A DNA stretch of 64,000 nt from NCBI RefSeq assembly GCF_000003815.2, contig NC_049992.1, positions 541,579 to 605,578 of the forward strand, in the 5' to 3' direction. The DNA is from Branchiostoma floridae. Its lineage: Eukaryota; Chordata; Leptocardii; Amphioxiformes; Branchiostomatidae. A program made the position numbers and the translations under genes. Below, piece by piece: positions 1-64,000 of this stretch. Position 1 is the stretch's first letter, and each line of letters opens with the position of its first letter. The notes beneath the pieces are model-generated. The model saw only the letters and a program-made list of their open reading frames with translations. It had not been told where the DNA came from and ran no database searches.

Positions 1-1550
1 ACTCTATATCTATTTCTCAACTGTACTGTACTGTACTCACTAGACACACACACACTTTACTATACTCTCCTTCACACTACACTGTATTCTCTTCTGTACT
101 TAAATGTACTCTAGTCTACTCTACTACCTTATCTTATCTACTCATTACATTCCCTTATGAATGATTCTAATTCATTCTGTTCTTTTTCAGATAGACATTA
201 TAAATTTCTCCATCCATCCCAACAAGCAAATTTCCATTTCAAGACCAAGAAAGTGTCTTGAAGATTGAAGGAGTAGAAAGAAATCAAATCGGTGTGGCTC
301 AACCAACTGCCTTTTACGTAGGATCTAAAAATGAATGTTCCATATGCAGCAGTGTTTGCTGTACGAAGGACAGCTGGACCTTAAATGCCCTGGCTGACTG
401 TACAGTTTGACTATTGACTAAACAGTGACAGGGTAGCCACCTTTTGCCTTTTACCCACATGTAACTGGCAGGGACCGAGGCATGCGTGTTCGCTACAATC
501 TGGCCACAGTCAGGGGAAGGGAACTAGGAAGTGTGCCAAGTTGGGCTCAACTTTGGCAATAACAATGAATGAACTTCAGCTCACGACAAGAGTCCGTAAG
601 ACAGGATACTCCGTAAAGTGGTTATAGCATTTGCAGTGTGGCAAAGGTGTTTGATATCTCTTAAACTACTGATATGCCAAATGTAGACTAAGTCATCAAA
701 TGGATCTTGACTTTTGGTCCAAAGACACTTTACAGACCAAGAGTACAGACAAAAATAAGTTGTTCACGTTAAGACTCATCTCAGCAAAAAAAGCTGTTAT
801 TGAATTTGCTCAGAAATTATGTAAATGAGGCAATAATTTACATGATTTACATCTAGCAACAATGAAATTCAAAAAGTACAAAGTCTGCTTCTACCATTTG
901 CATTTCTCTGGTATGCAAAGCAAGACTTGTAGTTGGGTGTGGAGACACTGTAGACAAAACATGGGCCTTATTCCTTACATCAACGTCAGGCAAGACAAAT
1001 TCATTTTCTGGATTCTCATATATCTCAGGGTAGACGTTCAGCAAGGCAACAAGATGTATACCAAGGTGCAGACAAAATTCTCTCTGATTCTGATTGTCAT
1101 ATTAAAGTTCCAGTTTGGCTATTTTTTTCCAAGTCAGTGAACAACAAATTCCATAGCTCTGGCCTCAAATTCAAGTCAACCGCTACATTCTAACTCCAGC
1201 CCTGGCCCTTTGGAAAGAGACCTGAAGTCTACTCTATCCAGAACTTTGGTGATGAAACGAGATGTCTTAAAATCCGTTCCTTCGTAGTCAGCTTGTCTCT
1301 GATCATGATCCCAAGATCTTCTCTGCCCTCGTTAGCCGCTGCGCTCGTTAGGCGGGGTAACGATGGCAGTGGCCTTGGCGGGAGAGGATGACTGACGGCC
1401 TGGCTGACTGGGGATAATTGGTGCAGCCTGGCACCGTCACTTAAGGTCGGGCAGGGGTCGCCAGGAAGGGTCACGGGCGCCAAGAAGAAACACATCAGCA
1501 AGGAAACTTCCACACCAACTGACAAGACTTATTATGTCTAGATATTGGAT
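1..1550. other. no gene recognised; low-complexity start
   Basis: The first 170 bases are a degenerate CT/TA-rich tract built from TACTG and TACTC steps. The rest is AT-rich unique-looking sequence. Short open frames on both strands lack recognisable domains and show no convincing splice pattern. If the Ski gene extends leftward, this could be intron, but nothing seen here proves it. Confidence 0.5.
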
Positions 1551-1551
1551 T

Positions 1552-1800
1552 TAGCTTCTGACACTTTGATAGCATGGGTTCGAAGTTTGTGATACAAGAA
1601 ATAAGAATGTTGTATTTTGTTTCTAACACTTAGAGGGCAATGGTTCAAAGCTTGCACTATACAAGAAATATAAATATTGTATTTTGTTTCTAACACTTAG
1701 AAAGCAAGGGTTCAAAGTTTGTCGTACAAGAAATATAAACTTTATATTATTTCTAACACTTGCAAGGTTTCAAAGTTTGTGATACAAGAAATGTAAAATA
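1552..1800. repeat. short tandem repeat, four units of about 58-67 bp
   Basis: The phrase ACAAGAAAT recurs at 1594, 1661, 1726 and 1784. Each is followed by an AT-rich stretch, TTTCTAACACTT and a GGTTCAAAG-like segment. Units are diverged, so this is an old local tandem duplication. No coding potential is seen. Confidence 0.75.
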
Positions 1801-2309
1801 TCTATTATACTTAATTCCCACCATTTACACCGTATGAAAACAAGATTTTGTTTCAGTACAACTGACAAAGTACTGTATTGTAAAACTCACTGTCCCCAAT
1901 ATTCTGTCTCTAATATTCATCTTAGAAATACTTGTCACTAAAACATACTGTAAAGCAATGATCCTTATGTACCGTAAAAAAAGATTTTCTTTTACTAAAA
2001 TGTAAAACAGATTTTAGGCTAGATCGCCCCCCCCCCTTCTAGGCCCCCCATGTTGTCCCCCCTGCCCCCCCCCCCCTACCCTTGCGTGACAGCCCAGTCC
2101 CAATGCTAGTCAGCAGGAAGCAGTGGTCAAGGTTACAAGCCAAGCAAATCTCCAGACGTTTTAGCACATAATTTGGGCCGCAACAATGCATATTCTGGGT
2201 TCTCATAATCTGCCATTTTAGTGTAAACATTCAGGCCTCAACCATTCCCACATTTGGGGATAAACTCCAGCAAGAGACAAGGTGAAGACTTGAATATGAC
2301 TACATTCAC

Positions 2310-2550
2310 TAATCTCCAAGCAGATCCTACAGTAGCATAAGATAGTATCAAATGCTAGGATATGAGAATTCTTGTACACAACCAAAATTAAACTTACTTG
2401 CTTATGTTTCGGTGTCTATCAGACACCTTCCTCAGAGCTTCTGACTGGAGTTCTGCTTCAAATGCTGCCAGAGGAGTGAAGCCGGACTAGGAGATTGTTT
2501 GGCTACCGAAAAAGACTGCCTTTGGCCAGCCATACATACTAATTAGTCAG
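2310..2550. mobile_element. decayed MITE of the TAATCTCCAAGCAG family, interrupted
   Basis: The left end TAATCTCCAAGCAGATCC and the internal phrase GCATAAGATAGTATCAAA match the better-preserved copy at 35587-35767. Its internal text (CAGAGGAGTGAAGCCGG then TAGGAG and TTTGGCTACC) resumes at about 2467 after a 101-bp insertion. The right terminal repeat is not recognisable. See the family entries at 19384, 33560 and 62498, where 9-bp target duplications are seen. Confidence 0.6.
2357..2457 (-). mobile_element. short retroelement-like insertion with hairpin motif
   Basis: A 101-bp segment splits the surrounding MITE and is flanked by the direct repeat TCAAATGCT (2348-2356 and 2458-2466), which looks like a target-site duplication. 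It contains a small hairpin (GGTGTCT, loop ATC, AGACACC, 2411-2427). On the minus strand this is followed by GAAAC. Assignment to a retroelement rests on recall that hairpin-GAAAC motifs recur near invertebrate retroelement ends, so it is tentative. Confidence 0.45.
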
Positions 2551-3338
2551 GAACCAACAATATAAATTGGTCTGGCCCAAACCTGCCTGGCACCACAGTG
2601 ATTCCCTGATAAACTAGGATGTTCCGAGGCCAGGAAAGGGGGACAGGTTTTCTGGGTTTCCTTCATGCCTTCATACAAATATGAGAATGAATATCAACAC
2701 TAGATCTTTTACATTCACTGTAAAAAAAAAGATATAATACAAATTGCTCACAAATAAGTTCCAAACCACGTCTGAAACCTTCAATGAACCTTGCCTGTGA
2801 CAAGATTTTTTTTCTCCTAATTTTATTTTGGGTTTGTGTCAGGGGAGTGCGAGCTGATTGGCTAGACAGGCATGCCATGGCTGTTCCGGGAGGCGTTCAC
2901 CCTCCCCCCGAAGTGGGCGGCTGCCATGCTGGATTGAGAGGAGACAGCTGTGCAGCTTCTGATGCCTTTCACTTCCAGTTGGGTCCTGTTTGCGTGACCA
3001 ACGCAGACAGACCCAGCCTAACTTGAAAGGCGTTCAATAATAAGACCATAAACTTCGTAGACGACGGCAAGATAATTCTAAGAAGCTCCCCCAAGAGGTC
3101 ACTCAGGGTGAAGTGAGCAGGGATTCCTCCCGCATTCCTTAGTATGACACATGGGTTACGCATTTCCTTGCCAGACAGGGCAGTCCCGAGGTCTACACCG
3201 AATTTCTGTAGGTTGGGTTGGCTGGACAGGATGCAGACAATTATCAGACATTTCTGGTTGCGGGGAATTTTGTGGCCCGGAGTCATGTCAGGTAGACAAG
3301 TCGGGAGACACAGCATCCTTCCTGACTGGATGCCACCA

Positions 3339-4995
3339 TAATTAGCAGTTTCCGTCGGTTTCCGTTTGGTCTGCAGCCACACCAATCTGACCTATGGACT
3401 CTAACTTAGTCTAAGATTGTAAGATACAATAATGAAGAACTAGAATACAGTGAAATTGTCCAAAAAGGAGATTGATAATAACTTTGGATAATTAGCAGTT
3501 TCCGTCGGTTTCCGTTTGGTCTGAAGCCACACCAATCTGACCTATGGACTCTAACTGAGACCCCGTTCACATGGGAAAAAAGCAAGTGAGTTAAACGAGG
3601 AATCCGATTAAAATGACCAATCCAAAGCCATGTGAACAGAACTAATCCGATTGGATTGCCCATTTTGGATTGGATTGACTTGGATTGCAATCCACCTCGG
3701 GAGGTGGATTCAGCGCGCGCAATCCGATTGGCGCGCAATCCGATTGACCGAAATCGGCCATGTGAACACAATTGGATTGGATTCGGGCTTGTTTCATGGT
3801 TTTTACGTCATACATACGGGCACAGTGGACATTAGATATACAACCATACCTACAACATGGCAAAAAAAGTATGATACACGGATTAGAAAAGAAGTTTATG
3901 GGCAAGTTTGCTTGCAAAATCATCTTACCGCTATGGTTAACAACCGGACGCCGCAAGATTCGCCGGAACATGTGCACCGGTTCTTTCCAAAAATCGGCAG
4001 TGTGGCAGAAGACCAACTGGTTAATTTTGGCAATATTGCCCATGAAAATAACATGTATGGTTTCGTTTCTCTCCTGTTGTTGGAGCCAATGTCCCAACAC
4101 CACCAAAAAAGCAAATATTCTACGAGAAAAACAGTCGGAAGCGTGTCTAAACAGAAATTTCGAGCTTGGGTCACTTCACTGCATGCAAGCATGGGCGAGC
4201 AGTTTTTTTAAACGAAACACAGACTTTTATTTCAGATAAATACGTGATGAAGTCAAATGTTTTGGTAGCAGTTTGCCTTATTTATGCAACTTCTGCAACA
4301 GATACATTTTATATAGTTAAATGTAGAGTATAATCACACCGCGCGTAACATTTCCACCCCCAGTCTAATAGACTATCCCAATGACCCCGTATGACCCAGA
4401 GGCCGCCACTTTCGTCAGTGTGTGTTGCGGACCATCGACGCGTCAAAATCTGACCAAAGCCGGCCGATTTCTCAAGTTATAATCAATTATATCAATGTCG
4501 CTACATCCTTCAAAATTATGAGGTAGTCTGGCAACATTTTGGAAAAACTACGCGTGCCCGCGGTGGTCGTTGGAAACACGACGCGTGCCGCGGTAAAGAG
4601 TTTAATCCGATTGTGTGGTCGCGGTCGTAAGTTTGAGTTTAATCCGATTGTATAAAACTCATGTGAACACATTTTTTTTAATCCGATAGAAAATTTCAAT
4701 CGGATTCCTTGTTTAACTCACTTGCAATTTTTTCATGTGAACAGGGTCTTAGTCTAAGATTGTAAGATACAATAATGAAGACCTAGAAGTCAGTCAAATT
4801 GCCCAAAAAGAACACACAAGGGAATGATAACAACTTTGGATAATTAGCAGTTTCCGTTGGTTTCCGTTTGGTCTGAAGCCATGACAATCTGATCTATTCA
4901 CTCTAATTTGTAAGACAGTTTCTGTCCATTTCCATTTTGTCTAAAGACAAACCAATCTCACCTCTTGGCTCTCCGATTGTAAGAAACAATAAGAG
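3339..4995. repeat. 150-bp tandem repeat, second unit split by a transposon
   Basis: Units begin with TAATTAGCAGTTTCCGT at 3339, 3489 and 4841, and a degraded fourth unit follows from about 4917. The first unit is intact. The second matches it up to CTCTAAC (3555), is interrupted by a 1.19-kb inverted-repeat element, and resumes at 4749. The intact neighbour therefore serves as the empty-site control for the insertion. Confidence 0.85.
3559..4748. mobile_element. PIF/Harbinger-like DNA transposon, non-autonomous
   Basis: The ends form terminal inverted repeats beginning GACCCCGTTCACATG on the left and GACCCTGTTCACATG on the right (complement). Similarity continues through AAGTGAGTTAAAC and AGGAATCCGATT. 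The target duplication is TTA on the right (4749-4751) and TGA on the left (3556-3558). The intact neighbouring repeat unit has a single TTA at 3406-3408, so the left copy has one mutation. Three-bp TWA duplications are typical of PIF/Harbinger. ATCCGATTGG-type repeats crowd both ends and could be transposase-binding sites. Open frames at 3651-4211 (+) and 3642-4106 (-) show no DDE transposase or Myb-like domain I can recognise, so I call it non-autonomous. Confidence 0.8.
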
Positions 4996-5250
4996 GACCT
5001 TAGGGGACCGATAAAATCTGGTCTTTATGTACAGGTGGTCACTACAGACAGAATTCTTACTGTTTGTGTTGCACGCGGCGCAGCAGCAGCTGGTTATATT
5101 ACACTATCTACATCAATGGGAAAAATTATCTAGAGGAAATCTATCATTTTGCCATTTGGTCCTTCTGTAGAGGTTGTCACTTGTACAAGTTGCCATACAC
5201 TGTATCCTCAACAGTTGTCATGCAATAAAGTTCTTCTTCTGTACAGGTTT
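4988..5250. mobile_element. fragment of CAGTCAAACCTGT-type MITE
   Basis: The phrases GGGGACCGATAAAA, ACAGGTGGTCACTA, TGTAGAGGTTGTCACTTGTA and GTACAGGTTT echo the interior and end of the MITE seen intact at 14139-14318 and 34946-35483. The terminal repeats are too decayed to set boundaries. Confidence 0.5.
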
Positions 5251-5423
5251 AACGAAATAATGCTAAAGTGGAATAACGGCTTGAAAGCAGAGAAGATCTT
5301 TCACATTTTCCTAGTGTTTATAATATAGAAGTATTACACAAAACATATTTACTCTACATTTGCGAAACATGTACCAGCAAAAGCCTGGGAGTCATCAGGC
5401 ATTCCCACACAGCTACAGATTCA

Positions 5424-5781
5424 GGCACGATCTACACACAGTTTTTCCCGATATCGGCGAGCCTACAACCTCTCGCCGACAGCTTTTTTTCATCGTCTAT
5501 ATGGAACTACTATATCGCCATTACGATATCGGGAAAATTTCTCCCGAAAGGTCCGGACCATTCGTACGATACCTTACCGATAGCTTAGCAGGGGTCCCCG
5601 ACAGCTTCGCGCACGTGTAGATGCTTCCCGACTTCGGGAAGGCTCATTAGCATATAACGCCATTTGCAAAATCGCCCTATATTTTTATGACTGCAAGCGG
5701 CATGGGTGTCCGGCCCCCTACGTTCTAGATCCCTCCCGACATCTCCACAGATATCGGTAAAAACTGTGTGTAGATTGGGCC
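5424..5781. mobile_element. 358-bp TIR element with 3-bp TCA target duplication
   Basis: The left end GGCACGATCTACACACAG and the complement of the right end GGCCCAATCTACACACAG match, and both continue into TTTTT(C/A)CCGATATC. The trinucleotide TCA flanks both ends (5421-5423 and 5782-5784). The interior is rich in CCGATA and CCGACA motifs. A 3-bp duplication suggests a PIF/Harbinger-type MITE, although TCA is not the usual TWA. No transposase is encoded. Confidence 0.75.
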
Positions 5782-6000
5782 TCAGTCACCTCAGCTGACC
5801 TGTCTAACACATGCACAGGGGAATGCTGACACCCAGTGCAGGAATGCAGTCCAGAGCACAGACACCCCATAAATTATAACAGTCACAACAGATTGTGTCA
5901 GGAGCGATGCTACATACACACACGCATGTATGACTGCAACCACAAAAAGATACAGCCACACCCGAAACCAATGTTATATATACCACACCCAAACCAATGC

Positions 6001-6340
6001 CAGGGCTCGAAATACCACCTGCATATGCAGGTTAGTGCAGGTAAAATTGGAGCTGTGCAGGTATTTTTGGTGTCTACCTGAACCTAACCTGCACTGGTCT
6101 ACGTACTGGGTTTTACACATAAATGCCCTATGATGTAGGTGTATGTGGATTGTTATTAGCTGCATTGACTGCTACCATCTATTAAGTATAAAAGAAAAAT
6201 AGCAATGGTTCCTGAACACTTTTAGTACAATCCATACTTTTCAAATTCAGAATGGTGCAGGTAAAATTTGTCTGTTGCAGGTAAATTTCAGTGTTACCTG
6301 CACCAGTGCAGGTATGCAGAAAAAAGTATTTTGAGCCCTG
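6001..6340. mobile_element. hAT-like MITE with CAGGGCTCGAAATACC ends
   Basis: Left end CAGGGCTCGAAATACC pairs with the right end (complement CAGGGCTCAAAATAC). Multiple GTGCAGGTA motifs lie inside both ends. The pentamer AATGC flanks each side (5996-6000 and 6341-6345). CAGGG-type ends fit hAT, but hAT elements usually give 8-bp duplications, so a 5-bp duplication is short. Related copies are at 15218 (+) and 9821 (inverted). Confidence 0.7.
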
Positions 6341-6399
6341 AATGCTGAATAATAATAAAAACCTAGTCATTTTAGACTTGCACATAAGAATGTTACAGG

Positions 6400-6500
6400 T
6401 TGCCACTGCACAACAAGACCAGTCTGGGAACTGGTCTGTGTAGACAGGTCGTCAGTATAGACAGATTCTTAGGCTTGTCAATGGGGAAAAATTATGTAAG
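6400..6500. mobile_element. fragment of CAGTCAAACCTGT-type MITE
   Basis: Phrases such as TGTAGACAGGTCGTCAGTATAGACAG and AATGGGGAAAAATTATGTAA recall the MITE at 4988-5250 and 20615-20740. Terminal repeats are not intact. Confidence 0.4.
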
Positions 6501-6696
6501 AGACCATCAAAACAAACCATTGATCATAAAACATATCTGTATCTCCACTGTAACTGAAAAGCGAGGAGTTGAAGTTATTTATGAACAATAGTTTCATGTT
6601 GTATCTGTTAACTCTATTTCTTCAACATGTCTTGTTGTGACCTGTACTTAGCCCAGTGTGGCAAAAATGTGCAAGAAAGGCATTCATTCATTAAAC
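6500..6696 (+). mobile_element. non-LTR retroelement or SINE 3' end with CATT tail
   Basis: A stretch containing CTGAAAAGCGAGGAG, TTGTTGTGACCTGTACTTAG and GTGGCAAAAATGTGCA ends in a short (CATT) tail. The same order of motifs occurs on the minus strand at about 52340-52565, where the tail is a longer ATTC array. Shared sequence ending in a simple repeat at the same edge is typical of LINE or SINE 3' ends. No coding part is retained. Confidence 0.65.
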
Positions 6697-6699
6697 ATG

Positions 6700-7440
6700 T
6701 GAAGGTGGTCACCATATCTATTGCAGAGTTTGTATAACTTTGCTTGACTGGAAACTTTGATCCCTGCGGACTTGCGCTGATGCAATGACGTTGACTCTAC
6801 GGGCAATGCACCAGTCCAAGTTCTGGGCCAAAGCAATACGTTACATCGCTATAAATACACTTTAGTTTACACAGACTGATCGAAAAGTTACAACTCAAGA
6901 TAAGATTGTATGTGTGTCCTTTTAACAGTGTTTATTTCTAGCTTTACAACGTTCGATCCACGACTGTTTGGCATGATTTAACACACAACATTCTTCCGCA
7001 CAAAACAACATGTTTGAACGACATATATACACTCTAGTTTGCACAGTATTTCAAGCACACTTCAGACAGTGTACCTTAAGATAGAACCTAATGCGTATTC
7101 CATTCCGGTTCAGGATTGTTTAGCACGGTTTAACGCGCAGCATTTTTCAGAAGGCATACGTGACCAGGCATAGAACAGTGCGCAACCGCTCGACAATGAA
7201 CGACCTTGGCATGATTGACCTTGACATGATTGACGCGAACCCGCCGTGTCGTCACGTTACCAGGTTTTCTTAACGCGCCGCGGAGCAAACACTGCTGCAG
7301 GCGACAGAGCTAGTCAATGATTTACCACGAGGCACCTGCCTGGATCAAAACATGTTTGTTTACCCTGTTCTTTTTACAGTGTTTTTGGGTGTCTTTTTAA
7401 TCAGGGGCTGGATTTTTCTGGCTCCTGTCCAGAGGGGGAC
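6700..7440. other. no feature recognised
   Basis: Unique-looking sequence of moderate GC. I see no domain-bearing open frame, RNA gene or clear inverted repeat in it. Confidence 0.4.
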
Positions 7441-7443
7441 AAC

Positions 7444-7807
7444 CAGGGTTGTAGCCAGCACCCGTCCTTCAGTCCTTTGAAGGAATTTTGCAGCAGAGGA
7501 CTGAAAAAAAATTTCCCCATTCCGTCCCCTGGGACAGACAAAAATTGATATGTAAAGATATAAAAAAAACTGAAACCCATGTGTTCTTCTTCACCAAACA
7601 GATGCCATTGAACATCTACGTCTACAAGCAAAATTTGCACCTCAAAATGCAGGAAATAGTGGTTCAGAGGGTCTTGATTTAAAAAGTTTCTGGGACCCAG
7701 ACCCCCTAGAAATGATGCGCAACGTCACGCCATGCCTTCGGTGCTCGATAGGATTCCCATTCAAAATCAAGGGGACTGAAAATGATTTCAGGCTGGCTAC
7801 AACCCTG
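7444..7807. mobile_element. hAT MITE with perfect 8-bp target duplication
   Basis: The ends are CAGGGTTGTAGCCAGC and its inverted partner (right end reads GGCTGGCTACAACCCTG). The octamer GGGACAAC lies immediately outside both ends (7436-7443 and 7808-7815). CAGGG termini plus an exact 8-bp duplication are the hAT signature. The 364-bp interior has no transposase and is non-autonomous. Confidence 0.9.
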
Positions 7808-8344
7808 GGGACAACATTCCTGTGCTGGTGTAGTCACGGAAAAACCTCGGGAACGTAACGAACAAATTCTTGCGGTTTGATGGCATTTCTTTTGTGTAGA
7901 TTCTTGGTTATGCAACCACAAGAGGGTGAAAAAATCAGACAAATGTTTCAAGTCTGAATTTTTCCCAGCTTTATGTGAAGATGCAAAGTGTTCAGAAACC
8001 CCCCGCCAGAGCCCCAAGGAAGAAATGTCTTGAAAATCAACCCGCTTGAAGTAAAAGAAAATTTAAACAACATTACAGGAAACCAAATGACATTTTCACG
8101 TTGGAACCACTTCCAAATGTCCCCCAACACTAAAGCTGCTCAACCCCGCTGCATGAAACAAGACTCTTCTCTCTGTCCACCACTCCAAACTTGGACAATG
8201 GTCCTCTGGTCACTCTGGGGGCCAAAACTGGGGCAAGCTTTCGGGTGCCCCGCCCTGTCGATGACGTCACAGGTCATGTGACCAGTCTAGACCCTGTCTC
8301 TTCGGTACCCAAATCAGGTGTCTGGGCCCCTGGCTCGCTGGCCG

Positions 8345-9450
8345 AGTGTTACATCATCATCACCCTATAAGGGGCCCTGCGGAATTCCTGCACTACTCAG
8401 GGCTTGGTGCATCTTTTACTACGGCTCGTTTTGTAAGATTTTCTAGAGGAAATTTTTTTACAGGAAATTTTTACAGTACTTTTACAGAAACACAGGAATA
8501 TTTTTACTGATGACAATGATACCAATTGTTTTTGTATGGAGCGTTCCCACATCACCCTGTAAGGGGCCCTCCTGAATTCCTACACAGCCTCTCTATTCTG
8601 GGGTGGTTGGATCTTTTTACTATAGATTCTTTTGTAAGATTTTTAAGAGGAAAATAAGAAAAAACAGAAACATTTTAACTGGTAACTTGATGACAAATTG
8701 TTTTTGTGTGGAACATTATATCACCACCATGTAAGGGGCCCTCCCCAATTCCCACACTGCCTATCTATTCTGGGGTGGTTGGATCTTTTACTATGGCTCC
8801 TTTTGTGAGATTTTCAAGAGGGAAATAAGAAAAAACAGGAACATTTTAACTGGTAACTTGATGACAAATTGTTTTTGTGTGTAACATTATATCACCACCA
8901 TGTAAGGGGCCCTCCTGAATTCCCACACTGCCCATCTATTCTGGGGTGGTTGGATCTGTTACTATGGCTCCTTTTGTGAGATTTTCAAGAGGAAAATAAG
9001 AAAACAGGGACATTTTTACTGGTTACTTGATGCCCAATTGTTTTTGTGTGGAACATTTTATCATTATCATTATTATTTAAGGGGCCCTCCAGAATTCCTA
9101 TATTGCCTACCTTAGTAGTGTCTATTCAGGGCTTGGTGGATCTTTTAGTAAGTTTTACTATGGCTCTTTTTGTAAGATTTTCAAGAGGATATCGACAATA
9201 AGAAAAAAAACAGGGACATTTTTACTGGTTACTTGATGACAATACTACCAATTGTTTTTGTGTGGAGGTTTGACATCACCCTGTGAGGGGCCCACTGAAA
9301 TTCCTTCACTGCCATCTTGTCAGGGCTTGCTGGATCTTTTATGAAGACTCCTTTTGTAAGATTGTGGAGGAAATTAGTACCTGAACTATTTTGTAAATTT
9401 TGTTAATATTGTTATTTTTGGTTGGCTACTTGATGAAAATTTTACCAACT
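8345..9450. repeat. tandem array, six units of about 171-206 bp
   Basis: The core TAAGGGGCCCT recurs, with GGGG at 8371, 8563, 8735, 8906, 9081 and 9287. Each unit then has an AATTCC(T/C) step, GGTTGGATCTTTTACTATGGCTC, TTTTGTAAGATTTT, a poly-A/G tract and CAATTGTTTTTGTGTGGA. Internal units are closest to each other and edge units are more diverged, as expected from unequal exchange. Non-coding. Confidence 0.85.
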
Positions 9451-9820
9451 GTTCTTGCACAAGCAGTTGAATTACTATTTTTTTCATAACTACACCAAGG
9501 TTTCAACATTTTGGTGATTTTTTTTAGCTTTTATTTTAATACTTTAACAACTTTCGTGCTCTTTTTCACAAAAAATGGAAGACAAAACAAAATGCTTCAC
9601 ATAATACACATGTGTCAGCACTGAATACACACTTGTGTTCACACCACGACCAATTCAAACCTAGGTGAGAAACAATCCTACCAACAAGAGGACCTAACAC
9701 GTGTGAAAAACTCACAGCTCGGACAATAAGAGTGATTTATTGTATATTTTATGACTCCAAAGCAATACACATCCATCAGTCCAGTCAGTGTATAAGGACA
9801 TGCACAACATCCAGGCCAGG

Positions 9821-10015
9821 GCTTGACATACCATTTTCTGCATACCTGCACTGGTGCAGGTAACATTGAAAATTACCTGCACCAGACAAATTTTACCTGC
9901 ACCACTCTGAATTTAGAAAGTATGGATCATACTAAAATGGTTCAGGAACCATTACTATTTTTTCTTCTATACTTTATAGGTGGTAACAGTCAATGCAGAT
10001 TTGTAATCATTCTGC
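9821..10015. mobile_element. inverted partial copy of the 6001-6340 hAT-like MITE
   Basis: It begins CAGGGCTTGACATACC and continues with CTGCATACCTGCACTGG and repeated TACCTGCACCA. Then come GTATGGATCATACTAAAA and GGTTCAGGAACCATT, the reverse of the interior of the copy at 6001. The far end is not recognised. Confidence 0.65.
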
Positions 10016-10019
10016 ACAA

Positions 10020-11930
10020 AATTAAAGTCCTCGTGCATTTCAGTTTTAACCTACAGATGGACCACTAGAGTTTTGACAAGAGTAAAAAAATTGAAGAAGA
10101 AAAATATACAATCCCTATAATCTCTTAATTACCTACCGATCCTAATTTTTTCAGGACTGAAACAGAAAAACACAACATTTTTTTCCTATGCCTGTTCCTG
10201 CTACACACTAGTCTAGGTTACAGAATTTGAAAACTCCAAAGGAGCAGACGGCATGAGGGGGCTTAAGTCTCTCCCCACATCTTTCCCTTTCAGGGGAGCT
10301 ATCCACAAATATTTACTGTAAGGAAACCGAATCCGTCCATGGCAACCCAACCTCACCTGTGTGAGGCTTCAGCTTTTGTTGGAAAAACAATTCCCTGACC
10401 CAGATGCTAACCTGTTTTTGTGACCTGCAGGTCGAAATATTCAATAAAACCACCAAAAAAATTCTATCAACAAAAATCCCAACAGAAACGCTTCACTTAC
10501 TGAAGTATTTACAGATACAGAATTAGCAAAAGCCGCTACAATGGAATGCACCTGACGTAAAAAGAAAGCTTTGCTTTTTTGTCCGACTGTGTTCGTTGTG
10601 GGGTCAATAACCGGACGTTTGAGTGATTGACCCTGCTTCGGTTAAAGTAAACCCGCCTTGATGAAAAGGAGCTTGACAAGTCTTTTATGTTGACGTTTTA
10701 ACCTGCCTCTTTCTGTACATAGGAATGCATGACACAAACCACCTTTCCACCAACAGCCGAACATAGCTATGTCTTACAATTCTGATGGTAAGACATCCAG
10801 GTAAACAATATTCAAATCTCTACAGAATTACTTCTGGACGTTTCGAGTGACATCCATCACTCTTCTTCAGCGTCACTAGAATGAACCACGGCAGAAATAA
10901 TTCAATACAAGTGCAGATAACGAGCAGAACTGGTTGAACTGAAAGGACCCTGTTTCTAAATTTCTACACACAAAATCTAGGGTAACGTTTCATTTTTCAC
11001 ACCAAGAAGCCAACTCGGAAGAATGAAAATCTTAGCTACACCACTTTACAGATATACCAAGACTGTATGCACATGGCTAGACACCCTGGAAACACACAAA
11101 TACGTAACTCGTTCTGTCTACCTTTAAAAAACAGCTGTATTTGCTTTCTCTATCTATCTGATTTAGGAAACGATTAATTAACAACTCTTTGCTGGGCATT
11201 GCTGGGCATTGTATAAGAGAGTTCTGTTTTGTGTGTAGTTGCTAAATATAGCTTTCACTACCCTGGATGTACAACATGTATGAGGTACTTATGTAATATT
11301 TCGTATCACCTTTTACTTATCCATCATTGCACTACAAAAGAATTGTTTTGTTTCAACACTTTTAGACAATATCACCAACCAAAAAACAGTCCCTTTCTCT
11401 TCAACTTTTGCATACATGGTACAGTACTGTGAAGCCAAGAGAGTTCAGCATTTTTGCTTGGTTGCAGTATTTTCTTGGTAAAAAGTGTATCTTGTTGTTT
11501 GAGTGGTCATATGCCAGCTACATGTAAAAGGATGACACTGCTAATAACTTTTACAAAAGATGAACCAAAATCTGCCTCTTTTTCCTTCATATTTTGCATA
11601 TAATAAGAAGTTTATTGCAAGTTCTTACCCAAGGGCTAATTGGAAGTGACAAAAAATGTTAAACAGTACAGTAAGCGACTACTCTAAAGTCTAGCACTAA
11701 ACTGTAACTTATTGGGTTTGACTTCTTTTTCAGTTAACACACAGTAAGGTCCAGGAGAACCTACTATTGTTATCCCAGGTGTAGTGTTGTGGCGTGCGGT
11801 CGAGCGAGAGAGCTCTTGTTGTTGAATGGTCTGTTGCCTCCCTATATCCGGTGGATCTCGTCCGCACACAAAAGAGAAAGGATTCATTTGCATCTCAAAG
11901 AAAGTGGTGTCTAGAACCGCTGGGAGTAAA
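10020..11930. other. no gene recognised; one hairpin motif
   Basis: Mostly unique-looking AT-rich DNA. At about 10838-10885 the minus strand carries a small hairpin (GAGTGA, loop, TCACTC) followed by CGAAACGTCC, of the same general kind as the motifs at 2411 and 34443. No protein-coding or RNA gene is supported. Confidence 0.4.
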
Positions 11931-11959
11931 CCCAGCGCCAACCCCTTACCAACCACTCA

Positions 11960-12070
11960 CACATACACAAAGACACACACATGTAGCCACACACACGCAC
12001 ACAAACACGCACATAGCCGCCACACTCACAGACACACAGACACAGTTACACACAAACAAACACACGATGA
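11960..12070. repeat. CA-rich low-complexity tract
   Basis: Interrupted ACAC steps run through this stretch (CACACACGCACACAAACACGCACA and similar in pieces). The open frames over it are artefacts of the simple sequence. Confidence 0.8.
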
Positions 12071-12737
12071 CAGGCACATTTTGTAAATTGTAGCACAATT
12101 TAGGCTGCTTCAGCCTGCGATATTGTGAATCAAATAATGTTCAAACCCGCCATGTCATTCCAAAAATTCCCTCTACACCAGGCACCCAGACGATCCTACA
12201 CGTACGCGAAAACCCGTGACGCAATTCCCGTCAGCCACCTGTCGACCCTTGCGCGAGCGCACGTGACTCGCTTTTCACACAAAAAATCAAAGCGTATTCG
12301 TGGAGCCCCAGGGCCTGTGTGTTGGTGTGTGTTGGAATGTTGCCAGACGGCCTGCTTGGGTTGGTCCTATATCATCTGTCCCTCAGGCTTTCAGCTATCA
12401 GCCTGCCTACTCTGTAGGGTTCCCTCTTCTACTGGGGGATTACCGCTCACTATCTGATGTATCTAAGCAGCCTATCTGGTGTATACAGTCCTCTGGGAGT
12501 CTCCTCTCCATCTTGTACATATGTATGTGTGCTTGCAGGAAAAAAGGGTAAAATTTAGCCAAATGGGAAGAATCATCGGGAATCATTTGTCCACAAATTT
12601 TGTTTACGTTTACGTTTCCCTTTATGTAGGCTGACTCTCCTGGCAAATTATTCTCAGTATTTTTGCCAAATGTTACTCTAAACAACCCCTGAGAAAGCCC
12701 TGGTAGAGGCTGGGGACTTATGGAAAATGTTACAGGA

Positions 12738-12955
12738 GGGTTAATCGCGGGGTGACCTAAATCCGTTGTGTTGCTTAACAATAACAGGGTATCCAGGGAT
12801 ATCAAGTCGATGGACAGTAGTTTCAAATTGTTTACTATTTTCAAAATATTGCGGTTTGAAAACATCATCTGTCGACTTGATATCCCTACATACATTGTTT
12901 TCAAAAAGAACGGATAAAGGTTACCCTACGGATAAAGGTGAACCGGTGTTATTTC
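12738..12955. mobile_element. palindromic MITE, GGTAACC/GATATCAAGTCGA family
   Basis: Left arm GGTGACCTAAATCCGTTGT pairs loosely with the right arm (AACGGATAAAGGTTACC). A second inner pair is GGGATATCAAGTCGA with TCGACTTGATATCCC. The same nested palindrome recurs at 32385-32590 and 61709-61920 with better outer arms (TTCACCTTTATCCG). No target duplication is clear. Confidence 0.75.
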
Positions 12956-13117
12956 TTGGGCAGGAAAATTGCTGTGGTGTATGAGCCCCAGCCAACTGAC
13001 CTACACAGACCACACCCTAAACCAGTAACAGCCCTCCCAAGCTGCGGATCATACCATTGTTGTGACCACAGGGCAAAGTCTGGCAGTCCTCTATACCAAA
13101 ACAAATCAGTCTAACAC

Positions 13118-13203
13118 AAGAACACACACACACATACACATACACAGACACACACACACACACAGACACACACACACACACACATACACACACACACACA
13201 CAT
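13118..13203. repeat. (CA)n microsatellite
   Basis: A run of ACACAC dinucleotides with occasional AGACAC and ATACAC interruptions. The short frames across it are not genes. Confidence 0.95.
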
Positions 13204-14138
13204 CAGTGATACACAAAATCTTCTGACCCAAAACAAGTGTTTAGATAGGATGCTAAAAATAGAACAAAAAGACTACAAGATAGCTATTAAACTGCTTTTC
13301 AGTTTTCTTAGCTTTTGTCTCCAGTCACCCCTGGCCTGGCCTGTCTCAAGCATTTAATTTTTACATCTGCCTTGCTGACTGTTTGGGAGCCCGTTTTGCT
13401 AGTTTTCTTAGATAAATATCTCATTTTAAGCATAACGAAATATATTTTCATTATATAATCTGAAAAAAAAAACCATTCATTGGAAGGAAGGGGGTGAAAT
13501 TTCTGTCTGTCCCAACGAAGAAATTTCTATACATGGGACGGAAGGGCAGGTTCTAGAGACAGAATCACAACACAAAACTGGGAAGACTCCCACAAATATT
13601 CACCATTATCTTCCATAGACAAGATAATATTGTACAGTGCGTAACAGTCACGACCAAAGCAGCTCAGAACAGGCACCATCTTGTACACAGTCATGACAAA
13701 AGAACCCCCCCCCCCCATATGATATGATCAATAATCCCCTACCCAGTGCCTAGCTGCCCCTCCGAGCGTCAATAATTCACACCCTGTCACCTGTAATGGG
13801 GAGGTCACCAGCCAGGCAGTCTGTCCAGTCTGGATACACAACTCCATATCCTACTAACATCACAAAACCCACTTAGTTTGAAATCACAAGAAGGATTCAA
13901 ACCCCTAGGAACATACGTAGAAACATAAGCTTTAGGCTGTTTAGCTTCGACAGTTTTAGCTTTTTACCTTTCATATCTGTGCATTATCTTGCAATCAGCT
14001 TCTAGGCATGAGTTTGTAAACAAAGATTATCTCAGGGTTGTGTACCAAGAAAGTACAGGGCAGCAGACTCTTCGTCTGAACAACACTCGGTTATATAGTC
14101 AACCAACAGTCTGTCTTTCTTTGGGGTGATTTGCTATA

Positions 14139-14318
14139 CAGTCAAAACTGTCTATAGCGGCCACTCAAGGGACCGGACAAATTTGGCCACTATAGACAGG
14201 TGGCCTCTGTATAGAGGTGGCAACTTGTAGATAAAATACCTAAGGGACCGACAAAAAGTGGCCACTATGGACAGGTGGCCCCTCTGTAGAGGTGGCCCCT
14301 AATACAGGTTTGACTGTA
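14139..14318. mobile_element. 180-bp MITE with TA target site (Tc1/mariner-like)
   Basis: Ends CAGTCAAAACTGTCTATAG and CAGTCAAACCTGTATTAG (complement of right end) are inverted, and TA flanks each side (14137-14138 and 14319-14320). The interior repeats GTGGCC, ACAGGTGGCC and GGGACCG(A/G)ACAAA. It matches the three tandem copies at 34946-35483 in the opposite orientation. Confidence 0.85.
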
Positions 14319-15217
14319 TTTGTATGAGCATCTGCAAATTTTCTAAGAGCTTCATTCTTGAAATTGTCTAATCAAATAAATCAATAGTATGGGATATACA
14401 GGTCCCATGATCCAAAACAAAAATTCTATGCCCCCCTCCCCCTTGTCGTGACCTCTATGCCCCCCTCCCCCTTACACGACCTCCACCATCAGTACCCAAT
14501 CAGTCTCCCATTGTTACCAGAAGGGACCTTGAGGAAACCTCTGGCACTCCGCAAATGCAGACAACTCCCCAGGCAGCCGTAAAGTCACATACCAAACGCC
14601 ATAAAACAAACTTCTTCTGCACGTCTGGTCCATTTTTCAACTAAAATTACACTTTTTTATATCTCTTTATTTTTTTCAAAACCTAATGTACCATAGCGTG
14701 AGACATACTCTCATCATATCCTCACAGACAAAATATCCGTAGACAACGTTGAGTCAACCTTCAAGATACTGCAAACTCTTATTTTTGTGGCAGTTTCGTA
14801 TTCCGAAGAAGAGTATAAAAAAGTTCGGAAGTTAAGAATATCTCTGTAACAGCAGAAATTGAAAAAAAAAAATATTAGAGGTGTCATAATTTCGCCAAAA
14901 AAAAAATGAGATAATAGAACCGCTGCGAACATTTCACGACTTACAGTAGCCAGGGCATAGACCGTGCCACTCCCTCCCCTCATTAATAATGAATCACCCC
15001 CGTCCTTTCGGTGGTCCTTCTGAATTTTTCATCGCATTAACGTTTCTGTCGCCACTTCTTGCGGCACTCCCAACCAGTGAATTATTCAGCGAGCGTACAA
15101 AGAAGGGTTGAACCAAGAGCGATTCCTCATAATCAGGGAATAACACATAGTAGTACTCATACATCAAGAAAGACTTTTCTGGGACAAGGCATCGGACTGA
15201 AAAACGGGCTTCCAACA

Positions 15218-15530
15218 CAGGGCTCGAAATACCACCTGCATTTGCAGGTTAGTGCAGGTAAAATTGGAGCTGTGCAGGTATTTCTGGTCTCTACCTGCAC
15301 CTATTAGGCTATTCTGCACTGGTCCATGTACTGGGTTTTATACATAAATGTCCTATAATGTAGGTGTATGTCACTATGTGGATTATTATTAGCTGCATTG
15401 ACTGTTACTATTGCCTATAAAGTATAAAAGAAAAAATAGCAATTTTAGTATGATCCATACTTTCTAAATTCACAGACTGAGGTGAAATTTGTCTGGTGCA
15501 GGTAATTTTCAATATAGCCTTGATCATTAT
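15218..15530. mobile_element. second copy of the 6001-6340 hAT-like MITE, right end lost
   Basis: It starts CAGGGCTCGAAATACC and is near-identical to the copy at 6001 for most of its length (CTACCTGCACC, ACTGGGTTTTA, GATGTAGG-like block, TATTGCC and so on). It stops before the right terminal repeat at about 15530. Confidence 0.75.
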
Positions 15531-15801
15531 TTTGCTTTAAGTTGACCTCAGTTGTGATGGGCCGTCACGTTTCAACCTCTAACCCCTAACATCAAACCAT
15601 GCATACCCTGCAATCCTACAGTCTTGCTATTTTGGTCACGTTTGCCACACGCAGGAGTTTGGTTATCATAGAGGCAAACCAAGCTTGGTACGGCAATGAA
15701 AAGAATACAAATCAGGCCTGCCTATGCAAAGTATCTGATCCCTGACATGCAAATCTCTTTCCCTACGCTACTTCTACTGCATTCTAATCCTGATCAATAT
15801 A

Positions 15802-16009
15802 CTGTAAATGCAGAAATGTTCGCGGTGGATTAATGTTCGCGGTTTTCGCGGCAGCCGTTTCACCGCAAATTTAAAACCACCGCGAACATTTTTCCATAAC
15901 AATAAGAGACTACAGTGTATGGTGCTAACGCGAAATTAAAACCACCGCGGAAAGTCCATTTTCCCGCTACCACGAAATTAAATCCCCGCGAACTTAAATG
16001 CATTTACAG
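15802..16009. mobile_element. 208-bp MITE, CTGTAAATGCA ends, TA target site
   Basis: The ends CTGTAAATGCA and TGCATTTACAG are perfect inverted repeats and TA flanks both sides (15800-15801 and 16010-16011), as in Tc1/mariner-type elements. The interior carries repeated TTCGCGGT, ACCACCGCGAA and TTTTCGCGG motifs in both orientations. A damaged copy lacking one end is nested at about 33584-33772. Confidence 0.85.
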
Positions 16010-16269
16010 TATGTTTACGTTCAGAATCTTATTTTTCTATGTACATGTGCACCTCCTGTGTTGTCATGGCTAGCCCTTTGCAACAGTTACAGCATAGTTC
16101 GGCAGCCCTGGCTTTCACAATAAATAAATAAATAAAAAAAACAATCGTTAGACCAGTTGTCTGTCTCAAAAATGCCGGCATCAGAATTTTAATGTCTGCA
16201 CAAAACTTGGCGATTCTTTAGCAATAGCATTGCAGACATTAGCAGCTTTGCACATGTTCCTAGCCTCAC

Positions 16270-19200
16270 ACTAATAACGGAAAAAGCAGGATTATTTTCG
16301 AAGCACCGTTGCACATTTTAAACATCGCCACTGTATGGTAATGAACACAGTTACGCAACGGACTGAGCATGCAACAAATGTGTTACCGGGGCATTTTACA
16401 TATCCACACGTCCAGTGAGTCTTTGTCAAAGGCCCCAGACCATAACACAGCAGCTTTAGACCATGAAACTGAGGATTTTGAGGCATCATCTCGTAGTTAA
16501 ATCATCACCGCTGTATGGTAATGTACGGTTACGCAAGCGACAGACGAAGTGTTGCGTATTCTCTCGGATAAAGCCTCCCCTGCGGCGTGACCGCCGTACC
16601 GTGCCGTCCCAAGGACGAACCTCGCCCCCCCGCCCTTTCTCTTCGCTGTCAGAGCCTTCATTAATTTCAACGTTAGAGAAAGGCGGTGTGTACACTGCCA
16701 CAACAAAAAGACACAGTAGTAGCTAGTGGGCCATGTTATAACTTACTACACTGTGCACAATGCAAGGATCAAGCCACCAAGTCAATTTTTCCTCCATTTT
16801 TCTTTTTCCTCACTCGCTTTCACAGTACTGGAAGTTAATTCTTGGGTTGGGGCATGGACGAAAGAAATGTTCGCACAACTGTAGTCTGTAGTTCTCACTT
16901 GATATTAGCTTAGATATTTAACCTCCTTGGCCAGTGTTACATTTTACTACACTTTTCCCAATTGCAGGATAAAACTTCTATTTTTCACCCGTTTTTTCTT
17001 TCAAACTTTCAAACCAGCTTGACAATACCAGCCGCATCCTAGGCGCAAAGACAATAGAATTGTTCCCTCAATTTTTCCAGTTTTGCCTGATTACCCTGGC
17101 TGAATTCTGGTGCAGCGAGGGTCCCTAAGGGGGCGAGAGAGAGCCACATCTAAGAACAATCCTGCATATTGATGAGCCCCATGCGCATAAGAATAGGCAG
17201 ACCGGTGTTCGCGCATTTTCATGAGTCAGACTCAGAGCCCTATCTTCTGCTCTCATTTACACGTCTGGAAGTTTCCCTTTCAGTTTTGTTATTCCATTCC
17301 AAACAGCATTTTGGACAAACTACATATTTTAAATTTGGAGCTTCCTATTTCAAAATCTATGTAGAGGACAGTTGGGATTATTTCTTCGCCCCCCTCCCCC
17401 CTTTCACATCGTCTCAGTATCTCTCTATTCATAAGACAATTCTTGATCACAACCACGCACATATCTGCTCAGTTTAAAACCCTCCCTCCTTTAGTTCTTG
17501 AATGGTATATCCTAAATTCCTTGCACATTTTACGATGCCTTTCCTGGAACTACCCGGCCATAAAACAATTCAATCTCATGATTAATACCACAGAATTCCT
17601 TGAAGCATTCCTTTCTCTGTCTAAGATAATTGTTTTATGAACTCTGTCAGGACTAAACCTTACCGGCCTCAAAACAATACAAGTAAACAGAGGGAGGGAA
17701 ACCCTATATGCTATATAATACGTCCTGATTAGTTCATTGGCCCAATTCAGTTCTGAAGCAGACTGGCTCCAAATGCAGTCAGAAGAAAAAAAATTTATTT
17801 TTTGTTTTCTGCTCAACTCCGGTACCTTTTTAGTTCCTTTCTTTTGTTGAAAGATTTCAGACTGTGCCACGGAACCAACAGCATTCAAGAACACACTGAA
17901 ATGATAGTAATTTTGTGCAAATCTCCCTAAAAATCAGAGCACTTACAGGCAGTACAAATCAAATTCGTGTGGCCAAAACAATAAAGGTGAAAAACAGAAC
18001 TAAACCGTAAACGTGTCATATTGTTGTTTTTTTTATCCTTATTTTCTTAGACGAAGGTCTCTTGGTGCTGGATGACAGACTGACACATGGTTCATTATCG
18101 AGTCAATTGTCTCTCATCTCAAGGAGCTTCGGAGTTGCTGAAAGTGTGTCTAGTAAGAAGTATGTTGAATTTTTTTCAACCTTTATCTAACCTTGATACA
18201 TCATTCGGCCTGAGCCGTTTTTCAAGATTTCAAGGGTGGAGGAGGTCAGAGGTCTAAATACCTTCTAAATACAATGCAGTACAGAAAAGAATTAGATACA
18301 ATTCAACATTCCATAGATACTTTCGTATTCAACATAATATCAGTCCATCTCATAGTCCATAGTTACATAATTTCTCGTCAAGTTCTTGAAAGACGATAAA
18401 GAGGGCGCCTGCCTCTGTGCGTGAATCTGTGCGTACTCGATGTACTGGGAGAAGGCTATGTAAGAGCAGGAAAGCACGGCACACTCTCTCCCATTAACAC
18501 GCCCCCCTCCCCCCATGGTCCTAATCCTATTTTCCAGTCTGTGCAAACACAATTGTCTGGAGATGCAAATTCCTCCTCAGAAGCTCCACCTGCACCTAGG
18601 CACACACACACCACAAATACTGTGCCTGATCAACGCTGGCCAAAAACATGCACATTTCCAAAGATGATCCAAGCCAAGAAATGTTGGGACTTCACAAAAC
18701 ACTGAACATAGGTGGAAGAAGCATAATTGTCTGTTAAATTTTTCTAGCTTTTGTTCAAAACCCAAGAAACTGCTAGGATAGAATATTCCAAAATTTCTAG
18801 ATACAATTTCTATTGTCGTCCTCTTAGCATTACCCTTCAAACATCAGATTCAAAATAACAGACAGAACACAACCACAGTATTCCTTACATGAACCCTACA
18901 AACTTCCTCAAGAAATATCAATATTCTAAGACCTGTACTATCTTCAAATGCCATATGGTCCTTCAGGCCAAAGCATGGCATTTTTCTGACCATTTCCTTC
19001 CAGCATTTTCTTCAAGAACACTCCTAACAGAAAACCCATAAAGGAAGGAATCCACATAAAACAGTTTTATCCCCAAGCAATTTTCCACGGCTTGCTATCA
19101 CCCCATCTGCTTTTGGACGGCAGGACAAAAAAACTTCTCATAAAAAGCAATTTCAAAGCTCGGTTCTATACAGGATATCGGCGACCGCGTGACCCACATG

Positions 19201-19330
19201 CTTATTGGCCAGTGGAAAACAGATAAATCCTAGATGGGCGCTCTATTCATCAATGGTCTGAGGCCTGGGCTGGGCTGAAAGGCCCTCCTCGGGTGGTCAC
19301 CAGGCTAAAGGATTTCCCTGTTCCCGAGCC
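16270..19330. other. no gene recognised
   Basis: Unique-looking DNA. A short direct duplication (CATCGCCACTGTATGGTAATG near 16324 in pieces and CATCACCGCTGTATGG near 16502) is the only structure I noted. Open frames at 17169-17477 and 17550-17894 have no recognisable domain. Confidence 0.4.
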
Positions 19331-19339
19331 ATCTGGGTC

Positions 19340-19890
19340 TTCTTGCTGTCAAACAATTGACAGAGTCTCTACTAGACTTCTTGTAATCTCCAACCAGATC
19401 CACGGTGCGTAATGTATAGTATCAAACTTCCCTCCGGTGCCCGTTTGACTCCCTTAGCCGGCTATACTCCTTGGCCAGCTTTGATACTATCTTATGGCAC
19501 CGTAGGATCTGCTTGGAGATTAGACTTCTTGGGCTGACTGCAAAATGGTTAATGTTGTCCACAAAGGCTGAAGACTTTGTCTGAGTCTCTACTACACTTC
19601 TTGGGCTGACTGCAAAATGGTTAATGTTGTATCTGGACCGTCTTGCATTCCAACAATGGACAGAGTAGAGTCTACAATACGAGTACTAGACTTCTTCTTG
19701 GGCTGATGGCAAAATGGTTCATGTTATGTCTGGATTTTCATGCTGTTAAACAATCCACAGAGACTATGCTAAACTCCTTGTTGGGTTGGTGGCAAAATGG
19801 TTTATGTAATATGTTGTATCTGGATCATCTTTGCTGTTAAACAATTGACAGAATCTCTACTGGACTTCTTCAAGGCTTCTGTCTGAAACA
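19340..19890. repeat. degenerate tandem repeat interrupted by a MITE
   Basis: The phrase CTTCTTGGGCTGACTGCAAA and its variants recur near 19525, 19596, 19693 and 19775. Each is followed by ATGGTT(A/C)ATGTT and a stretch ending in AACAATTGACAGAGTCTCTACT or similar. The first unit is split by the MITE at 19384-19522. Confidence 0.75.
19384..19522. mobile_element. 139-bp MITE, TAATCTCCAAGCAG family, exact 9-bp target duplication
   Basis: Left end TAATCTCCAACCAGATCC and right end (complement TAATCTCCAAGCAGATCC) form the inverted repeats. An inner pair is GATACTAT/ATAGTATC plus CCGGCTATACTCC. GACTTCTTG flanks both sides (19375-19383 and 19523-19531). Other units of the host tandem repeat have this nonamer once, as expected for an empty site. 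A 9-bp duplication fits Mutator-like elements. No transposase is present. Confidence 0.85.
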
Positions 19891-20614
19891 TCTGACCGTT
19901 TCCAAAATCATATTCTTTGGGTTTACAGTAAAATGGTTAATTTTGTCCATAGATCTAGGGCTGAAACCCTAATAAGCCTACCAAAGGAGGTATCCAAGCA
20001 ACCAGTCCTACCAGTTTTACTAGTATCATGTCATTTTTGGTATCCAGTTTTGTCATAATGCTAAATATATCAGAAGTCCTCAAATCTGCATAATTTCTGA
20101 TAGACTTATCGAGTACTCTACTTGCTATTTTGAGAACATGGACAAAAGTGGTACAAAAAAAATACACTTCTGAATGAACTAATTGGCAAAGTAGTATCCA
20201 ATATAATCATATGACATCAATAACTGCCGCCCTTTCTAAGGCTAGAGTTACAAAGGACAATTTTATCTATCTATATATAGATATGTAGCAATTTCTGTGG
20301 CTAATTTGAGCAAGATCCATATATCGCATACAAACACACACTCTTGCCATGGCTCAGCATCAAAAACATCAACTAGTCAGATAGGGAGGGGTAACGAAAG
20401 GGTCAGTGGTGTTTGAAGGACGTATTTGCTGGGGCATTAGCTAACACAAAGGGCTGTCCGCCGGTCGGACTTTGGTTTGAACACGTCGCAAACACGGCTA
20501 GCCAGAATTCCTCCCAGGCCTGAGTGAGTTGTTGCTTTTAATAGCTGTTACTAGAGCAAGAATAGTTGTCCTACGGAAATGCGATGGCTCTTTTGTGACT
20601 GATATATAATTAAA

Positions 20615-20740
20615 CCTGTACAGGTGACCGCCTCTACATAAGGACCACCTGACCAATGCAGCAGTCCCTTACGTAATTTTCCCATTGAATCCTGTCTTTA
20701 GTGAACACCTGTCCATATAGACAAGATTTTTTTGTCTCCT
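20615..20740. mobile_element. fragment of CAGTCAAACCTGT-type MITE
   Basis: AACCTGTACAGGTGACCGCC, CTCTACATAAGGACCACCTG, CAGTCCCTTACGTAATTTTC and GAACACCTGTCCATATAGAC follow the order of the intact MITE at 34946, but diverged. The terminal repeat is present on the left only. Confidence 0.6.
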
Positions 20741-22312
20741 GATCAATTTTCTTGTGCAGTTTTACTTTTAACTTCCCACAATTCTGTTTTATTCAATATT
20801 GTGATTCATGATATCTACACAGAGCCCGAATTCTTTTTGCTTGTCAAAATTATGAAGTTGTTTACATCTTTTCCAACAAAATTCTTCTTTAAATAACAGG
20901 CTACATAAGTTTTTGCTAGGCACTTATACAACCTCCTTGGTTTTTCCAGCCCCAGCCCCTGACAAGACTAGGCACACACAATAGACAAGTGTCCCTGTAA
21001 AGAGTCCAGTTGGGCTAAAAACGGCCTTCCGCCCTGCGAGTTTGGAGAATGTCACGCGGGCGGCAGACGTGCCGTGCGAACAGACACTTGTTGCGTCTGT
21101 CCGACCTGCCTACCTAATCAAGCATGCAGCGTGACTCGCCACAAATTTCTCTGTCCCTACAAATGCTACAAATTTCTCTGTTGCTACGTTAGCTTGTTGA
21201 TGAATTTTTTCTTCTCCTTACTTTAAGACCAACAACGTCTAGAAGAAAACAGTTCCTTTCATATTGGGTTGAATAAAGTAGGATATAGTCGCTGGCATTG
21301 AATTAGTTCAAATGACAGCAGACATACAAATTTCTCCATCTCTCTGCTACATGCTTGAAAATTGTGGCAAAAAAACAACCCTTACAACTCACAAGGAAAG
21401 CATCTATCCCTCTTGGTGCGTTAAGGTGTTTTCAACCCTTTGAGGTGTTGATTTAGCTTACGAGACCTTTAGTAAACAAAGTTCACAGCCTGTCCACTAC
21501 AATCAGTTTGTCCCTTTCTCGTGGGCTAGAAAAACCCAGACATCCATCCCTCTTACTGGGTTTGTGGGTTAAGGTCTTCTTAGCGCGTCTCTCAGCCCTT
21601 AAAGATGTTGATTTGGGTTAAGAGACTGTCTGCAGACTTGTATCCGGTCAGACACTTGTGTCCGGCACACCCTAGACAGGCCACTAGCCGGACAGACTGA
21701 CTGGCACCACCGGCCATACCAACATAATAGATATCCATAAAAACAGGTCAATGAGAGGGGGGGGAGGCAAATACACGTCACACCCACCCGGGTCGACACC
21801 CGACGGCAACAACAAGCCGCCGGCCACAGGACAGGCAGACGTGAGAGTACGCACACGCGGCGATCCGATCCTTTTAATCGTCTGTTGACGTCACAGGCTC
21901 GCCGGTTGACCCCAAGTTACCCCGGGCTCGTTACGCATACCGGCCCCTCCTACATTGTGTTTGTAGGAACCACAGATCAGGGAACGGGCAGTCTATACAC
22001 CCGGCAAACCGCAACCGCACAACGCATAAATCCAACCGCAGCAAACCAACGTGTTCCCCGGCGATTAAGCCTGGTAAAGCTGCTCTTTCACAATTGCTTG
22101 GAGGCACGAGAGACACATTCCTATGTTACGCATTGCTACCAAATGCACTAAACAAAGAGCCCTAATAAATAGAGATATGACACTACACAAAGGGCATTGC
22201 TATATACATATACTAATGTTATTCACCAGCAAAAGGCAACGAAAATGACACAAAAGTTGCTAAGACAACTGGAAATTGAGGATTCCTCAAAACGAAAGAT
22301 TCCTTCAACTCA
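20740..22312. other. no gene recognised
   Basis: Sequence without domain-bearing frames. AAGGTGTTTTCAACCCTTTGA and a related TTAAAGATGTTGATTTGGGT block form a weak duplication near 21424 and 21598. Nothing else is supported. Confidence 0.4.
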
Positions 22313-23460
22313 CAGTGTTCTCACCAGGCCTTTTCAGCATAGCGGGCCGATACGCTGTGGGCTGGAAAAATGACGCTGTAAAAAGCCCGCTACGCTGTAT
22401 TTTCACCCAGCGTAGCGGCCAAAAAATGGGGGAAAACTGGAAAAATACCGTACTAAAAATACGAAAGCACGTGCCAAGCACGCGCCTCCGCTGTTTCAGG
22501 AACTTTCAGCTCGAAGGGAGGTGTTTTACAGCACCCCGCGTACCGCTATCTCGCAGCCCCCACCCAGGACCGCCCCTTGCGCGGCGTGCGTTCTGTACTG
22601 TAAACAGAGAACCGGCACAAAACTTGTAAAAAGTTTCGGTTCAAGTCCGGTCAAAATCGGAACGGCAAGAAACGCTTCTTGGACTTGCACAAAAATAGCA
22701 CTTGTATACATTCCCTTTTATGTTGCAGTATACTTGTAAATCATCTAAAACCTTCCAAAGATCGAGAAATTTGCGTTGAGAAATGACGAAAAACATCGTG
22801 CCTGCATGCATGCAGACAGCTAGCGGTAATGGCGGCGAAAACATCGTAAAATCTCGCAAAAAATTCTCGCGAGATCTGATGCGTCTCTGTGACGTCAGGG
22901 GAAACTAGCGATCTCATTGGTTTAGGCAAAGACTTTAGGATAAACAACAGCAGCGACCGCCATTTTTGGAGCAAATTTTACCGTATTTTACCCCGAAAAT
23001 TTCTGCCGTTTTGGAGATTTTGCGGGCCCAAAACTCATATCAAAAGGAAGCAAAGGTATTCTTGTTGTTTTTACGTCCAACACCTCTTATGTGAACGCAT
23101 TATTCGTCCGCCGATCGCGAACTTGAAAGTCGGCCGGGGATGCCCCGGGCCGTGCCGAGCACATGTTTCTGCGTGTTTTGTTCTGTTTACGATGAAAAAA
23201 AATACGATGAAAACAGAGACTGTCAAAGTTGTTTATCTAGATAAAGTTGGTGGCAAACCGGACAATATTTATTAAAGTACGGTTGAGCTGAGTAAAGTAT
23301 GTTGTTTATGAGTTTTTAGTTGTCTTTGATGCTTTGACTCAAAGTATCGTTACGTCAAACTGCTACAATTATCGTATATATGCCCCTAAAAACTGATACA
23401 ATAAGCCTTCTGAATAGCCTAAAATGCAAGAGCTTCCGGGGGGCTTCGCCCCCCTGGGTC

Positions 23461-23491
<31 letters not shown>

Positions 23492-23556
23492 CGGGGGCCT
23501 TCGGCGTCCCCCGGACCCCTGCCCGACGCTGTGAAAAATTCCTGGTGAGAACACTG
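22313..23556. mobile_element. 1.24-kb TIR element with CAGTGTTCTCACCAGG ends
   Basis: Left end CAGTGTTCTCACCAGG and the complement of the right end CAGTGTTCTCACCAGG match for 16 bp. The pentamer ACTCA flanks both sides (22308-22312 and 23557-23561). CAGTG termini suggest hAT, although a 5-bp duplication is short for that superfamily. The interior has CpG-rich blocks and frames at 22889-23275 (+) and 22641-22859 (-) that show no transposase signature. The right subterminal region is very G/C-rich (next entry). Non-autonomous as far as can be seen. Confidence 0.7.
23420..23525. repeat. GC-rich hairpin cluster inside the TIR element
   Basis: Three adjacent stem-loops: GGGGGGCTTCGCCCCCC, GGGGCTCTGCCCC and CCGGGGGCCTTCGGCGTCCC followed by CCGG. 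They sit just inside the right end of the 22313-23556 element. Strong hairpin potential. Function unknown. Confidence 0.75.
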
Positions 23557-23561
23557 ACTCA

Positions 23562-25208
23562 TACAGTACTTGGTCCTAACACAAAAAGATAGACCGCCAG
23601 ACACAAGACATACCTGAGGGTACACTAATTCTAAGGAGGTTGAAAAAAAGGAACCTCCTTGACTAATTCTAAACAGCAAACGGCAACTAGACTAGTAAAA
23701 ACCACCGGAAGTTCACCGGAGTTTAAAACGTGACTGTGAGGTCCCTACTGCCATGCGTGTTGCGAAAGGCAGGCGTGTTGGCTTCATGCCAGGTCATCGC
23801 ATGTCACATGGTCGGTGTTTACCACCGCCCGACTAAAAATACCACCCTCACAGTAGCGTTAACTACTTCCATAGACACAACCCTTCAGCATATAACCTAT
23901 TTAACGCACCACTATGCTAACATCTGCTCTTTCTGACTGGATTTCATCTTACATGGATAAGTTACAAATTTGAATCTCTTTTCCGGAGGCTTCGACTTGA
24001 GAACCCTGCCCTTTAAATTAAGCGAACTCAAAGCAGAGACAAAAACTATTGTAGTGCAAACATCAAGGCTCGAGAGGAAATTATATTAATTTACGCAGCT
24101 TCTTTGAAAGCACCTTGAGATCCTTAACATTGTTACGACCGAATCGGCCACTAGAAAAGACATTTTCTCTTTCAAACAAGACCCCACCACTTGGGTAATT
24201 TGCTCACGTCAAGCGTAATTTACACAAAAACGAATCAATAGTCGTCACCGTGCCGAAGATTTCAAGAGATCCAACCCAGTGAAGGTGTAAAATGCATACA
24301 GAATACTCATGGAGAAACATCCACAACTAAAATCCATTCTTGTTAAGAGTATCTAAATCTATCTTCATAACAAATTAAGTGTGTAACGTTATAGCCAAAT
24401 TTTCAAGTTTTACACATACTATGATATAGATATATACATAAAATATACATAATGTGAAATATGTTATGCAACAGAAAAATAGAAACATCTGACATTCACG
24501 AGAAAAAAGGGTGTTTTTTTTTCATCAAAATTGAAATTGAAGACAACTTCCAAGAAAGACTGAACCTAGTGATTAGTTTACCCAGGAAAATGACAAATTT
24601 TTCCCAACAAAACACAAAAACACAACGTATCTTTACCGATGAAGAACTGTTGTTGTTTATGTTTTGCTTGTAAACAAGAAAACAAGCCCTGTCGTGTCCA
24701 GACCGGAGTTCATCTGCATAATTATTCCGTACAAACATCCGGCTGGCCCCCATCTTGTGCATAAATTAACCGGTCAGCGATGTGTATTGCAAAAACACAA
24801 AACCGACTTCAAAAACAAACCGGGCCCCGCAAAAAATACTTTTCCAGATGTGCGAGTTGAACAACAGTGTAGATTTGGAGTGTTTGTGTTAGACTGTGAG
24901 TTTGTAAAGGGGAGAGAAAAGTAGGAAGAGTGGACTGGGAAATACAGACGGGATATTTAGAGCAGACTGTCTCGCCGTTTATAATGAGCTCCCGGTTTAG
25001 CATCGCAGGGCCAGACAGGGATGTGTATTCGGCAACCAGCAAGGCCGTCTGTCCGATTTTCACTTGTTTTTCACCAAAAAACTTCAATTTTAACGTAGGA
25101 AAACTCTATTTATCCAAGCAGATATAAAAAGTAGCAAGGGTACGATACCCATTATATGAGCGGTTACAAATTTGTGGCAGTAGAAATGTTGCAAAAAAAT
25201 ATTGAGTA
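23562..25208. other. no exon recognised; putative intron-1 proximal sequence of Ski
   Basis: AT-rich sequence lying downstream (minus strand) of the Ski exon donor. No splice-acceptor-plus-frame combination resembling the Ski C-terminal region stands out. Open frames at 24496-24762 and 24809-25087 have no recognisable domain. Confidence 0.4.
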
Positions 25209-25222
25209 GCTAAAATAAATTA

Positions 25223-25242
25223 TGTCTGTCTGTCTGTCTGAG
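25223..25242. repeat. (TCTG)n microsatellite in putative Ski intron 1
   Basis: TCTGTCTGTCTGTCTG lies about 30 bp beyond the Ski exon donor, on the intron side. Simple repeat only. Confidence 0.9.
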
Positions 25243-25270
25243 AGATAAACAAGGCGTAAAAAAACAACCC

Positions 25271-25272
25271 AC
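25271..25272 (-). other. splice donor of the Ski first coding exon
   Basis: Minus strand reads AAGCAG followed by GTGGGT. CAG|GTGGGT is a good donor and falls right where similarity to the Ski family fades after FKRKQ. The last codon CAG is complete, so the intron would be phase 0. Read-through gives only hydrophobic, non-conserved residues before a stop at 25210. Confidence 0.8.
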
Positions 25273-26211
25273 CTGCTTCCTTTTGAAGCGGTTCATGAAG
25301 TCGAACTTGGCCTTCATGTCTTCCAGAGCTTCTTGGAACTCCTCTGTGTCTTGGTCTTTGCTGAGGAGGACGTAAGATCGCCAGTTGGCGGAGTCGAAGC
25401 CCCAGTGGCAGGTACGGTTTTCCTGGGCCTTGTGACTGTGACAGACGAACTTCTGCGGACTGAAGGCTCCGTGACAATCCGTGCACTCGATGCACTGGGA
25501 GAACGGAGACTCGTACAGATCGGGACAGAAGACGCCCTTACACTTGCCGAAGCACTCGTGGTACACCTTGAAAGACGTCTTGGTCTTGTCTCGGGGTTTA
25601 GTCGGGGTTGGTTGAGGGGTGGCCCCGCTGCGGCGGTGTAAGAGCTCGTTACAGAGCCGCTCGGCGTCCGTCTTGGTGATCAGTCCGCAAGACGCAGCGG
25701 AGTAAGGAAGGATGCCCATGACTTTAAGGGTCTCGAGCTGCTCGGGAGAACATCTTGAGCAGAAGATGTGGAGCTCGTCGCAGACCACGTTGATCTGTTG
25801 GAGGGAGAAGTCCCGCAGGACGGAGTTGAGTATCTGCGGGAGGCAGAGCCGCTTCTCCCCGCCCACGATAAAGCAGGAGATCGTCTCCCCCTCGAGGAGG
25901 GTCTCCGCCCGCTCGGCTGAGCCGCGGTCCTGCGGGATGAACACCGGGAAGTGCTGCGGACCCACCCCGACGGAACTCGCGAGGCGAGCCGCGAACGTCT
26001 CCGCTAGATCCTTCCTGCTCGGACCGGCGCCCCCCTCCCCACTACTCCCGGGTGAGTCGGGGTCGGCCCCGGCGATGTCCCGGAGCTTGGCGGCCTCGGC
26101 CCACCGCGCAGCGAAGCCTGCCGGGCCCGACAAGCTGCTCATAGCCGAGGCTTGGAAATGCTTGAGTGTCTGGTGCAAGTTAGCGTTGAACACTGCCGTG
26201 GGTTGCTCCAT
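25273..26211 (-). CDS. Ski: Ski/SnoN-family transcriptional corepressor, first coding exon
   Basis: The exon encodes 313 residues from a start at 26211 (context GCATTATGGAG). Ski proteins are nuclear corepressors that bind Smad2/3 and Smad4 and recruit NCoR/HDAC to shut down TGF-beta and BMP target genes. Seen in order: an N-terminal segment [19 protein letters not shown] (about 12-30) like the R-Smad-binding region; a Gly/Ser linker (45-66); the Dachshund-homology domain (about 90-194) with [40 protein letters not shown] and the family hallmark [12 protein letters not shown]; then the SAND-like Smad4-binding domain (about 214-308) with [11 protein letters not shown], a Cys/His cluster (C240, C243, C246, H258, H260) and [15 protein letters not shown]. 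The coiled-coil C-terminus is absent and should be on later exons. In-frame codons continue 53 residues upstream to 26370 but look non-conserved, so I prefer the internal Met. GC-rich relative to its surroundings. Confidence 0.95.
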
Positions 26212-27150
26212 AATGCGTGCACACGGCCAGTGTTTTAAAATGGCAAGATAGCCGCCAGAGTTACAGTCCTCTTCTGGTACTGAACAACACACCACGTTTT
26301 TTCCCACAGATCGAAGAAAAAAAAATACCTCACAAGTCACACAGAGATCCGGAAAAACAACAATCCTCACTCCGAGTCTTTCTCCATCTCACACCGATGC
26401 CAGTTCACGCCGAACATCTTGGGTTTTTCCTAAATTCCTGGTTGATTTTCCCTTTCCCTGTGCACCGCGAGAGAAACCCTTGCCAGTCCCCCGGTCGTAC
26501 TCTGGAATTTCAATTTCGAAAACAGGCCACGATTCGGGGCAGCGAGGCGTAGACACACACACACGCGGTTAAAACCGGCCACGGAGAATTTCTGGACACA
26601 CAGGCCGCGTGGATCGCTTCTCTACACCACACGATGTCTTCCCACTTCACGGTCAAGTGTATAGTCCGAACGTCTTAGAAGGAGAAACGGTTAGAAACGT
26701 CTTGCTCCTTGCGTGGAAGCGGCGGTACTGGAAAACAAGGTCGTCTCGTCACAGCGCCTGGCTCTGCGGCTCTTCCCGCCGCGCGCGCACTCCCCCCGGA
26801 AACACCCACGCAGACATCAAACCTCAAACAATTTTTCTTCTTCCTCCAGACTAAAATCATTTCCCCGGACAACATCCATCTTTCTAAAAACAAAATAACG
26901 AGGATAAATCACAACATTTCTTCGACAGACTGAGGAAGAGGATTTTTCTTTATTTCCTTTTTCGCTGGAATTTAGAAAAGTGAGCGAATGTCTGGATATG
27001 TTTGGGGAAAACAAGTGTCGCGCCCGCGGCGGCTGTTTTGCATAACGCGGCGGAGTAAAGCCGGCAGTCTGGCGGGCCGCATGCCGCCGCAGCCCGGCCC
27101 GATGGGGGCGGGGCTACCGGGCTCGTGGCGCGAAAACAACACGGGAAACC
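26212..27150 (-). promoter_or_regulatory. CpG-rich 5' leader and likely promoter of Ski
   Basis: This stretch, directly upstream of the Ski start on the minus strand, is rich in G+C and CpG compared with the AT-rich flanks, especially at 26700-26830 and 27010-27140. Short open frames on both strands lack domains. No TATA box is placed with confidence and the transcription start cannot be fixed. The promoter call is an inference from position and composition. Confidence 0.45.
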
Positions 27151-27640
27151 AGGTCACTCACCATACTAGTACCGTCATCGTCGAGCAGATGTTCGGTAGC
27201 TTTTGTAGGGTTGGATTGTGTTTTCAGCGTCTTTCGTTCGTATCTTTTCTTTTCTTTTTTTTAGGGGAAGGGTTGGAGCATAAAAAATAAAAAAAATAAA
27301 AACACGGAAAACCAGGTCACTACACCATCATTACTCTCCAAGCAGAGGTTAGGCTCCGGCTGTTTTTTAGGCGTTTTTATTGGGCTCTCTATTTTGTACT
27401 GCAATCCGGAAGACATGAAGATTTCAGAACAAATGAAAAGCCCGATAAAAACGTCTTAAAAAAACGTCATAAAACAACAACCGGAGTCTAACCTCTGCTT
27501 TGAGAGTAACCACCATCTATGTACAAGCAGATGTTCGGTAGCTTTTGTAGGTTTGGATTGTGTTTTCAGCGTCTTTGGCGGTTTTTCTTTTCTTTTTGTT
27601 TTTTGAGGGGGAGTGGTTGGGGCATCATCCGAGTATCTTC
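27135..27640. repeat. direct duplication flanking a MITE
   Basis: GAAACCAGGTCACTCACCAT at 27145 is echoed by AAACCAGGTCACTACACCAT near 27309. GCAGATGTTCGGTAGCTTTT at about 27186 is repeated at about 27528, with GGATTGTGTTTTCAGCGTCT following each. The two copies are separated by the MITE at 27332-27508, which probably entered after the duplication. Confidence 0.75.
27332..27508. mobile_element. 177-bp MITE, CTCCAAGCAGAGGTTAGGCTCC family
   Basis: Left arm TACTCTCCAAGCAGAGG plus TTAGGCTCCGGCTGTTTTTT pairs with the right arm (AACAACCGGAGTC then TAACCTCTGCTTTGAGAGTA). Inner arms TTTTTATTGGGCT and AAGCCCGATAAAA also pair. CACCATC occurs near each end (27323 and 27511) as an imperfect, offset flanking repeat. 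The outer 13 bp resemble the TAATCTCCAAGCAG family although the interior differs. Confidence 0.8.
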
Positions 27641-28029
27641 TAAAAGAGTTTTTTTTTTTTTAAACACACCCCAAGAGACGTTAGAAATACGCCCGACTGC
27701 TAGATTTCCTTGGAGACTAGTCGATTGTCTTGGCAGATGGTAGAGAAATAGTAAAAATCGACCGAAATTGGGAGAATATTTTAGAAGAGAGCTTGCTTTA
27801 TCCTTAGTTTCTCATTGGAGTACAGATTGTATATTGTGTAACTCTACTGCCGGTTTACTCCCCTTGCCAATTCCTACTAACATTGCAGCGAGTCAAGCTC
27901 ATAAAAAGTGTTTTGATGAAAAGTAGGTCGGGCTCGTAAATTCTTGGAAATGTGTCTTGAAATGAAGCGTGATATCTTTGGCGACGCGCGGTGCGTTTTT
28001 CGGTAGCTGGCTAGCTGTAACGTTACAAG

Positions 28030-28135
28030 GCGCGGCTGTCTCTACCAGACTCCGGATCGCTGGAAAATCGTAGAAATGGAACAAATAGACAGATAACATA
28101 CCAGAGGAGTTAATAGCCGACCAAAAACTACAGTT
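28030..28135. mobile_element. fragment of a dispersed repeat shared with 40697-40823
   Basis: CCGGATCGCTGG, GTAGAAATGGAACAAATAGA and AGAGGAGTTAATAGCCGACCA correspond to CGCGGATCGGTAG, GTAGAAATGGGACAAATAGA and AGAGGAGTATTTTTCTC in the 40.7-kb element. Boundaries are unclear. Confidence 0.45.
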
Positions 28136-28247
28136 AGCGACAACTGCAAGTGTACAAGTATGAACATCCAAAACTTGCGAGGTCATTCATTATCCATATC
28201 CATAGATGTTACTTCCAGTCCCTGTCAAGCCTGGTATCCAGCCGTAA

Positions 28248-28315
28248 TATAGCTCCCGAGTCTCTTCTCTCCTCTTCGTAATTGCGAAGAGGAGAGAAGA
28301 GGCTCGGGAGCTATA
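28248..28315. repeat. 68-bp near-perfect hairpin palindrome
   Basis: TATAGCTCCCGAG, then CTCTTCTCTCCTCTTCG, a TAATTG centre and the exact complement back out to CTCGGGAGCTATA. One T-G step at 28261/28302 is the only flaw. It replaces or abuts the left end of the MITE remnant at 28316-28410. RNA from either strand would fold into a stem of about 31 bp with a tiny loop. Confidence 0.9.
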
Positions 28316-28410
28316 CCTACGGTGCCATAAGATAGTATCAAAGCTGGCCAAAGGGAGTCAAAACGGGTTTGATACTATACATTACGCACCGTGGATCTGG
28401 TTGGAGATTA
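28316..28410. mobile_element. TAATCTCCAAGCAG-family MITE lacking its left terminus
   Basis: It starts within the family at CCTACGGTGCCATAAGATAG and runs to the intact right end (CCGTGGATCTGGTTGGAGATTA in pieces). The expected left TAATCTCCAAGCAGAT is missing, with the hairpin at 28248-28315 in its place. Confidence 0.75.
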
Positions 28411-28604
28411 GAGAGGAGACCATGGCGGGAGTGATCTCCCTCTGTCTGTGGTCAGGATATCCTGGCTACAGGTGACGACACTGGGCATCGATTTTTTGCA
28501 TGTGCTGTTTCTTGCGTTTTATTTTCCTAGTCTTTACCAGACTAAACTATGCTGGATATGGGGATAATGTTTCATCAGGGAGTTTGGCCACGTGAGGGAT
28601 TCAT

Positions 28605-28985
28605 ATGGAAAATGAGATCGAAGACGAACGTCACTTCGTTATGGATTGTTCTCGATATGACGATAAACGCACAGAGCTGTTCACATTACTTTCCACTTGC
28701 TCTAAAGACTTTGCTACTCTCTGTTCGATCGATAAATTCAAGTACATTCTGGGAGGCGAAAATCCACATTGTGTACAAGTAGGCAAATATATCCACGATT
28801 GTTTATACCGTAGAACCAATAGTGTAAATGACATGCTAGACCCTTTATGTTGATGTATCCATACCTATAGATATCCATATATATGTGTTTAGTTGTACTG
28901 TAAGTAGTTGATATACATGTAGACCTTACGAAAGTCGCTGTACTTTTGTCGTGTCAATAAAGATTGTATGGAAATATCACCCTGA
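28605..28985 (+). pseudogene. 3' end of a non-LTR retrotransposon (RT C-terminal fragment)
   Basis: The 82-residue frame (28605-28853) reads ENEIEDERHFVMDCSRYDDK, then RTELFTLLS, SIDKFKYILGG and VGKYIHDCLYRR. This matches my recollection of the C-terminal tail after the reverse transcriptase domain in invertebrate LINEs, a Cys/His-bearing 'EDE.HF...C..Y...R' motif. A stop is followed by about 100 bp ending in CAATAAAG (28955-28962), a LINE-like 3' end. The upstream catalytic domain is absent: 5'-truncated and not functional. Confidence 0.6.
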
Positions 28986-29056
28986 CCGTGGTTTCGCTTT
29001 CCTCGTCACTCTATTTGCCGAATTCTACTCTCCGAAGGCCTTCGGCACTCCCGGCC

Positions 29057-29263
29057 TGGTCCATGCAGATGTTAGGCCTCTGCTGCTTTTTTTAACGTTT
29101 TATATGCGTTTTTATCGGGCTTTCTATTTTTGTCCTGTTTTCAGAATTTTTTTAGGTCTCACGGTCTATGACATCAAGAAAACACTACAATATAGAAAAC
29201 CCGATAAAAACGCCTTAAAAAGTATCTAAAAAATAGCCGGAGCCTGACATCTGCTTGGAGATT
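29057..29263. mobile_element. MITE, GTTAGGCTCCGGCTG family
   Basis: Left arm GCAGATGTTAGGCCTCTGC then TTTTTATCGGGCTTTCTATTTT pairs with the right arm (ATAGAAAACCCGATAAAAACG, then CCGGAGCCTGACATCTGCTTGGAG). It belongs with the copies at 27332 and 48767. The left outer end is degraded (TCCATGCAG for CTCCAAGCAG). Confidence 0.8.
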
Positions 29264-30351
29264 GCTGGTTGAGAATATCGTTTTCCACCTACGGTTGGTT
29301 CAACCCGCCTCTCGAGGCAGGTGGGTATATCAGAGACGTGACTAAGACACAGGATGCTAGAGACGAGGGTTTCTTGGAAATAACGCAGACAAGCAGCGAC
29401 TGGCTTATGAATTTTGAATGAGTCTATAAATAGAACTCCCTAAGCAGGTGTTGGGTGGCAACATCGTAAGGTTTCTAACATTGTAGTGTTTGGAGGTTTT
29501 CTAGACGGTAAAAGCTCGGTAAAATTATGCATGCGGTACTAGTGACTTAAAAAAAGACTGTTTCTCTCAGCCTATACTACATGTAGCATTATGAGGGCAT
29601 TTACAAATGAAACGTGTTTAATTTTAAACAACATCTATTGTACAATAGGATTGCACAGACGTTGACAACGAAAACGGGGAGCTAGTAAACGTTAAACGTT
29701 ACGATGTTTTATTTTCAACATCTCCCTTGGAATTGGATGAATATCTCGTCTTTACCGGGGTCTTTGCTTGAAGAATATATCCTTTACATGTCAGTGATGA
29801 TTCAAAATTATTTACGTATTACGTTACTTTCATGTAAATGCAATTTACAGCGCAAAGAAACTGAAATATCAAGCACAGGGTATGATTTTGTGCATCAGAA
29901 ACGATCACCGTACAGCAAAGCCTAGAAGCCTAGAGCCATCGGACTCATCACATGACGCTGAGAATCAACATGTGGGAGCTGCAGTTTTATCCACCAGCCG
30001 CCTGTCGGCGCTTTGTGAAGGTAGTGATTTACGAGGAGCGCCGTCAAGCGGAGGGAATAGCACTGCAGTACAGGTGTAACATATGTGATGATGGATAAAA
30101 AGCTTTATTTTTTTGCGATTTATGTCAGTTTTGAAAGCGTTTCCTGTGTGAAGAAACGTGCCACATTTCAGTTTAATCATGAATATGACTTAGGGCACAT
30201 TTTTATACTTTTAAGTATGAAGAAATTGATAACATGTGGCAGTTAATAACAAAAAAAAGTAAGATTGTCTCAAAATACCTTTTATCCTTCATTGTTTCAA
30301 ATAATGATGATATCTGTGATGGCCTTACAGCCATTGCGTTCATTAACGCAG
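29264..30351. other. no gene recognised
   Basis: Unique-looking AT-rich DNA between a MITE and the tRNA gene. No frame with a domain and no clear repeat is seen. Confidence 0.4.
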
Positions 30352-30423
30352 TCCCATATGGTCTAGTGGTTAGGATTTGGCGCTCTCACCGCCAAGGCCC
30401 GGGTTCGATTCCCGGTGTGGGAA
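30352..30423 (+). tRNA. tRNA-Glu (anticodon CTC)
   Basis: The 72-nt cloverleaf is complete. Acceptor TCCCATA pairs with TGTGGGA (one T-G pair). The D-arm carries the A box (TGGTCTAGTGG). The anticodon stem TGGCG/CGCCA holds the loop CTCTCAC with anticodon CTC at positions 34-36. The T stem CCGGG/CCCGG holds TTCGATT, giving the B box GGTTCGATTCC at 30402-30412. Discriminator base is A, CCA is not encoded and no intron is present. A TTTT run at 30430-30433 is a good RNA polymerase III stop. It closely follows vertebrate tRNA-Glu(CTC) and, being without mismatched stems, looks functional rather than SINE-derived. Confidence 0.95.
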
Positions 30424-31232
30424 GCAAACTTTTACTGATACATTTTGTTATATATTATATTGAAGAACACATGGAATGATACAGAAAAGAACAAAGACGT
30501 TGTAAATAACTTATTTTAGCGCCACCACTGATACAAATGTTGAAAATGATATACAAGTTGTATTAGACAGGACTATCAAACTTATGAATAGTAAGTAAAT
30601 AAATAAATAAGCAAATGATTAGATAAGTAGATACTGTAAACAAATAGTTTGCGTGAGTCAAGCTTCCTGTTTGCAATACATCAACACTACACAGTATAAT
30701 ATGAAATACACCAAACTACACAAGACATAAGAGAATAGTCATTAGCATTCTTTGAGTATATTTTTATCAGAACCCACAAATTTTAGAAAAGGTGGGGCTT
30801 TTCGTCTCCCTCTGCTTCCTAAAAAGAAGTCAAACCCAACCTGTTTAGAAATAGCCAACTCCAGTATTACAGTAGAATATATTCTTCATAACTGTTCGTT
30901 GTCACTTGTATATCTACTATGTTTATACCATGTACTTGCAATTAGCCCTCAGGCACGAACTTGCAAGTAAACTTCTTCTCTATCATAAGAATATACACAA
31001 AGAATGCCCATGGCTATTTTCTTTACGTCAATTTATATATAAATTTCTATTTTTCGCTTCCCAAAACAGCCCGGTGGGGCCCGGTTTGGCCCAGCACAGG
31101 TTGCATATCATTGTATTGTACAAAACGGGTGTTAGGGCGGCCGCGGTTTGTCTATTGGTTATGTATGAGACGATATGGACGCGTCAGCTATTACAGGTTT
31201 TAATGCCAGACTGGAAACGCATGGCGTTCTCG
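30424..31232. other. no gene beyond the tRNA terminator
   Basis: A TTTT terminator at 30430-30433 is followed by AT-rich DNA with a short (AAAT)n patch near 30597. No coding or repeat feature is supported. Confidence 0.4.
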
Positions 31233-31769
31233 GCCTAAGTACCATCCTCCATAGTGACCGCTGGCTCAATCCTTTCGCTTGCTAAGGCTAAGGTCCCATT
31301 TCCAAAATTAGAAATAAACCGGGGCCCGACCGGGATGTTTGCGGAAACGAAAAATAAAAGTGTTTACCAAGGAATATACTCAAATTACACTCGTGACTAA
31401 TTTTGTTTGCGTTCTGTGGGTTTTGTTACTTTTTATGTCATATTTTTCTTCATTTCCGCGAAAGCTACCCAACCGGGCTCCGGGTTGGGAATTGGGATCT
31501 GATCCTTAGGCTTAGGTCACATTTCCAAACCGGGGCCCGGTCGGGATGTTTTAAAAAACGAAAAATTACAAAGTATACCTAGAAACATACACAAATCAGA
31601 CCCACGAATCTTATTTTGACATTTTGTGGATTTTGATGTCTTTTATATCATTTTTTTCGCTCCCGAAAGCTGCCTGACCGGGTCCTGGTTGGGAAATGTG
31701 ACCTAAGCGTTAACCACGGAAGCGAAAGTATTGAGCCAGCGGTCACCACGGAGGATGGTACTCAGGCTA
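31233..31769. mobile_element. composite inverted-repeat element with two inner TIR units
   Basis: Outer arms: AGTACCATCCTCCATAGTGA then CCGCTGGCTCAATCCTTTCG on the left, and the complement on the right (31690-31769). Inside are two side-by-side units, each opening with GGTC(C/A)CATTTCC and GGGGCCCG(A/G)(C/T)CGGGATGTTT and closing with the complementary CCGGGT or TTGGG blocks and AATTGGGATC or AAATGTGACC. It looks like one element carrying two related insertions or a tandem pair. No transposase. Confidence 0.7.
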
Positions 31770-31856
31770 TGACGTTCTCTCCAGCGGTTTTACGCCGGGC
31801 GTGAGTCATCATGACGCGCTCTCCTGGGGACCGCAGTCGTCTAGACTCGTGATGAT

Positions 31857-32319
31857 TAGCCTCCATAGCAGTAACCTGGAATCCGGTCTACCGTGGATTG
31901 GCCAGGCTACCTTCGGGACCGGAGGGTCTTTGCACCGCCGGGGTAATCTTTCACACCCGGTAGGAGTTTTGCACTGGGCAAAGTCCTACCGGGAAAATGC
32001 TACCGGATGTGAATGATAACACCGACGGCTGAGAGCTGCACTGTCCCCGTAGAGAGCCTACACTAACTACGGTAGGCCCAGATCTGGGTAGGCCGTGCCA
32101 CAACTAGACTGGATTCCAGGTTACCATAACAGGCTCTCTGGGGCCTTTTTTTGGCTCATGATACACTTTTGCTGGCCATTTCTTTCTGTACTGTGTCGCG
32201 ATCGCGAGGCCGGCAGTCAGATAAGGCCAGCAATCAGCGACCCGGTACAAAAAGAAAATGGCCATCAAAAGTGTATGATGAGCCAAAAAAAGGCCTCAGA
32301 GAGCCTGCAATGGAGGCTA
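31857..32319. mobile_element. outer foldback element with its right arm split by an insertion
   Basis: Left arm TAGCCTCCATAGCAGTAACC then TGGAATCCGGTCTA. The right arm is TAGACTGGATTCCAGGTTAC (32105-32124), then the 178-bp element at 32130-32307, then CAATGGAGGCTA (32308-32319). Removing the inner element would reunite the right arm with its left partner. Between the arms lie CCGGTAGGAGTTTTGC and GCAAAGTCCTACCGG, another palindrome. Confidence 0.7.
32130..32307. mobile_element. 178-bp foldback element with arms of about 60 bp
   Basis: CAGGCTCTCTGGGGCC, a T run, GGCTCATGATACACTTTTG and TGGCCATTTCTTTCTGTAC are mirrored by the complement at the other end with few differences. The loop is only about 50 bp. 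It sits within the right arm of the larger element at 31857-32319. Superfamily undetermined. Confidence 0.8.
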
Positions 32320-32384
32320 CGTGATGATGGTGCCATGGTGCGGCTTGCCGAACCGCTGACATACCGAGCATCTCAGTACAATAA

Positions 32385-32590
32385 CGCTGTTTCACCTTTA
32401 TTCGCGGGGTAACCTTTATCCGTTGTATTCAACACCAGGGTATTTCGGGATATCAAGCCGACGGACAGACGGTGGTCTCACAATGTAATTTGAAACCACC
32501 GTCCATCAACGTGATATCCCTAAATATATATCCTGTTTTTAGGTACAACGGATATAGGTTACCCTACGAATAAAGGTGAACTAGTGTTAC
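32385..32590. mobile_element. palindromic MITE, TTCACCTTTATCCG/GGTAACC family
   Basis: Outer arms TTCACCTTTATTCGCGGGG and GGTAACCTTTATCCGTTGT pair with ACAACGGATATAGGTTACCC and CGAATAAAGGTGAA. Inner arms GGGATATCAAGCCGACGG and CGTGATATCCC also pair. Further out, TAACGCT and AGTGTTA continue the symmetry. Copies at 12738 and 61709. Confidence 0.85.
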
Positions 32591-32759
32591 ATGTCATACG
32601 AAAGGTCTCATAATGCTTATTATAAGATAGGTAAATGCATAAATGCATCGTACCGTTTTCTTTATGTTTTGGTGCGAGACATAAATTAAAGAAAACGACA
32701 TTAAGAAAACGGTCCAAATAGAAACTTATATTCTCACCGCCACTTGTATATTATAGAAA

Positions 32760-32847
32760 ATAGAATATTTTTCATAAAACGCATAAAGGTTTAAAAATGA
32801 CGTTTAAAAAAAACAACAGCCGGAGCCGAACCTTTGCTTGGAGAGTA
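32760..32847. mobile_element. half of a GGCTCCGGCTG-family MITE
   Basis: AAAACAACAGCCGGAGCCGA and ACCTTTGCTTGGAGAGTA form the right arm seen in the copies at 27332 and 48767. The left arm is missing. Confidence 0.7.
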
Positions 32848-33034
32848 ATTTTGGCCGACGTCTACGATTCTTACCCCCATAGGAAGCTGAGCTGTAGGAC
32901 GAATACGTCGGACTTGTCGGGGGAATTTTGGCGACAACTGGACTACGACAATAAAATTTCCATCTAAACAACCGCCCAAAAATCCAGTCGGCGACGAGAT
33001 ATCCTTGCAGGTATCGGTAAAAACTGTGTCCAGA

Positions 33035-33375
33035 TCGTGCAATATTACAGCGTCAAAATGGAAATATTCTGAATAAGGCAATCTGCATGATATTGACATC
33101 TACTGCACTGTATTCTCACATTTACATCATCATTTCATACTTTGAGCGGTTAAAAACGTCCCAGAGACAAGTTCCACGAGGTTATTCCTTATTATTGTAC
33201 CCCCAAAAAATAAGGACTTGATGTGGAATCCTTGTGCAACTAGTCCCCGCGCCGTTTTTAACGGCTCAATTTATGAAATAATGATGTAAATGTGCTAAAA
33301 TAGTGCATTAGATGTCAATATCATACAGACTGCCTTATTCAGAATATTTCCACTTTTAGCAATGTGATATTGCTT
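33035..33375. mobile_element. foldback element with arms of about 110 bp
   Basis: The left arm contains GCAATATTACAGCGTC, GGAAATATTCTGAATAAGGC, GATATTGACATCTA, CACATTTACATCATC and GAGCGGTTAAAAACG. The right arm (33255-33372) is its diverged complement. The central 100 bp includes TTATTCCTTATTATTG. The left edge adjoins a fragment (ATCGGTAAAAACTGTGTCC) of the element type at 5424. Confidence 0.75.
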
Positions 33376-33583
33376 AGGTTGCCTTTAAATTACGCTCACC
33401 ACGCGCCGGGCGGGACACATACATCAGTCGCAGTGACCTACATGCTCAGCGCAGTGCGTTCAGAAGACGGATGACTGCGATTTGAGCGGGATTATGTTTA
33501 GCCGGGCGAACAGGCCCGTCTGACGTAAGGTAAAGCCGCGCTTCGCTGGGCGCAGATACTAATCTCCAAGCAGATTCCCGGTG

Positions 33584-33772
33584 ACTGTAAATGCAGAAAT
33601 ATCCGCGGTGGTTTTATGTTCGCGGTTTTCGCGTTGCCAATTCATCACGAACTTTAAACCACCGCGAACATTTTTCCATGGCAGTAAGAGACTGCAGTGC
33701 ATGGTGCTACCGCGAACTTAAAACCACCTTTTCCCGCTACCGCGAAATCAAATCCCCGCGAACAAAGCCGGC
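33584..33772. mobile_element. nested CTGTAAATGCAG MITE lacking its right end
   Basis: CTGTAAATGCAGAAATATCC, GTTCGCGGTTTTCGCG, ACCACCGCGAACATTTTTCC and AAATCCCCGCGAAC follow the intact copy at 15802-16009 in order. The terminal TGCATTTACAG is missing, so this copy is truncated by later events. Confidence 0.8.
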
Positions 33773-33777
33773 CAAGG

Positions 33778-33912
33778 TAATCTCCAAGCAGACCCTACGG
33801 TGCCATAAGATAGTATCAAAGCTGGCCAAGGAGTATAGCCGGCCAAAGGGAGTCAAATGGGCACGGTGGGTTCGATACTATATTACGCCACCGTGGATCT
33901 GCTTGGAGATTA
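33778..33912. mobile_element. inner TAATCTCCAAGCAG-family MITE, 135 bp
   Basis: Runs from TAATCTCCAAGCAGACCC to GGATCTGCTTGGAGATTA with inner arms GATAGTATC/GATACTATA. Flanks CGGCCAAGG and GACCAAGAA are not an exact duplication. It is nested in a larger relative, so self-insertion or recombination between family members is likely. Confidence 0.8.
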
Positions 33913-34442
33913 GACCAAGAAGTATAGCCGGTAAGAGGGGGTCGGCCGCCTACGTTTGACTCCCTTGACCGGCTATAATGTTACTCCTTGGCCAGCTTTG
34001 ATACTACCTTATGGCACCGTAGGATCTGCTTGGAGACTACGCAGATACCACCATGGTGTTTCTAGGACCGATATAAGCTAGTCTTAGTCTATAATCTACA
34101 AACAGATGTAGAGAGTCCAACTCGTGCCCAGAATGTACTGAATATCTCAGGAAGATTATTTTACAACGAGTTGAAGATGTATTTTACAACGAATTCCTTG
34201 TTAAATCTATTTGGTAGTTTGCTCTGGTTTTCTGTCAATTCTTATGTCAACTGTTAAACCTTTTTAGCCACGCAAAATTTGACAAAACTACAACAAAACA
34301 TTTTTATGTATATGTGGCCTTCTTTTTTATATATATATATATACCCCGGAAGAAGGGTTTGGACTCATGTTCAAACTATGTATTTGTTATGTATTCTTAT
34401 TCATTCATTATTCATAAGTTTGAGTGCCTTGCCAAATATGTA

Positions 34443-34488
34443 ATTTTCGTGCCGTCATCAGAAAATGATCTGATGACGGCACGAAAAT
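34443..34488. repeat. perfect 19-bp-arm hairpin
   Basis: ATTTTCGTGCCGTCATCAG, an 8-bp loop AAAATGAT, then the exact complement CTGATGACGGCACGAAAAT. A neighbouring TTGCAATAAAAAATTT lies about 50 bp downstream. The arrangement suggests a retroelement 3' region, by analogy with 2411 and 10838 only. Confidence 0.8.
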
Positions 34489-34943
34489 AAGCATGTTGAG
34501 CTTGAGTGTGTCGCCATCATGTTATGTATTTATCTGTTGCAATAAAAAATTTAAAAAAAAATAGAAAATATGTAATTTTCCATAATGTACAACTGGCGGC
34601 GAGAATATAACTTGTGCACAACTTGAATCCACCGTCACTATGTCCACTTAATTGTATATTTTGATGTTTCTCCAAATAAAATTTAAAAAAAACGAGTTCC
34701 ATCTCCGCCTCGCACAGCTACTTGTATTGATTACACGTAAAACGCGCTGCCGCCGTTACATTGTCGTGCGCCCACGCAAAAATCGAACTGTCCCGCCAGA
34801 AAAATACGATTCCCTTAATGCCTGCAACCGTCGCTTTTATTCCCTCTCTCTCCCCTACCTCTCTGTCTGTCTGTGGCTTATAACGTGTACGTAATCCCAC
34901 CTCAATCTCGTATCTTCCAGACTGCCTACAGTGGCTATTGAAT

Positions 34944-35485
34944 TACAGTCAAACCTGTATTAGTGGCCACCTCTACAGAGGGGCCACCTGTCCATAGTGG
35001 CCACTTTCTGTCGGTCCCTTGGGTATTTTATCTACAAGTTGCCACCTCTATACAGAGGCCACCTGTCTATAGTGGCCAAATTTGTCTGGTCCCTTGAGTG
35101 GCCGCCATAGACAGGTTTGACTGTACAGTCAAACCTGTATTAGGGGCCACCTCTACAGAGGGGCCACCTGTCCATAGTGGCCACTTTCTGTCGGTCCCTT
35201 GGGTATTTTATCTACAAGTTGCCACCTCTATACAGAGGCCACCTGTCTATAGTGGCTAAATTTGTCTGGTCCCTTGAGTGGCCGCCATAGACAGGTTTGA
35301 CTGTACAGTCAAACCTGTATTAGGGGCCACCTCTACAGAGGGGCCACCTGTCCATAGTGGCCACTTTCTGTCGGTCCCTTGGGTATTTTATCTACAAGTT
35401 GCCACCTCCATACAGCGGCCACCTGTCTATAGTGGCCAAATTTGTCTGGTCCCTTGAGTGGCCGCTATAGACAGGTTTGACTGTA
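34944..35485. mobile_element. three head-to-tail copies of a 178-bp TA-flanked MITE
   Basis: Elements 34946-35123, 35126-35303 and 35306-35483 each start CAGTCAAACCTGTATTAG and end with its complement ACAGGTTTGACTG. A single TA separates neighbours and bounds the array, so the period is exactly 180 bp. The copies differ by only a few substitutions (for example AGTGGCC/AGGGGCC near the start, GTGGCTAAA in copy 2, CCATACAGCGG in copy 3). TA target sites fit Tc1/mariner. An inverted single copy is at 14139. Confidence 0.95.
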
Positions 35486-35586
35486 TAGGGGCAATGATTT
35501 GACAGGGGAGTTGGCCGGCCGAGGGGGAAACATTATCCCCATGGCCAATTTCTCGACTTCAAGTTCTCGGAATTCTACGATCCCTG

Positions 35587-35767
35587 TAATCTCCAAGCAG
35601 ATTCTACAGTAGCATAAGATAGTATCAAAAGCAGTCAGAGGAGTGAAGCCGGCCTAGGAGTGTGTTTGGCTACCTACATGGCGAACATATACCTCTTGGC
35701 TGACTACACTCCTTCGCCAGTTTGGTACTACTAGTCTTCAGCCCTCGTAGGATCTGCTTGGAAATTA
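35587..35767. mobile_element. TAATCTCCAAGCAG-family MITE, 181 bp
   Basis: TAATCTCCAAGCAGATTCTA, GCATAAGATAGTATCAAA and GAGGAGTGAAGCCGGCC lead to right arms ACTACACTCCTTCGCC and GGATCTGCTTGGAAATTA. Flanking nonamers CGATCCCTG and CGATCAGTT agree at 6 of 9 positions, compatible with an old 9-bp duplication. Confidence 0.8.
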
Positions 35768-36259
35768 CGATCAGTTGCAATGGGATCTCAGTCAGTATTT
35801 TGCAGTCTGTCCAGCTATCACATACAGTTCACTCTTACTAGGCTTTTATTCCCAACTTGGCCAAAATCAGTCCCCCATTACTATTCGGCCATGTGGCACT
35901 TATCTTTATACGGTCTTGACTATTCACAGAAATACATTCGTTTCAGAGAGTCATTTTCGGCAACGGGCTCGCAGAGGAAGAGAAGGAAAGAATTGTGTTT
36001 GTTAGGATGGCTTGTAGAAGCCTATTAGGCTTCTCCATCTCTCCCGTGCGGTATTTCTATATTATTTGACTTAACTTTCTGTATTTTCTTTTTTCGTGCA
36101 AATAACGTTAAATAAAATCAAGTCAAATCAAAAGTTAGCGGTAGTGGGAAAGAAAAAAGAAAGGAATTAAGGAGGAAGAAAAGGAAGCAACGAGAGACAA
36201 AGTGACATGGGACAAAATCCTCATGTATAGTTGTGTTACTTAAGATCATTTTCTCACCT

Positions 36260-36318
36260 CTCGGTGAATACAGTACGGTGCCCATCTCCGCCTCTACAGC
36301 CCTTGGGCCACACATTTC
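36260..36318 (-). mobile_element. SINE tail fragment
   Basis: Contains CGGTGCCCATCTCCGCCTC and CAGCCCTTGGGCCACACA, shared with 44118-44165 and 46850-46900. On the minus strand it is the 3' portion of the SINE described at 44118-44352. Confidence 0.65.
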
Positions 36319-37730
36319 ATTTTGAAAGTCTTCCAGCAGGGCGTATCACTTAACTTTACGCTACTTTAAGTATAGATCATCAGTTAATTTTGTATTTCTC
36401 GTTCCTACTTTTTCTGTCACCCCTTCTCCTATGTGACGATTGACGACCACTGGTGACAGTGACGCATGACGTCAGTGATCAATCTTGGTTAAACTGGTTC
36501 CAACATCTGCTGAGACGAAACAGAACACCTCTGACACACGTGACCTTCAACTCGGGTTACCCGCGGCCATGAAATCTCGGCTTGTAGTGTCCGGTGTCCG
36601 AACCGAACTCGGGCGGGCAGAAAATCGGGAAGGTCGACTGTGAAATGGGGAGAATCCCGCCTGACAAGGGCGAACAGAACGACAATGTCAAGATGGCGCC
36701 CGGGGAACACTGGACGACAAAACGTTTGGTCCCCTCCTCCCGGGTAGGGGGTGTGGGGAGGGGGGCAGTGATAAATGACCTTCGGCGCCTGGGAGAGACA
36801 TTCGATACGTACGGTTAAGTTGATTGATCAGTTTCGGAAAGGTTGCCGCGAACCTGCAAGGTCAGATTCGTGACCCGAATGACCTCCAACTCAATCCCTT
36901 CGAACATCAAGGTATAGAACGCGCGCGACGCATGACGGGAATAAGAACTCTTGAAAAGGTTTGCTACAATGAAAGTGTGACAAGGATGGATGAGGTTCGG
37001 TAGAGAATTAGCAGCCTCAGATTACGAGAATTCAGAAATCCGGTCTCTTTGTGAGACGGAAAGAAAGAAAAACCTCTCAGGATTTAGAAAGTGAGACAAA
37101 GACGCCGCAAAGTGAAAGAAAGTGAGGAAATCGTCTGCAACAAAAACTAAGCTTAGTCTCAGGTAACCAGAAATAATTTGCAAGATCATTTGCCTGCGTC
37201 TTCTGTTACAGCCATGTATTTTACACAAAAGTCTTAAATTTGTTCACTTTTATAAAACCCACAGAAAAAAAGTTGAATCATAAAAAAATTCTATTGAATC
37301 TACCCGAAACTTACGGGAGGATAAAACAACTCCGTCTTCTGTAAAAGCCTTGTATTTTCTTCACCGAAAACGCTTAGATCTGTTCACATTTTCCACGATT
37401 TGGACAAAAAAAGGTGGAGTTAAAGTTCCCTCGAATCTACCCGAAGTTTTATAACAGGAGGATATCGAAAACAGCTCCACAAAATTGTCCAGGGAAAAAT
37501 GACCCTTGTGGGAAGCGCCGATTTACATTTTCTTTTAAACGCCACCCATCTGTGTCGTCGTTTGTACCAGGTTTATAAAAGGTAAAACTAAATCACATCG
37601 CCAACGGGCCAGAACATGAAATCCTACCCTTTCCGCTTGTCTGACCACCAGGCCACCTTGTCGTGCCCGTGGGAAGGCACTCTATACACATATGTCCACA
37701 CTCGGCCCAGGTGAAAATTAATGAATGAAC
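36319..37730. other. no gene recognised; GC-rich patch with YY1-like and CRE-like sites
   Basis: Around 36460-36800 GC content rises. TGACGTCA (36469-36476) is a CRE core and CAAGATGGCGCC (near 36689) resembles a YY1 site. Frames on either strand have no recognised domain. The remainder to 37730 is AT-rich and featureless. Promoter or enhancer activity is only a possibility. Confidence 0.35.
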
Positions 37731-37735
37731 TTTAT

Positions 37736-38400
37736 TTCATTTCATTTATCTTATTTTATTGAAATTGCAGACAATGCAATACATGACAAACCCAGGCAGC
37801 GTATCGATATTGGGTGCCAACACATACGTACATGTAAACTTTTCCTAGAATCCACATAATTAGCTCAAATGGTTAACGTATACTTCAAATGAAACAACAA
37901 GATTAAGCCTAAAGACAAACCTTGTTTAGTACAACATAAGTTAAACTTGATACATATAGGTTTGGAACTTGGGGGTCAGGAATTGTACAGGATACAACGT
38001 ATGGCAATAACAACTAAAATCATACAAATACGGTTCAACAAAATTTCATCAATAACATTATGAAGGATACAGCACAGTTATGTATGAGTGATCTGGTCTC
38101 GCATTTGGAATAATGTGCAAATATATTGACCTACTTTTGCTGAAATGGGAGTTGAACATGGTAGCAGTACACGGAAGATATTGGTGTGCGTCCCAGATAG
38201 GGAAAAGTGTTATTTAGTTCTAGTATGTGTACCAAGCTTCGGTTAGGGACGTTCTCTCGGATCAGGTGTAAAGACGGAAGTCCTTCCTTCAACCAAATGA
38301 GGATCCGCGACATGAACTGAGACGCAGAAAGCCGTACAAACTGCCAGTCAGCCGTACCGAGAGACATAGGAACTCGTTTGTGGCGAGGGCAGTGAGAGAC
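37736..38400 (-). mobile_element. 3' region of a non-LTR retroelement family
   Basis: On the minus strand a frame (38367-38131) is followed by about 400 bp of shared sequence that includes GTTGGCACCCAATATCG and CATGTATTGCATTGTCTGC. It ends in CAATAAAATAAGATAAATG. The same 3' block occurs at 58196-58860. The protein fragment has no domain I can name, so assignment relies on the repeat nature and AATAAA-rich end. Confidence 0.5.
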
Positions 38401-38759
38401 TTACTAGACTTAGTCTGAGTCCCATGTCACTATGTGCAGTATCGTTCGCCCCCATCATGTGCAATACGCATGTACTCAGTTGTTATTGTTGTGTTGTTAT
38501 AAACGTCGTTAAGAGATTGACACACGAAATGGTTTTAGAAATTGTATTCTACCTATATCTTGATTTTAACTATATATGATTTTAACTGCCAATATATTAG
38601 TATTATCAACTTGTTTCACTGTCAATTCAACGCAATTCAGTCTGGATGACTGCCATGTTGATTCAATAAAGTTTGATTTGAAGTCCAGTATGTGTTTTTT
38701 TCTATAATTTTGCTTTTGGACAGACGAGAACAATGTGGCACTGCACTCAAGTTAGCTTA

Positions 38760-38990
38760 ACTTATTTTAACAGTGCCACATACACAGTACAGGCAGAAGG
38801 TTAAAGGGAGTCTTTTGTTTTACCTCCCAGGTACCCATTTTAAACTTGAGTGAAGATGAGGAAGGTCGTGTATAAAGTGCCTTTCCCAAGGGCACAACGT
38901 CAGGGGCACGGTGGGTATCGAACTCGGGACCTCTAGATTCCGAGCCGAACACTCTACGGTAGTCTACCAGTTACGCAACACACGACGCCA
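38760..38990 (-). mobile_element. tRNA-derived SINE
   Basis: Minus strand: head near 38990 with an A-box-like TGCGTAACTGGTAGAC (38962-38977), then a B box GAGTTCGATACCC (38913-38925). GTTGTGCCCTTGGGAAAGGC follows, a core I recall from marine-invertebrate SINEs. A further repeated block (GGGATGGACCCTGATC to GGTTCTTTAACGTGCTCG, 39065-39020) lies just upstream. Tail not defined. Confidence 0.7.
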
Positions 38991-39114
38991 AAGTCCAGTG
39001 TTTCGGGGGAGCCACTCCTCGAGCACGTTAAAGAACCCAGTACAACAAAGATCAGGGTCCATCCCGGTGTGAGTGGTTTAAAGCTTCTCCGGTCTTACAC
39101 AGCTTATATTTCCT

Positions 39115-40610
39115 GTACAGAAATAGTGTGTTACGTCTAAACGCTGAGAATATGATTACGTCATCCTGACATCACTGTTTTTTTTTTTCAACAAACTGCA
39201 AAATTCTAAGTCAAGAATATCGACGACAGACTTACAAGAACTTGTAAGTGTCTATGTGTAGGTCTAGTCGTTTCTTCCCTAAAATGATTTAATGCATGAA
39301 GATGGTTTCGACAAGAAGTTCAAGACCTAGCTATTACATCGCCTGGCGTGCGTTTCATGTAGGAAACGGATATCTGTCCATGAAAAGTCACTTTCTATCT
39401 GGAAACAAACGAACAAACTAACACACACGAGCATCTCCCACGTAAGTTATACGCCCTCTCTACTGTGGCGGGAACCGAAGAGGGACCAAAAATTTCATAA
39501 ATAGAATCTACTTCAAACGAATTTCATTGAAAAGAAAGTTCATTTTGTTCGTTTCCTGTGTGTTCTTGTCCTTCGGCCCATACTTTAACGCTGAGGTTCA
39601 TATTCAATTTACAAAGCCATAGGTCAAAATCCAGTTCAGGTCTTCCATCTTGTAAAAAAAAGCGGCTTGAAAACGTCAAGAAAGATGGATGACTCCTACG
39701 TGACTCCCAGACGGCAGAAGGTTTGAAGCGAGGTCCTCAAAAAAATTCCTCCGATTGATCGGAGGTCCTTCCCCCCGCCCCTGTGTGACATTGGTGTTGG
39801 AGCGCATCTGGTGCTAGGAACTCCCGCGCGTCGGTAGCGACAACCCGGGGACAAAGGGAGTTCACGGGGCTGACAGGTGAGCCGCTTTGTGGACCTGTCC
39901 GAAGCAGATGGACACTGACACCGGCTTTCCGGTCCGGCTTGTCCCTTCTCGAGGGGGAAGATTGAGTGCCAAAGTGGCAAAGGAAAAGGGTCGAAAAGGA
40001 AAGTGCTCTCGTTCCAGTTTTAGCTCACTACGAGGATCTTGTCTTAGACTGGTCGTGACAGGGAAGAAAGACGCTACGTACTTAAACGAATTTAACATCA
40101 TCAAATGTCGCAAAGTGGTCTTGAGGATGAGGTTGTTTGATTTCAATTCAACTTATCGCTCAAAGTTTCTTCGTTCCTTGAAGACAGTTGTTACAGTTTT
40201 TGGCCCTGGCTGTAAAGGGAGCCAAGTTGACCCACCTCAAGGCGTCCCTTTCTAAAGACTGCAACCCTTTCGGATAGCGTGCATGTCGGTTGAGCGAAAC
40301 AGCCGGAATCGAACTCAAAGTTCAAAGTAGAACTGGGTGAAAACGTTCATCTCAAAACAGGTGTATCGGTCGGGGTCGTTCTAATGTGGGTCTTCTGTGA
40401 ACTTTTATTCACTTCGTCGCCAATTTTAGGCTCAGTGCAACAAATAAACCTTATGTTGTGAACATCAGGCCTGTCCTCAGCAGACCAAGCTGAACTTCCT
40501 GAAAGAAATCTGTGTCAAACCCTTGTTCCTTTTCAGCCCACGGCTTCCCAGGTCGTGTACACGGCCATTAATCATCGCACGACAACAGGCCGACCCCTTT
40601 CTGCCCGACA
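39115..40610. other. no gene recognised
   Basis: Frames at 39887-40255 (+) and 39696-39980 (-) overlap each other and show no domain. No inverted or tandem structure is obvious. Confidence 0.35.
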
Positions 40611-40611
40611 C

Positions 40612-40985
40612 AGGTGCCCGCCGCCATGATGACCTTGAGGTCGCGCGGTGTTCGATGTAGCGAAGCGGGCGCCCCAGTTCTAGCCTCAAACAGACTCCGC
40701 GGATCGGTAGTCTAGTTGTAGAAATGGGACAAATAGAGTCAATAGTACGCTACGGGAGTCAGCCCGCCAGAGGAGTATTTTTCTCACCAACAATTAGAGA
40801 CCATTAGACCGTCGATCCGCGGGGCCTGGCTATCCCAGTTCCGTACGGCTGTGGTATGGGGACACCAGGGGCACGGGCGGCCGCCATGTTGACCTTGAGG
40901 TCGCGCGGTGTTCGATGGCGCGAAGCGAACGCCCCAGTTCCTCACGGCTGTATGGGGACACACAAGGGCACGGGCGGCGATCTGT
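40612..40985. repeat. direct repeat of about 75 bp, interrupted
   Basis: GCCGCCATGATGACCTTGAG and GTCGCGCGGTGTTCGATG near 40620 recur near 40880 (GCCGCCATGTTGACCTTGAG). CGCCCCAGTTC and GGCTGTATGGGGACAC follow, then a third partial GGGCACGGGCGGC at 40966. A TIR element (40697-40823) sits between the units. Confidence 0.7.
40697..40823. mobile_element. short TIR element, CCGCGGATCG ends
   Basis: CCGCGGATCGGTAGTCTA on the left pairs with TAGACCGTCGATCCGCGG on the right (complement CCGCGGATCGACGGTCTA). The interior shares GTAGAAATGG.ACAAATAGA with 28030-28135. Confidence 0.6.
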
Positions 40986-41030
40986 ACAAGAGCAATTTGT
41001 CTCTGTCTGGGAACCCAATTTCACAGAGAT

Positions 41031-41353
41031 CGCACATGGGACGGCGAGAGGGAAAACCCGATCAACATGAATGGAAGACCTTTATCGTACCGGTACATTC
41101 ATGCCTCGACGGGCTAGGTACTGGTCACAGTTTCTTTCCCCGGACAGCTAAATTATGGAGCTCTCTGAACAACACCTGTTTCCCTCCTGTCTACAACTTA
41201 TCAGCCTTCAAAACAAATGTCCACCGCTATCTCCTTATAACGTTACAAGTATTTCCAACTTCTTACTTCATTGCCTTGAAGTGGTCTCTGGACCTTGCTT
41301 TGATCAATCTCGTTAAAAACAGACGTAACAGACACATGCAGAAAAGTCGCTGA
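41031..41353 (+). pseudogene. RT C-terminal fragment of a non-LTR retrotransposon
   Basis: The frame ending at 41353 contains GTGHSFFPRTAKLWSSL, CFPPVYNLSAFKTNVHRYLL. This is the 'SFFPR T..LWN.LP...... L..FK..V..HL' tail typical of LINE reverse transcriptases, a pattern I recall from CR1/Jockey-like elements. No RT catalytic motif lies upstream, so it is 5'-truncated. The preceding part of the open frame (from 40856) lies in unrelated repeat. Confidence 0.7.
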
Positions 41354-41594
41354 ATGAATTAAATAAGATACAATTTAACTATATGAAGGTTGCTAAGCTA
41401 AGAGGATGGTCAGTATCTTCTAGCTTCTTTGTGCAAGTGTATATATAGGAACAGATATTCTTGCTTCTTTGTACGAGTGTAATACAACTTAGGGCGCGGT
41501 CACATCATTCTCCTGCGCAGAGGAACCACAGTCGTGTCAAAACTTACTGTGTCCATAGGCTAATGCCGTTGGGGACCGGGCGTTATACCCCTGT

Positions 41595-41715
41595 AGAAAT
41601 TCAGAGGGGCGAGTAAGAACAGAAAGAAACAACATCCCGACTCCCGGGATTCGAACCCGCGCCGAACCCGGGCAGCCGGATCACAAATCCAACGTGCAAA
41701 CCACAACACCAAAAG
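41595..41715 (-). mobile_element. SINE with class-II tRNA-like head
   Basis: Minus strand from 41712: GGTGTTGTGGTTTGCACG (A-box area), anticodon-like stem TTGGA/TCCGG around TTTGTGA, an extra arm GCC...GGC, then a B box GGGTTCGAATCCC (41646-41658). The extra arm resembles tRNA-Ser or tRNA-Leu. The body continues to 41595 with GTTGTTTCTTTCTGTTC and TGAATTTCTACA. The T stem has a mismatch, so this is not a functional tRNA. Confidence 0.7.
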
Positions 41716-41876
41716 CTCAAGAGCTATTGGCGTGGTCAGTTTGGCAGCGCTAGAACCCCACTGTTACACTACTCCCCCTTTTCTTTTCAAGATTCGTCCT
41801 CGAATCTCCGAGATCGACATCCCTGTGTGGCAAATACTAGCCTGTTACACTCACAGGGCCGGTGTGGGAAACATTG

Positions 41877-41935
41877 TAGAAATTCAGAGGGGCGAGTAAG
41901 AACAGAAAGAAACAACATCCCGACTCCCGGGATTT
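41877..41935 (-). mobile_element. tail-only copy of the SINE at 41595
   Basis: AGAAATTCAGAGGGGCGAGT, AAGAACAGAAAGAAACAACA and CCCGACTCCCGGGAT repeat the segment at 41595-41650 almost exactly, then diverge before the tRNA-like head. Confidence 0.75.
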
Positions 41936-41984
41936 TAAGATCTTAAGATGGTCTTGCGTATTTTTCGCCCGAAATCTGTCTCCC

Positions 41985-42682
41985 TCACATATAAGCGAGC
42001 CTCGTGCGATCGAATAAATCTATGATAATGAACCTCCCATGACCTCTTGCACGCGGACAAGGGAACACAAAACGTTCCTCAAAAAAAAGGCAAGAGATCA
42101 ATAAATGTTGCTTATTTTGTTGTCGGAATCTTTTTAACCAATGAATGGAATGCGCGGGCATAATAGAAATGACACAAGAAAGGGAAGTTTGTCACAAAGC
42201 CAGCCTACATACTGCCACAGGGGCCACAATGTTAGAATTACTCTCACATTCCCAGAAATTCAATTTTGGTAAACAATCGAAAGTCGGGTGAACGTTACCC
42301 GAATGTCGCCCGACTAACGGACGTTCGCCATCCAATTTGCGCTCGATGATTAATAACTATGTCTATGCTCGCCTATCGGTCTTCAATCGTTGGATTGACG
42401 CAAGACTATTGACCGATAGCCTTGCGAGGTACGCACGAGTTGCACGCACGATCTGCGACTTGGTAACGAGCTCTGCGATCTCGGAGATCTCCTGCGACTT
42501 GTCGCTTATGTTAAGAACATGTTTCGCTGCACCGCGACCGTTGTAAGACTCCTGAAAATTGCCGGCGATCCCTAAAAGTCGCAAGATGATCGGGAGAACA
42601 CCGGACGTCTTACTCACGGAAATGTCATTTAGAGCTCGTAAACTAGTCTTCCGATCGAATCGCGCCTAATGTGAGGGGGGTA
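41985..42682. mobile_element. possible TIR element with CCCTCACAT ends
   Basis: CCCTCACATATAAGCG on the left and (complement) CCCTCACATTAGGCGCG on the right are weak inverted repeats about 700 bp apart. The interior repeats GCGACTTG, CGATCG and GCACGA motifs. No target duplication is clear and no transposase is seen. Confidence 0.4.
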
Positions 42683-43112
42683 TTGGGAGGATGCGTCACA
42701 TAGGTCGTGCGACCGTCGCACGATCGCTAACTTCGGGCATTTTTTAGAACAAAAATGTAGATCTACCTCTTCTGCGAAGTTCAACTGTCTTGGTGCACAA
42801 AACGCTGTTTTGGATCCATGTCGGTGGTTGGTTCTGTCACGGCCTGCTTGAAAATTCTATAGCATCAAAATCGTACGACGATTGCTCCACGGACCACAGG
42901 TCGTTGTAAAATGCTAGAATTGGTCAAAGAGACAAATAATATATATGCCATCCCCAGTCAACTAAGTCCTCTCGCGTGTAATCTGTCTATCTGGCAATTT
43001 CTACTATTTTCCACAAAGTCAAAACAATGTTGATAATGAGACAGTTAGCTGATTAGACTTAACGGTTATTAGCATCAACCTCGTCTTGACTTTGTCTTAC
43101 TTTTGTTGCAAC

Positions 43113-43236
43113 CTATTCTCCAAGCAGAGGTTGGGCCTCGGGGAAAGTAGTGGCCGGAATGGTTAGCGCCTCTCACCGCTCGCGGAAATACCTCGACCAC
43201 TATAATCCCCGCCACCCAACCTCTGCTTGGAGAATA
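43113..43236. mobile_element. 124-bp MITE, CTCCAAGCAGAGGTTGGG type, with tRNA-like interior
   Basis: TATTCTCCAAGCAGAGGTTG and its complement at the right end are perfect inverted repeats. Inside, GGAATGGTTAGCGCCTCTCA then CCGCTCGCGG recalls the D-arm and anticodon region of a tRNA or SINE. Flanks GTTGCAACC and CCAGTTATT do not match. Confidence 0.75.
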
Positions 43237-43391
43237 CCAGTTATTGCCTCTACTACGACTCAGACAGGGAGACGGGAGTTTACGACCTCAAGAGCTTTAC
43301 GACACTAACTCACTCTTGTCGTAAAATCCCAGACAGCGCCGCCTGGAATCGGACTGGAATGGGAGGGTTTGTGTTGCTGCGTTAAGCCAAG

Positions 43392-43801
43392 GGCACAACC
43401 CGCCGTACGTGCAAATACGTGCTGTGTACGTGCCAAAACGTAGGCAATCTTTCGGGATCCGTAAGTGGTGCGTACCGCCTCCCTACGAACTCGTATGGAA
43501 TCCGACGGATTTTGAAGCACGCAGACACGCCGAAGAACTTAACGTGGAGCCAAAACTTTGTCTGCCATCGGGCTGCGGATTCGCCCCCCTACGTGCCAGT
43601 AAGCACGGGCGACGCGCTTGCCCTGTACAGCCTGAACATTTTCAGAAATGTTTGTAATTGATACGCAATTCAGACATGTACATTGACTGCCATGTATCTA
43701 CAAATAAACTATTCAAACTATTAAAAAAAAAATAAAAATACCTGGCGGACGTGGCCTCACAAAAAATGTACGGACATATTGAACGTACGGCGGGTTGTGC
43801 C
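43392..43801. mobile_element. 410-bp TIR element, GGCACAACCCGCCGTACGT ends
   Basis: The left end GGCACAACCCGCCGTACGT is mirrored exactly at the right end (43783-43801). The interior includes AACTATTCAAACTATT and an A-run and repeated ACGTGC/CGTACG motifs. Target duplication not identified. Frames inside have no domain. Confidence 0.75.
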
Positions 43802-44117
43802 GTTAGCTTTAGACTTGACAACATCATCCTGTAGATTGTCAAAAAAATTCTGTTATTGACAGGATGAATTTGTCAATAGCCACCTCCTTGCAATTAAGAA
43901 TCAAAGACAAGCACATAAAAAAAAAAAAAAAAAAAAAACAAACAAGAAAATAGGAAAGGCCACTCTAAATGAATATCAAAAAGATATCGAAAAAGAACTC
44001 GAGTATATGGCATATGCAAGGAAGAAAATTTACACATAATAATGATGCATGAGAGGACTATGATGAACAATCCTCGTAAGGTTGTTTTCAAGGGAATTCA
44101 TCTCACACTTTGCGATG

Positions 44118-44352
44118 TGGAGGTACAGCGCCCATCTCCGTTTTCATAGCCCTTGGGCCACACAGGACACTACACTACAGCAGGGGCATAGTCTACTGGC
44201 CATGGTGGTAATGTGTGTGTTCCGTTTCCATACGTTTTCCCATAACTTGGTGCTAAAGTAGAGAAAACAGCATGCACAATTTCCCAGCCTTTGGTATGGT
44301 GAGCCTGGGGCGTGAACCCTCAACTTAAGGAATACACCACCCCCTAGGCCAC
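44118..44352 (-). mobile_element. tRNA-derived SINE adjoining the satellite
   Basis: Minus strand: head GTGGTCAGTGCACGTGG runs into an A box TGGCCTAGGGGG (11 of 12 against TRGCNNAGYNGG) at about 44351-44340. The B box GGTTCACGCCCC (one mismatch) lies near 44318-44307. The body ends in TGTGTGGCCCAAGGGC and GGAGATGGGCGC, the tail also seen at 36260 and 46850. The satellite begins exactly at its head. Confidence 0.75.
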
Positions 44353-46168
44353 GTGCACTGACCACAACAGCAAGGCAGAAAGTGCATTTCCTTTATAAAA
44401 GTTCCTGAAATGATTGAAAGTTTGTAGCCCTTTAATAAGGAATACACGGCACCAACCCTAGGTCATTGCACTGACCACAACAGCAGGACAGAAAGTGCAT
44501 TTCCTTTACAAAAGTTTCTGAAATGATTAAAAGTTTGTGGCACTTTAATAAGGAATACATGGCACCACTCCTAGGTCATTGCATGACCACAACAGCAGGA
44601 CACAAAGTGTATTTCCTTTACAAAAGTTCCTGAAATGATTAAAAGTTTGTGGCACTTTAATAAGGAATACACGGCACCAACCCTAGGTCATTGCACTGAC
44701 CACAACAGCAAGGCAGAAAGTGTATTTCCTTTACAAAAGTTCTGAAATGATTAAAAGTTTGTGGCACTTTAATAAGGAATACACGGCACCAACCCTAGGT
44801 CATTGCATGACCACAACAGCAGGACAGAAAGTGCATTTCCTTTATAAATGTTCCTGAAATGATTAAAAGTTTGTGGCACTTTAATAAGGAATACACGGCA
44901 CTGCCTTGCACTGACCACGACAGCGGGACAGAAAGTACATTTCCTTTATAAAAGTTTATTTATTTATTTAATATTTATTTATAAAAGTTCTGCAATGATC
45001 AAAAGTTTGTGGCACTTTAATAAGGAATACACGGCACCACGCCCTAGGTCATTGCACTGACCACAACAGCAGGACAGAAAGTGTATTTCCTTTAAAAAAG
45101 TTCCTGAAATGATTAAAAGTTTGTGGCCCTTTAATAAGGAATACATGGCACCAACCCTAGGTCATTGCACTGACCACGACAGCGGGACAGAAAGTGCATT
45201 TCCTTTACAAAAGTTCCTGAAATGATTAAAAGTTTGTGGCACTTTAATAAGGAATACACGGCACCAACCCTAGGTCATTGCACTGACCACAACAGCAAGG
45301 CAGAAAGTGTATTTCCTTTACAAAAGTTCTGAAATGATTAAAAGTTTGTGGCACTTTAATAAGGAATACACGGCACCAACCCTAGGTCATTGCATGACCA
45401 CAACAGCAGGACAGAAAGTGCATTTCCTTTATAAATGTTCCTGAAATGATTAAAAGTTTGTGGCACTTTAATAAGGAATACACGGCACTGCCTTGCACTG
45501 ACCACGACAGCGGGACAGAAAGTACATTTCCTTTATAAAAGTTTATTTATTTATTTATTATTTATTTATAAAAGTTCTGAAATGATTAAAAGTTTGTGGC
45601 ACTTTAATAAGGAATACACGGCACCACGCCCTAGGTCATTGCACTGACCACAACAGCAGGACAGAAAGTGTATTTCCTTTAAAAAAGTTCCTGAAATGAT
45701 TAAAAGTTTGTGGCCCTTTAATAAGGAATACATGGCACCAACCCTAGGTCATTGCACTGACCACGACAGCGGGACAGAAAGTGCATTTCCTTTACAAAAG
45801 TTTCTGAAATGATTAAAAGTTTGTGGCACTTTAATAAGGAATACACGGCACCAACCCTAGGTCATTGCACTGACCACAACAGCAGAACAGAAAGTGTATT
45901 TCCTTTACAAAAGTTCCTGAAATGATTAAAAGTTTGTAGCCCTTTAATAAGGAATACACGGCACCAACCCTAGGTCATTGCATGACCACAACAGCAGGAC
46001 AGAAAGTGCATTTCCTTTATAAAAGTTCCTGAAATGATTGAAAGTTTGTGGCACTTTAATAAGGAATACATGGCACCACCCCCTAGGCCACTACACTGAC
46101 CACGACAGCAGGACAGAAAGTGCATTTCCTTTACAAAAGTTTCTGAAATGATTAAAAGTTTGTGGCAT
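44326..46168. repeat. satellite array, 16 monomers of about 113 bp with a 587-bp higher-order duplication
   Basis: AATAAGGAATACA marks monomer starts at 44434, 44547, 44659, 44771, 44883, 45019, 45133, 45246, 45358, 45470, 45606, 45720, 45833, 45946 and 46058, plus a first unit from 44326. Most monomers are 112-114 bp. Two are 136 bp through a TTTA-rich insert. The five-monomer block 44659-45245 is repeated as 45246-45832 (112, 112, 136, 114, 113 in both). On the minus strand each monomer contains GTGGTCAGTGCAATGACCTA, clearly related to the SINE head at 44352. The remainder (CACAAACTTTTAATCATTTC and so on) is not in the SINE body. Confidence 0.95.
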
Positions 46169-46372
46169 TCACAGCCAAAGTTCAACAGAGGTCGTACCGG
46201 GACCAGTTACCTGTGAATGGGTATTAAAGTTGATTAGAAGGCGCGATTTTTTATTTTTATTTTTTTTTTACGAGTTCCCCACAAACCGCCAAACCTTATC
46301 TGTACAACACAGCGGAGACTCGTAAAAGAACTACTCTATACTTCCTTCTGGATACGGGGTCGTGTATCAACC

Positions 46373-46386
46373 GTTGCCATGGTAAC
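46373..46386. promoter_or_regulatory. RFX-type X-box palindrome
   Basis: GTTGCCATGGTAAC is a perfect match to the symmetrical X-box bound by RFX factors, which in animals regulate ciliary genes. It lies in GC-mixed DNA with no recognised gene close by. A chance or transposon origin cannot be excluded. Confidence 0.45.
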
Positions 46387-46842
46387 GCGAGTCGTAAGGT
46401 TGGCTTTAAGAGCGGGTTCGCTGTTGGAGAGTATTCGATATCCGCCGTTACTCTCGTTAAGTGTACTACAGACGTGCGTAAAAACTCCCGGCAGCGACTT
46501 TTTCGGCGAAGGGAATGTTTTTATCAGGCAGGGATAGGGTGGCTGTTATAATATATTTCATGTCGAATCTAAAGTTTGACACGACTTTGGTACAAACGAA
46601 CTCTGAGGAAACTACTTTGGAAGAAGTAGTTTTGCTGGAAGAGTTCACATTTCACTTTCTGGTGCTTTAAACATGGAGACTGAATTCTTCAAACTGCACG
46701 TATAATTCTGAAAGTGTAATTTAGCGTTTATAACTGTATCGTTATAGCTGCAGTCTTGCCTTAGATGTAGTTACATTTTGTAACTTAATAAAAAAAATCT
46801 GTTATCATTCAAATGTCTATACTCTCTTTCATACAGCCCACA

Positions 46843-46962
46843 CGTTTCTGGTGCATAGGTCGGCGCCTATTCTCGCTTCTACGGCCCTTGGGCCACACAT
46901 TTGTGCAAGCACTACAGCAGGGGGCACGCCGACTAGTAGTGGAGTGTGTTCAACTCCCATAT
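46843..46962 (-). mobile_element. SINE copy with GA-repeat at its edge
   Basis: GGTCGGCGCCTATTCTCGC, TACGGCCCTTGGGCCACACA and CTACAGCAGGGGGCACGCC match the SINE at 44118 in the same order and orientation. The sequence then passes directly into the GA microsatellite. Confidence 0.65.
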
Positions 46963-46967
46963 TCTGT

Positions 46968-47246
46968 GGCAGAGAGAGAGACAGAGAGAGAGAGAGATAG
47001 AGAGACAGAGAGAGGGGGGGCAGAGGGAGAGAGACAGAGACAGAGAGAGAGAGGGAGAGAGACAGAGAAAGAGAGAGGGAAAGAGAGACAGAGAGAGGGA
47101 GAGAGACAGAGAGAGAGAGAGGGAGAGAGACAGAGGGAGAGAGAGAGAGAGAGACAGAGAGAGACAAACAGACAGAGACAGACAGAGACAGAGAGATAGA
47201 GAGGGAGACAGAGAGAGACAGGCAGAGAGACAGAGAGAGAGAGAGC
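46968..47246. repeat. (GA)n / GACAGA microsatellite
   Basis: About 280 bp of GAGAGACAGAGAGAGA-type sequence. Long open frames on both strands through it (Arg/Glu-rich and Ser/Leu-rich) are artefacts of the repeat. Confidence 0.95.
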
Positions 47247-47249
47247 AGT

Positions 47250-48766
47250 ATATATATTATTCAAAGTGTGAAGTACGTATATTGAAACCCCAGACTTCAA
47301 ATGGATGGTATAAAATCACAGCGCGCCTGCTGGAAATCACCAAACCCGTATATTTTACGACCGAAGCTCGGAGGCATCCGCTTTTTCTGCCAGGTTTCTG
47401 ACCGGGTGTTGGCCCATGATTAGACAGAAAGCTCCGAGGGGGAATAGTTGCCCGGTCAGGTGTTAAAAGTGCGCTCGAGTGCTGTTATCGAAGGAGAGTG
47501 TTAAAAACAAAGCGTGCTGCGCGGCTTATGTAAGTGTGTACGCATGGTACGTGTGTAGTTATGTGGGGGCGTTGAACTGTAGACATTGTCATTGACGGAA
47601 TGTTCGCTGAAAAGGGTTATACCATTCGGAACGTTAGGAGGGGGGTTGTTTTAAGGCAAGGATTCGGGCAGTATGTACAGAACATATGTTTGTTTTACAT
47701 TTATGAACTCCAGTAGGAAATGAAAATGACCGTCGAAAGAATGGTGTGCGTTTGTGATATGGACTAAATATATGGATTCAGAAGATGGAGGTTCGAATAC
47801 CGCTCGGGCATGCATGATGTATGGGGTTGCATTCGCCATTTCGGATGGTGCCCTAAAGCTTTGTTTTGAAGGGGGGGGGGTTCTAGCTTCAGCCACAGTC
47901 TACTTATTTCTATATGCAAATGAACCAACACTTCTCGGTCAACATAAACTCATTTTGCTATTTTTTCCCCATTACCCACTTGAATGGTATGATCCACCAC
48001 AGGTCAATGACCCCTTCACTCAGAGGTTAACGAACTGAAACATTTTGAACGTGAAGAAAACGCCAATGAGGCCCCATACAGAAACTTCCGACGGGATCCA
48101 AATTAGGGCGGAGAAGCAAAATATTTTACGAGCATAACGTTATACCTTCCGTCGCCGGTCTAGACCCATAAAAACATGGGCTGTCAAAACGGATTTCATG
48201 CAATCTAAATTTCTACTTCGGTGATTGTGTTGCGCGTTTTAGTACATTCCGGCGTAGCTTCAAAATGCCAATACATCGTTGGATCAATGGAATCAATGTT
48301 TGTTCGATGGGCTATTTTATAGTGAGGTTGAGTTCGGTTTAAACTCAAATGAAAATGGTCAGATAAATATAGATAAATATAAATAAACTCAGATAAATAT
48401 GGTCGACGTAAAATAGCTCGGGCGTAGACATAACGTTATATTTGCATTCTTCTATAGGAGTCCAAATCTGGGGGAATTTTTGCTATGTCTAACAAGAAAG
48501 GCAGAACGGAAAATTTTCTATTTCTGGAAATAATAGAAGCTTTTTCTTGAAACTAAACTCCGACGCTATCATTTGTGACATCCTGTGTCATGTGCAATAT
48601 AACGTTACAACACGTTAATCGCTGTATTACTGAATAGGAGCGTCAACATTTTCCCGTCGTGCATAGGATTAGGAAATACTAAAAGAATAGGAATATCCAT
48701 CGATACATACAAAACAGACAACTCTGTGTCGAAAGCAATCCGAGTTTGTTATGTTGTAAATAATTG
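47250..48766. other. no gene recognised
   Basis: Unique-looking sequence with a G-run near 47871 and AGATAAATATA-type repeats near 48362. No frame with a domain. Confidence 0.4.
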
Positions 48767-48866
48767 TACTCTCCAAGCAGAGTTTCAGCTCCGGTTGTTT
48801 TTCTCGCGGTTTAAAAACGTCCAAAACACGTCAAAAACAGCCGGAGCCGAACCTACGCTTGGAGTA
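48767..48866. mobile_element. 100-bp MITE, CTCCAAGCAGA..GCTCCGG family
   Basis: TACTCTCCAAGCAGAG, CAGCTCCGGTTGTTTTT on the left pair with AAAACAGCCGGAGCCGA, CGCTTGGAGTA on the right. It is the most compact copy of the family at 27332 and 29057. Flanking nonamers do not match. Confidence 0.8.
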
Positions 48867-48934
48867 GATATTAAATTTCCCTTCTGCCGTCCAAGTCGAA
48901 CTGTAGCCATTTCTGTGAGTTAAATCTGCAGCAA

Positions 48935-49170
48935 CCTTTTCCCGCCATTTTTCTGTCACCAGGTCATTGACCTTCCGCTATGACCGTCCATATATTGACT
49001 GATGGTGGTTCTACATATTTTCCCGCCATTTCTCTGTCACCAGGTCATTGACCTTCCGCGATGACCGTCCATATATTGACTGAAGGTCGTTCTATAACGT
49101 TACATATTTTCCCGCCATTTCTCTCTCACAAGGTCATTGACCTTCCGCTATGACCTTATGCGAACTACGG
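48935..49170. repeat. tandem repeat, three units of about 82-89 bp
   Basis: TTTTCCCGCCATTT(C/T)TCT, CACCAGGTCATTGACCTTCC and TATGACCGTCCATATATTGA recur three times, the last unit partial. Confidence 0.85.
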
Positions 49171-50954
49171 GTTTCCAAACCAGTGGTTTTTGCCTCGAGG
49201 CAGACTGTCGGCTTTTATGTTTGTCAACTGCGGTGGATGATACAAATCCAGCGGAAAAAATGCACGGTCAACTGAAGGGTTGAATGACCGCGCATCGAGT
49301 CCAATCGTTGTCTAGGAGCCTTTCCCATGTCTCGGGGTACTTGTTACTCTGATTTGCGTTCTTCAAATTGTATCTATTAAGCCCAGAACATAAATCAGAG
49401 GGTATTAGGCGAGTCAATTAACCGACGGAAGAGCGCACGCTGATTATGCAGGCCTTTCCTATGGGGTTATGTATGATAGAATTCGGTACAATAGGGTAAA
49501 TGATTGGCTAGGTCTAGGAAGGATAACATTTGGAAATGAAACCCTCTAGTGCCCAAACTCCCCTAGTAAATTGTTTTACCAATACATGGCAGTTTGATAA
49601 CAGACTTGTACACATCAGAGACAAGGTTTCTTAGAAATCTGCGCGGGTGACAACGCTTTTAACTTAAGATTCGTGCCTTGTGGCGTAATCTTCGTGATGC
49701 CTATTATGTCTGACCTTCGAGAACTCAATCATACATTATTCAACACTGCGGTAGAAGCAGACAGCAGACAAGATCACGAGGGAAGTGGGTAGGGGTGAAT
49801 GCCCGGGCGATGACTCCAAAAACTCACTGCCGGGGATAAAAACAAAAATCCGCAGCAGTCTATCTCGGGATTGTAGTTAAATGCGTCCCGGACGTGAAAG
49901 ATATGCAGAATCCACCAAGCTTTAAGGTTTCCTGAGGTGTTAGCGTCATGCATGTGGAGAGTGGAATGTGGCAAATAAATGGCCAGTTGGTTGTCATTCA
50001 ACTCATTGGCATATTTCTTATACTGTAATTTGTTTTTATCTGTGCTCTGGAATTCCCGGACTTGTCACTACGTGTTACTAGTAATATAGTAGTATACTAA
50101 TTCTGTAGCTGACGTTTCAGATCTCATTCCAAGAATCTTTAATTAAGATAAAAGCCCTCTGAACGAATAAGGGTAACGTTATCCAATGGCGGCCAAAAAA
50201 AAAAAAAAACTGAAAAATCATTCTACGAATTCGGCTAAATTTTACTATTTTTCAACCAGTGTAATATCAAACGGATGCCAGACGCATGCAGAATGTTTTT
50301 CTGTGGTAAGTTAGAATGCGAACGGCAGCCGCACCGAGGTTGGGCCCCGTGATGACTCTATTTGCCAACCTTTCCCGGCACGTCACATCCCTGCATACAA
50401 AAACGATATAGTCTCCATCACTGGCCTCTTTGGGGGCATGATTTTAAACTGGGAATACGCCGGGAAAGGAAAAATGCCGGGAAGGGAATATACTATGCCT
50501 GGAAGCTTGTACAAGCCACAACAACTTACGCCAATGCCCCCAGAGAGGCCGGTGAATGAGGCTAGCATACATCGCAGAATCAATCAGACAGGGATCGGAA
50601 AGGGGTCGCGCAGTATGCGGAAAAACATGGCCCGGATTTAACGCGAAGCTTGTGATGTACTGTTGTTTTTACGAAGAACACAGGAGCTAACCGGGCTGAA
50701 GAATTCCTCATTCTTTCATCCGATAATCATTGCTTTAGTTTTAAGAAGCCCTTGGTTTTAAGAGGTACTTATTTCCTGTTTTGTCTTTTACACACACAAA
50801 AAAAAAATTGTTTTTTTCCGCGAACGTACATTTCCGAGAAATCATAAACGTATAATTTGTCTTAAACCTGTTTTTCTGTCAAATCGTCAAAACAATCCCC
50901 TCCAATATCCTGCGTCTTTCCATTTAGCTTTCAAAACCATTTAAAGTTCCGTGG
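49171..50954. other. no gene recognised
   Basis: Contains A-runs near 50189 and 50802. Frames at 49774-50001 (-) and 50362-50641 (+) lack domains. Nothing further supported. Confidence 0.4.
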
Positions 50955-50963
50955 TCTTTCATC

Positions 50964-51217
50964 AGCACGTCACCGGAACGTACTGCGCCTGCGCGAACCC
51001 AGGTGTTTTGGGGCTTGGTTTGGTCAACGTTGCATTGAAATCCCGCTTGTTGCACAGTATATGTTAGAGACATGGTTTCATGTAAAACGTACACGGGATT
51101 TTACCCTTATATACGCACGTACTTTCTTAAATGCGGCCCTTTAGTAAACCGGGGGTTTAGCAAGGTTTAGCATGTCTATACTTTTCGCGCAGGCGCAGTA
51201 CGTTCCGGTGACGTGCT
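50964..51217. mobile_element. 254-bp MITE with 34-bp perfect TIRs and perfect 9-bp target duplication
   Basis: The first 34 bases (AGCACGTCACCGGAACG, then TACTGCGCCTGCGCGAA) are exactly complemented by the last 34. TCTTTCATC is repeated immediately outside both ends (50955-50963 and 51218-51226). A 9-bp duplication with long TIRs fits a Mutator-like element. The perfect arms imply recent activity. The arm includes TGCGCCTGCGC, similar to an NRF1 site. Confidence 0.9.
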
Positions 51218-51769
51218 TCTTTCATCCTGGTTCCTGTCTATCACGTGACGTCATAACTTAGTACTAGTATAATGATTGCAGTATCCGGGTCAATGACCGA
51301 ACGAACAAAAGGTGATGTTTTTCTGTCCATCCACTTATCGAAATAGGTACTTATCGAAATTCTTTTTTTTTTTTGCATCAAAATTTAGGTCACTGTTTTG
51401 ATTTTTTGAGAGAGACAGTCAGAGCCGTGCGCAAATATTGAGGATGATCCCCTGACATTGAATTTCATTGACCCAAATTCACACAGACGCCCGCGGAAAA
51501 TTAATGACGAAGCGCTGTAATATGTCTACTGCCCTAGATATTTCTTATGCATGTCTGGATATATAGATGTGATGTGGCGTTCAAAGGTGCTGAAATTGTT
51601 GACAAATTGCCGACGATATTTCTTTCTTTGTTAATCTTATTTGTGATGTGATTGTATGTTTTCTTTAAAGATGCTGTTTGACTTTATTTTAGCAAGACTA
51701 AAATGACTTTAAATTCAAAAGAGAGTCCAAGGAATAAAAACCAAACGGACTTGCAATTTTGCACGTAGT

Positions 51770-51960
51770 TTATTATCATTATATTACTTCTGCCGACCTT
51801 TTCTCTCCATGCATTATCACAGTACACAGGGCCCCATATCTTCCCTCCGTTATTTCATGTCGTATATATTAGTTATTATTATTACTTCTGTCGCCCTTCT
51901 CTCCCCATACTTTATCACAGTTTACAAGGCCCCATAGCTCCCCTCCGTTACGTAATTCCG
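51770..51960. repeat. two-unit tandem duplication of about 100 bp
   Basis: TTACTTCTGCCGACC, TTCTCTCCATGCATTATCAC, AGGGCCCCATATCTTCCC and TCCGTTA in the first unit match TTACTTCTGTCGCCC, ACTTTATCAC, AAGGCCCCATAGCTCCCC and TCCGTTA in the second. Confidence 0.75.
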
Positions 51961-52339
51961 CCAGGGAGTTTCCTGTTGCACTCAGACTTGTACCACTGCC
52001 AGGAAACCATTTAACAGACGGAAGAACTTAGACGCGATGTTTTGGAAAAACTTCCGGAAACATTTAAAGTCTCAGGGCTGAGCCGCTGTGCATTTCCAGA
52101 CACCCGTGCTGTGTGCCAGGGCGCGCCTGGTACTCTAATAACGACGTCTTCCAAGAAGGCGCTCTATAGGAGACTTCTGTAGTTCCTTCTGAATGTGATG
52201 ACGTCATGATGGTTAGGTAACGTATACGTGGGGTGAATGTATTTTTTTCCGTTTACAAAAACATACGGTGGCAGAGAACGAATCAGTTATTTTCTTTTCA
52301 TTGAAGAGTCACGTTAGAACATATTAGTAGTTGGAAAAA

Positions 52340-52565
52340 TATAGACATGAATGAATGAACGAATGAATGAATGAATGAAGACATTAATTGCACAGTTTTG
52401 CCACAACTGGCTAAGTACAGGTCACAACAAGAGGTACAGTTAACAGATACCAAGTAGGTTGCAGATGCAAAATGAAATGATCGTAAGATAAATTCATCTT
52501 CTCCTCGCTTTTCAGTTATAGTGGACATAAAAGAGCAGATGTGTTTTATGATCGTTGGTTTGTCT
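52340..52565 (-). mobile_element. retroelement 3' end with (ATTC)n tail
   Basis: The complement reads AACGATCATAAAACACATC, CTGAAAAGCGAGGAG, TTGTTGTGACCTGTACTTAG and TTGTGGCAAAACTGTGC, then a run of CATT units. It matches 6500-6696 in order. The simple tail lies at the same side in both copies. Confidence 0.7.
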
Positions 52566-52699
52566 ATACACTGTCACATGACAGTTGTTTTTTTTTGCAG
52601 TCGATAGGGAACATTTAGCACACGAATGTCTCACATTAACGCATGGAATGCAGAGAATTTGACACACTGGAGGGAACTTGACACATCATATTCCAAATA

Positions 52700-54745
52700 T
52701 GTCCCTACATGTTCTCTTCCCGCCAGAACCATCACGAACATGCCACAATCCTGTCGTCTGCGTTCCTGTCAATCATTCCTGTCACGCCAACCTCAAGGGC
52801 ACCTCCCCTTTCTCCAGCATTTATAGCATTGCCCAGATTTGACATATCCCAAAATATGCCCATGCATTGCCAACCCATTGCTTTTTCCACACCGTACCAT
52901 CACCAATTTGCTACAATCCTGTCATCTGCGTTCGTGTCAATCATTCCTGTCACGCCAACATCAATTTAGGTGCACTTGTCACTTCCCACATCATTAGTCT
53001 GAAATTACTGTTCTCTTCCCGCCAAGACCATCACTGGCATGCTACAATCCTGTCGTCTGCATTCTTGTCAATCATTCTAGTCACGCCAACATCAAGGGCA
53101 CTTCCCCCTTTCCCTTAGCAGCAACCGTATGTCACATCATATCCTAAATATGTCTACGTGCAATTCGTGCATCTCCAATCAACTTTTCCCGCCATAAGAA
53201 TCACTTTACTTATACGCTCACTGCAATCATATCGCCTGTATTTCTGTCAATCATTCCGCTGTCACAAATAACATCAAGTGCCCTTCATGCGCCATTCCTG
53301 TAACGTTTACCGTATTACACGTCACATCAAAATATACCACATGCCAAACATGTACATCAAATGTGCGCCTCCCGCCTTTAATTATATCATTGTGTAAATG
53401 TCACGATCCTGTCGTCTACATTCCTGTCAATCATTCGAGTCACGAACAGCATCAAGGGCACGTTTCCTTTCCCCACTATAACATATCATAACCCAAATAT
53501 GTCAGCATCTCTAATCAACCCTTCCTTTCGCGCCATTAGTAGCACCAACATGCCACAATCACGTCGTCTGCATTCCTGTCAATCATTCCTGTCACGAACA
53601 ATATCAAGTGCAACCCCTCCTTCCCTGATAACGTTATGTGATAACACATATCTCAACTCTTCATTACCCGCCATTAGCGACATGTCACGTGTACAATCTA
53701 TCGTCTGCGTCCCTGTCAATCATTTCTGTCACGAACATCATGTGCACTTTCCCCTTCTCCGGTATGTCATACAATATCCCAAATCATATAACTTTACACC
53801 TTATCCTCCCGCCATTAGCATCACTGACATGCTACAATCCCGTCGTCTGCGTTCCTGTCAATCATTCCTGTCACGGACAGCACAAAGTGCACTTTTCCCG
53901 CCCTTTCCCCGCTAATGATGGCCTCATTCCCGCCACTGGGGAGTGATATCAGACATACCATTCTGTCGTCTGCGTTCCTGTCAATCATTCCTGTCACGTA
54001 CAAAACCAAGTGAACTTTTCCCGCCCTTTCCCCGCTAATGATGGCCTCATTCCCGCCACTGGGGAATAATATCAGACATATCATTCTGTCGTCTGCGTTC
54101 CTGTCAATCATTCCTGTCAGGTACAACACCAAGTGCACTTCCCCCTTCCCCTGGTAACGTTATGTCATATCATATCCCAAACATGTCTGTATCTCTAATC
54201 AACTCTTTATATTACCCGCCATTAGCGTCACCGACTTGCCACAATCCTATCGTCTGCGTTCCTGTCAATCATTCCTGTCACGTACAAGTTACAACACCAA
54301 GCGCACATTTCCCGCCCTTCCCCGCTAACGATGGCCCCGTTCCCGCCACAAGGGAGAGATATCGTCTGTCGTCAGCGTTCCTGTCAATCAATCCTGTCAC
54401 GTACAACACCAAGTGCGCTTTCCCCTCCTCAGTATGTTATACAATAACGTTACCCCAAACATTTTATCTTCCCGCCATTAGCATCACCGACATCCTACAA
54501 TGATATCGTTTGCGTTACTGTCAATCATTCCTGTCACGTACAACACCAAGTGCACTTTCCTCTTCCCCAATATGTAATACTATATCCCAAACATATCTGC
54601 AACGTTACATCTTATCTTCCCACCATTAGCATGCTACAATCCTGTCGTCTGCGTTCCTGTCAATCATTCTTGTCACGTACAACACCAAGTGCATTTTCCC
54701 GCCCTTCCCCCGCTAATGACGGCCCCGTTCCCGCCACAGGAGACC
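52700..54745. repeat. degenerate tandem array, 14 copies of a conserved 33-bp core
   Basis: The core TCGTCTGCGTTCCTGTCAAT followed by CATTCCTGTCACG occurs with its TGTCAATCATT part at 52767, 52935, 53066, 53245, 53425, 53577, 53714, 53856, 53979, 54102, 54263, 54382, 54519 and 54658. Spacing varies from 119 to 180 bp. Between cores lie looser shared phrases (CCCGCCATTAGCATCACC, CATGCTACAATCC, CAACACCAAGTGCAC). Two consecutive 123-bp intervals (53856-54102) are nearly identical, a recent duplication. Non-coding: frames across it merely translate the repeat. Confidence 0.9.
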
Positions 54746-56951
54746 GATATCGATCCCGTCTAGACGCCGCCATCGCGGTGAGAGATGGGGGTCATGCCCT
54801 TCCGTCTCACGTACAGAACGGAAGCCATGTTCGGCGTGTTCTACAGCGTCAGGATGACCGGGGCGAGCTGAAGACGTCACGATGGAAGGGTTGGCGGCGT
54901 GGCAGTGAACTTGGAGGGCATCTGGCGCGAAGCCAGGGACGTAAAAGTGTTGCCATGCGCACTGAGCGACTCTCTCCACGTTCAAAGTCGCGCTGAGGCA
55001 CAAATATCATGTTTACCTGCATTCTGAAATATCATTATCCAAAGAATATCGTAGTGTACAACACAAAAATGTTCTAAGAATGCTTTAAACGCAAAAATTG
55101 AAGGAACAAGGTATTCTGCATGAAATGACTTTATAAGTACAGATTTTGTAATACTGAGATATTCAGATAAAAAGCCTTTGCACTTTTAAGTTTCACTTTA
55201 TCTTTTTAACCAAGAGTGCACACTCAGGTCGAAGCTACACGCTTTCGAAAAAAGATAATAACGCCTTTTAAGAATAAGAGAACGGATGTGACTTGTGTGG
55301 CAAATGAATGCTGTTACACGTCGATACCCAGCCTTGTTATATTACGCAGCATGGACAATCTTATTACGCCTATCTGCTAAAACATACGCCACGAAATGTC
55401 AGATGGAAAATTACTTAAGCGTGGCTCAGCGAGGATCTTCCGCGGAATAAACGAAAATTGGTCCACCTCTAGCTGAAGAGAGGATTCAGTCGAGCGGTCC
55501 TTAGACTACAAGCGCGACGTGAACGTAATACTTATAAGCAGAGGTTCGAAGGAAAGCCAGTTTGATTTAGTTGTTTAATACCCTTTTCTTCGTACTGGAA
55601 GATAAGGAAACACATAGGATATTTGAGAAAAAGGTATGTTTACACACTGAAGTATTCATTTAGCAAGCTTTTTATCTTGTGAAAAAGTGTTAAGTTATAA
55701 AATGTTTTAGGTCACAGGCGAAGAAAGGGGAGAAAATAAATACCAAGATGGCTAGATTTTCAAAATAGACACATGCATTGAAGCGACAAAACATGGTATC
55801 AAAGCCAACAATCCTTTTATAACTGTATTCAAGAATTGCTCAAAGTGACACTAGAGCAGTAGACAGGTATCAACAGCAAGTTGGCAACTACAGTCATTGG
55901 TATCACATTGGTAACACGTTTACTATTGAACTAGTTTCACTTATACAACCGCAGTCATGGCTACACCGTCCTGACTACTGCCACTTCTACACGGTATAAC
56001 CAAGGCTACCACATGATATACAACCCCACCTAAATTTAGTAGCTACTTTCCCGTCATGTTGACTATCTCCGCCAGGGAAAAATTCTTCAGGTGAAAAATC
56101 AGGCGAAAATTAAGGAGTTGGTAGCTTTATTTTGCTGTATTTATTTATTGTTTATCTATTTGTTTATTTTTCTTGTTTGCGTGCGGGCGGACGTACCCTG
56201 CGATGAAGTTGTATTCTGTACGTATTTGCACCAAGGTGCACTGAAGCCTATGGCAAAGGGCTTCAGATTTCAGAAGTTACCGAAGATAAGAAGAGAGGCG
56301 TCCTGAGACGAGAGACGAGGATTTAAGACTTAACCTTTCCCGTCTGGAGCACTGCAGATAGGCACGTCTTCAGGCGAGGAAACTTTCATCAAATCCTCCT
56401 GTCTAGAAGTCTGCTGTGCTTCGCATTTGATAAGCAGTTTTGTGCAACATGCCATGTATACATGCTGTGTATCTTCAATATGGATCTGGAAATATACTGG
56501 GCAACGCCCCTCATACTGGGGAACACTCAATTCAATGTATGTAGTAGATTTCTAGTTCCCTTTATTTCCTACCGTAGGTTCCACACGATATAGTCCACTA
56601 GTATTGTAGTATCTGAAATTGTTGCAATACAACTTGTATGTGTGGTACTAGACGGCAACTTCGAATTCTGTTATCTACACTGATGCAATTGTTGTGCAAC
56701 AAACCATCTATCTACCCTCTTGTTGGGCTAAAACATCCAGGAACTGGTGCAGTGCGGTTATTGTTGGCTTCTCAGGTGTTCAGTGACCTACTCCCTGAAC
56801 TTGGCAGGTTCTGATATTGTTGTCACAGTGTATGGTAGTAGATTCTAGTCTGAAAGTAAGAGTGTGTGTCTGTAGCAATCCTTCTAAAAGGTGATAGGTT
56901 TGTATTGGACTTCATACGGACTTGAATAGATACGCATGTGTGAACCCACCT
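54746..56951. other. no gene convincingly recognised
   Basis: 54760-55000 is GC-rich and has overlapping frames on both strands, including a short plus-strand frame MGVMPFRLTYRTEAMFGVFY that stops after 28 codons. No domain is recognised. The remainder is AT-rich and featureless. Confidence 0.35.
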
Positions 56952-56954
56952 TTA

Positions 56955-57514
56955 AGCCCCCTTCACACGAGAGCACGAATGAGCCGGAATGCCGTCCGAA
57001 TGAATTTTTTTTCTATTCGTGGCAATTCCTCGCAATTCGTTCTGTATTCTTAACATTCTTACTGCATTCGAGATATCCGTCCCCGTTCTTTTGGCTGGCT
57101 CGAAAGTTTTTGACATGTTAAAAACTGTCGAGGTGCACTCGAAGTGGAGAAATATCGAATGGCATTCGTAGTGGATTCTTAGTGTATTCTAACTATTCTG
57201 ACTGCAGTCTGACCGCATTCTACGGCATTCTAACATTATTCGAAACATTCTTATCTCATTCGATGGAGAACCGAAACGGCAAGCCACCTCGAATCCTGCC
57301 AGAATGTGGCCGAAAGAATATTTCGAAAGCCGTAAGAATGTCTAGAATGCACTACGAATTCACAGGAATAGACAAGAATTTTCATTCTGACGGCATTCCG
57401 GCTCATTCCTTTTCCCACCCGAATGGCCCCGAATGTGACACGAAGTTTGCAAATACTTCATTCCGGCTGGTTCGGCTTGATTCCTCCTAATTCGATTTCC
57501 GTGTGAAGGCCCTA
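56955..57514. mobile_element. 560-bp Harbinger-like MITE with TTA duplication
   Basis: Ends AGCCCCCTTCACACG and (complement) TAGGGCCTTCACACG are inverted, and TTA flanks both sides (56952-56954 and 57515-57517). The interior is saturated with GAATG/CATTC and CGAAT/ATTCG motifs, as in the related-looking element at 3559. A fragment of it appears near 62850. No transposase. Confidence 0.75.
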
Positions 57515-57517
57515 TTA

Positions 57518-58195
57518 GCAATGTTAGGATACTACTGTTGGCGCGCATGCGTACTCTGCCTGTGTAAGGCACGCTTCTCCTCTTCAGTTCAGGAAAAGCC
57601 CGCCGGTTTCATCATCCGAAGGACCGTGAAGAGGACGAGAGGTCGTTTCAAACCCTCCATACATCATACTCTACCGGTGGCGGAGTGAAGTGAGGTATAA
57701 GTGGAGTGTTATCGGCGCATTCTTGATGTCTAACGTTAAAACTAGGACAGTCCCGAAGTGGGCATCGGCTTTTAGAATCCTTGGAGGAATTTTGGAGATT
57801 ATTTTTCAGCCATTCCTTGATTCGGTAGACGAAAATATTTGGCAGAAAAGACATTGTCATTCACAGAAGGTTACTCCGACTTAGAGTATGATTTTGAGAG
57901 GTCAAAGTAGCGAAAGGACGCCGATGTTATTTTCTTGGAAAAAGAAATCAAGAGTTTCTTGGAAAACCCGATTATCAAAAGCAGTTTGACCTACAGCAAC
58001 AAGACGTCAACCCGCAAGTATTGTTCAAACCTTAATATCTCAACTACTAAAGACTGGTAGGCAGTTTTTTGTCACAGCCGAAATGTTATTCTTCTTTTTT
58101 TTTCCGGGAAAAAATAGCGTTTCTTGGAACACCTGTTTATCAAGAGCATAGAGACCTATAACAAGAAAAGGTGCAGCCATTTTGAAATGCCATAG
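57518..58195. other. no gene recognised; NRF1-like site
   Basis: GCGCGCATGCGTAC near 57540 resembles an NRF1 site and the next 150 bp are CpG-containing. Frames at 57503-57688 and 57690-57884 have no domain I recognise. A promoter is possible but unproven. Confidence 0.35.
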
Positions 58196-58860
58196 ATTTA
58201 AATTTTTAGATTTATTGGCATTGCAGACAATATAATACATGGCAAACCCATGCAGCTTAGCCGATATTGGGTGCCAACTAGGGCTGGGTATCGGTACAGT
58301 GTACCGGTACAAAACCGGTTTTTCTTATTGGACCGGTCCAGAAAAACCGGACCTAAAAAATTAGGTGGACCGGATGTTGGACCGATTAGAAAATTAACAT
58401 ATTATTTTATAAGGCATTCATACGTTTTGGCGCTTGCAGTTGGAAGAAAATGACAAGAGTGAAGTAGAGTAGAGTTTATAGTAATTTCTACCAATGTTTA
58501 CAGTCAATCGTACAGGTGCAGATTTAGTGACGCCAGTGTTATGTCTAATACTCCACCAAACAGATTTCTTTGTAGTGAAATGGACCATTGGTATGAGTCA
58601 TACTGAATCAGGTTCAGGTCCGGACCTGGACCTGATCCTCTGGACCTGAACTGGACCTGGACCTGAATTTTCTGTACCGGTACCCAGCCCTAGTGCCAAC
58701 ACATAAATACACACTTCTCATTGAATTAACCCAACTTTTTAACGTATAGTTCAAGCAAAAAACAAGATTAAGCCAAAAGTCAAACCTTCTTGGGTAGAAC
58801 ATACGTTTAACTTGATACGTAGGTCTGGAACTTTGGGGTCAGATTCTATAATACCTTTCA
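58196..58860 (-). mobile_element. retroelement 3' region, second copy, split by a hAT element
   Basis: TTGCAGACAATATAATACAT, GATATTGGGTGCCAAC and (after the insertion) ACATAAATACACA, GTATAGTTCAAGCAAAAAAC, AACTTGATACGTAGGTCTGG match 37750-37980. The copy at 37.8 kb is uninterrupted. Confidence 0.7.
58279..58692. mobile_element. 414-bp hAT MITE with perfect 8-bp target duplication
   Basis: Ends TAGGGCTGGGTATCGGTAC and (complement) TAGGGCTGGGTACCGGTAC are inverted. GTGCCAAC lies on both sides (58271-58278 and 58693-58700). The paralogous target at 37814-37821 has GTGCCAAC once, directly followed by ACATA, as in the right flank here. Interior rich in CCGGACC and GGACCTG motifs. No transposase. 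Confidence 0.92.
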
Positions 58861-59260
58861 AAGATGTCCCTTATGGGCACATTTTTGCTCCTGCTCATTT
58901 TTTTTTTTTTTGAAAAAAAGGAACTAAAATTTTCAGTTCCCAGATCCCCTGAGGAAAGGTGAATAACCTCTAGATTTCCCCAGCTTCGCTTGCACATGTG
59001 ACGTGGCTCCCGGCGTGACTGATCATAGCGCGTGATTAATGAGCGCCCATTCGGCGCGTCGAATCCGCGGCCCCGAACGCAATAATCTCGTTCAGTCCTG
59101 CGTCAGTAATAACTCTGTCTGGGGATGTAACAGTGACAGGTGAATATGCGGCTTCCCTGCTGCAAATTTCAGCTTCTCTTACCGGTAAAGGAAAATGCGT
59201 CCAATATTCTTGATATGGAGATGCTATTTTCATGCACACGTTCTGTACAAGCATTTCGAG

Positions 59261-59750
59261 GGTTACAGGTTGTTTCGCAACAATGTCAGTTCGCAACCGT
59301 CAGTTCGCAACAAGGCAAGTCTTTTCGCAACATGTACAAATTACAAGTCTTTTCGCAACAAGGTACAAGTCGTTTGGTAACATTTGAATGTTATTAATTT
59401 TGATAGCCTTATAGTATTAGAAATCGTTTACGTATTCCTAACATAATTATACTCCTACCTGTGCACGTATGAAACTGTGCCGACCGGCGCATGAAAATCA
59501 TGGGGCTGTCAGGTCCATGCGGCCCCATGTTCCTCTGCCGCCGGGGTTGTCTTTCGCACCCGGTAAATTTTACGCGAAAGGAGTATAATCATGTTACGAA
59601 TACGATTTCTAATACTACACACGTATTAGGCAATCAAGATTAATAACATTCAAATTATGCGACACGACTTGTACCTTGTTGCGAAAAGACTTGCCTTGTT
59701 GCGAACTGACGGTTGCGAACTGACATTGTTGCGAAACAACCATGTTACCC
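59261..59750. mobile_element. 490-bp foldback element with arms of about 190 bp
   Basis: The left arm (59261-59455) and right arm (59578-59750) are complementary over most of their length. Near the tips CAGTTCGCAAC and TTTTCGCAACA are repeated, giving about five GTTGCGAA-type motifs per arm. ATTTCGAG flanks both sides (59253-59260 and 59751-59758), an 8-bp duplication if the element starts GGTTACAGG. The 120-bp loop contains GGGGCTGTCAGGTCC and CCGCCGGGGTTG. Superfamily unassigned. Confidence 0.8.
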
Positions 59751-59873
59751 ATTTCGAGTTTCAGTAACATGCCCTTCACAGAATACCTATAACAGCTAGC
59801 TGTCTACGTTCATAAGGCCGAAGCAAGAAAAAAAAATTACGGATGACATCAGCACTCAATGGTTTTTACCTTA

Positions 59874-60417
59874 GGCCACAGCAAGTAAATTTTATGGATG
59901 ACATCAGCGCGCGCATTAATTTTCGCCTGATGTCAGAAGAAAAAAAACAAGAATTTTTTTCTTCTGCAGGGATGGTCAGCATGACGATAAAGTATCAAAA
60001 TGAGCAAATATGTTGTGTTGTAGCCTGATATCAGTGATAGTTGAAATTGTAGAGGTGACACTTGCAAGGTACCAGTAGTTGTAGGAATGAAACTTATTGG
60101 ATAGTTGTAAAAATGACACCAATATGGAAGCCATGAGTGTGGTTACCAACTTTGTTGGTGATACCAGTCTACCACCCTAGTGTCACTTTTACCACACCAG
60201 TACATGTCTTAAAAACAGGAATGAATGCCTTGTTGGCTCTGATACCATGTTTTGTCCCTTTATTTCTTTTTACAACAGTCATCACAACTTTATGATGCCT
60301 ATTTTTTAAGATGTAGCCATCTTGTTTTTTTCCACCCATCTTGTTTTTTTTTCGCCCTATCGCACTATTTTTGCAATCTGCAGAGGATGTCATCCATAAA
60401 ATTTACTTGCTGTGGCC
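59874..60417. mobile_element. 544-bp Harbinger-like element with TTA duplication
   Basis: Ends GGCCACAGCAAGTAAATTTT then ATGGATGACATC are mirrored at the right end. TTA flanks both sides (59871-59873 and 60418-60420). Just outside the left end a short related block (TTACGGATGACATCAGC) is duplicated. No transposase frame. Confidence 0.8.
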
Positions 60418-60579
60418 TTATTTTGATACCAACAGACTGAAACGTGTCTCGTAGCAAAACAGAATAGGAGCAGGGATAATTCACCTGTACTTTGTGCTGA
60501 AATGAGGGATCCTCAAAAGTAAAACTGGAGTTTTTATTTTCTTGTTCTTGTAAAACCCTCTCTCTTCTCCCCCTCTCTC

Positions 60580-60611
60580 TCCTTCCTTCCTTTCCTCCTC
60601 TCTCTCTGTAC

Positions 60612-60643
<32 letters not shown>

Positions 60644-60680
60644 ATACCTGTATATATATATATATATATATATACGGGTC
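60580..60680. repeat. (TC)n, (TG)n and (TA)n microsatellites
   Basis: CTCTCTCCTTCCTTCC-type tract is followed by TGTGTGTGTGTG and by TATATATATA. Simple repeats only. Confidence 0.9.
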
Positions 60681-60825
60681 GTTCAGTGTAATATAACCAG
60701 CTGCTGCCGCGCCTCTTGCCTGTGAAGCCGAAGGGTGGTTTTGTATATACTAGTATATAAAATATATATATAATTATATATATCGCAGTGCAGGTGGGCA
60801 ATCGCAGTGCCTGGGCGCAATCGCA

Positions 60826-60912
<87 letters not shown>

Positions 60913-61460
60913 CACCCTTCGGCTTCGCAGGCACGAGGCGCGGCAGACCCAACCTTTGCACATCTATCTGCAAGCGTTCTTTAAAACTACAGGAGGAAAA
61001 TGTCCAGACTTTGTATGATGTACAAAATGACCAATAAACTGGTGGACGTACCGACTGATAAGTATCTAACACCAGCTCAAAAACGAACTAGAAACAGTCA
61101 TGCTTTCAAGTACCAGAGTTACCAACCTAGGATTGATGTGTTCAAAAATTCCTATTTCCCCAGAACTATTGTAGAGTGGAATATGTTATCACCAAGCACA
61201 GTAGGGGCGTCTTCTCTGGATAGTTTCAGAGAACACTTGCATATAGATGTGCAAAAGCTAGGTGTGATGAGTCGTTCAGTGTAATATAACCAGCTGCTGC
61301 CGCGCCGCGTGCCTGCGAAGCTGGTGTGTTACGCCGAAGGGCGGTTATACCGGCTATATAGATACAGATACAGATACAGATCCTGCTAAGATGTACCTTA
61401 TGTGATTGTGGTAACAAATTCCACTCTACGATAGTTCTGGGAAAATCAGAATTGTTGATA
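60677..61460. mobile_element. cluster of four alternating LINE 3'-end fragments around (TA)n
   Basis: 60677-60745 (+) carries the 3' block CAGCTGCTGCCGCGCC to CCGAAGGGTGGTT. 60908-60990 (-) carries the complement plus a coding end reading [14 protein letters not shown]. 60990-61382 (+) carries the longest fragment with its own 3' block. About 61391-61460 (-) reads SDFPRTIVEWNLLP. All appear to derive from one LINE family. A long (TA)n tract (60822-60909) separates the first two, so this region can fold into large hairpins. Confidence 0.7.
61000..61284 (+). pseudogene. CR1-like LINE reverse transcriptase C-terminus
   Basis: The 94-residue frame reads MSRLCMMYKMTNKLVDVP, then YLTPAQKRTRNSHAFKYQ, SYFPRTIVEWNMLSP and SSLDSFREHLHIDVQKLG. 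'R..MMYK..N.LVD.P..YL.P....TR.SH...... Y..SFFPRTI..WN.LP' is the tail that follows the RT domain in CR1-like LINEs. It ends in a stop, a conserved 3' block and an (ACAGAT)n tail at 61361-61382. Catalytic domains are absent, so this is a 5'-truncated insertion. Confidence 0.8.
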
Positions 61461-61708
61461 TATATATGAATATATAGGAATGTAGATAAATCTATATATC
61501 TATGTATCATTATGCATACACAATAAAACACCCACGCCACTTGTAAGTTGTAGCCCACCATATATGGGTGTTAAACCTGTCCCAGGTGCTGAATCACGCG
61601 TCATTCTGCTGACGTCATAATGCCGTTTCTATGGGAGCTGTGTCACGACTGCGCGTATACACGTCCATATGAGTAACATTCTTCGATTTCGTTAAGATTT
61701 GTATGTAA

Positions 61709-61920
61709 CGCTAGTTCACCTTTGTCCGCGGGGTAACCTTTATCCGTTGTATATGAAATTGGAGTATTTAGGGATATCAAGTCCACAGACGGATGCTTCA
61801 GACTGGAATGATATGAAAATATTGCAATTTGAAACCAACGTCCGTCGACTTGATATCTCTAAATACTTCATTTTTAAAAACAACGGATATAGGTTACCAT
61901 GTGGATAAAGGTTAACTACC
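61709..61920. mobile_element. palindromic MITE, TAACG.TAGTTCACC/GGTAACC family
   Basis: TAACGCTAGTTCACCTTTG, GGGGTAACCTTTATCCGTTG, GATATCAAGTCC on the left pair with GGACTTGATATC-like (GTCGACTTGATATC), CAACGGATATAGGTTACC and AAAGGTTAACTACCGTTA on the right. Copies at 12738 and 32385. Confidence 0.85.
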
Positions 61921-62488
61921 GTTAAGAAGTTGTATTTTACTTTGACTTGAATGTGCAGCCTAGTTATAGAACCGTAAAGACTACTAGTACTTTTTCGGCC
62001 GAGAACTTTACAACCGTGATAAAAATGTAAATAAGGAACTCATACCGACTTATACACACACTGAAATGACCGTTCCCTAACGCTGCTCTGTCAGATGCGT
62101 GCTAAAATGGATGTTTCTTATTACCTCGCGGTGGATGTAAGCTACATTTAACGATATTGCTACCGTCTCTCACGAAGTAAGTTCGGAGATTGCTACAGAG
62201 TGTAGCAAATCATACAAAGTGTAGCAAAGATGAACAACGACTGTGAATGTGACGATAATGAGTGTTGATTTAAAAGTCTGTCTGTATGGAATATTGCTGC
62301 ATTTATTTTGCAGGATACAATGGTCTACTCGGCTATCTAACCTTGATTGACGCATCTTTACGTTCACACGTGTCTAATATATAACACTAGTTCTAACGCA
62401 ACGATATATACGGGCAGATGCGGGAATGTTATTCAGTGTGCACCGGGATACGAAAATGATTTCCGTTCGCTACGAGTGTTGTTAGACG
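61921..62488. other. no gene recognised
   Basis: AT-rich unique-looking sequence between two MITEs. AGTGTAGCAAATCATACAAA and GTGTAGCAAAGATGAAC near 62200 are a small duplication. Nothing more is supported. Confidence 0.4.
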
Positions 62489-62497
62489 GGGTCTTGC

Positions 62498-62742
62498 TAA
62501 TCTCCAGGCAGATCTNNNNNNNNNNNNNNNNNNNNNNNNNNNNNNNNNNNNNNNNNNNNNNNNNNNNNNNNNNNNNNNNNNNNNNNNNNNNNNNNNNNNN
62601 NNNNNNNNNNNNNNNGCAGTTTAATTGCCTGATAATAGCCTTTGAGCGGTTCCGTTCTGCGGCAGATCTTCGCTGTGTCCAATATCTCCTCTACCGCCTA
62701 CACTCCTTCCCATTTGCCACAGCAAGATCTGCTTGGAGATTA
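62498..62742. mobile_element. TAATCTCCAAGCAG-family MITE containing an assembly gap, exact 9-bp duplication
   Basis: Left end TAATCTCCAGGCAGATCT and right end (complement TAATCTCCAAGCAGATCT) flank the gap. GGGTCTTGC occurs immediately on both sides (62489-62497 and 62743-62751). Right-hand interior includes CGCCTACACTCCTTCCC. The gap probably reflects trouble assembling the inverted repeat or a nested insertion. Confidence 0.85.
62516..62615. other. assembly gap (100 Ns)
   Basis: A run of exactly 100 N characters, a common placeholder length, lies inside a MITE. True length unknown. Confidence 1.
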
Positions 62743-62849
62743 GGGTCTTGCGTCTTGCTGCTAGTGCTGAGACTGCATGGAAAGTGAAAGTTAAAGTGAT
62801 ACCAAACCATTTTAGGTCGATGAAGAGCTGTTCTTCCACTGGTCGTACA

Positions 62850-62905
62850 AAGAAGTTTCATTCAGACGGTATTCCGACTTATTCCGCCTTTCGTGTGAAT
62901 GATGT
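62850..62905. mobile_element. fragment of the 56955-57514 MITE family
   Basis: TTTCATTCAGACGGTATTCC, GACTTATTCCGCC and TTCGTGTGAA resemble TTTTCATTCTGACGGCATTC, CGGCTCATTCC and CCGTGTGAA near the right part of that element. Short and diverged. Confidence 0.5.
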
Positions 62906-63414
62906 ATTTTTACATCATAAACAATCCCCTTTTACGTTTTTCCTAGAGTCACGCCAAGAGTTTAAGTGCCGAGCGTGTTTCCCTGAACCTTCGAGACGCC
63001 ATCGTCAATGCCGGGCACGTCTTTACCTTGAAGACGGCACCATTTTCAAATCAGTGAACGTCTTGGAGCTCGCCGAAGTTAGATGGGTTATCATCACTTC
63101 GGCTCCCTCCTTGAAAGGGAAGCTATCAGAGCACAGACGATGCAAAACCCATCAATTTCCAGCCGCTCATATCGCAACTTTGCGACTTTGAAAGGAAAGA
63201 GCTTTAGTTTGGCGGTTTATCAGGGCGGATATCTGTAAGGTTCCCCTTTTGGATTGAGTGAAAAAAATTGATTTGTGTTGAATCGTTGGTTTCATAAATC
63301 TAACGCGATTCATTTCTTCACTTCATAATCGCCCTTTTTTCGTACGTACGTAATTACAAAATGTTGAATAGGTTAAATGTATTTAGGGCAGTGGATTATC
63401 AGTTGCAGAGAGAC
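62906..63414. other. no gene recognised
   Basis: The open frame to 63191 (+) includes RARLYLEDGTIFK, similar by eye to the start of carbamoyl-phosphate synthetase small subunits. The similarity stops after about 12 residues and is probably chance. The rest is AT-rich. Confidence 0.35.
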
Positions 63415-63996
63415 TACGAGGGGCGTGCAATTAGTAATGGTCCTGACCCATTTCCCATAGCAGGAGATTAATGAAACTTGGCACAGTTATTAGTCTTTCT
63501 CTTCATAGGAATCACCCAGAGTTATGCATTTCTCCCATCGTTTGATGCAGCTCTGGACACCGATTTTGTATGACACCCCAGGTTGGTCCTCCAACTGATG
63601 CCTCATCAATGGCACAAGAGGGACGACCAGGTCTGGGAGCTGTTTCCACAGACTTCCAGCCACGTTTGAATTCAGGATGCCAGCGTTTTACAAGGTCATA
63701 TGATGGGGCATCATCACCATAAGTTTCATTTATTTCATCAAAAGTCTTCTTTGGTGTGCGTCCTTTCAAATACAAAAACCGGATCACTGCGCGACACTCA
63801 ACTGGTTCCATTTCACACCTGGTCCATTTCGCACCTGACTAAGTTCAAACACCAGTAAATCAGAAACCACAATTAGTTCAGAGCTGTCTTTTGCAACATA
63901 ACCCATAGAGATATGAATTATTACACATACAAAATTTCATTTAGATCAGACAACTGGAAGTGGGTCAGGACCATTACTTATTGCACGCCCATCGTA
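63415..63996 (-). mobile_element. internally deleted mariner-like transposon, complete ends
   Basis: Ends CGAGGGGCGTGCAATTAGT and (complement) CGATGGGCGTGCAATAAGT continue into AATGGTCCTGACCCA. TA flanks each side (63415-63416 and 63995-63996). The 578-bp body encodes a 99-residue remnant (next entry). A typical full-length mariner is about 1.3 kb, so over half is missing while both ends and TA duplications are kept. Confidence 0.9.
63512..63811 (-). pseudogene. mariner-type transposase remnant, N-terminal DNA-binding part
   Basis: The frame starts MEPVECRAVIRFLYLKGR and continues TPKKTFDEINETYGDDAP, SYDLVKRWHPEFKRGWKSVE and PRPGRPSCAIDE. This is the mariner helix-turn-helix region, close to the human GVQW3/SETMAR-type N-terminus. 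From about residue 72 it changes to GGPTWGVIQNRCPELHQTMG, which looks like the transposase C-terminal end. The DDE/D catalytic core is therefore deleted with the frame kept open. It could at most bind the element's ends, not cut. Confidence 0.85.
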
Positions 63997-64000
63997 TGTG

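Follow-up and report, generated by a model that had tools for sequence, protein, structure and literature searches.

Layout of the array and its resident SINE

Positions 44326-46168 of the window (the whole 64,000-nucleotide stretch of DNA analysed here; C14:541579-605578) hold a tandem array of 1,843 bp, for which Tandem Repeats Finder (TRF), a check proposed in an earlier note on this DNA, returned a period of 112-113. Read along the minus strand, the order is unique flank, 15 repeats of a flank part joined to a SINE head, and lastly the remainder of an old SINE; all share a single orientation, and monomers occur on one side of the resident SINE only. That the array abuts the head of a minus-strand SINE, as the earlier note had stated, was borne out by the tRNA-type SINE that directly adjoins it (profile match 44351-44125).

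44326..46168, minus strand, C14:585904-587746: tandem array with a unit of ~113 bp, 5' flank part plus SINE head (TRF, segmentation and alignment)
44392..46129, minus strand: 15 monomers of 104-146 bp (segmentation)
44945..45090, minus strand: 146-bp monomer with an AT-rich insert of the ATAAATAAATA type
45532..45677, minus strand: second 146-bp monomer, 97.9% identical to the monomer at 44945..45090
46130..46168, minus strand: distal edge, the first flank-type piece of the array, starting with TGCCACAAAC
46169..46420, no strand given: flank past the array, a single candidate region in the genome at the sensitivity used
44125..44361, minus strand: resident SINE, head start ~44361, profile match 44351-44125, 3' tail decayed
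44329..44361, minus strand: the part of the resident SINE head common to the monomers, stopping before the B-box-like GGTTCACGCCC

Sixteen minus-strand anchors were found, and the last of these continues into the SINE; the 16 monomers counted previously do form a tandem array (TRF), but they comprise 15 monomers and the resident SINE copy. The monomers measure 114, 112, 113, 113, 146, 104, 111, 113, 113, 146, 104, 111, 113, 112 and 113 bp, and in a typical one ~36 nt are SINE head while the remainder is the original 5' flank of the SINE. The SINE part runs from GTGCAATG to TATTCCTTA and stops before the B-box-like stretch. Successive units meet at CCTTA-TTAAAG-TGCCAC, in which ~6 letters are of unclear origin and at which no long direct repeat was seen, and the distal array edge meets the flank at TGCCACAAAC. 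No convincing target-site duplication was found at the array locus, the score of the best candidate being reached by 48/1,000 shuffles and 29/1,000 window segments.

We characterised the SINE family by searching the genome with positions 44352-43980 (minus strand), which gave 642 candidates, 40 of them scored, with the best non-self matches 77% identical. Twenty-nine SINE loci were fetched, of which 28 entered a consensus (L034 was left out since a body word was not found where sought), 27 a profile (L040 represented the wrong segment) and 28 a base-rate count (L032 is a near copy of L025). In the 28-locus consensus the family starts near CCGGTGCAATGG / CCGGTGCAATGGCCTAGTGGGTAGAGTG and finishes near GGAAGGACTTT. 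Scored against an A-box pattern, TRGCNNAGYNGG, and a B-box consensus that we take to be the standard ones, it carries the A-box match TGGCCTAGTGGG with 0 mismatches and the B-box-like AGTTCGATCCC with 2. The resident SINE matches the 27-copy profile at E 1.1e-36 and is substituted at 36/216 aligned positions (16.7%), with 35 gap positions, against 1.3-4.7% for the other 27 copies, a set made up of the top matches from a single search and so not randomly sampled. The resident SINE is an old copy, or a member of an older subfamily. Further minus-strand matches to the same profile lie at 46847-46987 (E 5.3e-24), 36267-36341 (5.4e-08) and 38913-38957 (0.001). Two of the fetched loci, L025 and L032 (C10, ~9 kb apart), each hold the same SINE and a 168-bp array and are 99.8% identical over 1,100 compared positions; judging by this identity, the pair is a local segmental duplication.

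Likeness of the units to the SINE head

The earlier note had found one 20-mer in each of 16 monomers and had taken it as the counterpart of the SINE head. A SINE head is indeed present, but the 20-mer is exact in only 8/16; in four units one nucleotide is missing, in two a longer stretch is deleted, and both the edge unit and the resident copy depart from it. Moreover its first letters, GTGGTCA, are flank and not head, the family starting near CCGGTGCAATGG. The note had also called for an alignment of the monomers with the SINE head, and had held that a similarity no better than random would count against its reading. When heads alone were compared, the resident copy, two interior variants and the edge head scored 15.5-16.5, which 0/20,000 random window segments (44000-46300 excluded) and 1-4/20,000 shuffles reached. 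The similarity is better than random by this head-only measure, but it does not extend to every comparison: the deleted head variant was not above chance (246 and 800 of 20,000 reached its score), and the whole monomer against the whole SINE was marginal (63/3,000 shuffles). The edge unit against the whole SINE was matched by 27/3,000 shuffles, with its best alignment in another register (consensus 181-214), and the SINE profile by itself detected no monomer.

The strongest argument for the likeness is one of descent, drawn from the letters themselves, since the monomers preserve SINE positions at which the resident copy no longer agrees with its family. Where the resident SINE has changed, they retain GTGCAATG and GCC(A/G)TG as in the family consensus, and a majority of the edge, interior and resident heads fits the consensus at 19.5, versus 15.5-16.5 for any single head.

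These comparisons bear on a different history, in which the array came first and a SINE, perhaps 5'-truncated, later landed in it or next to it, the likeness of the units to the head being accidental. The weak whole-monomer test and the failure of the profile to find a monomer would fit such a history, as would a locus (L028) at which a SINE of the same family adjoins small tandem repeats that lack the head. Yet the resident SINE aligns to the family from consensus position 4 and so is not cut at its head, the monomers align to this head without a shift of register (0/20,000), and the one-sided placement of the units also argues against it; we regard an accidental likeness as very improbable. 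At L028:1741-1833 there are 43-bp repeats (2.2 copies) beside the SINE, with similar words across it, and this arrangement suggests that a SINE inserted into a small existing array; it is the one locus of the 29 sampled with 43-bp repeats close by.

A further alternative is that the flank part itself descends, in decayed form, from a second copy of the family, so that the unit would join two SINE fragments. The final 80 nt of flank align to consensus 73-116 with a score that 14/500 shuffles reach, and the edge unit aligns best at consensus 181-214. However, that flank result is one of two at 14/500 among 12 flank tests, the other ten being reached by 35-472/500 shuffles, and an unfiltered profile search of the window gave no match in the flank part at E up to 10. 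With 14-472/500 shuffles reaching the scores over the 12 tests, we rejected the decayed second copy, whose chance we put as low as that of an accidental head.

We then asked where else the unit occurs, using an assembly whose 431 contigs total 513,431,437 bases. A query with the whole array matched only itself, a weak result alone, as the DNA search skips very common words. A 32-nt pattern from the non-SINE flank (≤3 mismatches) had 12 matches in the genome, 12/12 of them within the array, and a 361-base query covering the distal edge and flank gave one candidate region. The earlier note would have been contradicted by monomers abundant elsewhere apart from the SINE; in the 513-Mb genome the flank part was found only in the array. 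The array is therefore a local minisatellite and not a dispersed satellite, and the term satellite overstates a single-locus array of 15 units. Strictly defined satellite DNA forms long arrays at many loci in heterochromatin, whereas this one covers 1,843 bp at one locus. It lies 0.59 Mb along a 21.8-Mb contig, a position that bears on a subtelomeric assignment only insofar as the contig end is the chromosome end, which it may not be.

Growth of the array and a second array on C12

Units have a mean substitution identity of 94.2% (range 90.3-100%; 105 pairs). The edge unit is the least similar (mean 91.9% vs 93.1-96.3% for the other 14 units), as expected if array edges escape homogenisation. 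A higher-order repeat became apparent when the array was compared with itself at a shift of 587 bp.

44604..45329, minus strand: copy 1 of the comparison (shift 587 bp = 5 units; 726 positions, 8 mismatches)
45191..45916, minus strand: copy 2, which overlaps copy 1 because the shift is 587

At this shift four unit pairs are identical and one pair is 97.9% identical. The divergence of the blocks, 1.1%, is below the 3.2-4.2% heterozygosity given for amphioxus in the available part of one report (PMC12500494), which suggests that the block duplication is young and that length variation at the locus is likely.

Together, the restriction of the flank part to the array and the above-chance head likeness support the proposal of the earlier note, and we consider it highly probable that this unique flank/SINE-head array arose by tandem amplification across the flank-SINE junction, with the SINE there first. 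The SINE would have inserted, and a ~113-bp segment across its 5' junction would then have been duplicated. Unequal exchange or replication slippage between units, the exact mechanism being a matter of conjecture, may have enlarged and partly homogenised the array, and the latest large step still visible would be the duplication of the five-unit, 587-bp block. That the SINE is older than the spread of the array is favoured by the 36/216 substituted positions in the resident copy versus the mean unit identity of 94.2%. Against a junction origin stands the first duplication, which has no direct repeat to explain its start.

When pairs of exact SINE heads with a gap of 75-105 nt were sought, 24 matches appeared, 24/24 at one place on C12, and gaps of 106-136 (24 matches), 4-34 (36) and 60-90 (24) led to the C12 place again and to no other. 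For the 75-105 and 106-136 gaps these counts equal all the matches present in the fetched C12 stretch (L060, C12:2695500-2701500), so neither of the two is a capped total. The scope of these patterns is exact heads, so that mutated heads fall outside it and the C14 array itself would be missed.

C12:2696935-2699929 (L060:1436-4430): second array of SINE heads (115, in units mainly of 25 bp and 21 bp), lying ahead of a nearly full SINE that belongs to the same family

In L060, TRF found a period of 25 at 1436-4209 (117 copies) and again at 4306-4430, 115 heads were counted with ≤3 edits, and the nearly full SINE lies at 4408-4674 (profile 3-267, E 6.2e-91). Sequence ahead of the array and sequence beyond the SINE tail have the 11-nt ATTATATACTG in common (a shared word of 11 nt arises in 4/5,000 shuffles). 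Words from the flank reappear within the array, near longer head copies that reach model position 67-74. The shared word and the flank words inside the array indicate that the C12 array also straddles the 5' junction of its SINE, and the amplified segments of C14 and C12 alike start in 5' flank and stop in the tRNA-related head. This second junction array counts in favour of the origin proposed for the C14 array. As the C12 array was found through a search for repeated heads, the layout recurs, at a rate that such a search does not give.

Two unrelated loci with this layout raise the idea that tandem amplification starts preferentially at the 5' junctions of this SINE family, an idea we hold to be doubtful. 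If it were true, arrays of this kind would keep arising as a side effect of SINE insertion or of Pol III starting transcription at the junction. The two arrays make testable whether SINE 5' junctions seed arrays above chance in an array-prone genome. An account that we think likely, and that is compatible with the junction origin, gives the SINE no causal part: the genome makes local arrays everywhere. Arrays of period ≥30 cover 2,705/88,236 bases (3.1%) around 28 SINE loci and 2,076/64,000 window bases outside the present array, and arrays at amphioxus exon-intron boundaries are in print (PMC3087553, partial text). With ~3% array cover, a chance meeting of an array and a SINE junction is no surprise in this genome. 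In addition, an array over the SINE 5' end was seen at 0/29 sampled SINE loci, and exact heads paired at a distance of 20-50 or 76-152 nt were confined to a single place. The C12 array, sharing the layout, speaks against a bystander SINE, although its discovery by a repeated-head search means that it carries no rate. Other arrays in the window lie at 8488-9063 (period 171), 34944-35485 (period 180) and 53842-54140 (period 123), and such arrays are thus common in it.

Promoter elements, known systems and surroundings

The earlier note had placed half a Pol III promoter in every unit. An A box with ≤1 mismatch from TRGCNNAGYNGG, the consensus we assume, is present in only 2/16 heads, namely those of the resident SINE and the distal edge unit. 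The remaining 14 depart from it at 3-4 positions, in two cases owing to a deletion, and the idea was not upheld for this array. The absence of a B box from the monomers, also stated there, agrees with our scoring, in which the best match in the 15 monomers has 4-5 mismatches (none under 4) and that of the resident SINE 3. In the C12 array the full A box TGGCCTAGTGGG occurs in 49/113 heads, and that array, if 5' junctions of this family do favour amplification, would illustrate a repeated half promoter better than the C14 array.

A regulatory use of the array, through transcription-factor half sites of the AGGTCA type or sites for Pol III factors, seems to us far-fetched. TGACCT together with a GGTCA-spacer-TGACC inverted repeat is found in 12/16 units (we take TGACCT/AGGTCA to be the nuclear-receptor half site), and a SKI-family gene lies ~18 kb from the array. 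However, an inverted repeat copied by amplification counts once, and the scarcity of intact A boxes (≤1 mismatch in 2/16 heads) and the lack of a B box in the monomers argue against a Pol III role. Most likely the array is functionless, a neutral and probably length-variable minisatellite.

The closest likeness in amphioxus is to the 'mirages', minisatellite-like tandem units of 10-160 bp that straddle exon-intron boundaries beside an intact original; the accessible portion of that paper describes concerted evolution inside them with the edges excluded, and a known tendency of the amphioxus genome (PMC3087553). The C14 array likewise straddles a boundary next to an intact original, and its interior units are homogenised while its edge is not (91.9% vs 93.1-96.3%). 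Unlike in mirages, the boundary is that of flank and SINE and not of exon and intron, and a partial survey of gene structure found no gene at it.

According to the excerpts available, the SINE-derived satellites (sSats) of squamates are built from a portion of a tRNA-type SINE, to which some add segments of unknown origin (PMC10702118). Our unit also includes part of a SINE (the head; 0/20,000 window segments), and the array has at least four middle monomers (15 here). As in sSats, a unit at one end of the array runs on into the remainder of the SINE (PMC10702118, excerpts), here over profile positions 9-238 of 268 with a decayed 3' tail. In contrast, the excerpts place sSats at many loci, with units mostly from the SINE interior and, in snakes, with a B box (PMC10702118), whereas our array lies at one locus and its unit is mostly flank; recurrence amounts to one further array with another unit. 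A preference for subtelomeric regions is a further mark of sSats.

For human, 136 cases of 5' partial-Alu tandem repeats beside a full Alu are listed in the part of the study available (PMC3389668). There too the repeated 5' SINE part adjoins a full or nearly full SINE, and most cases lack flanking direct repeats to explain them (PMC3389668, same part); that part does not mention flank within the unit, unlike the C14 case (PMC3389668). In the limpet Patella caerulea, PcH-sat is SINE-related over 118 of 179 bp, and so is partly SINE-related like our unit, but it makes up ~10% of the genome and is pericentromeric, versus one 1.8-kb locus on C14 (PMC11121367, partial text). Further SINE-derived repeats are treated in reviews (PMC9659126, PMC6947457, both as excerpts). 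Our literature search, covering sources in part, found no SINE-junction array in amphioxus. The locus is a clearly readable, well-preserved case of repeat birth by a known route, and nearly all birth stages of a tandem repeat can be read in it: unique flank, junction, units, higher-order duplication and parent SINE.

The nearest recognised gene is marked by a SKI/SNO-family exon at 25213-26388 on the minus strand (Ski_Sno_DHD 1.9e-45, c-SKI_SMAD_bind 4.6e-39); closer to the array, two open frames gave no Pfam match. We also considered, and rejected, an RNA gene at this position: the one tRNA of the window lies at 30352-30423, and the one Rfam match at E≤1 within 43000-47000 lies at 43117-43232 and scores below its gathering threshold. 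It is a weak match of a long near-perfect inverted repeat (plus strand) to mir-6511 (27.5 bits against a gathering score of 87, E 0.12), and probably no more than a hairpin hit by chance. The tRNA, on the plus strand, is predicted by ARAGORN to be a tRNA-Glu gene with anticodon ctc (30352-30423).
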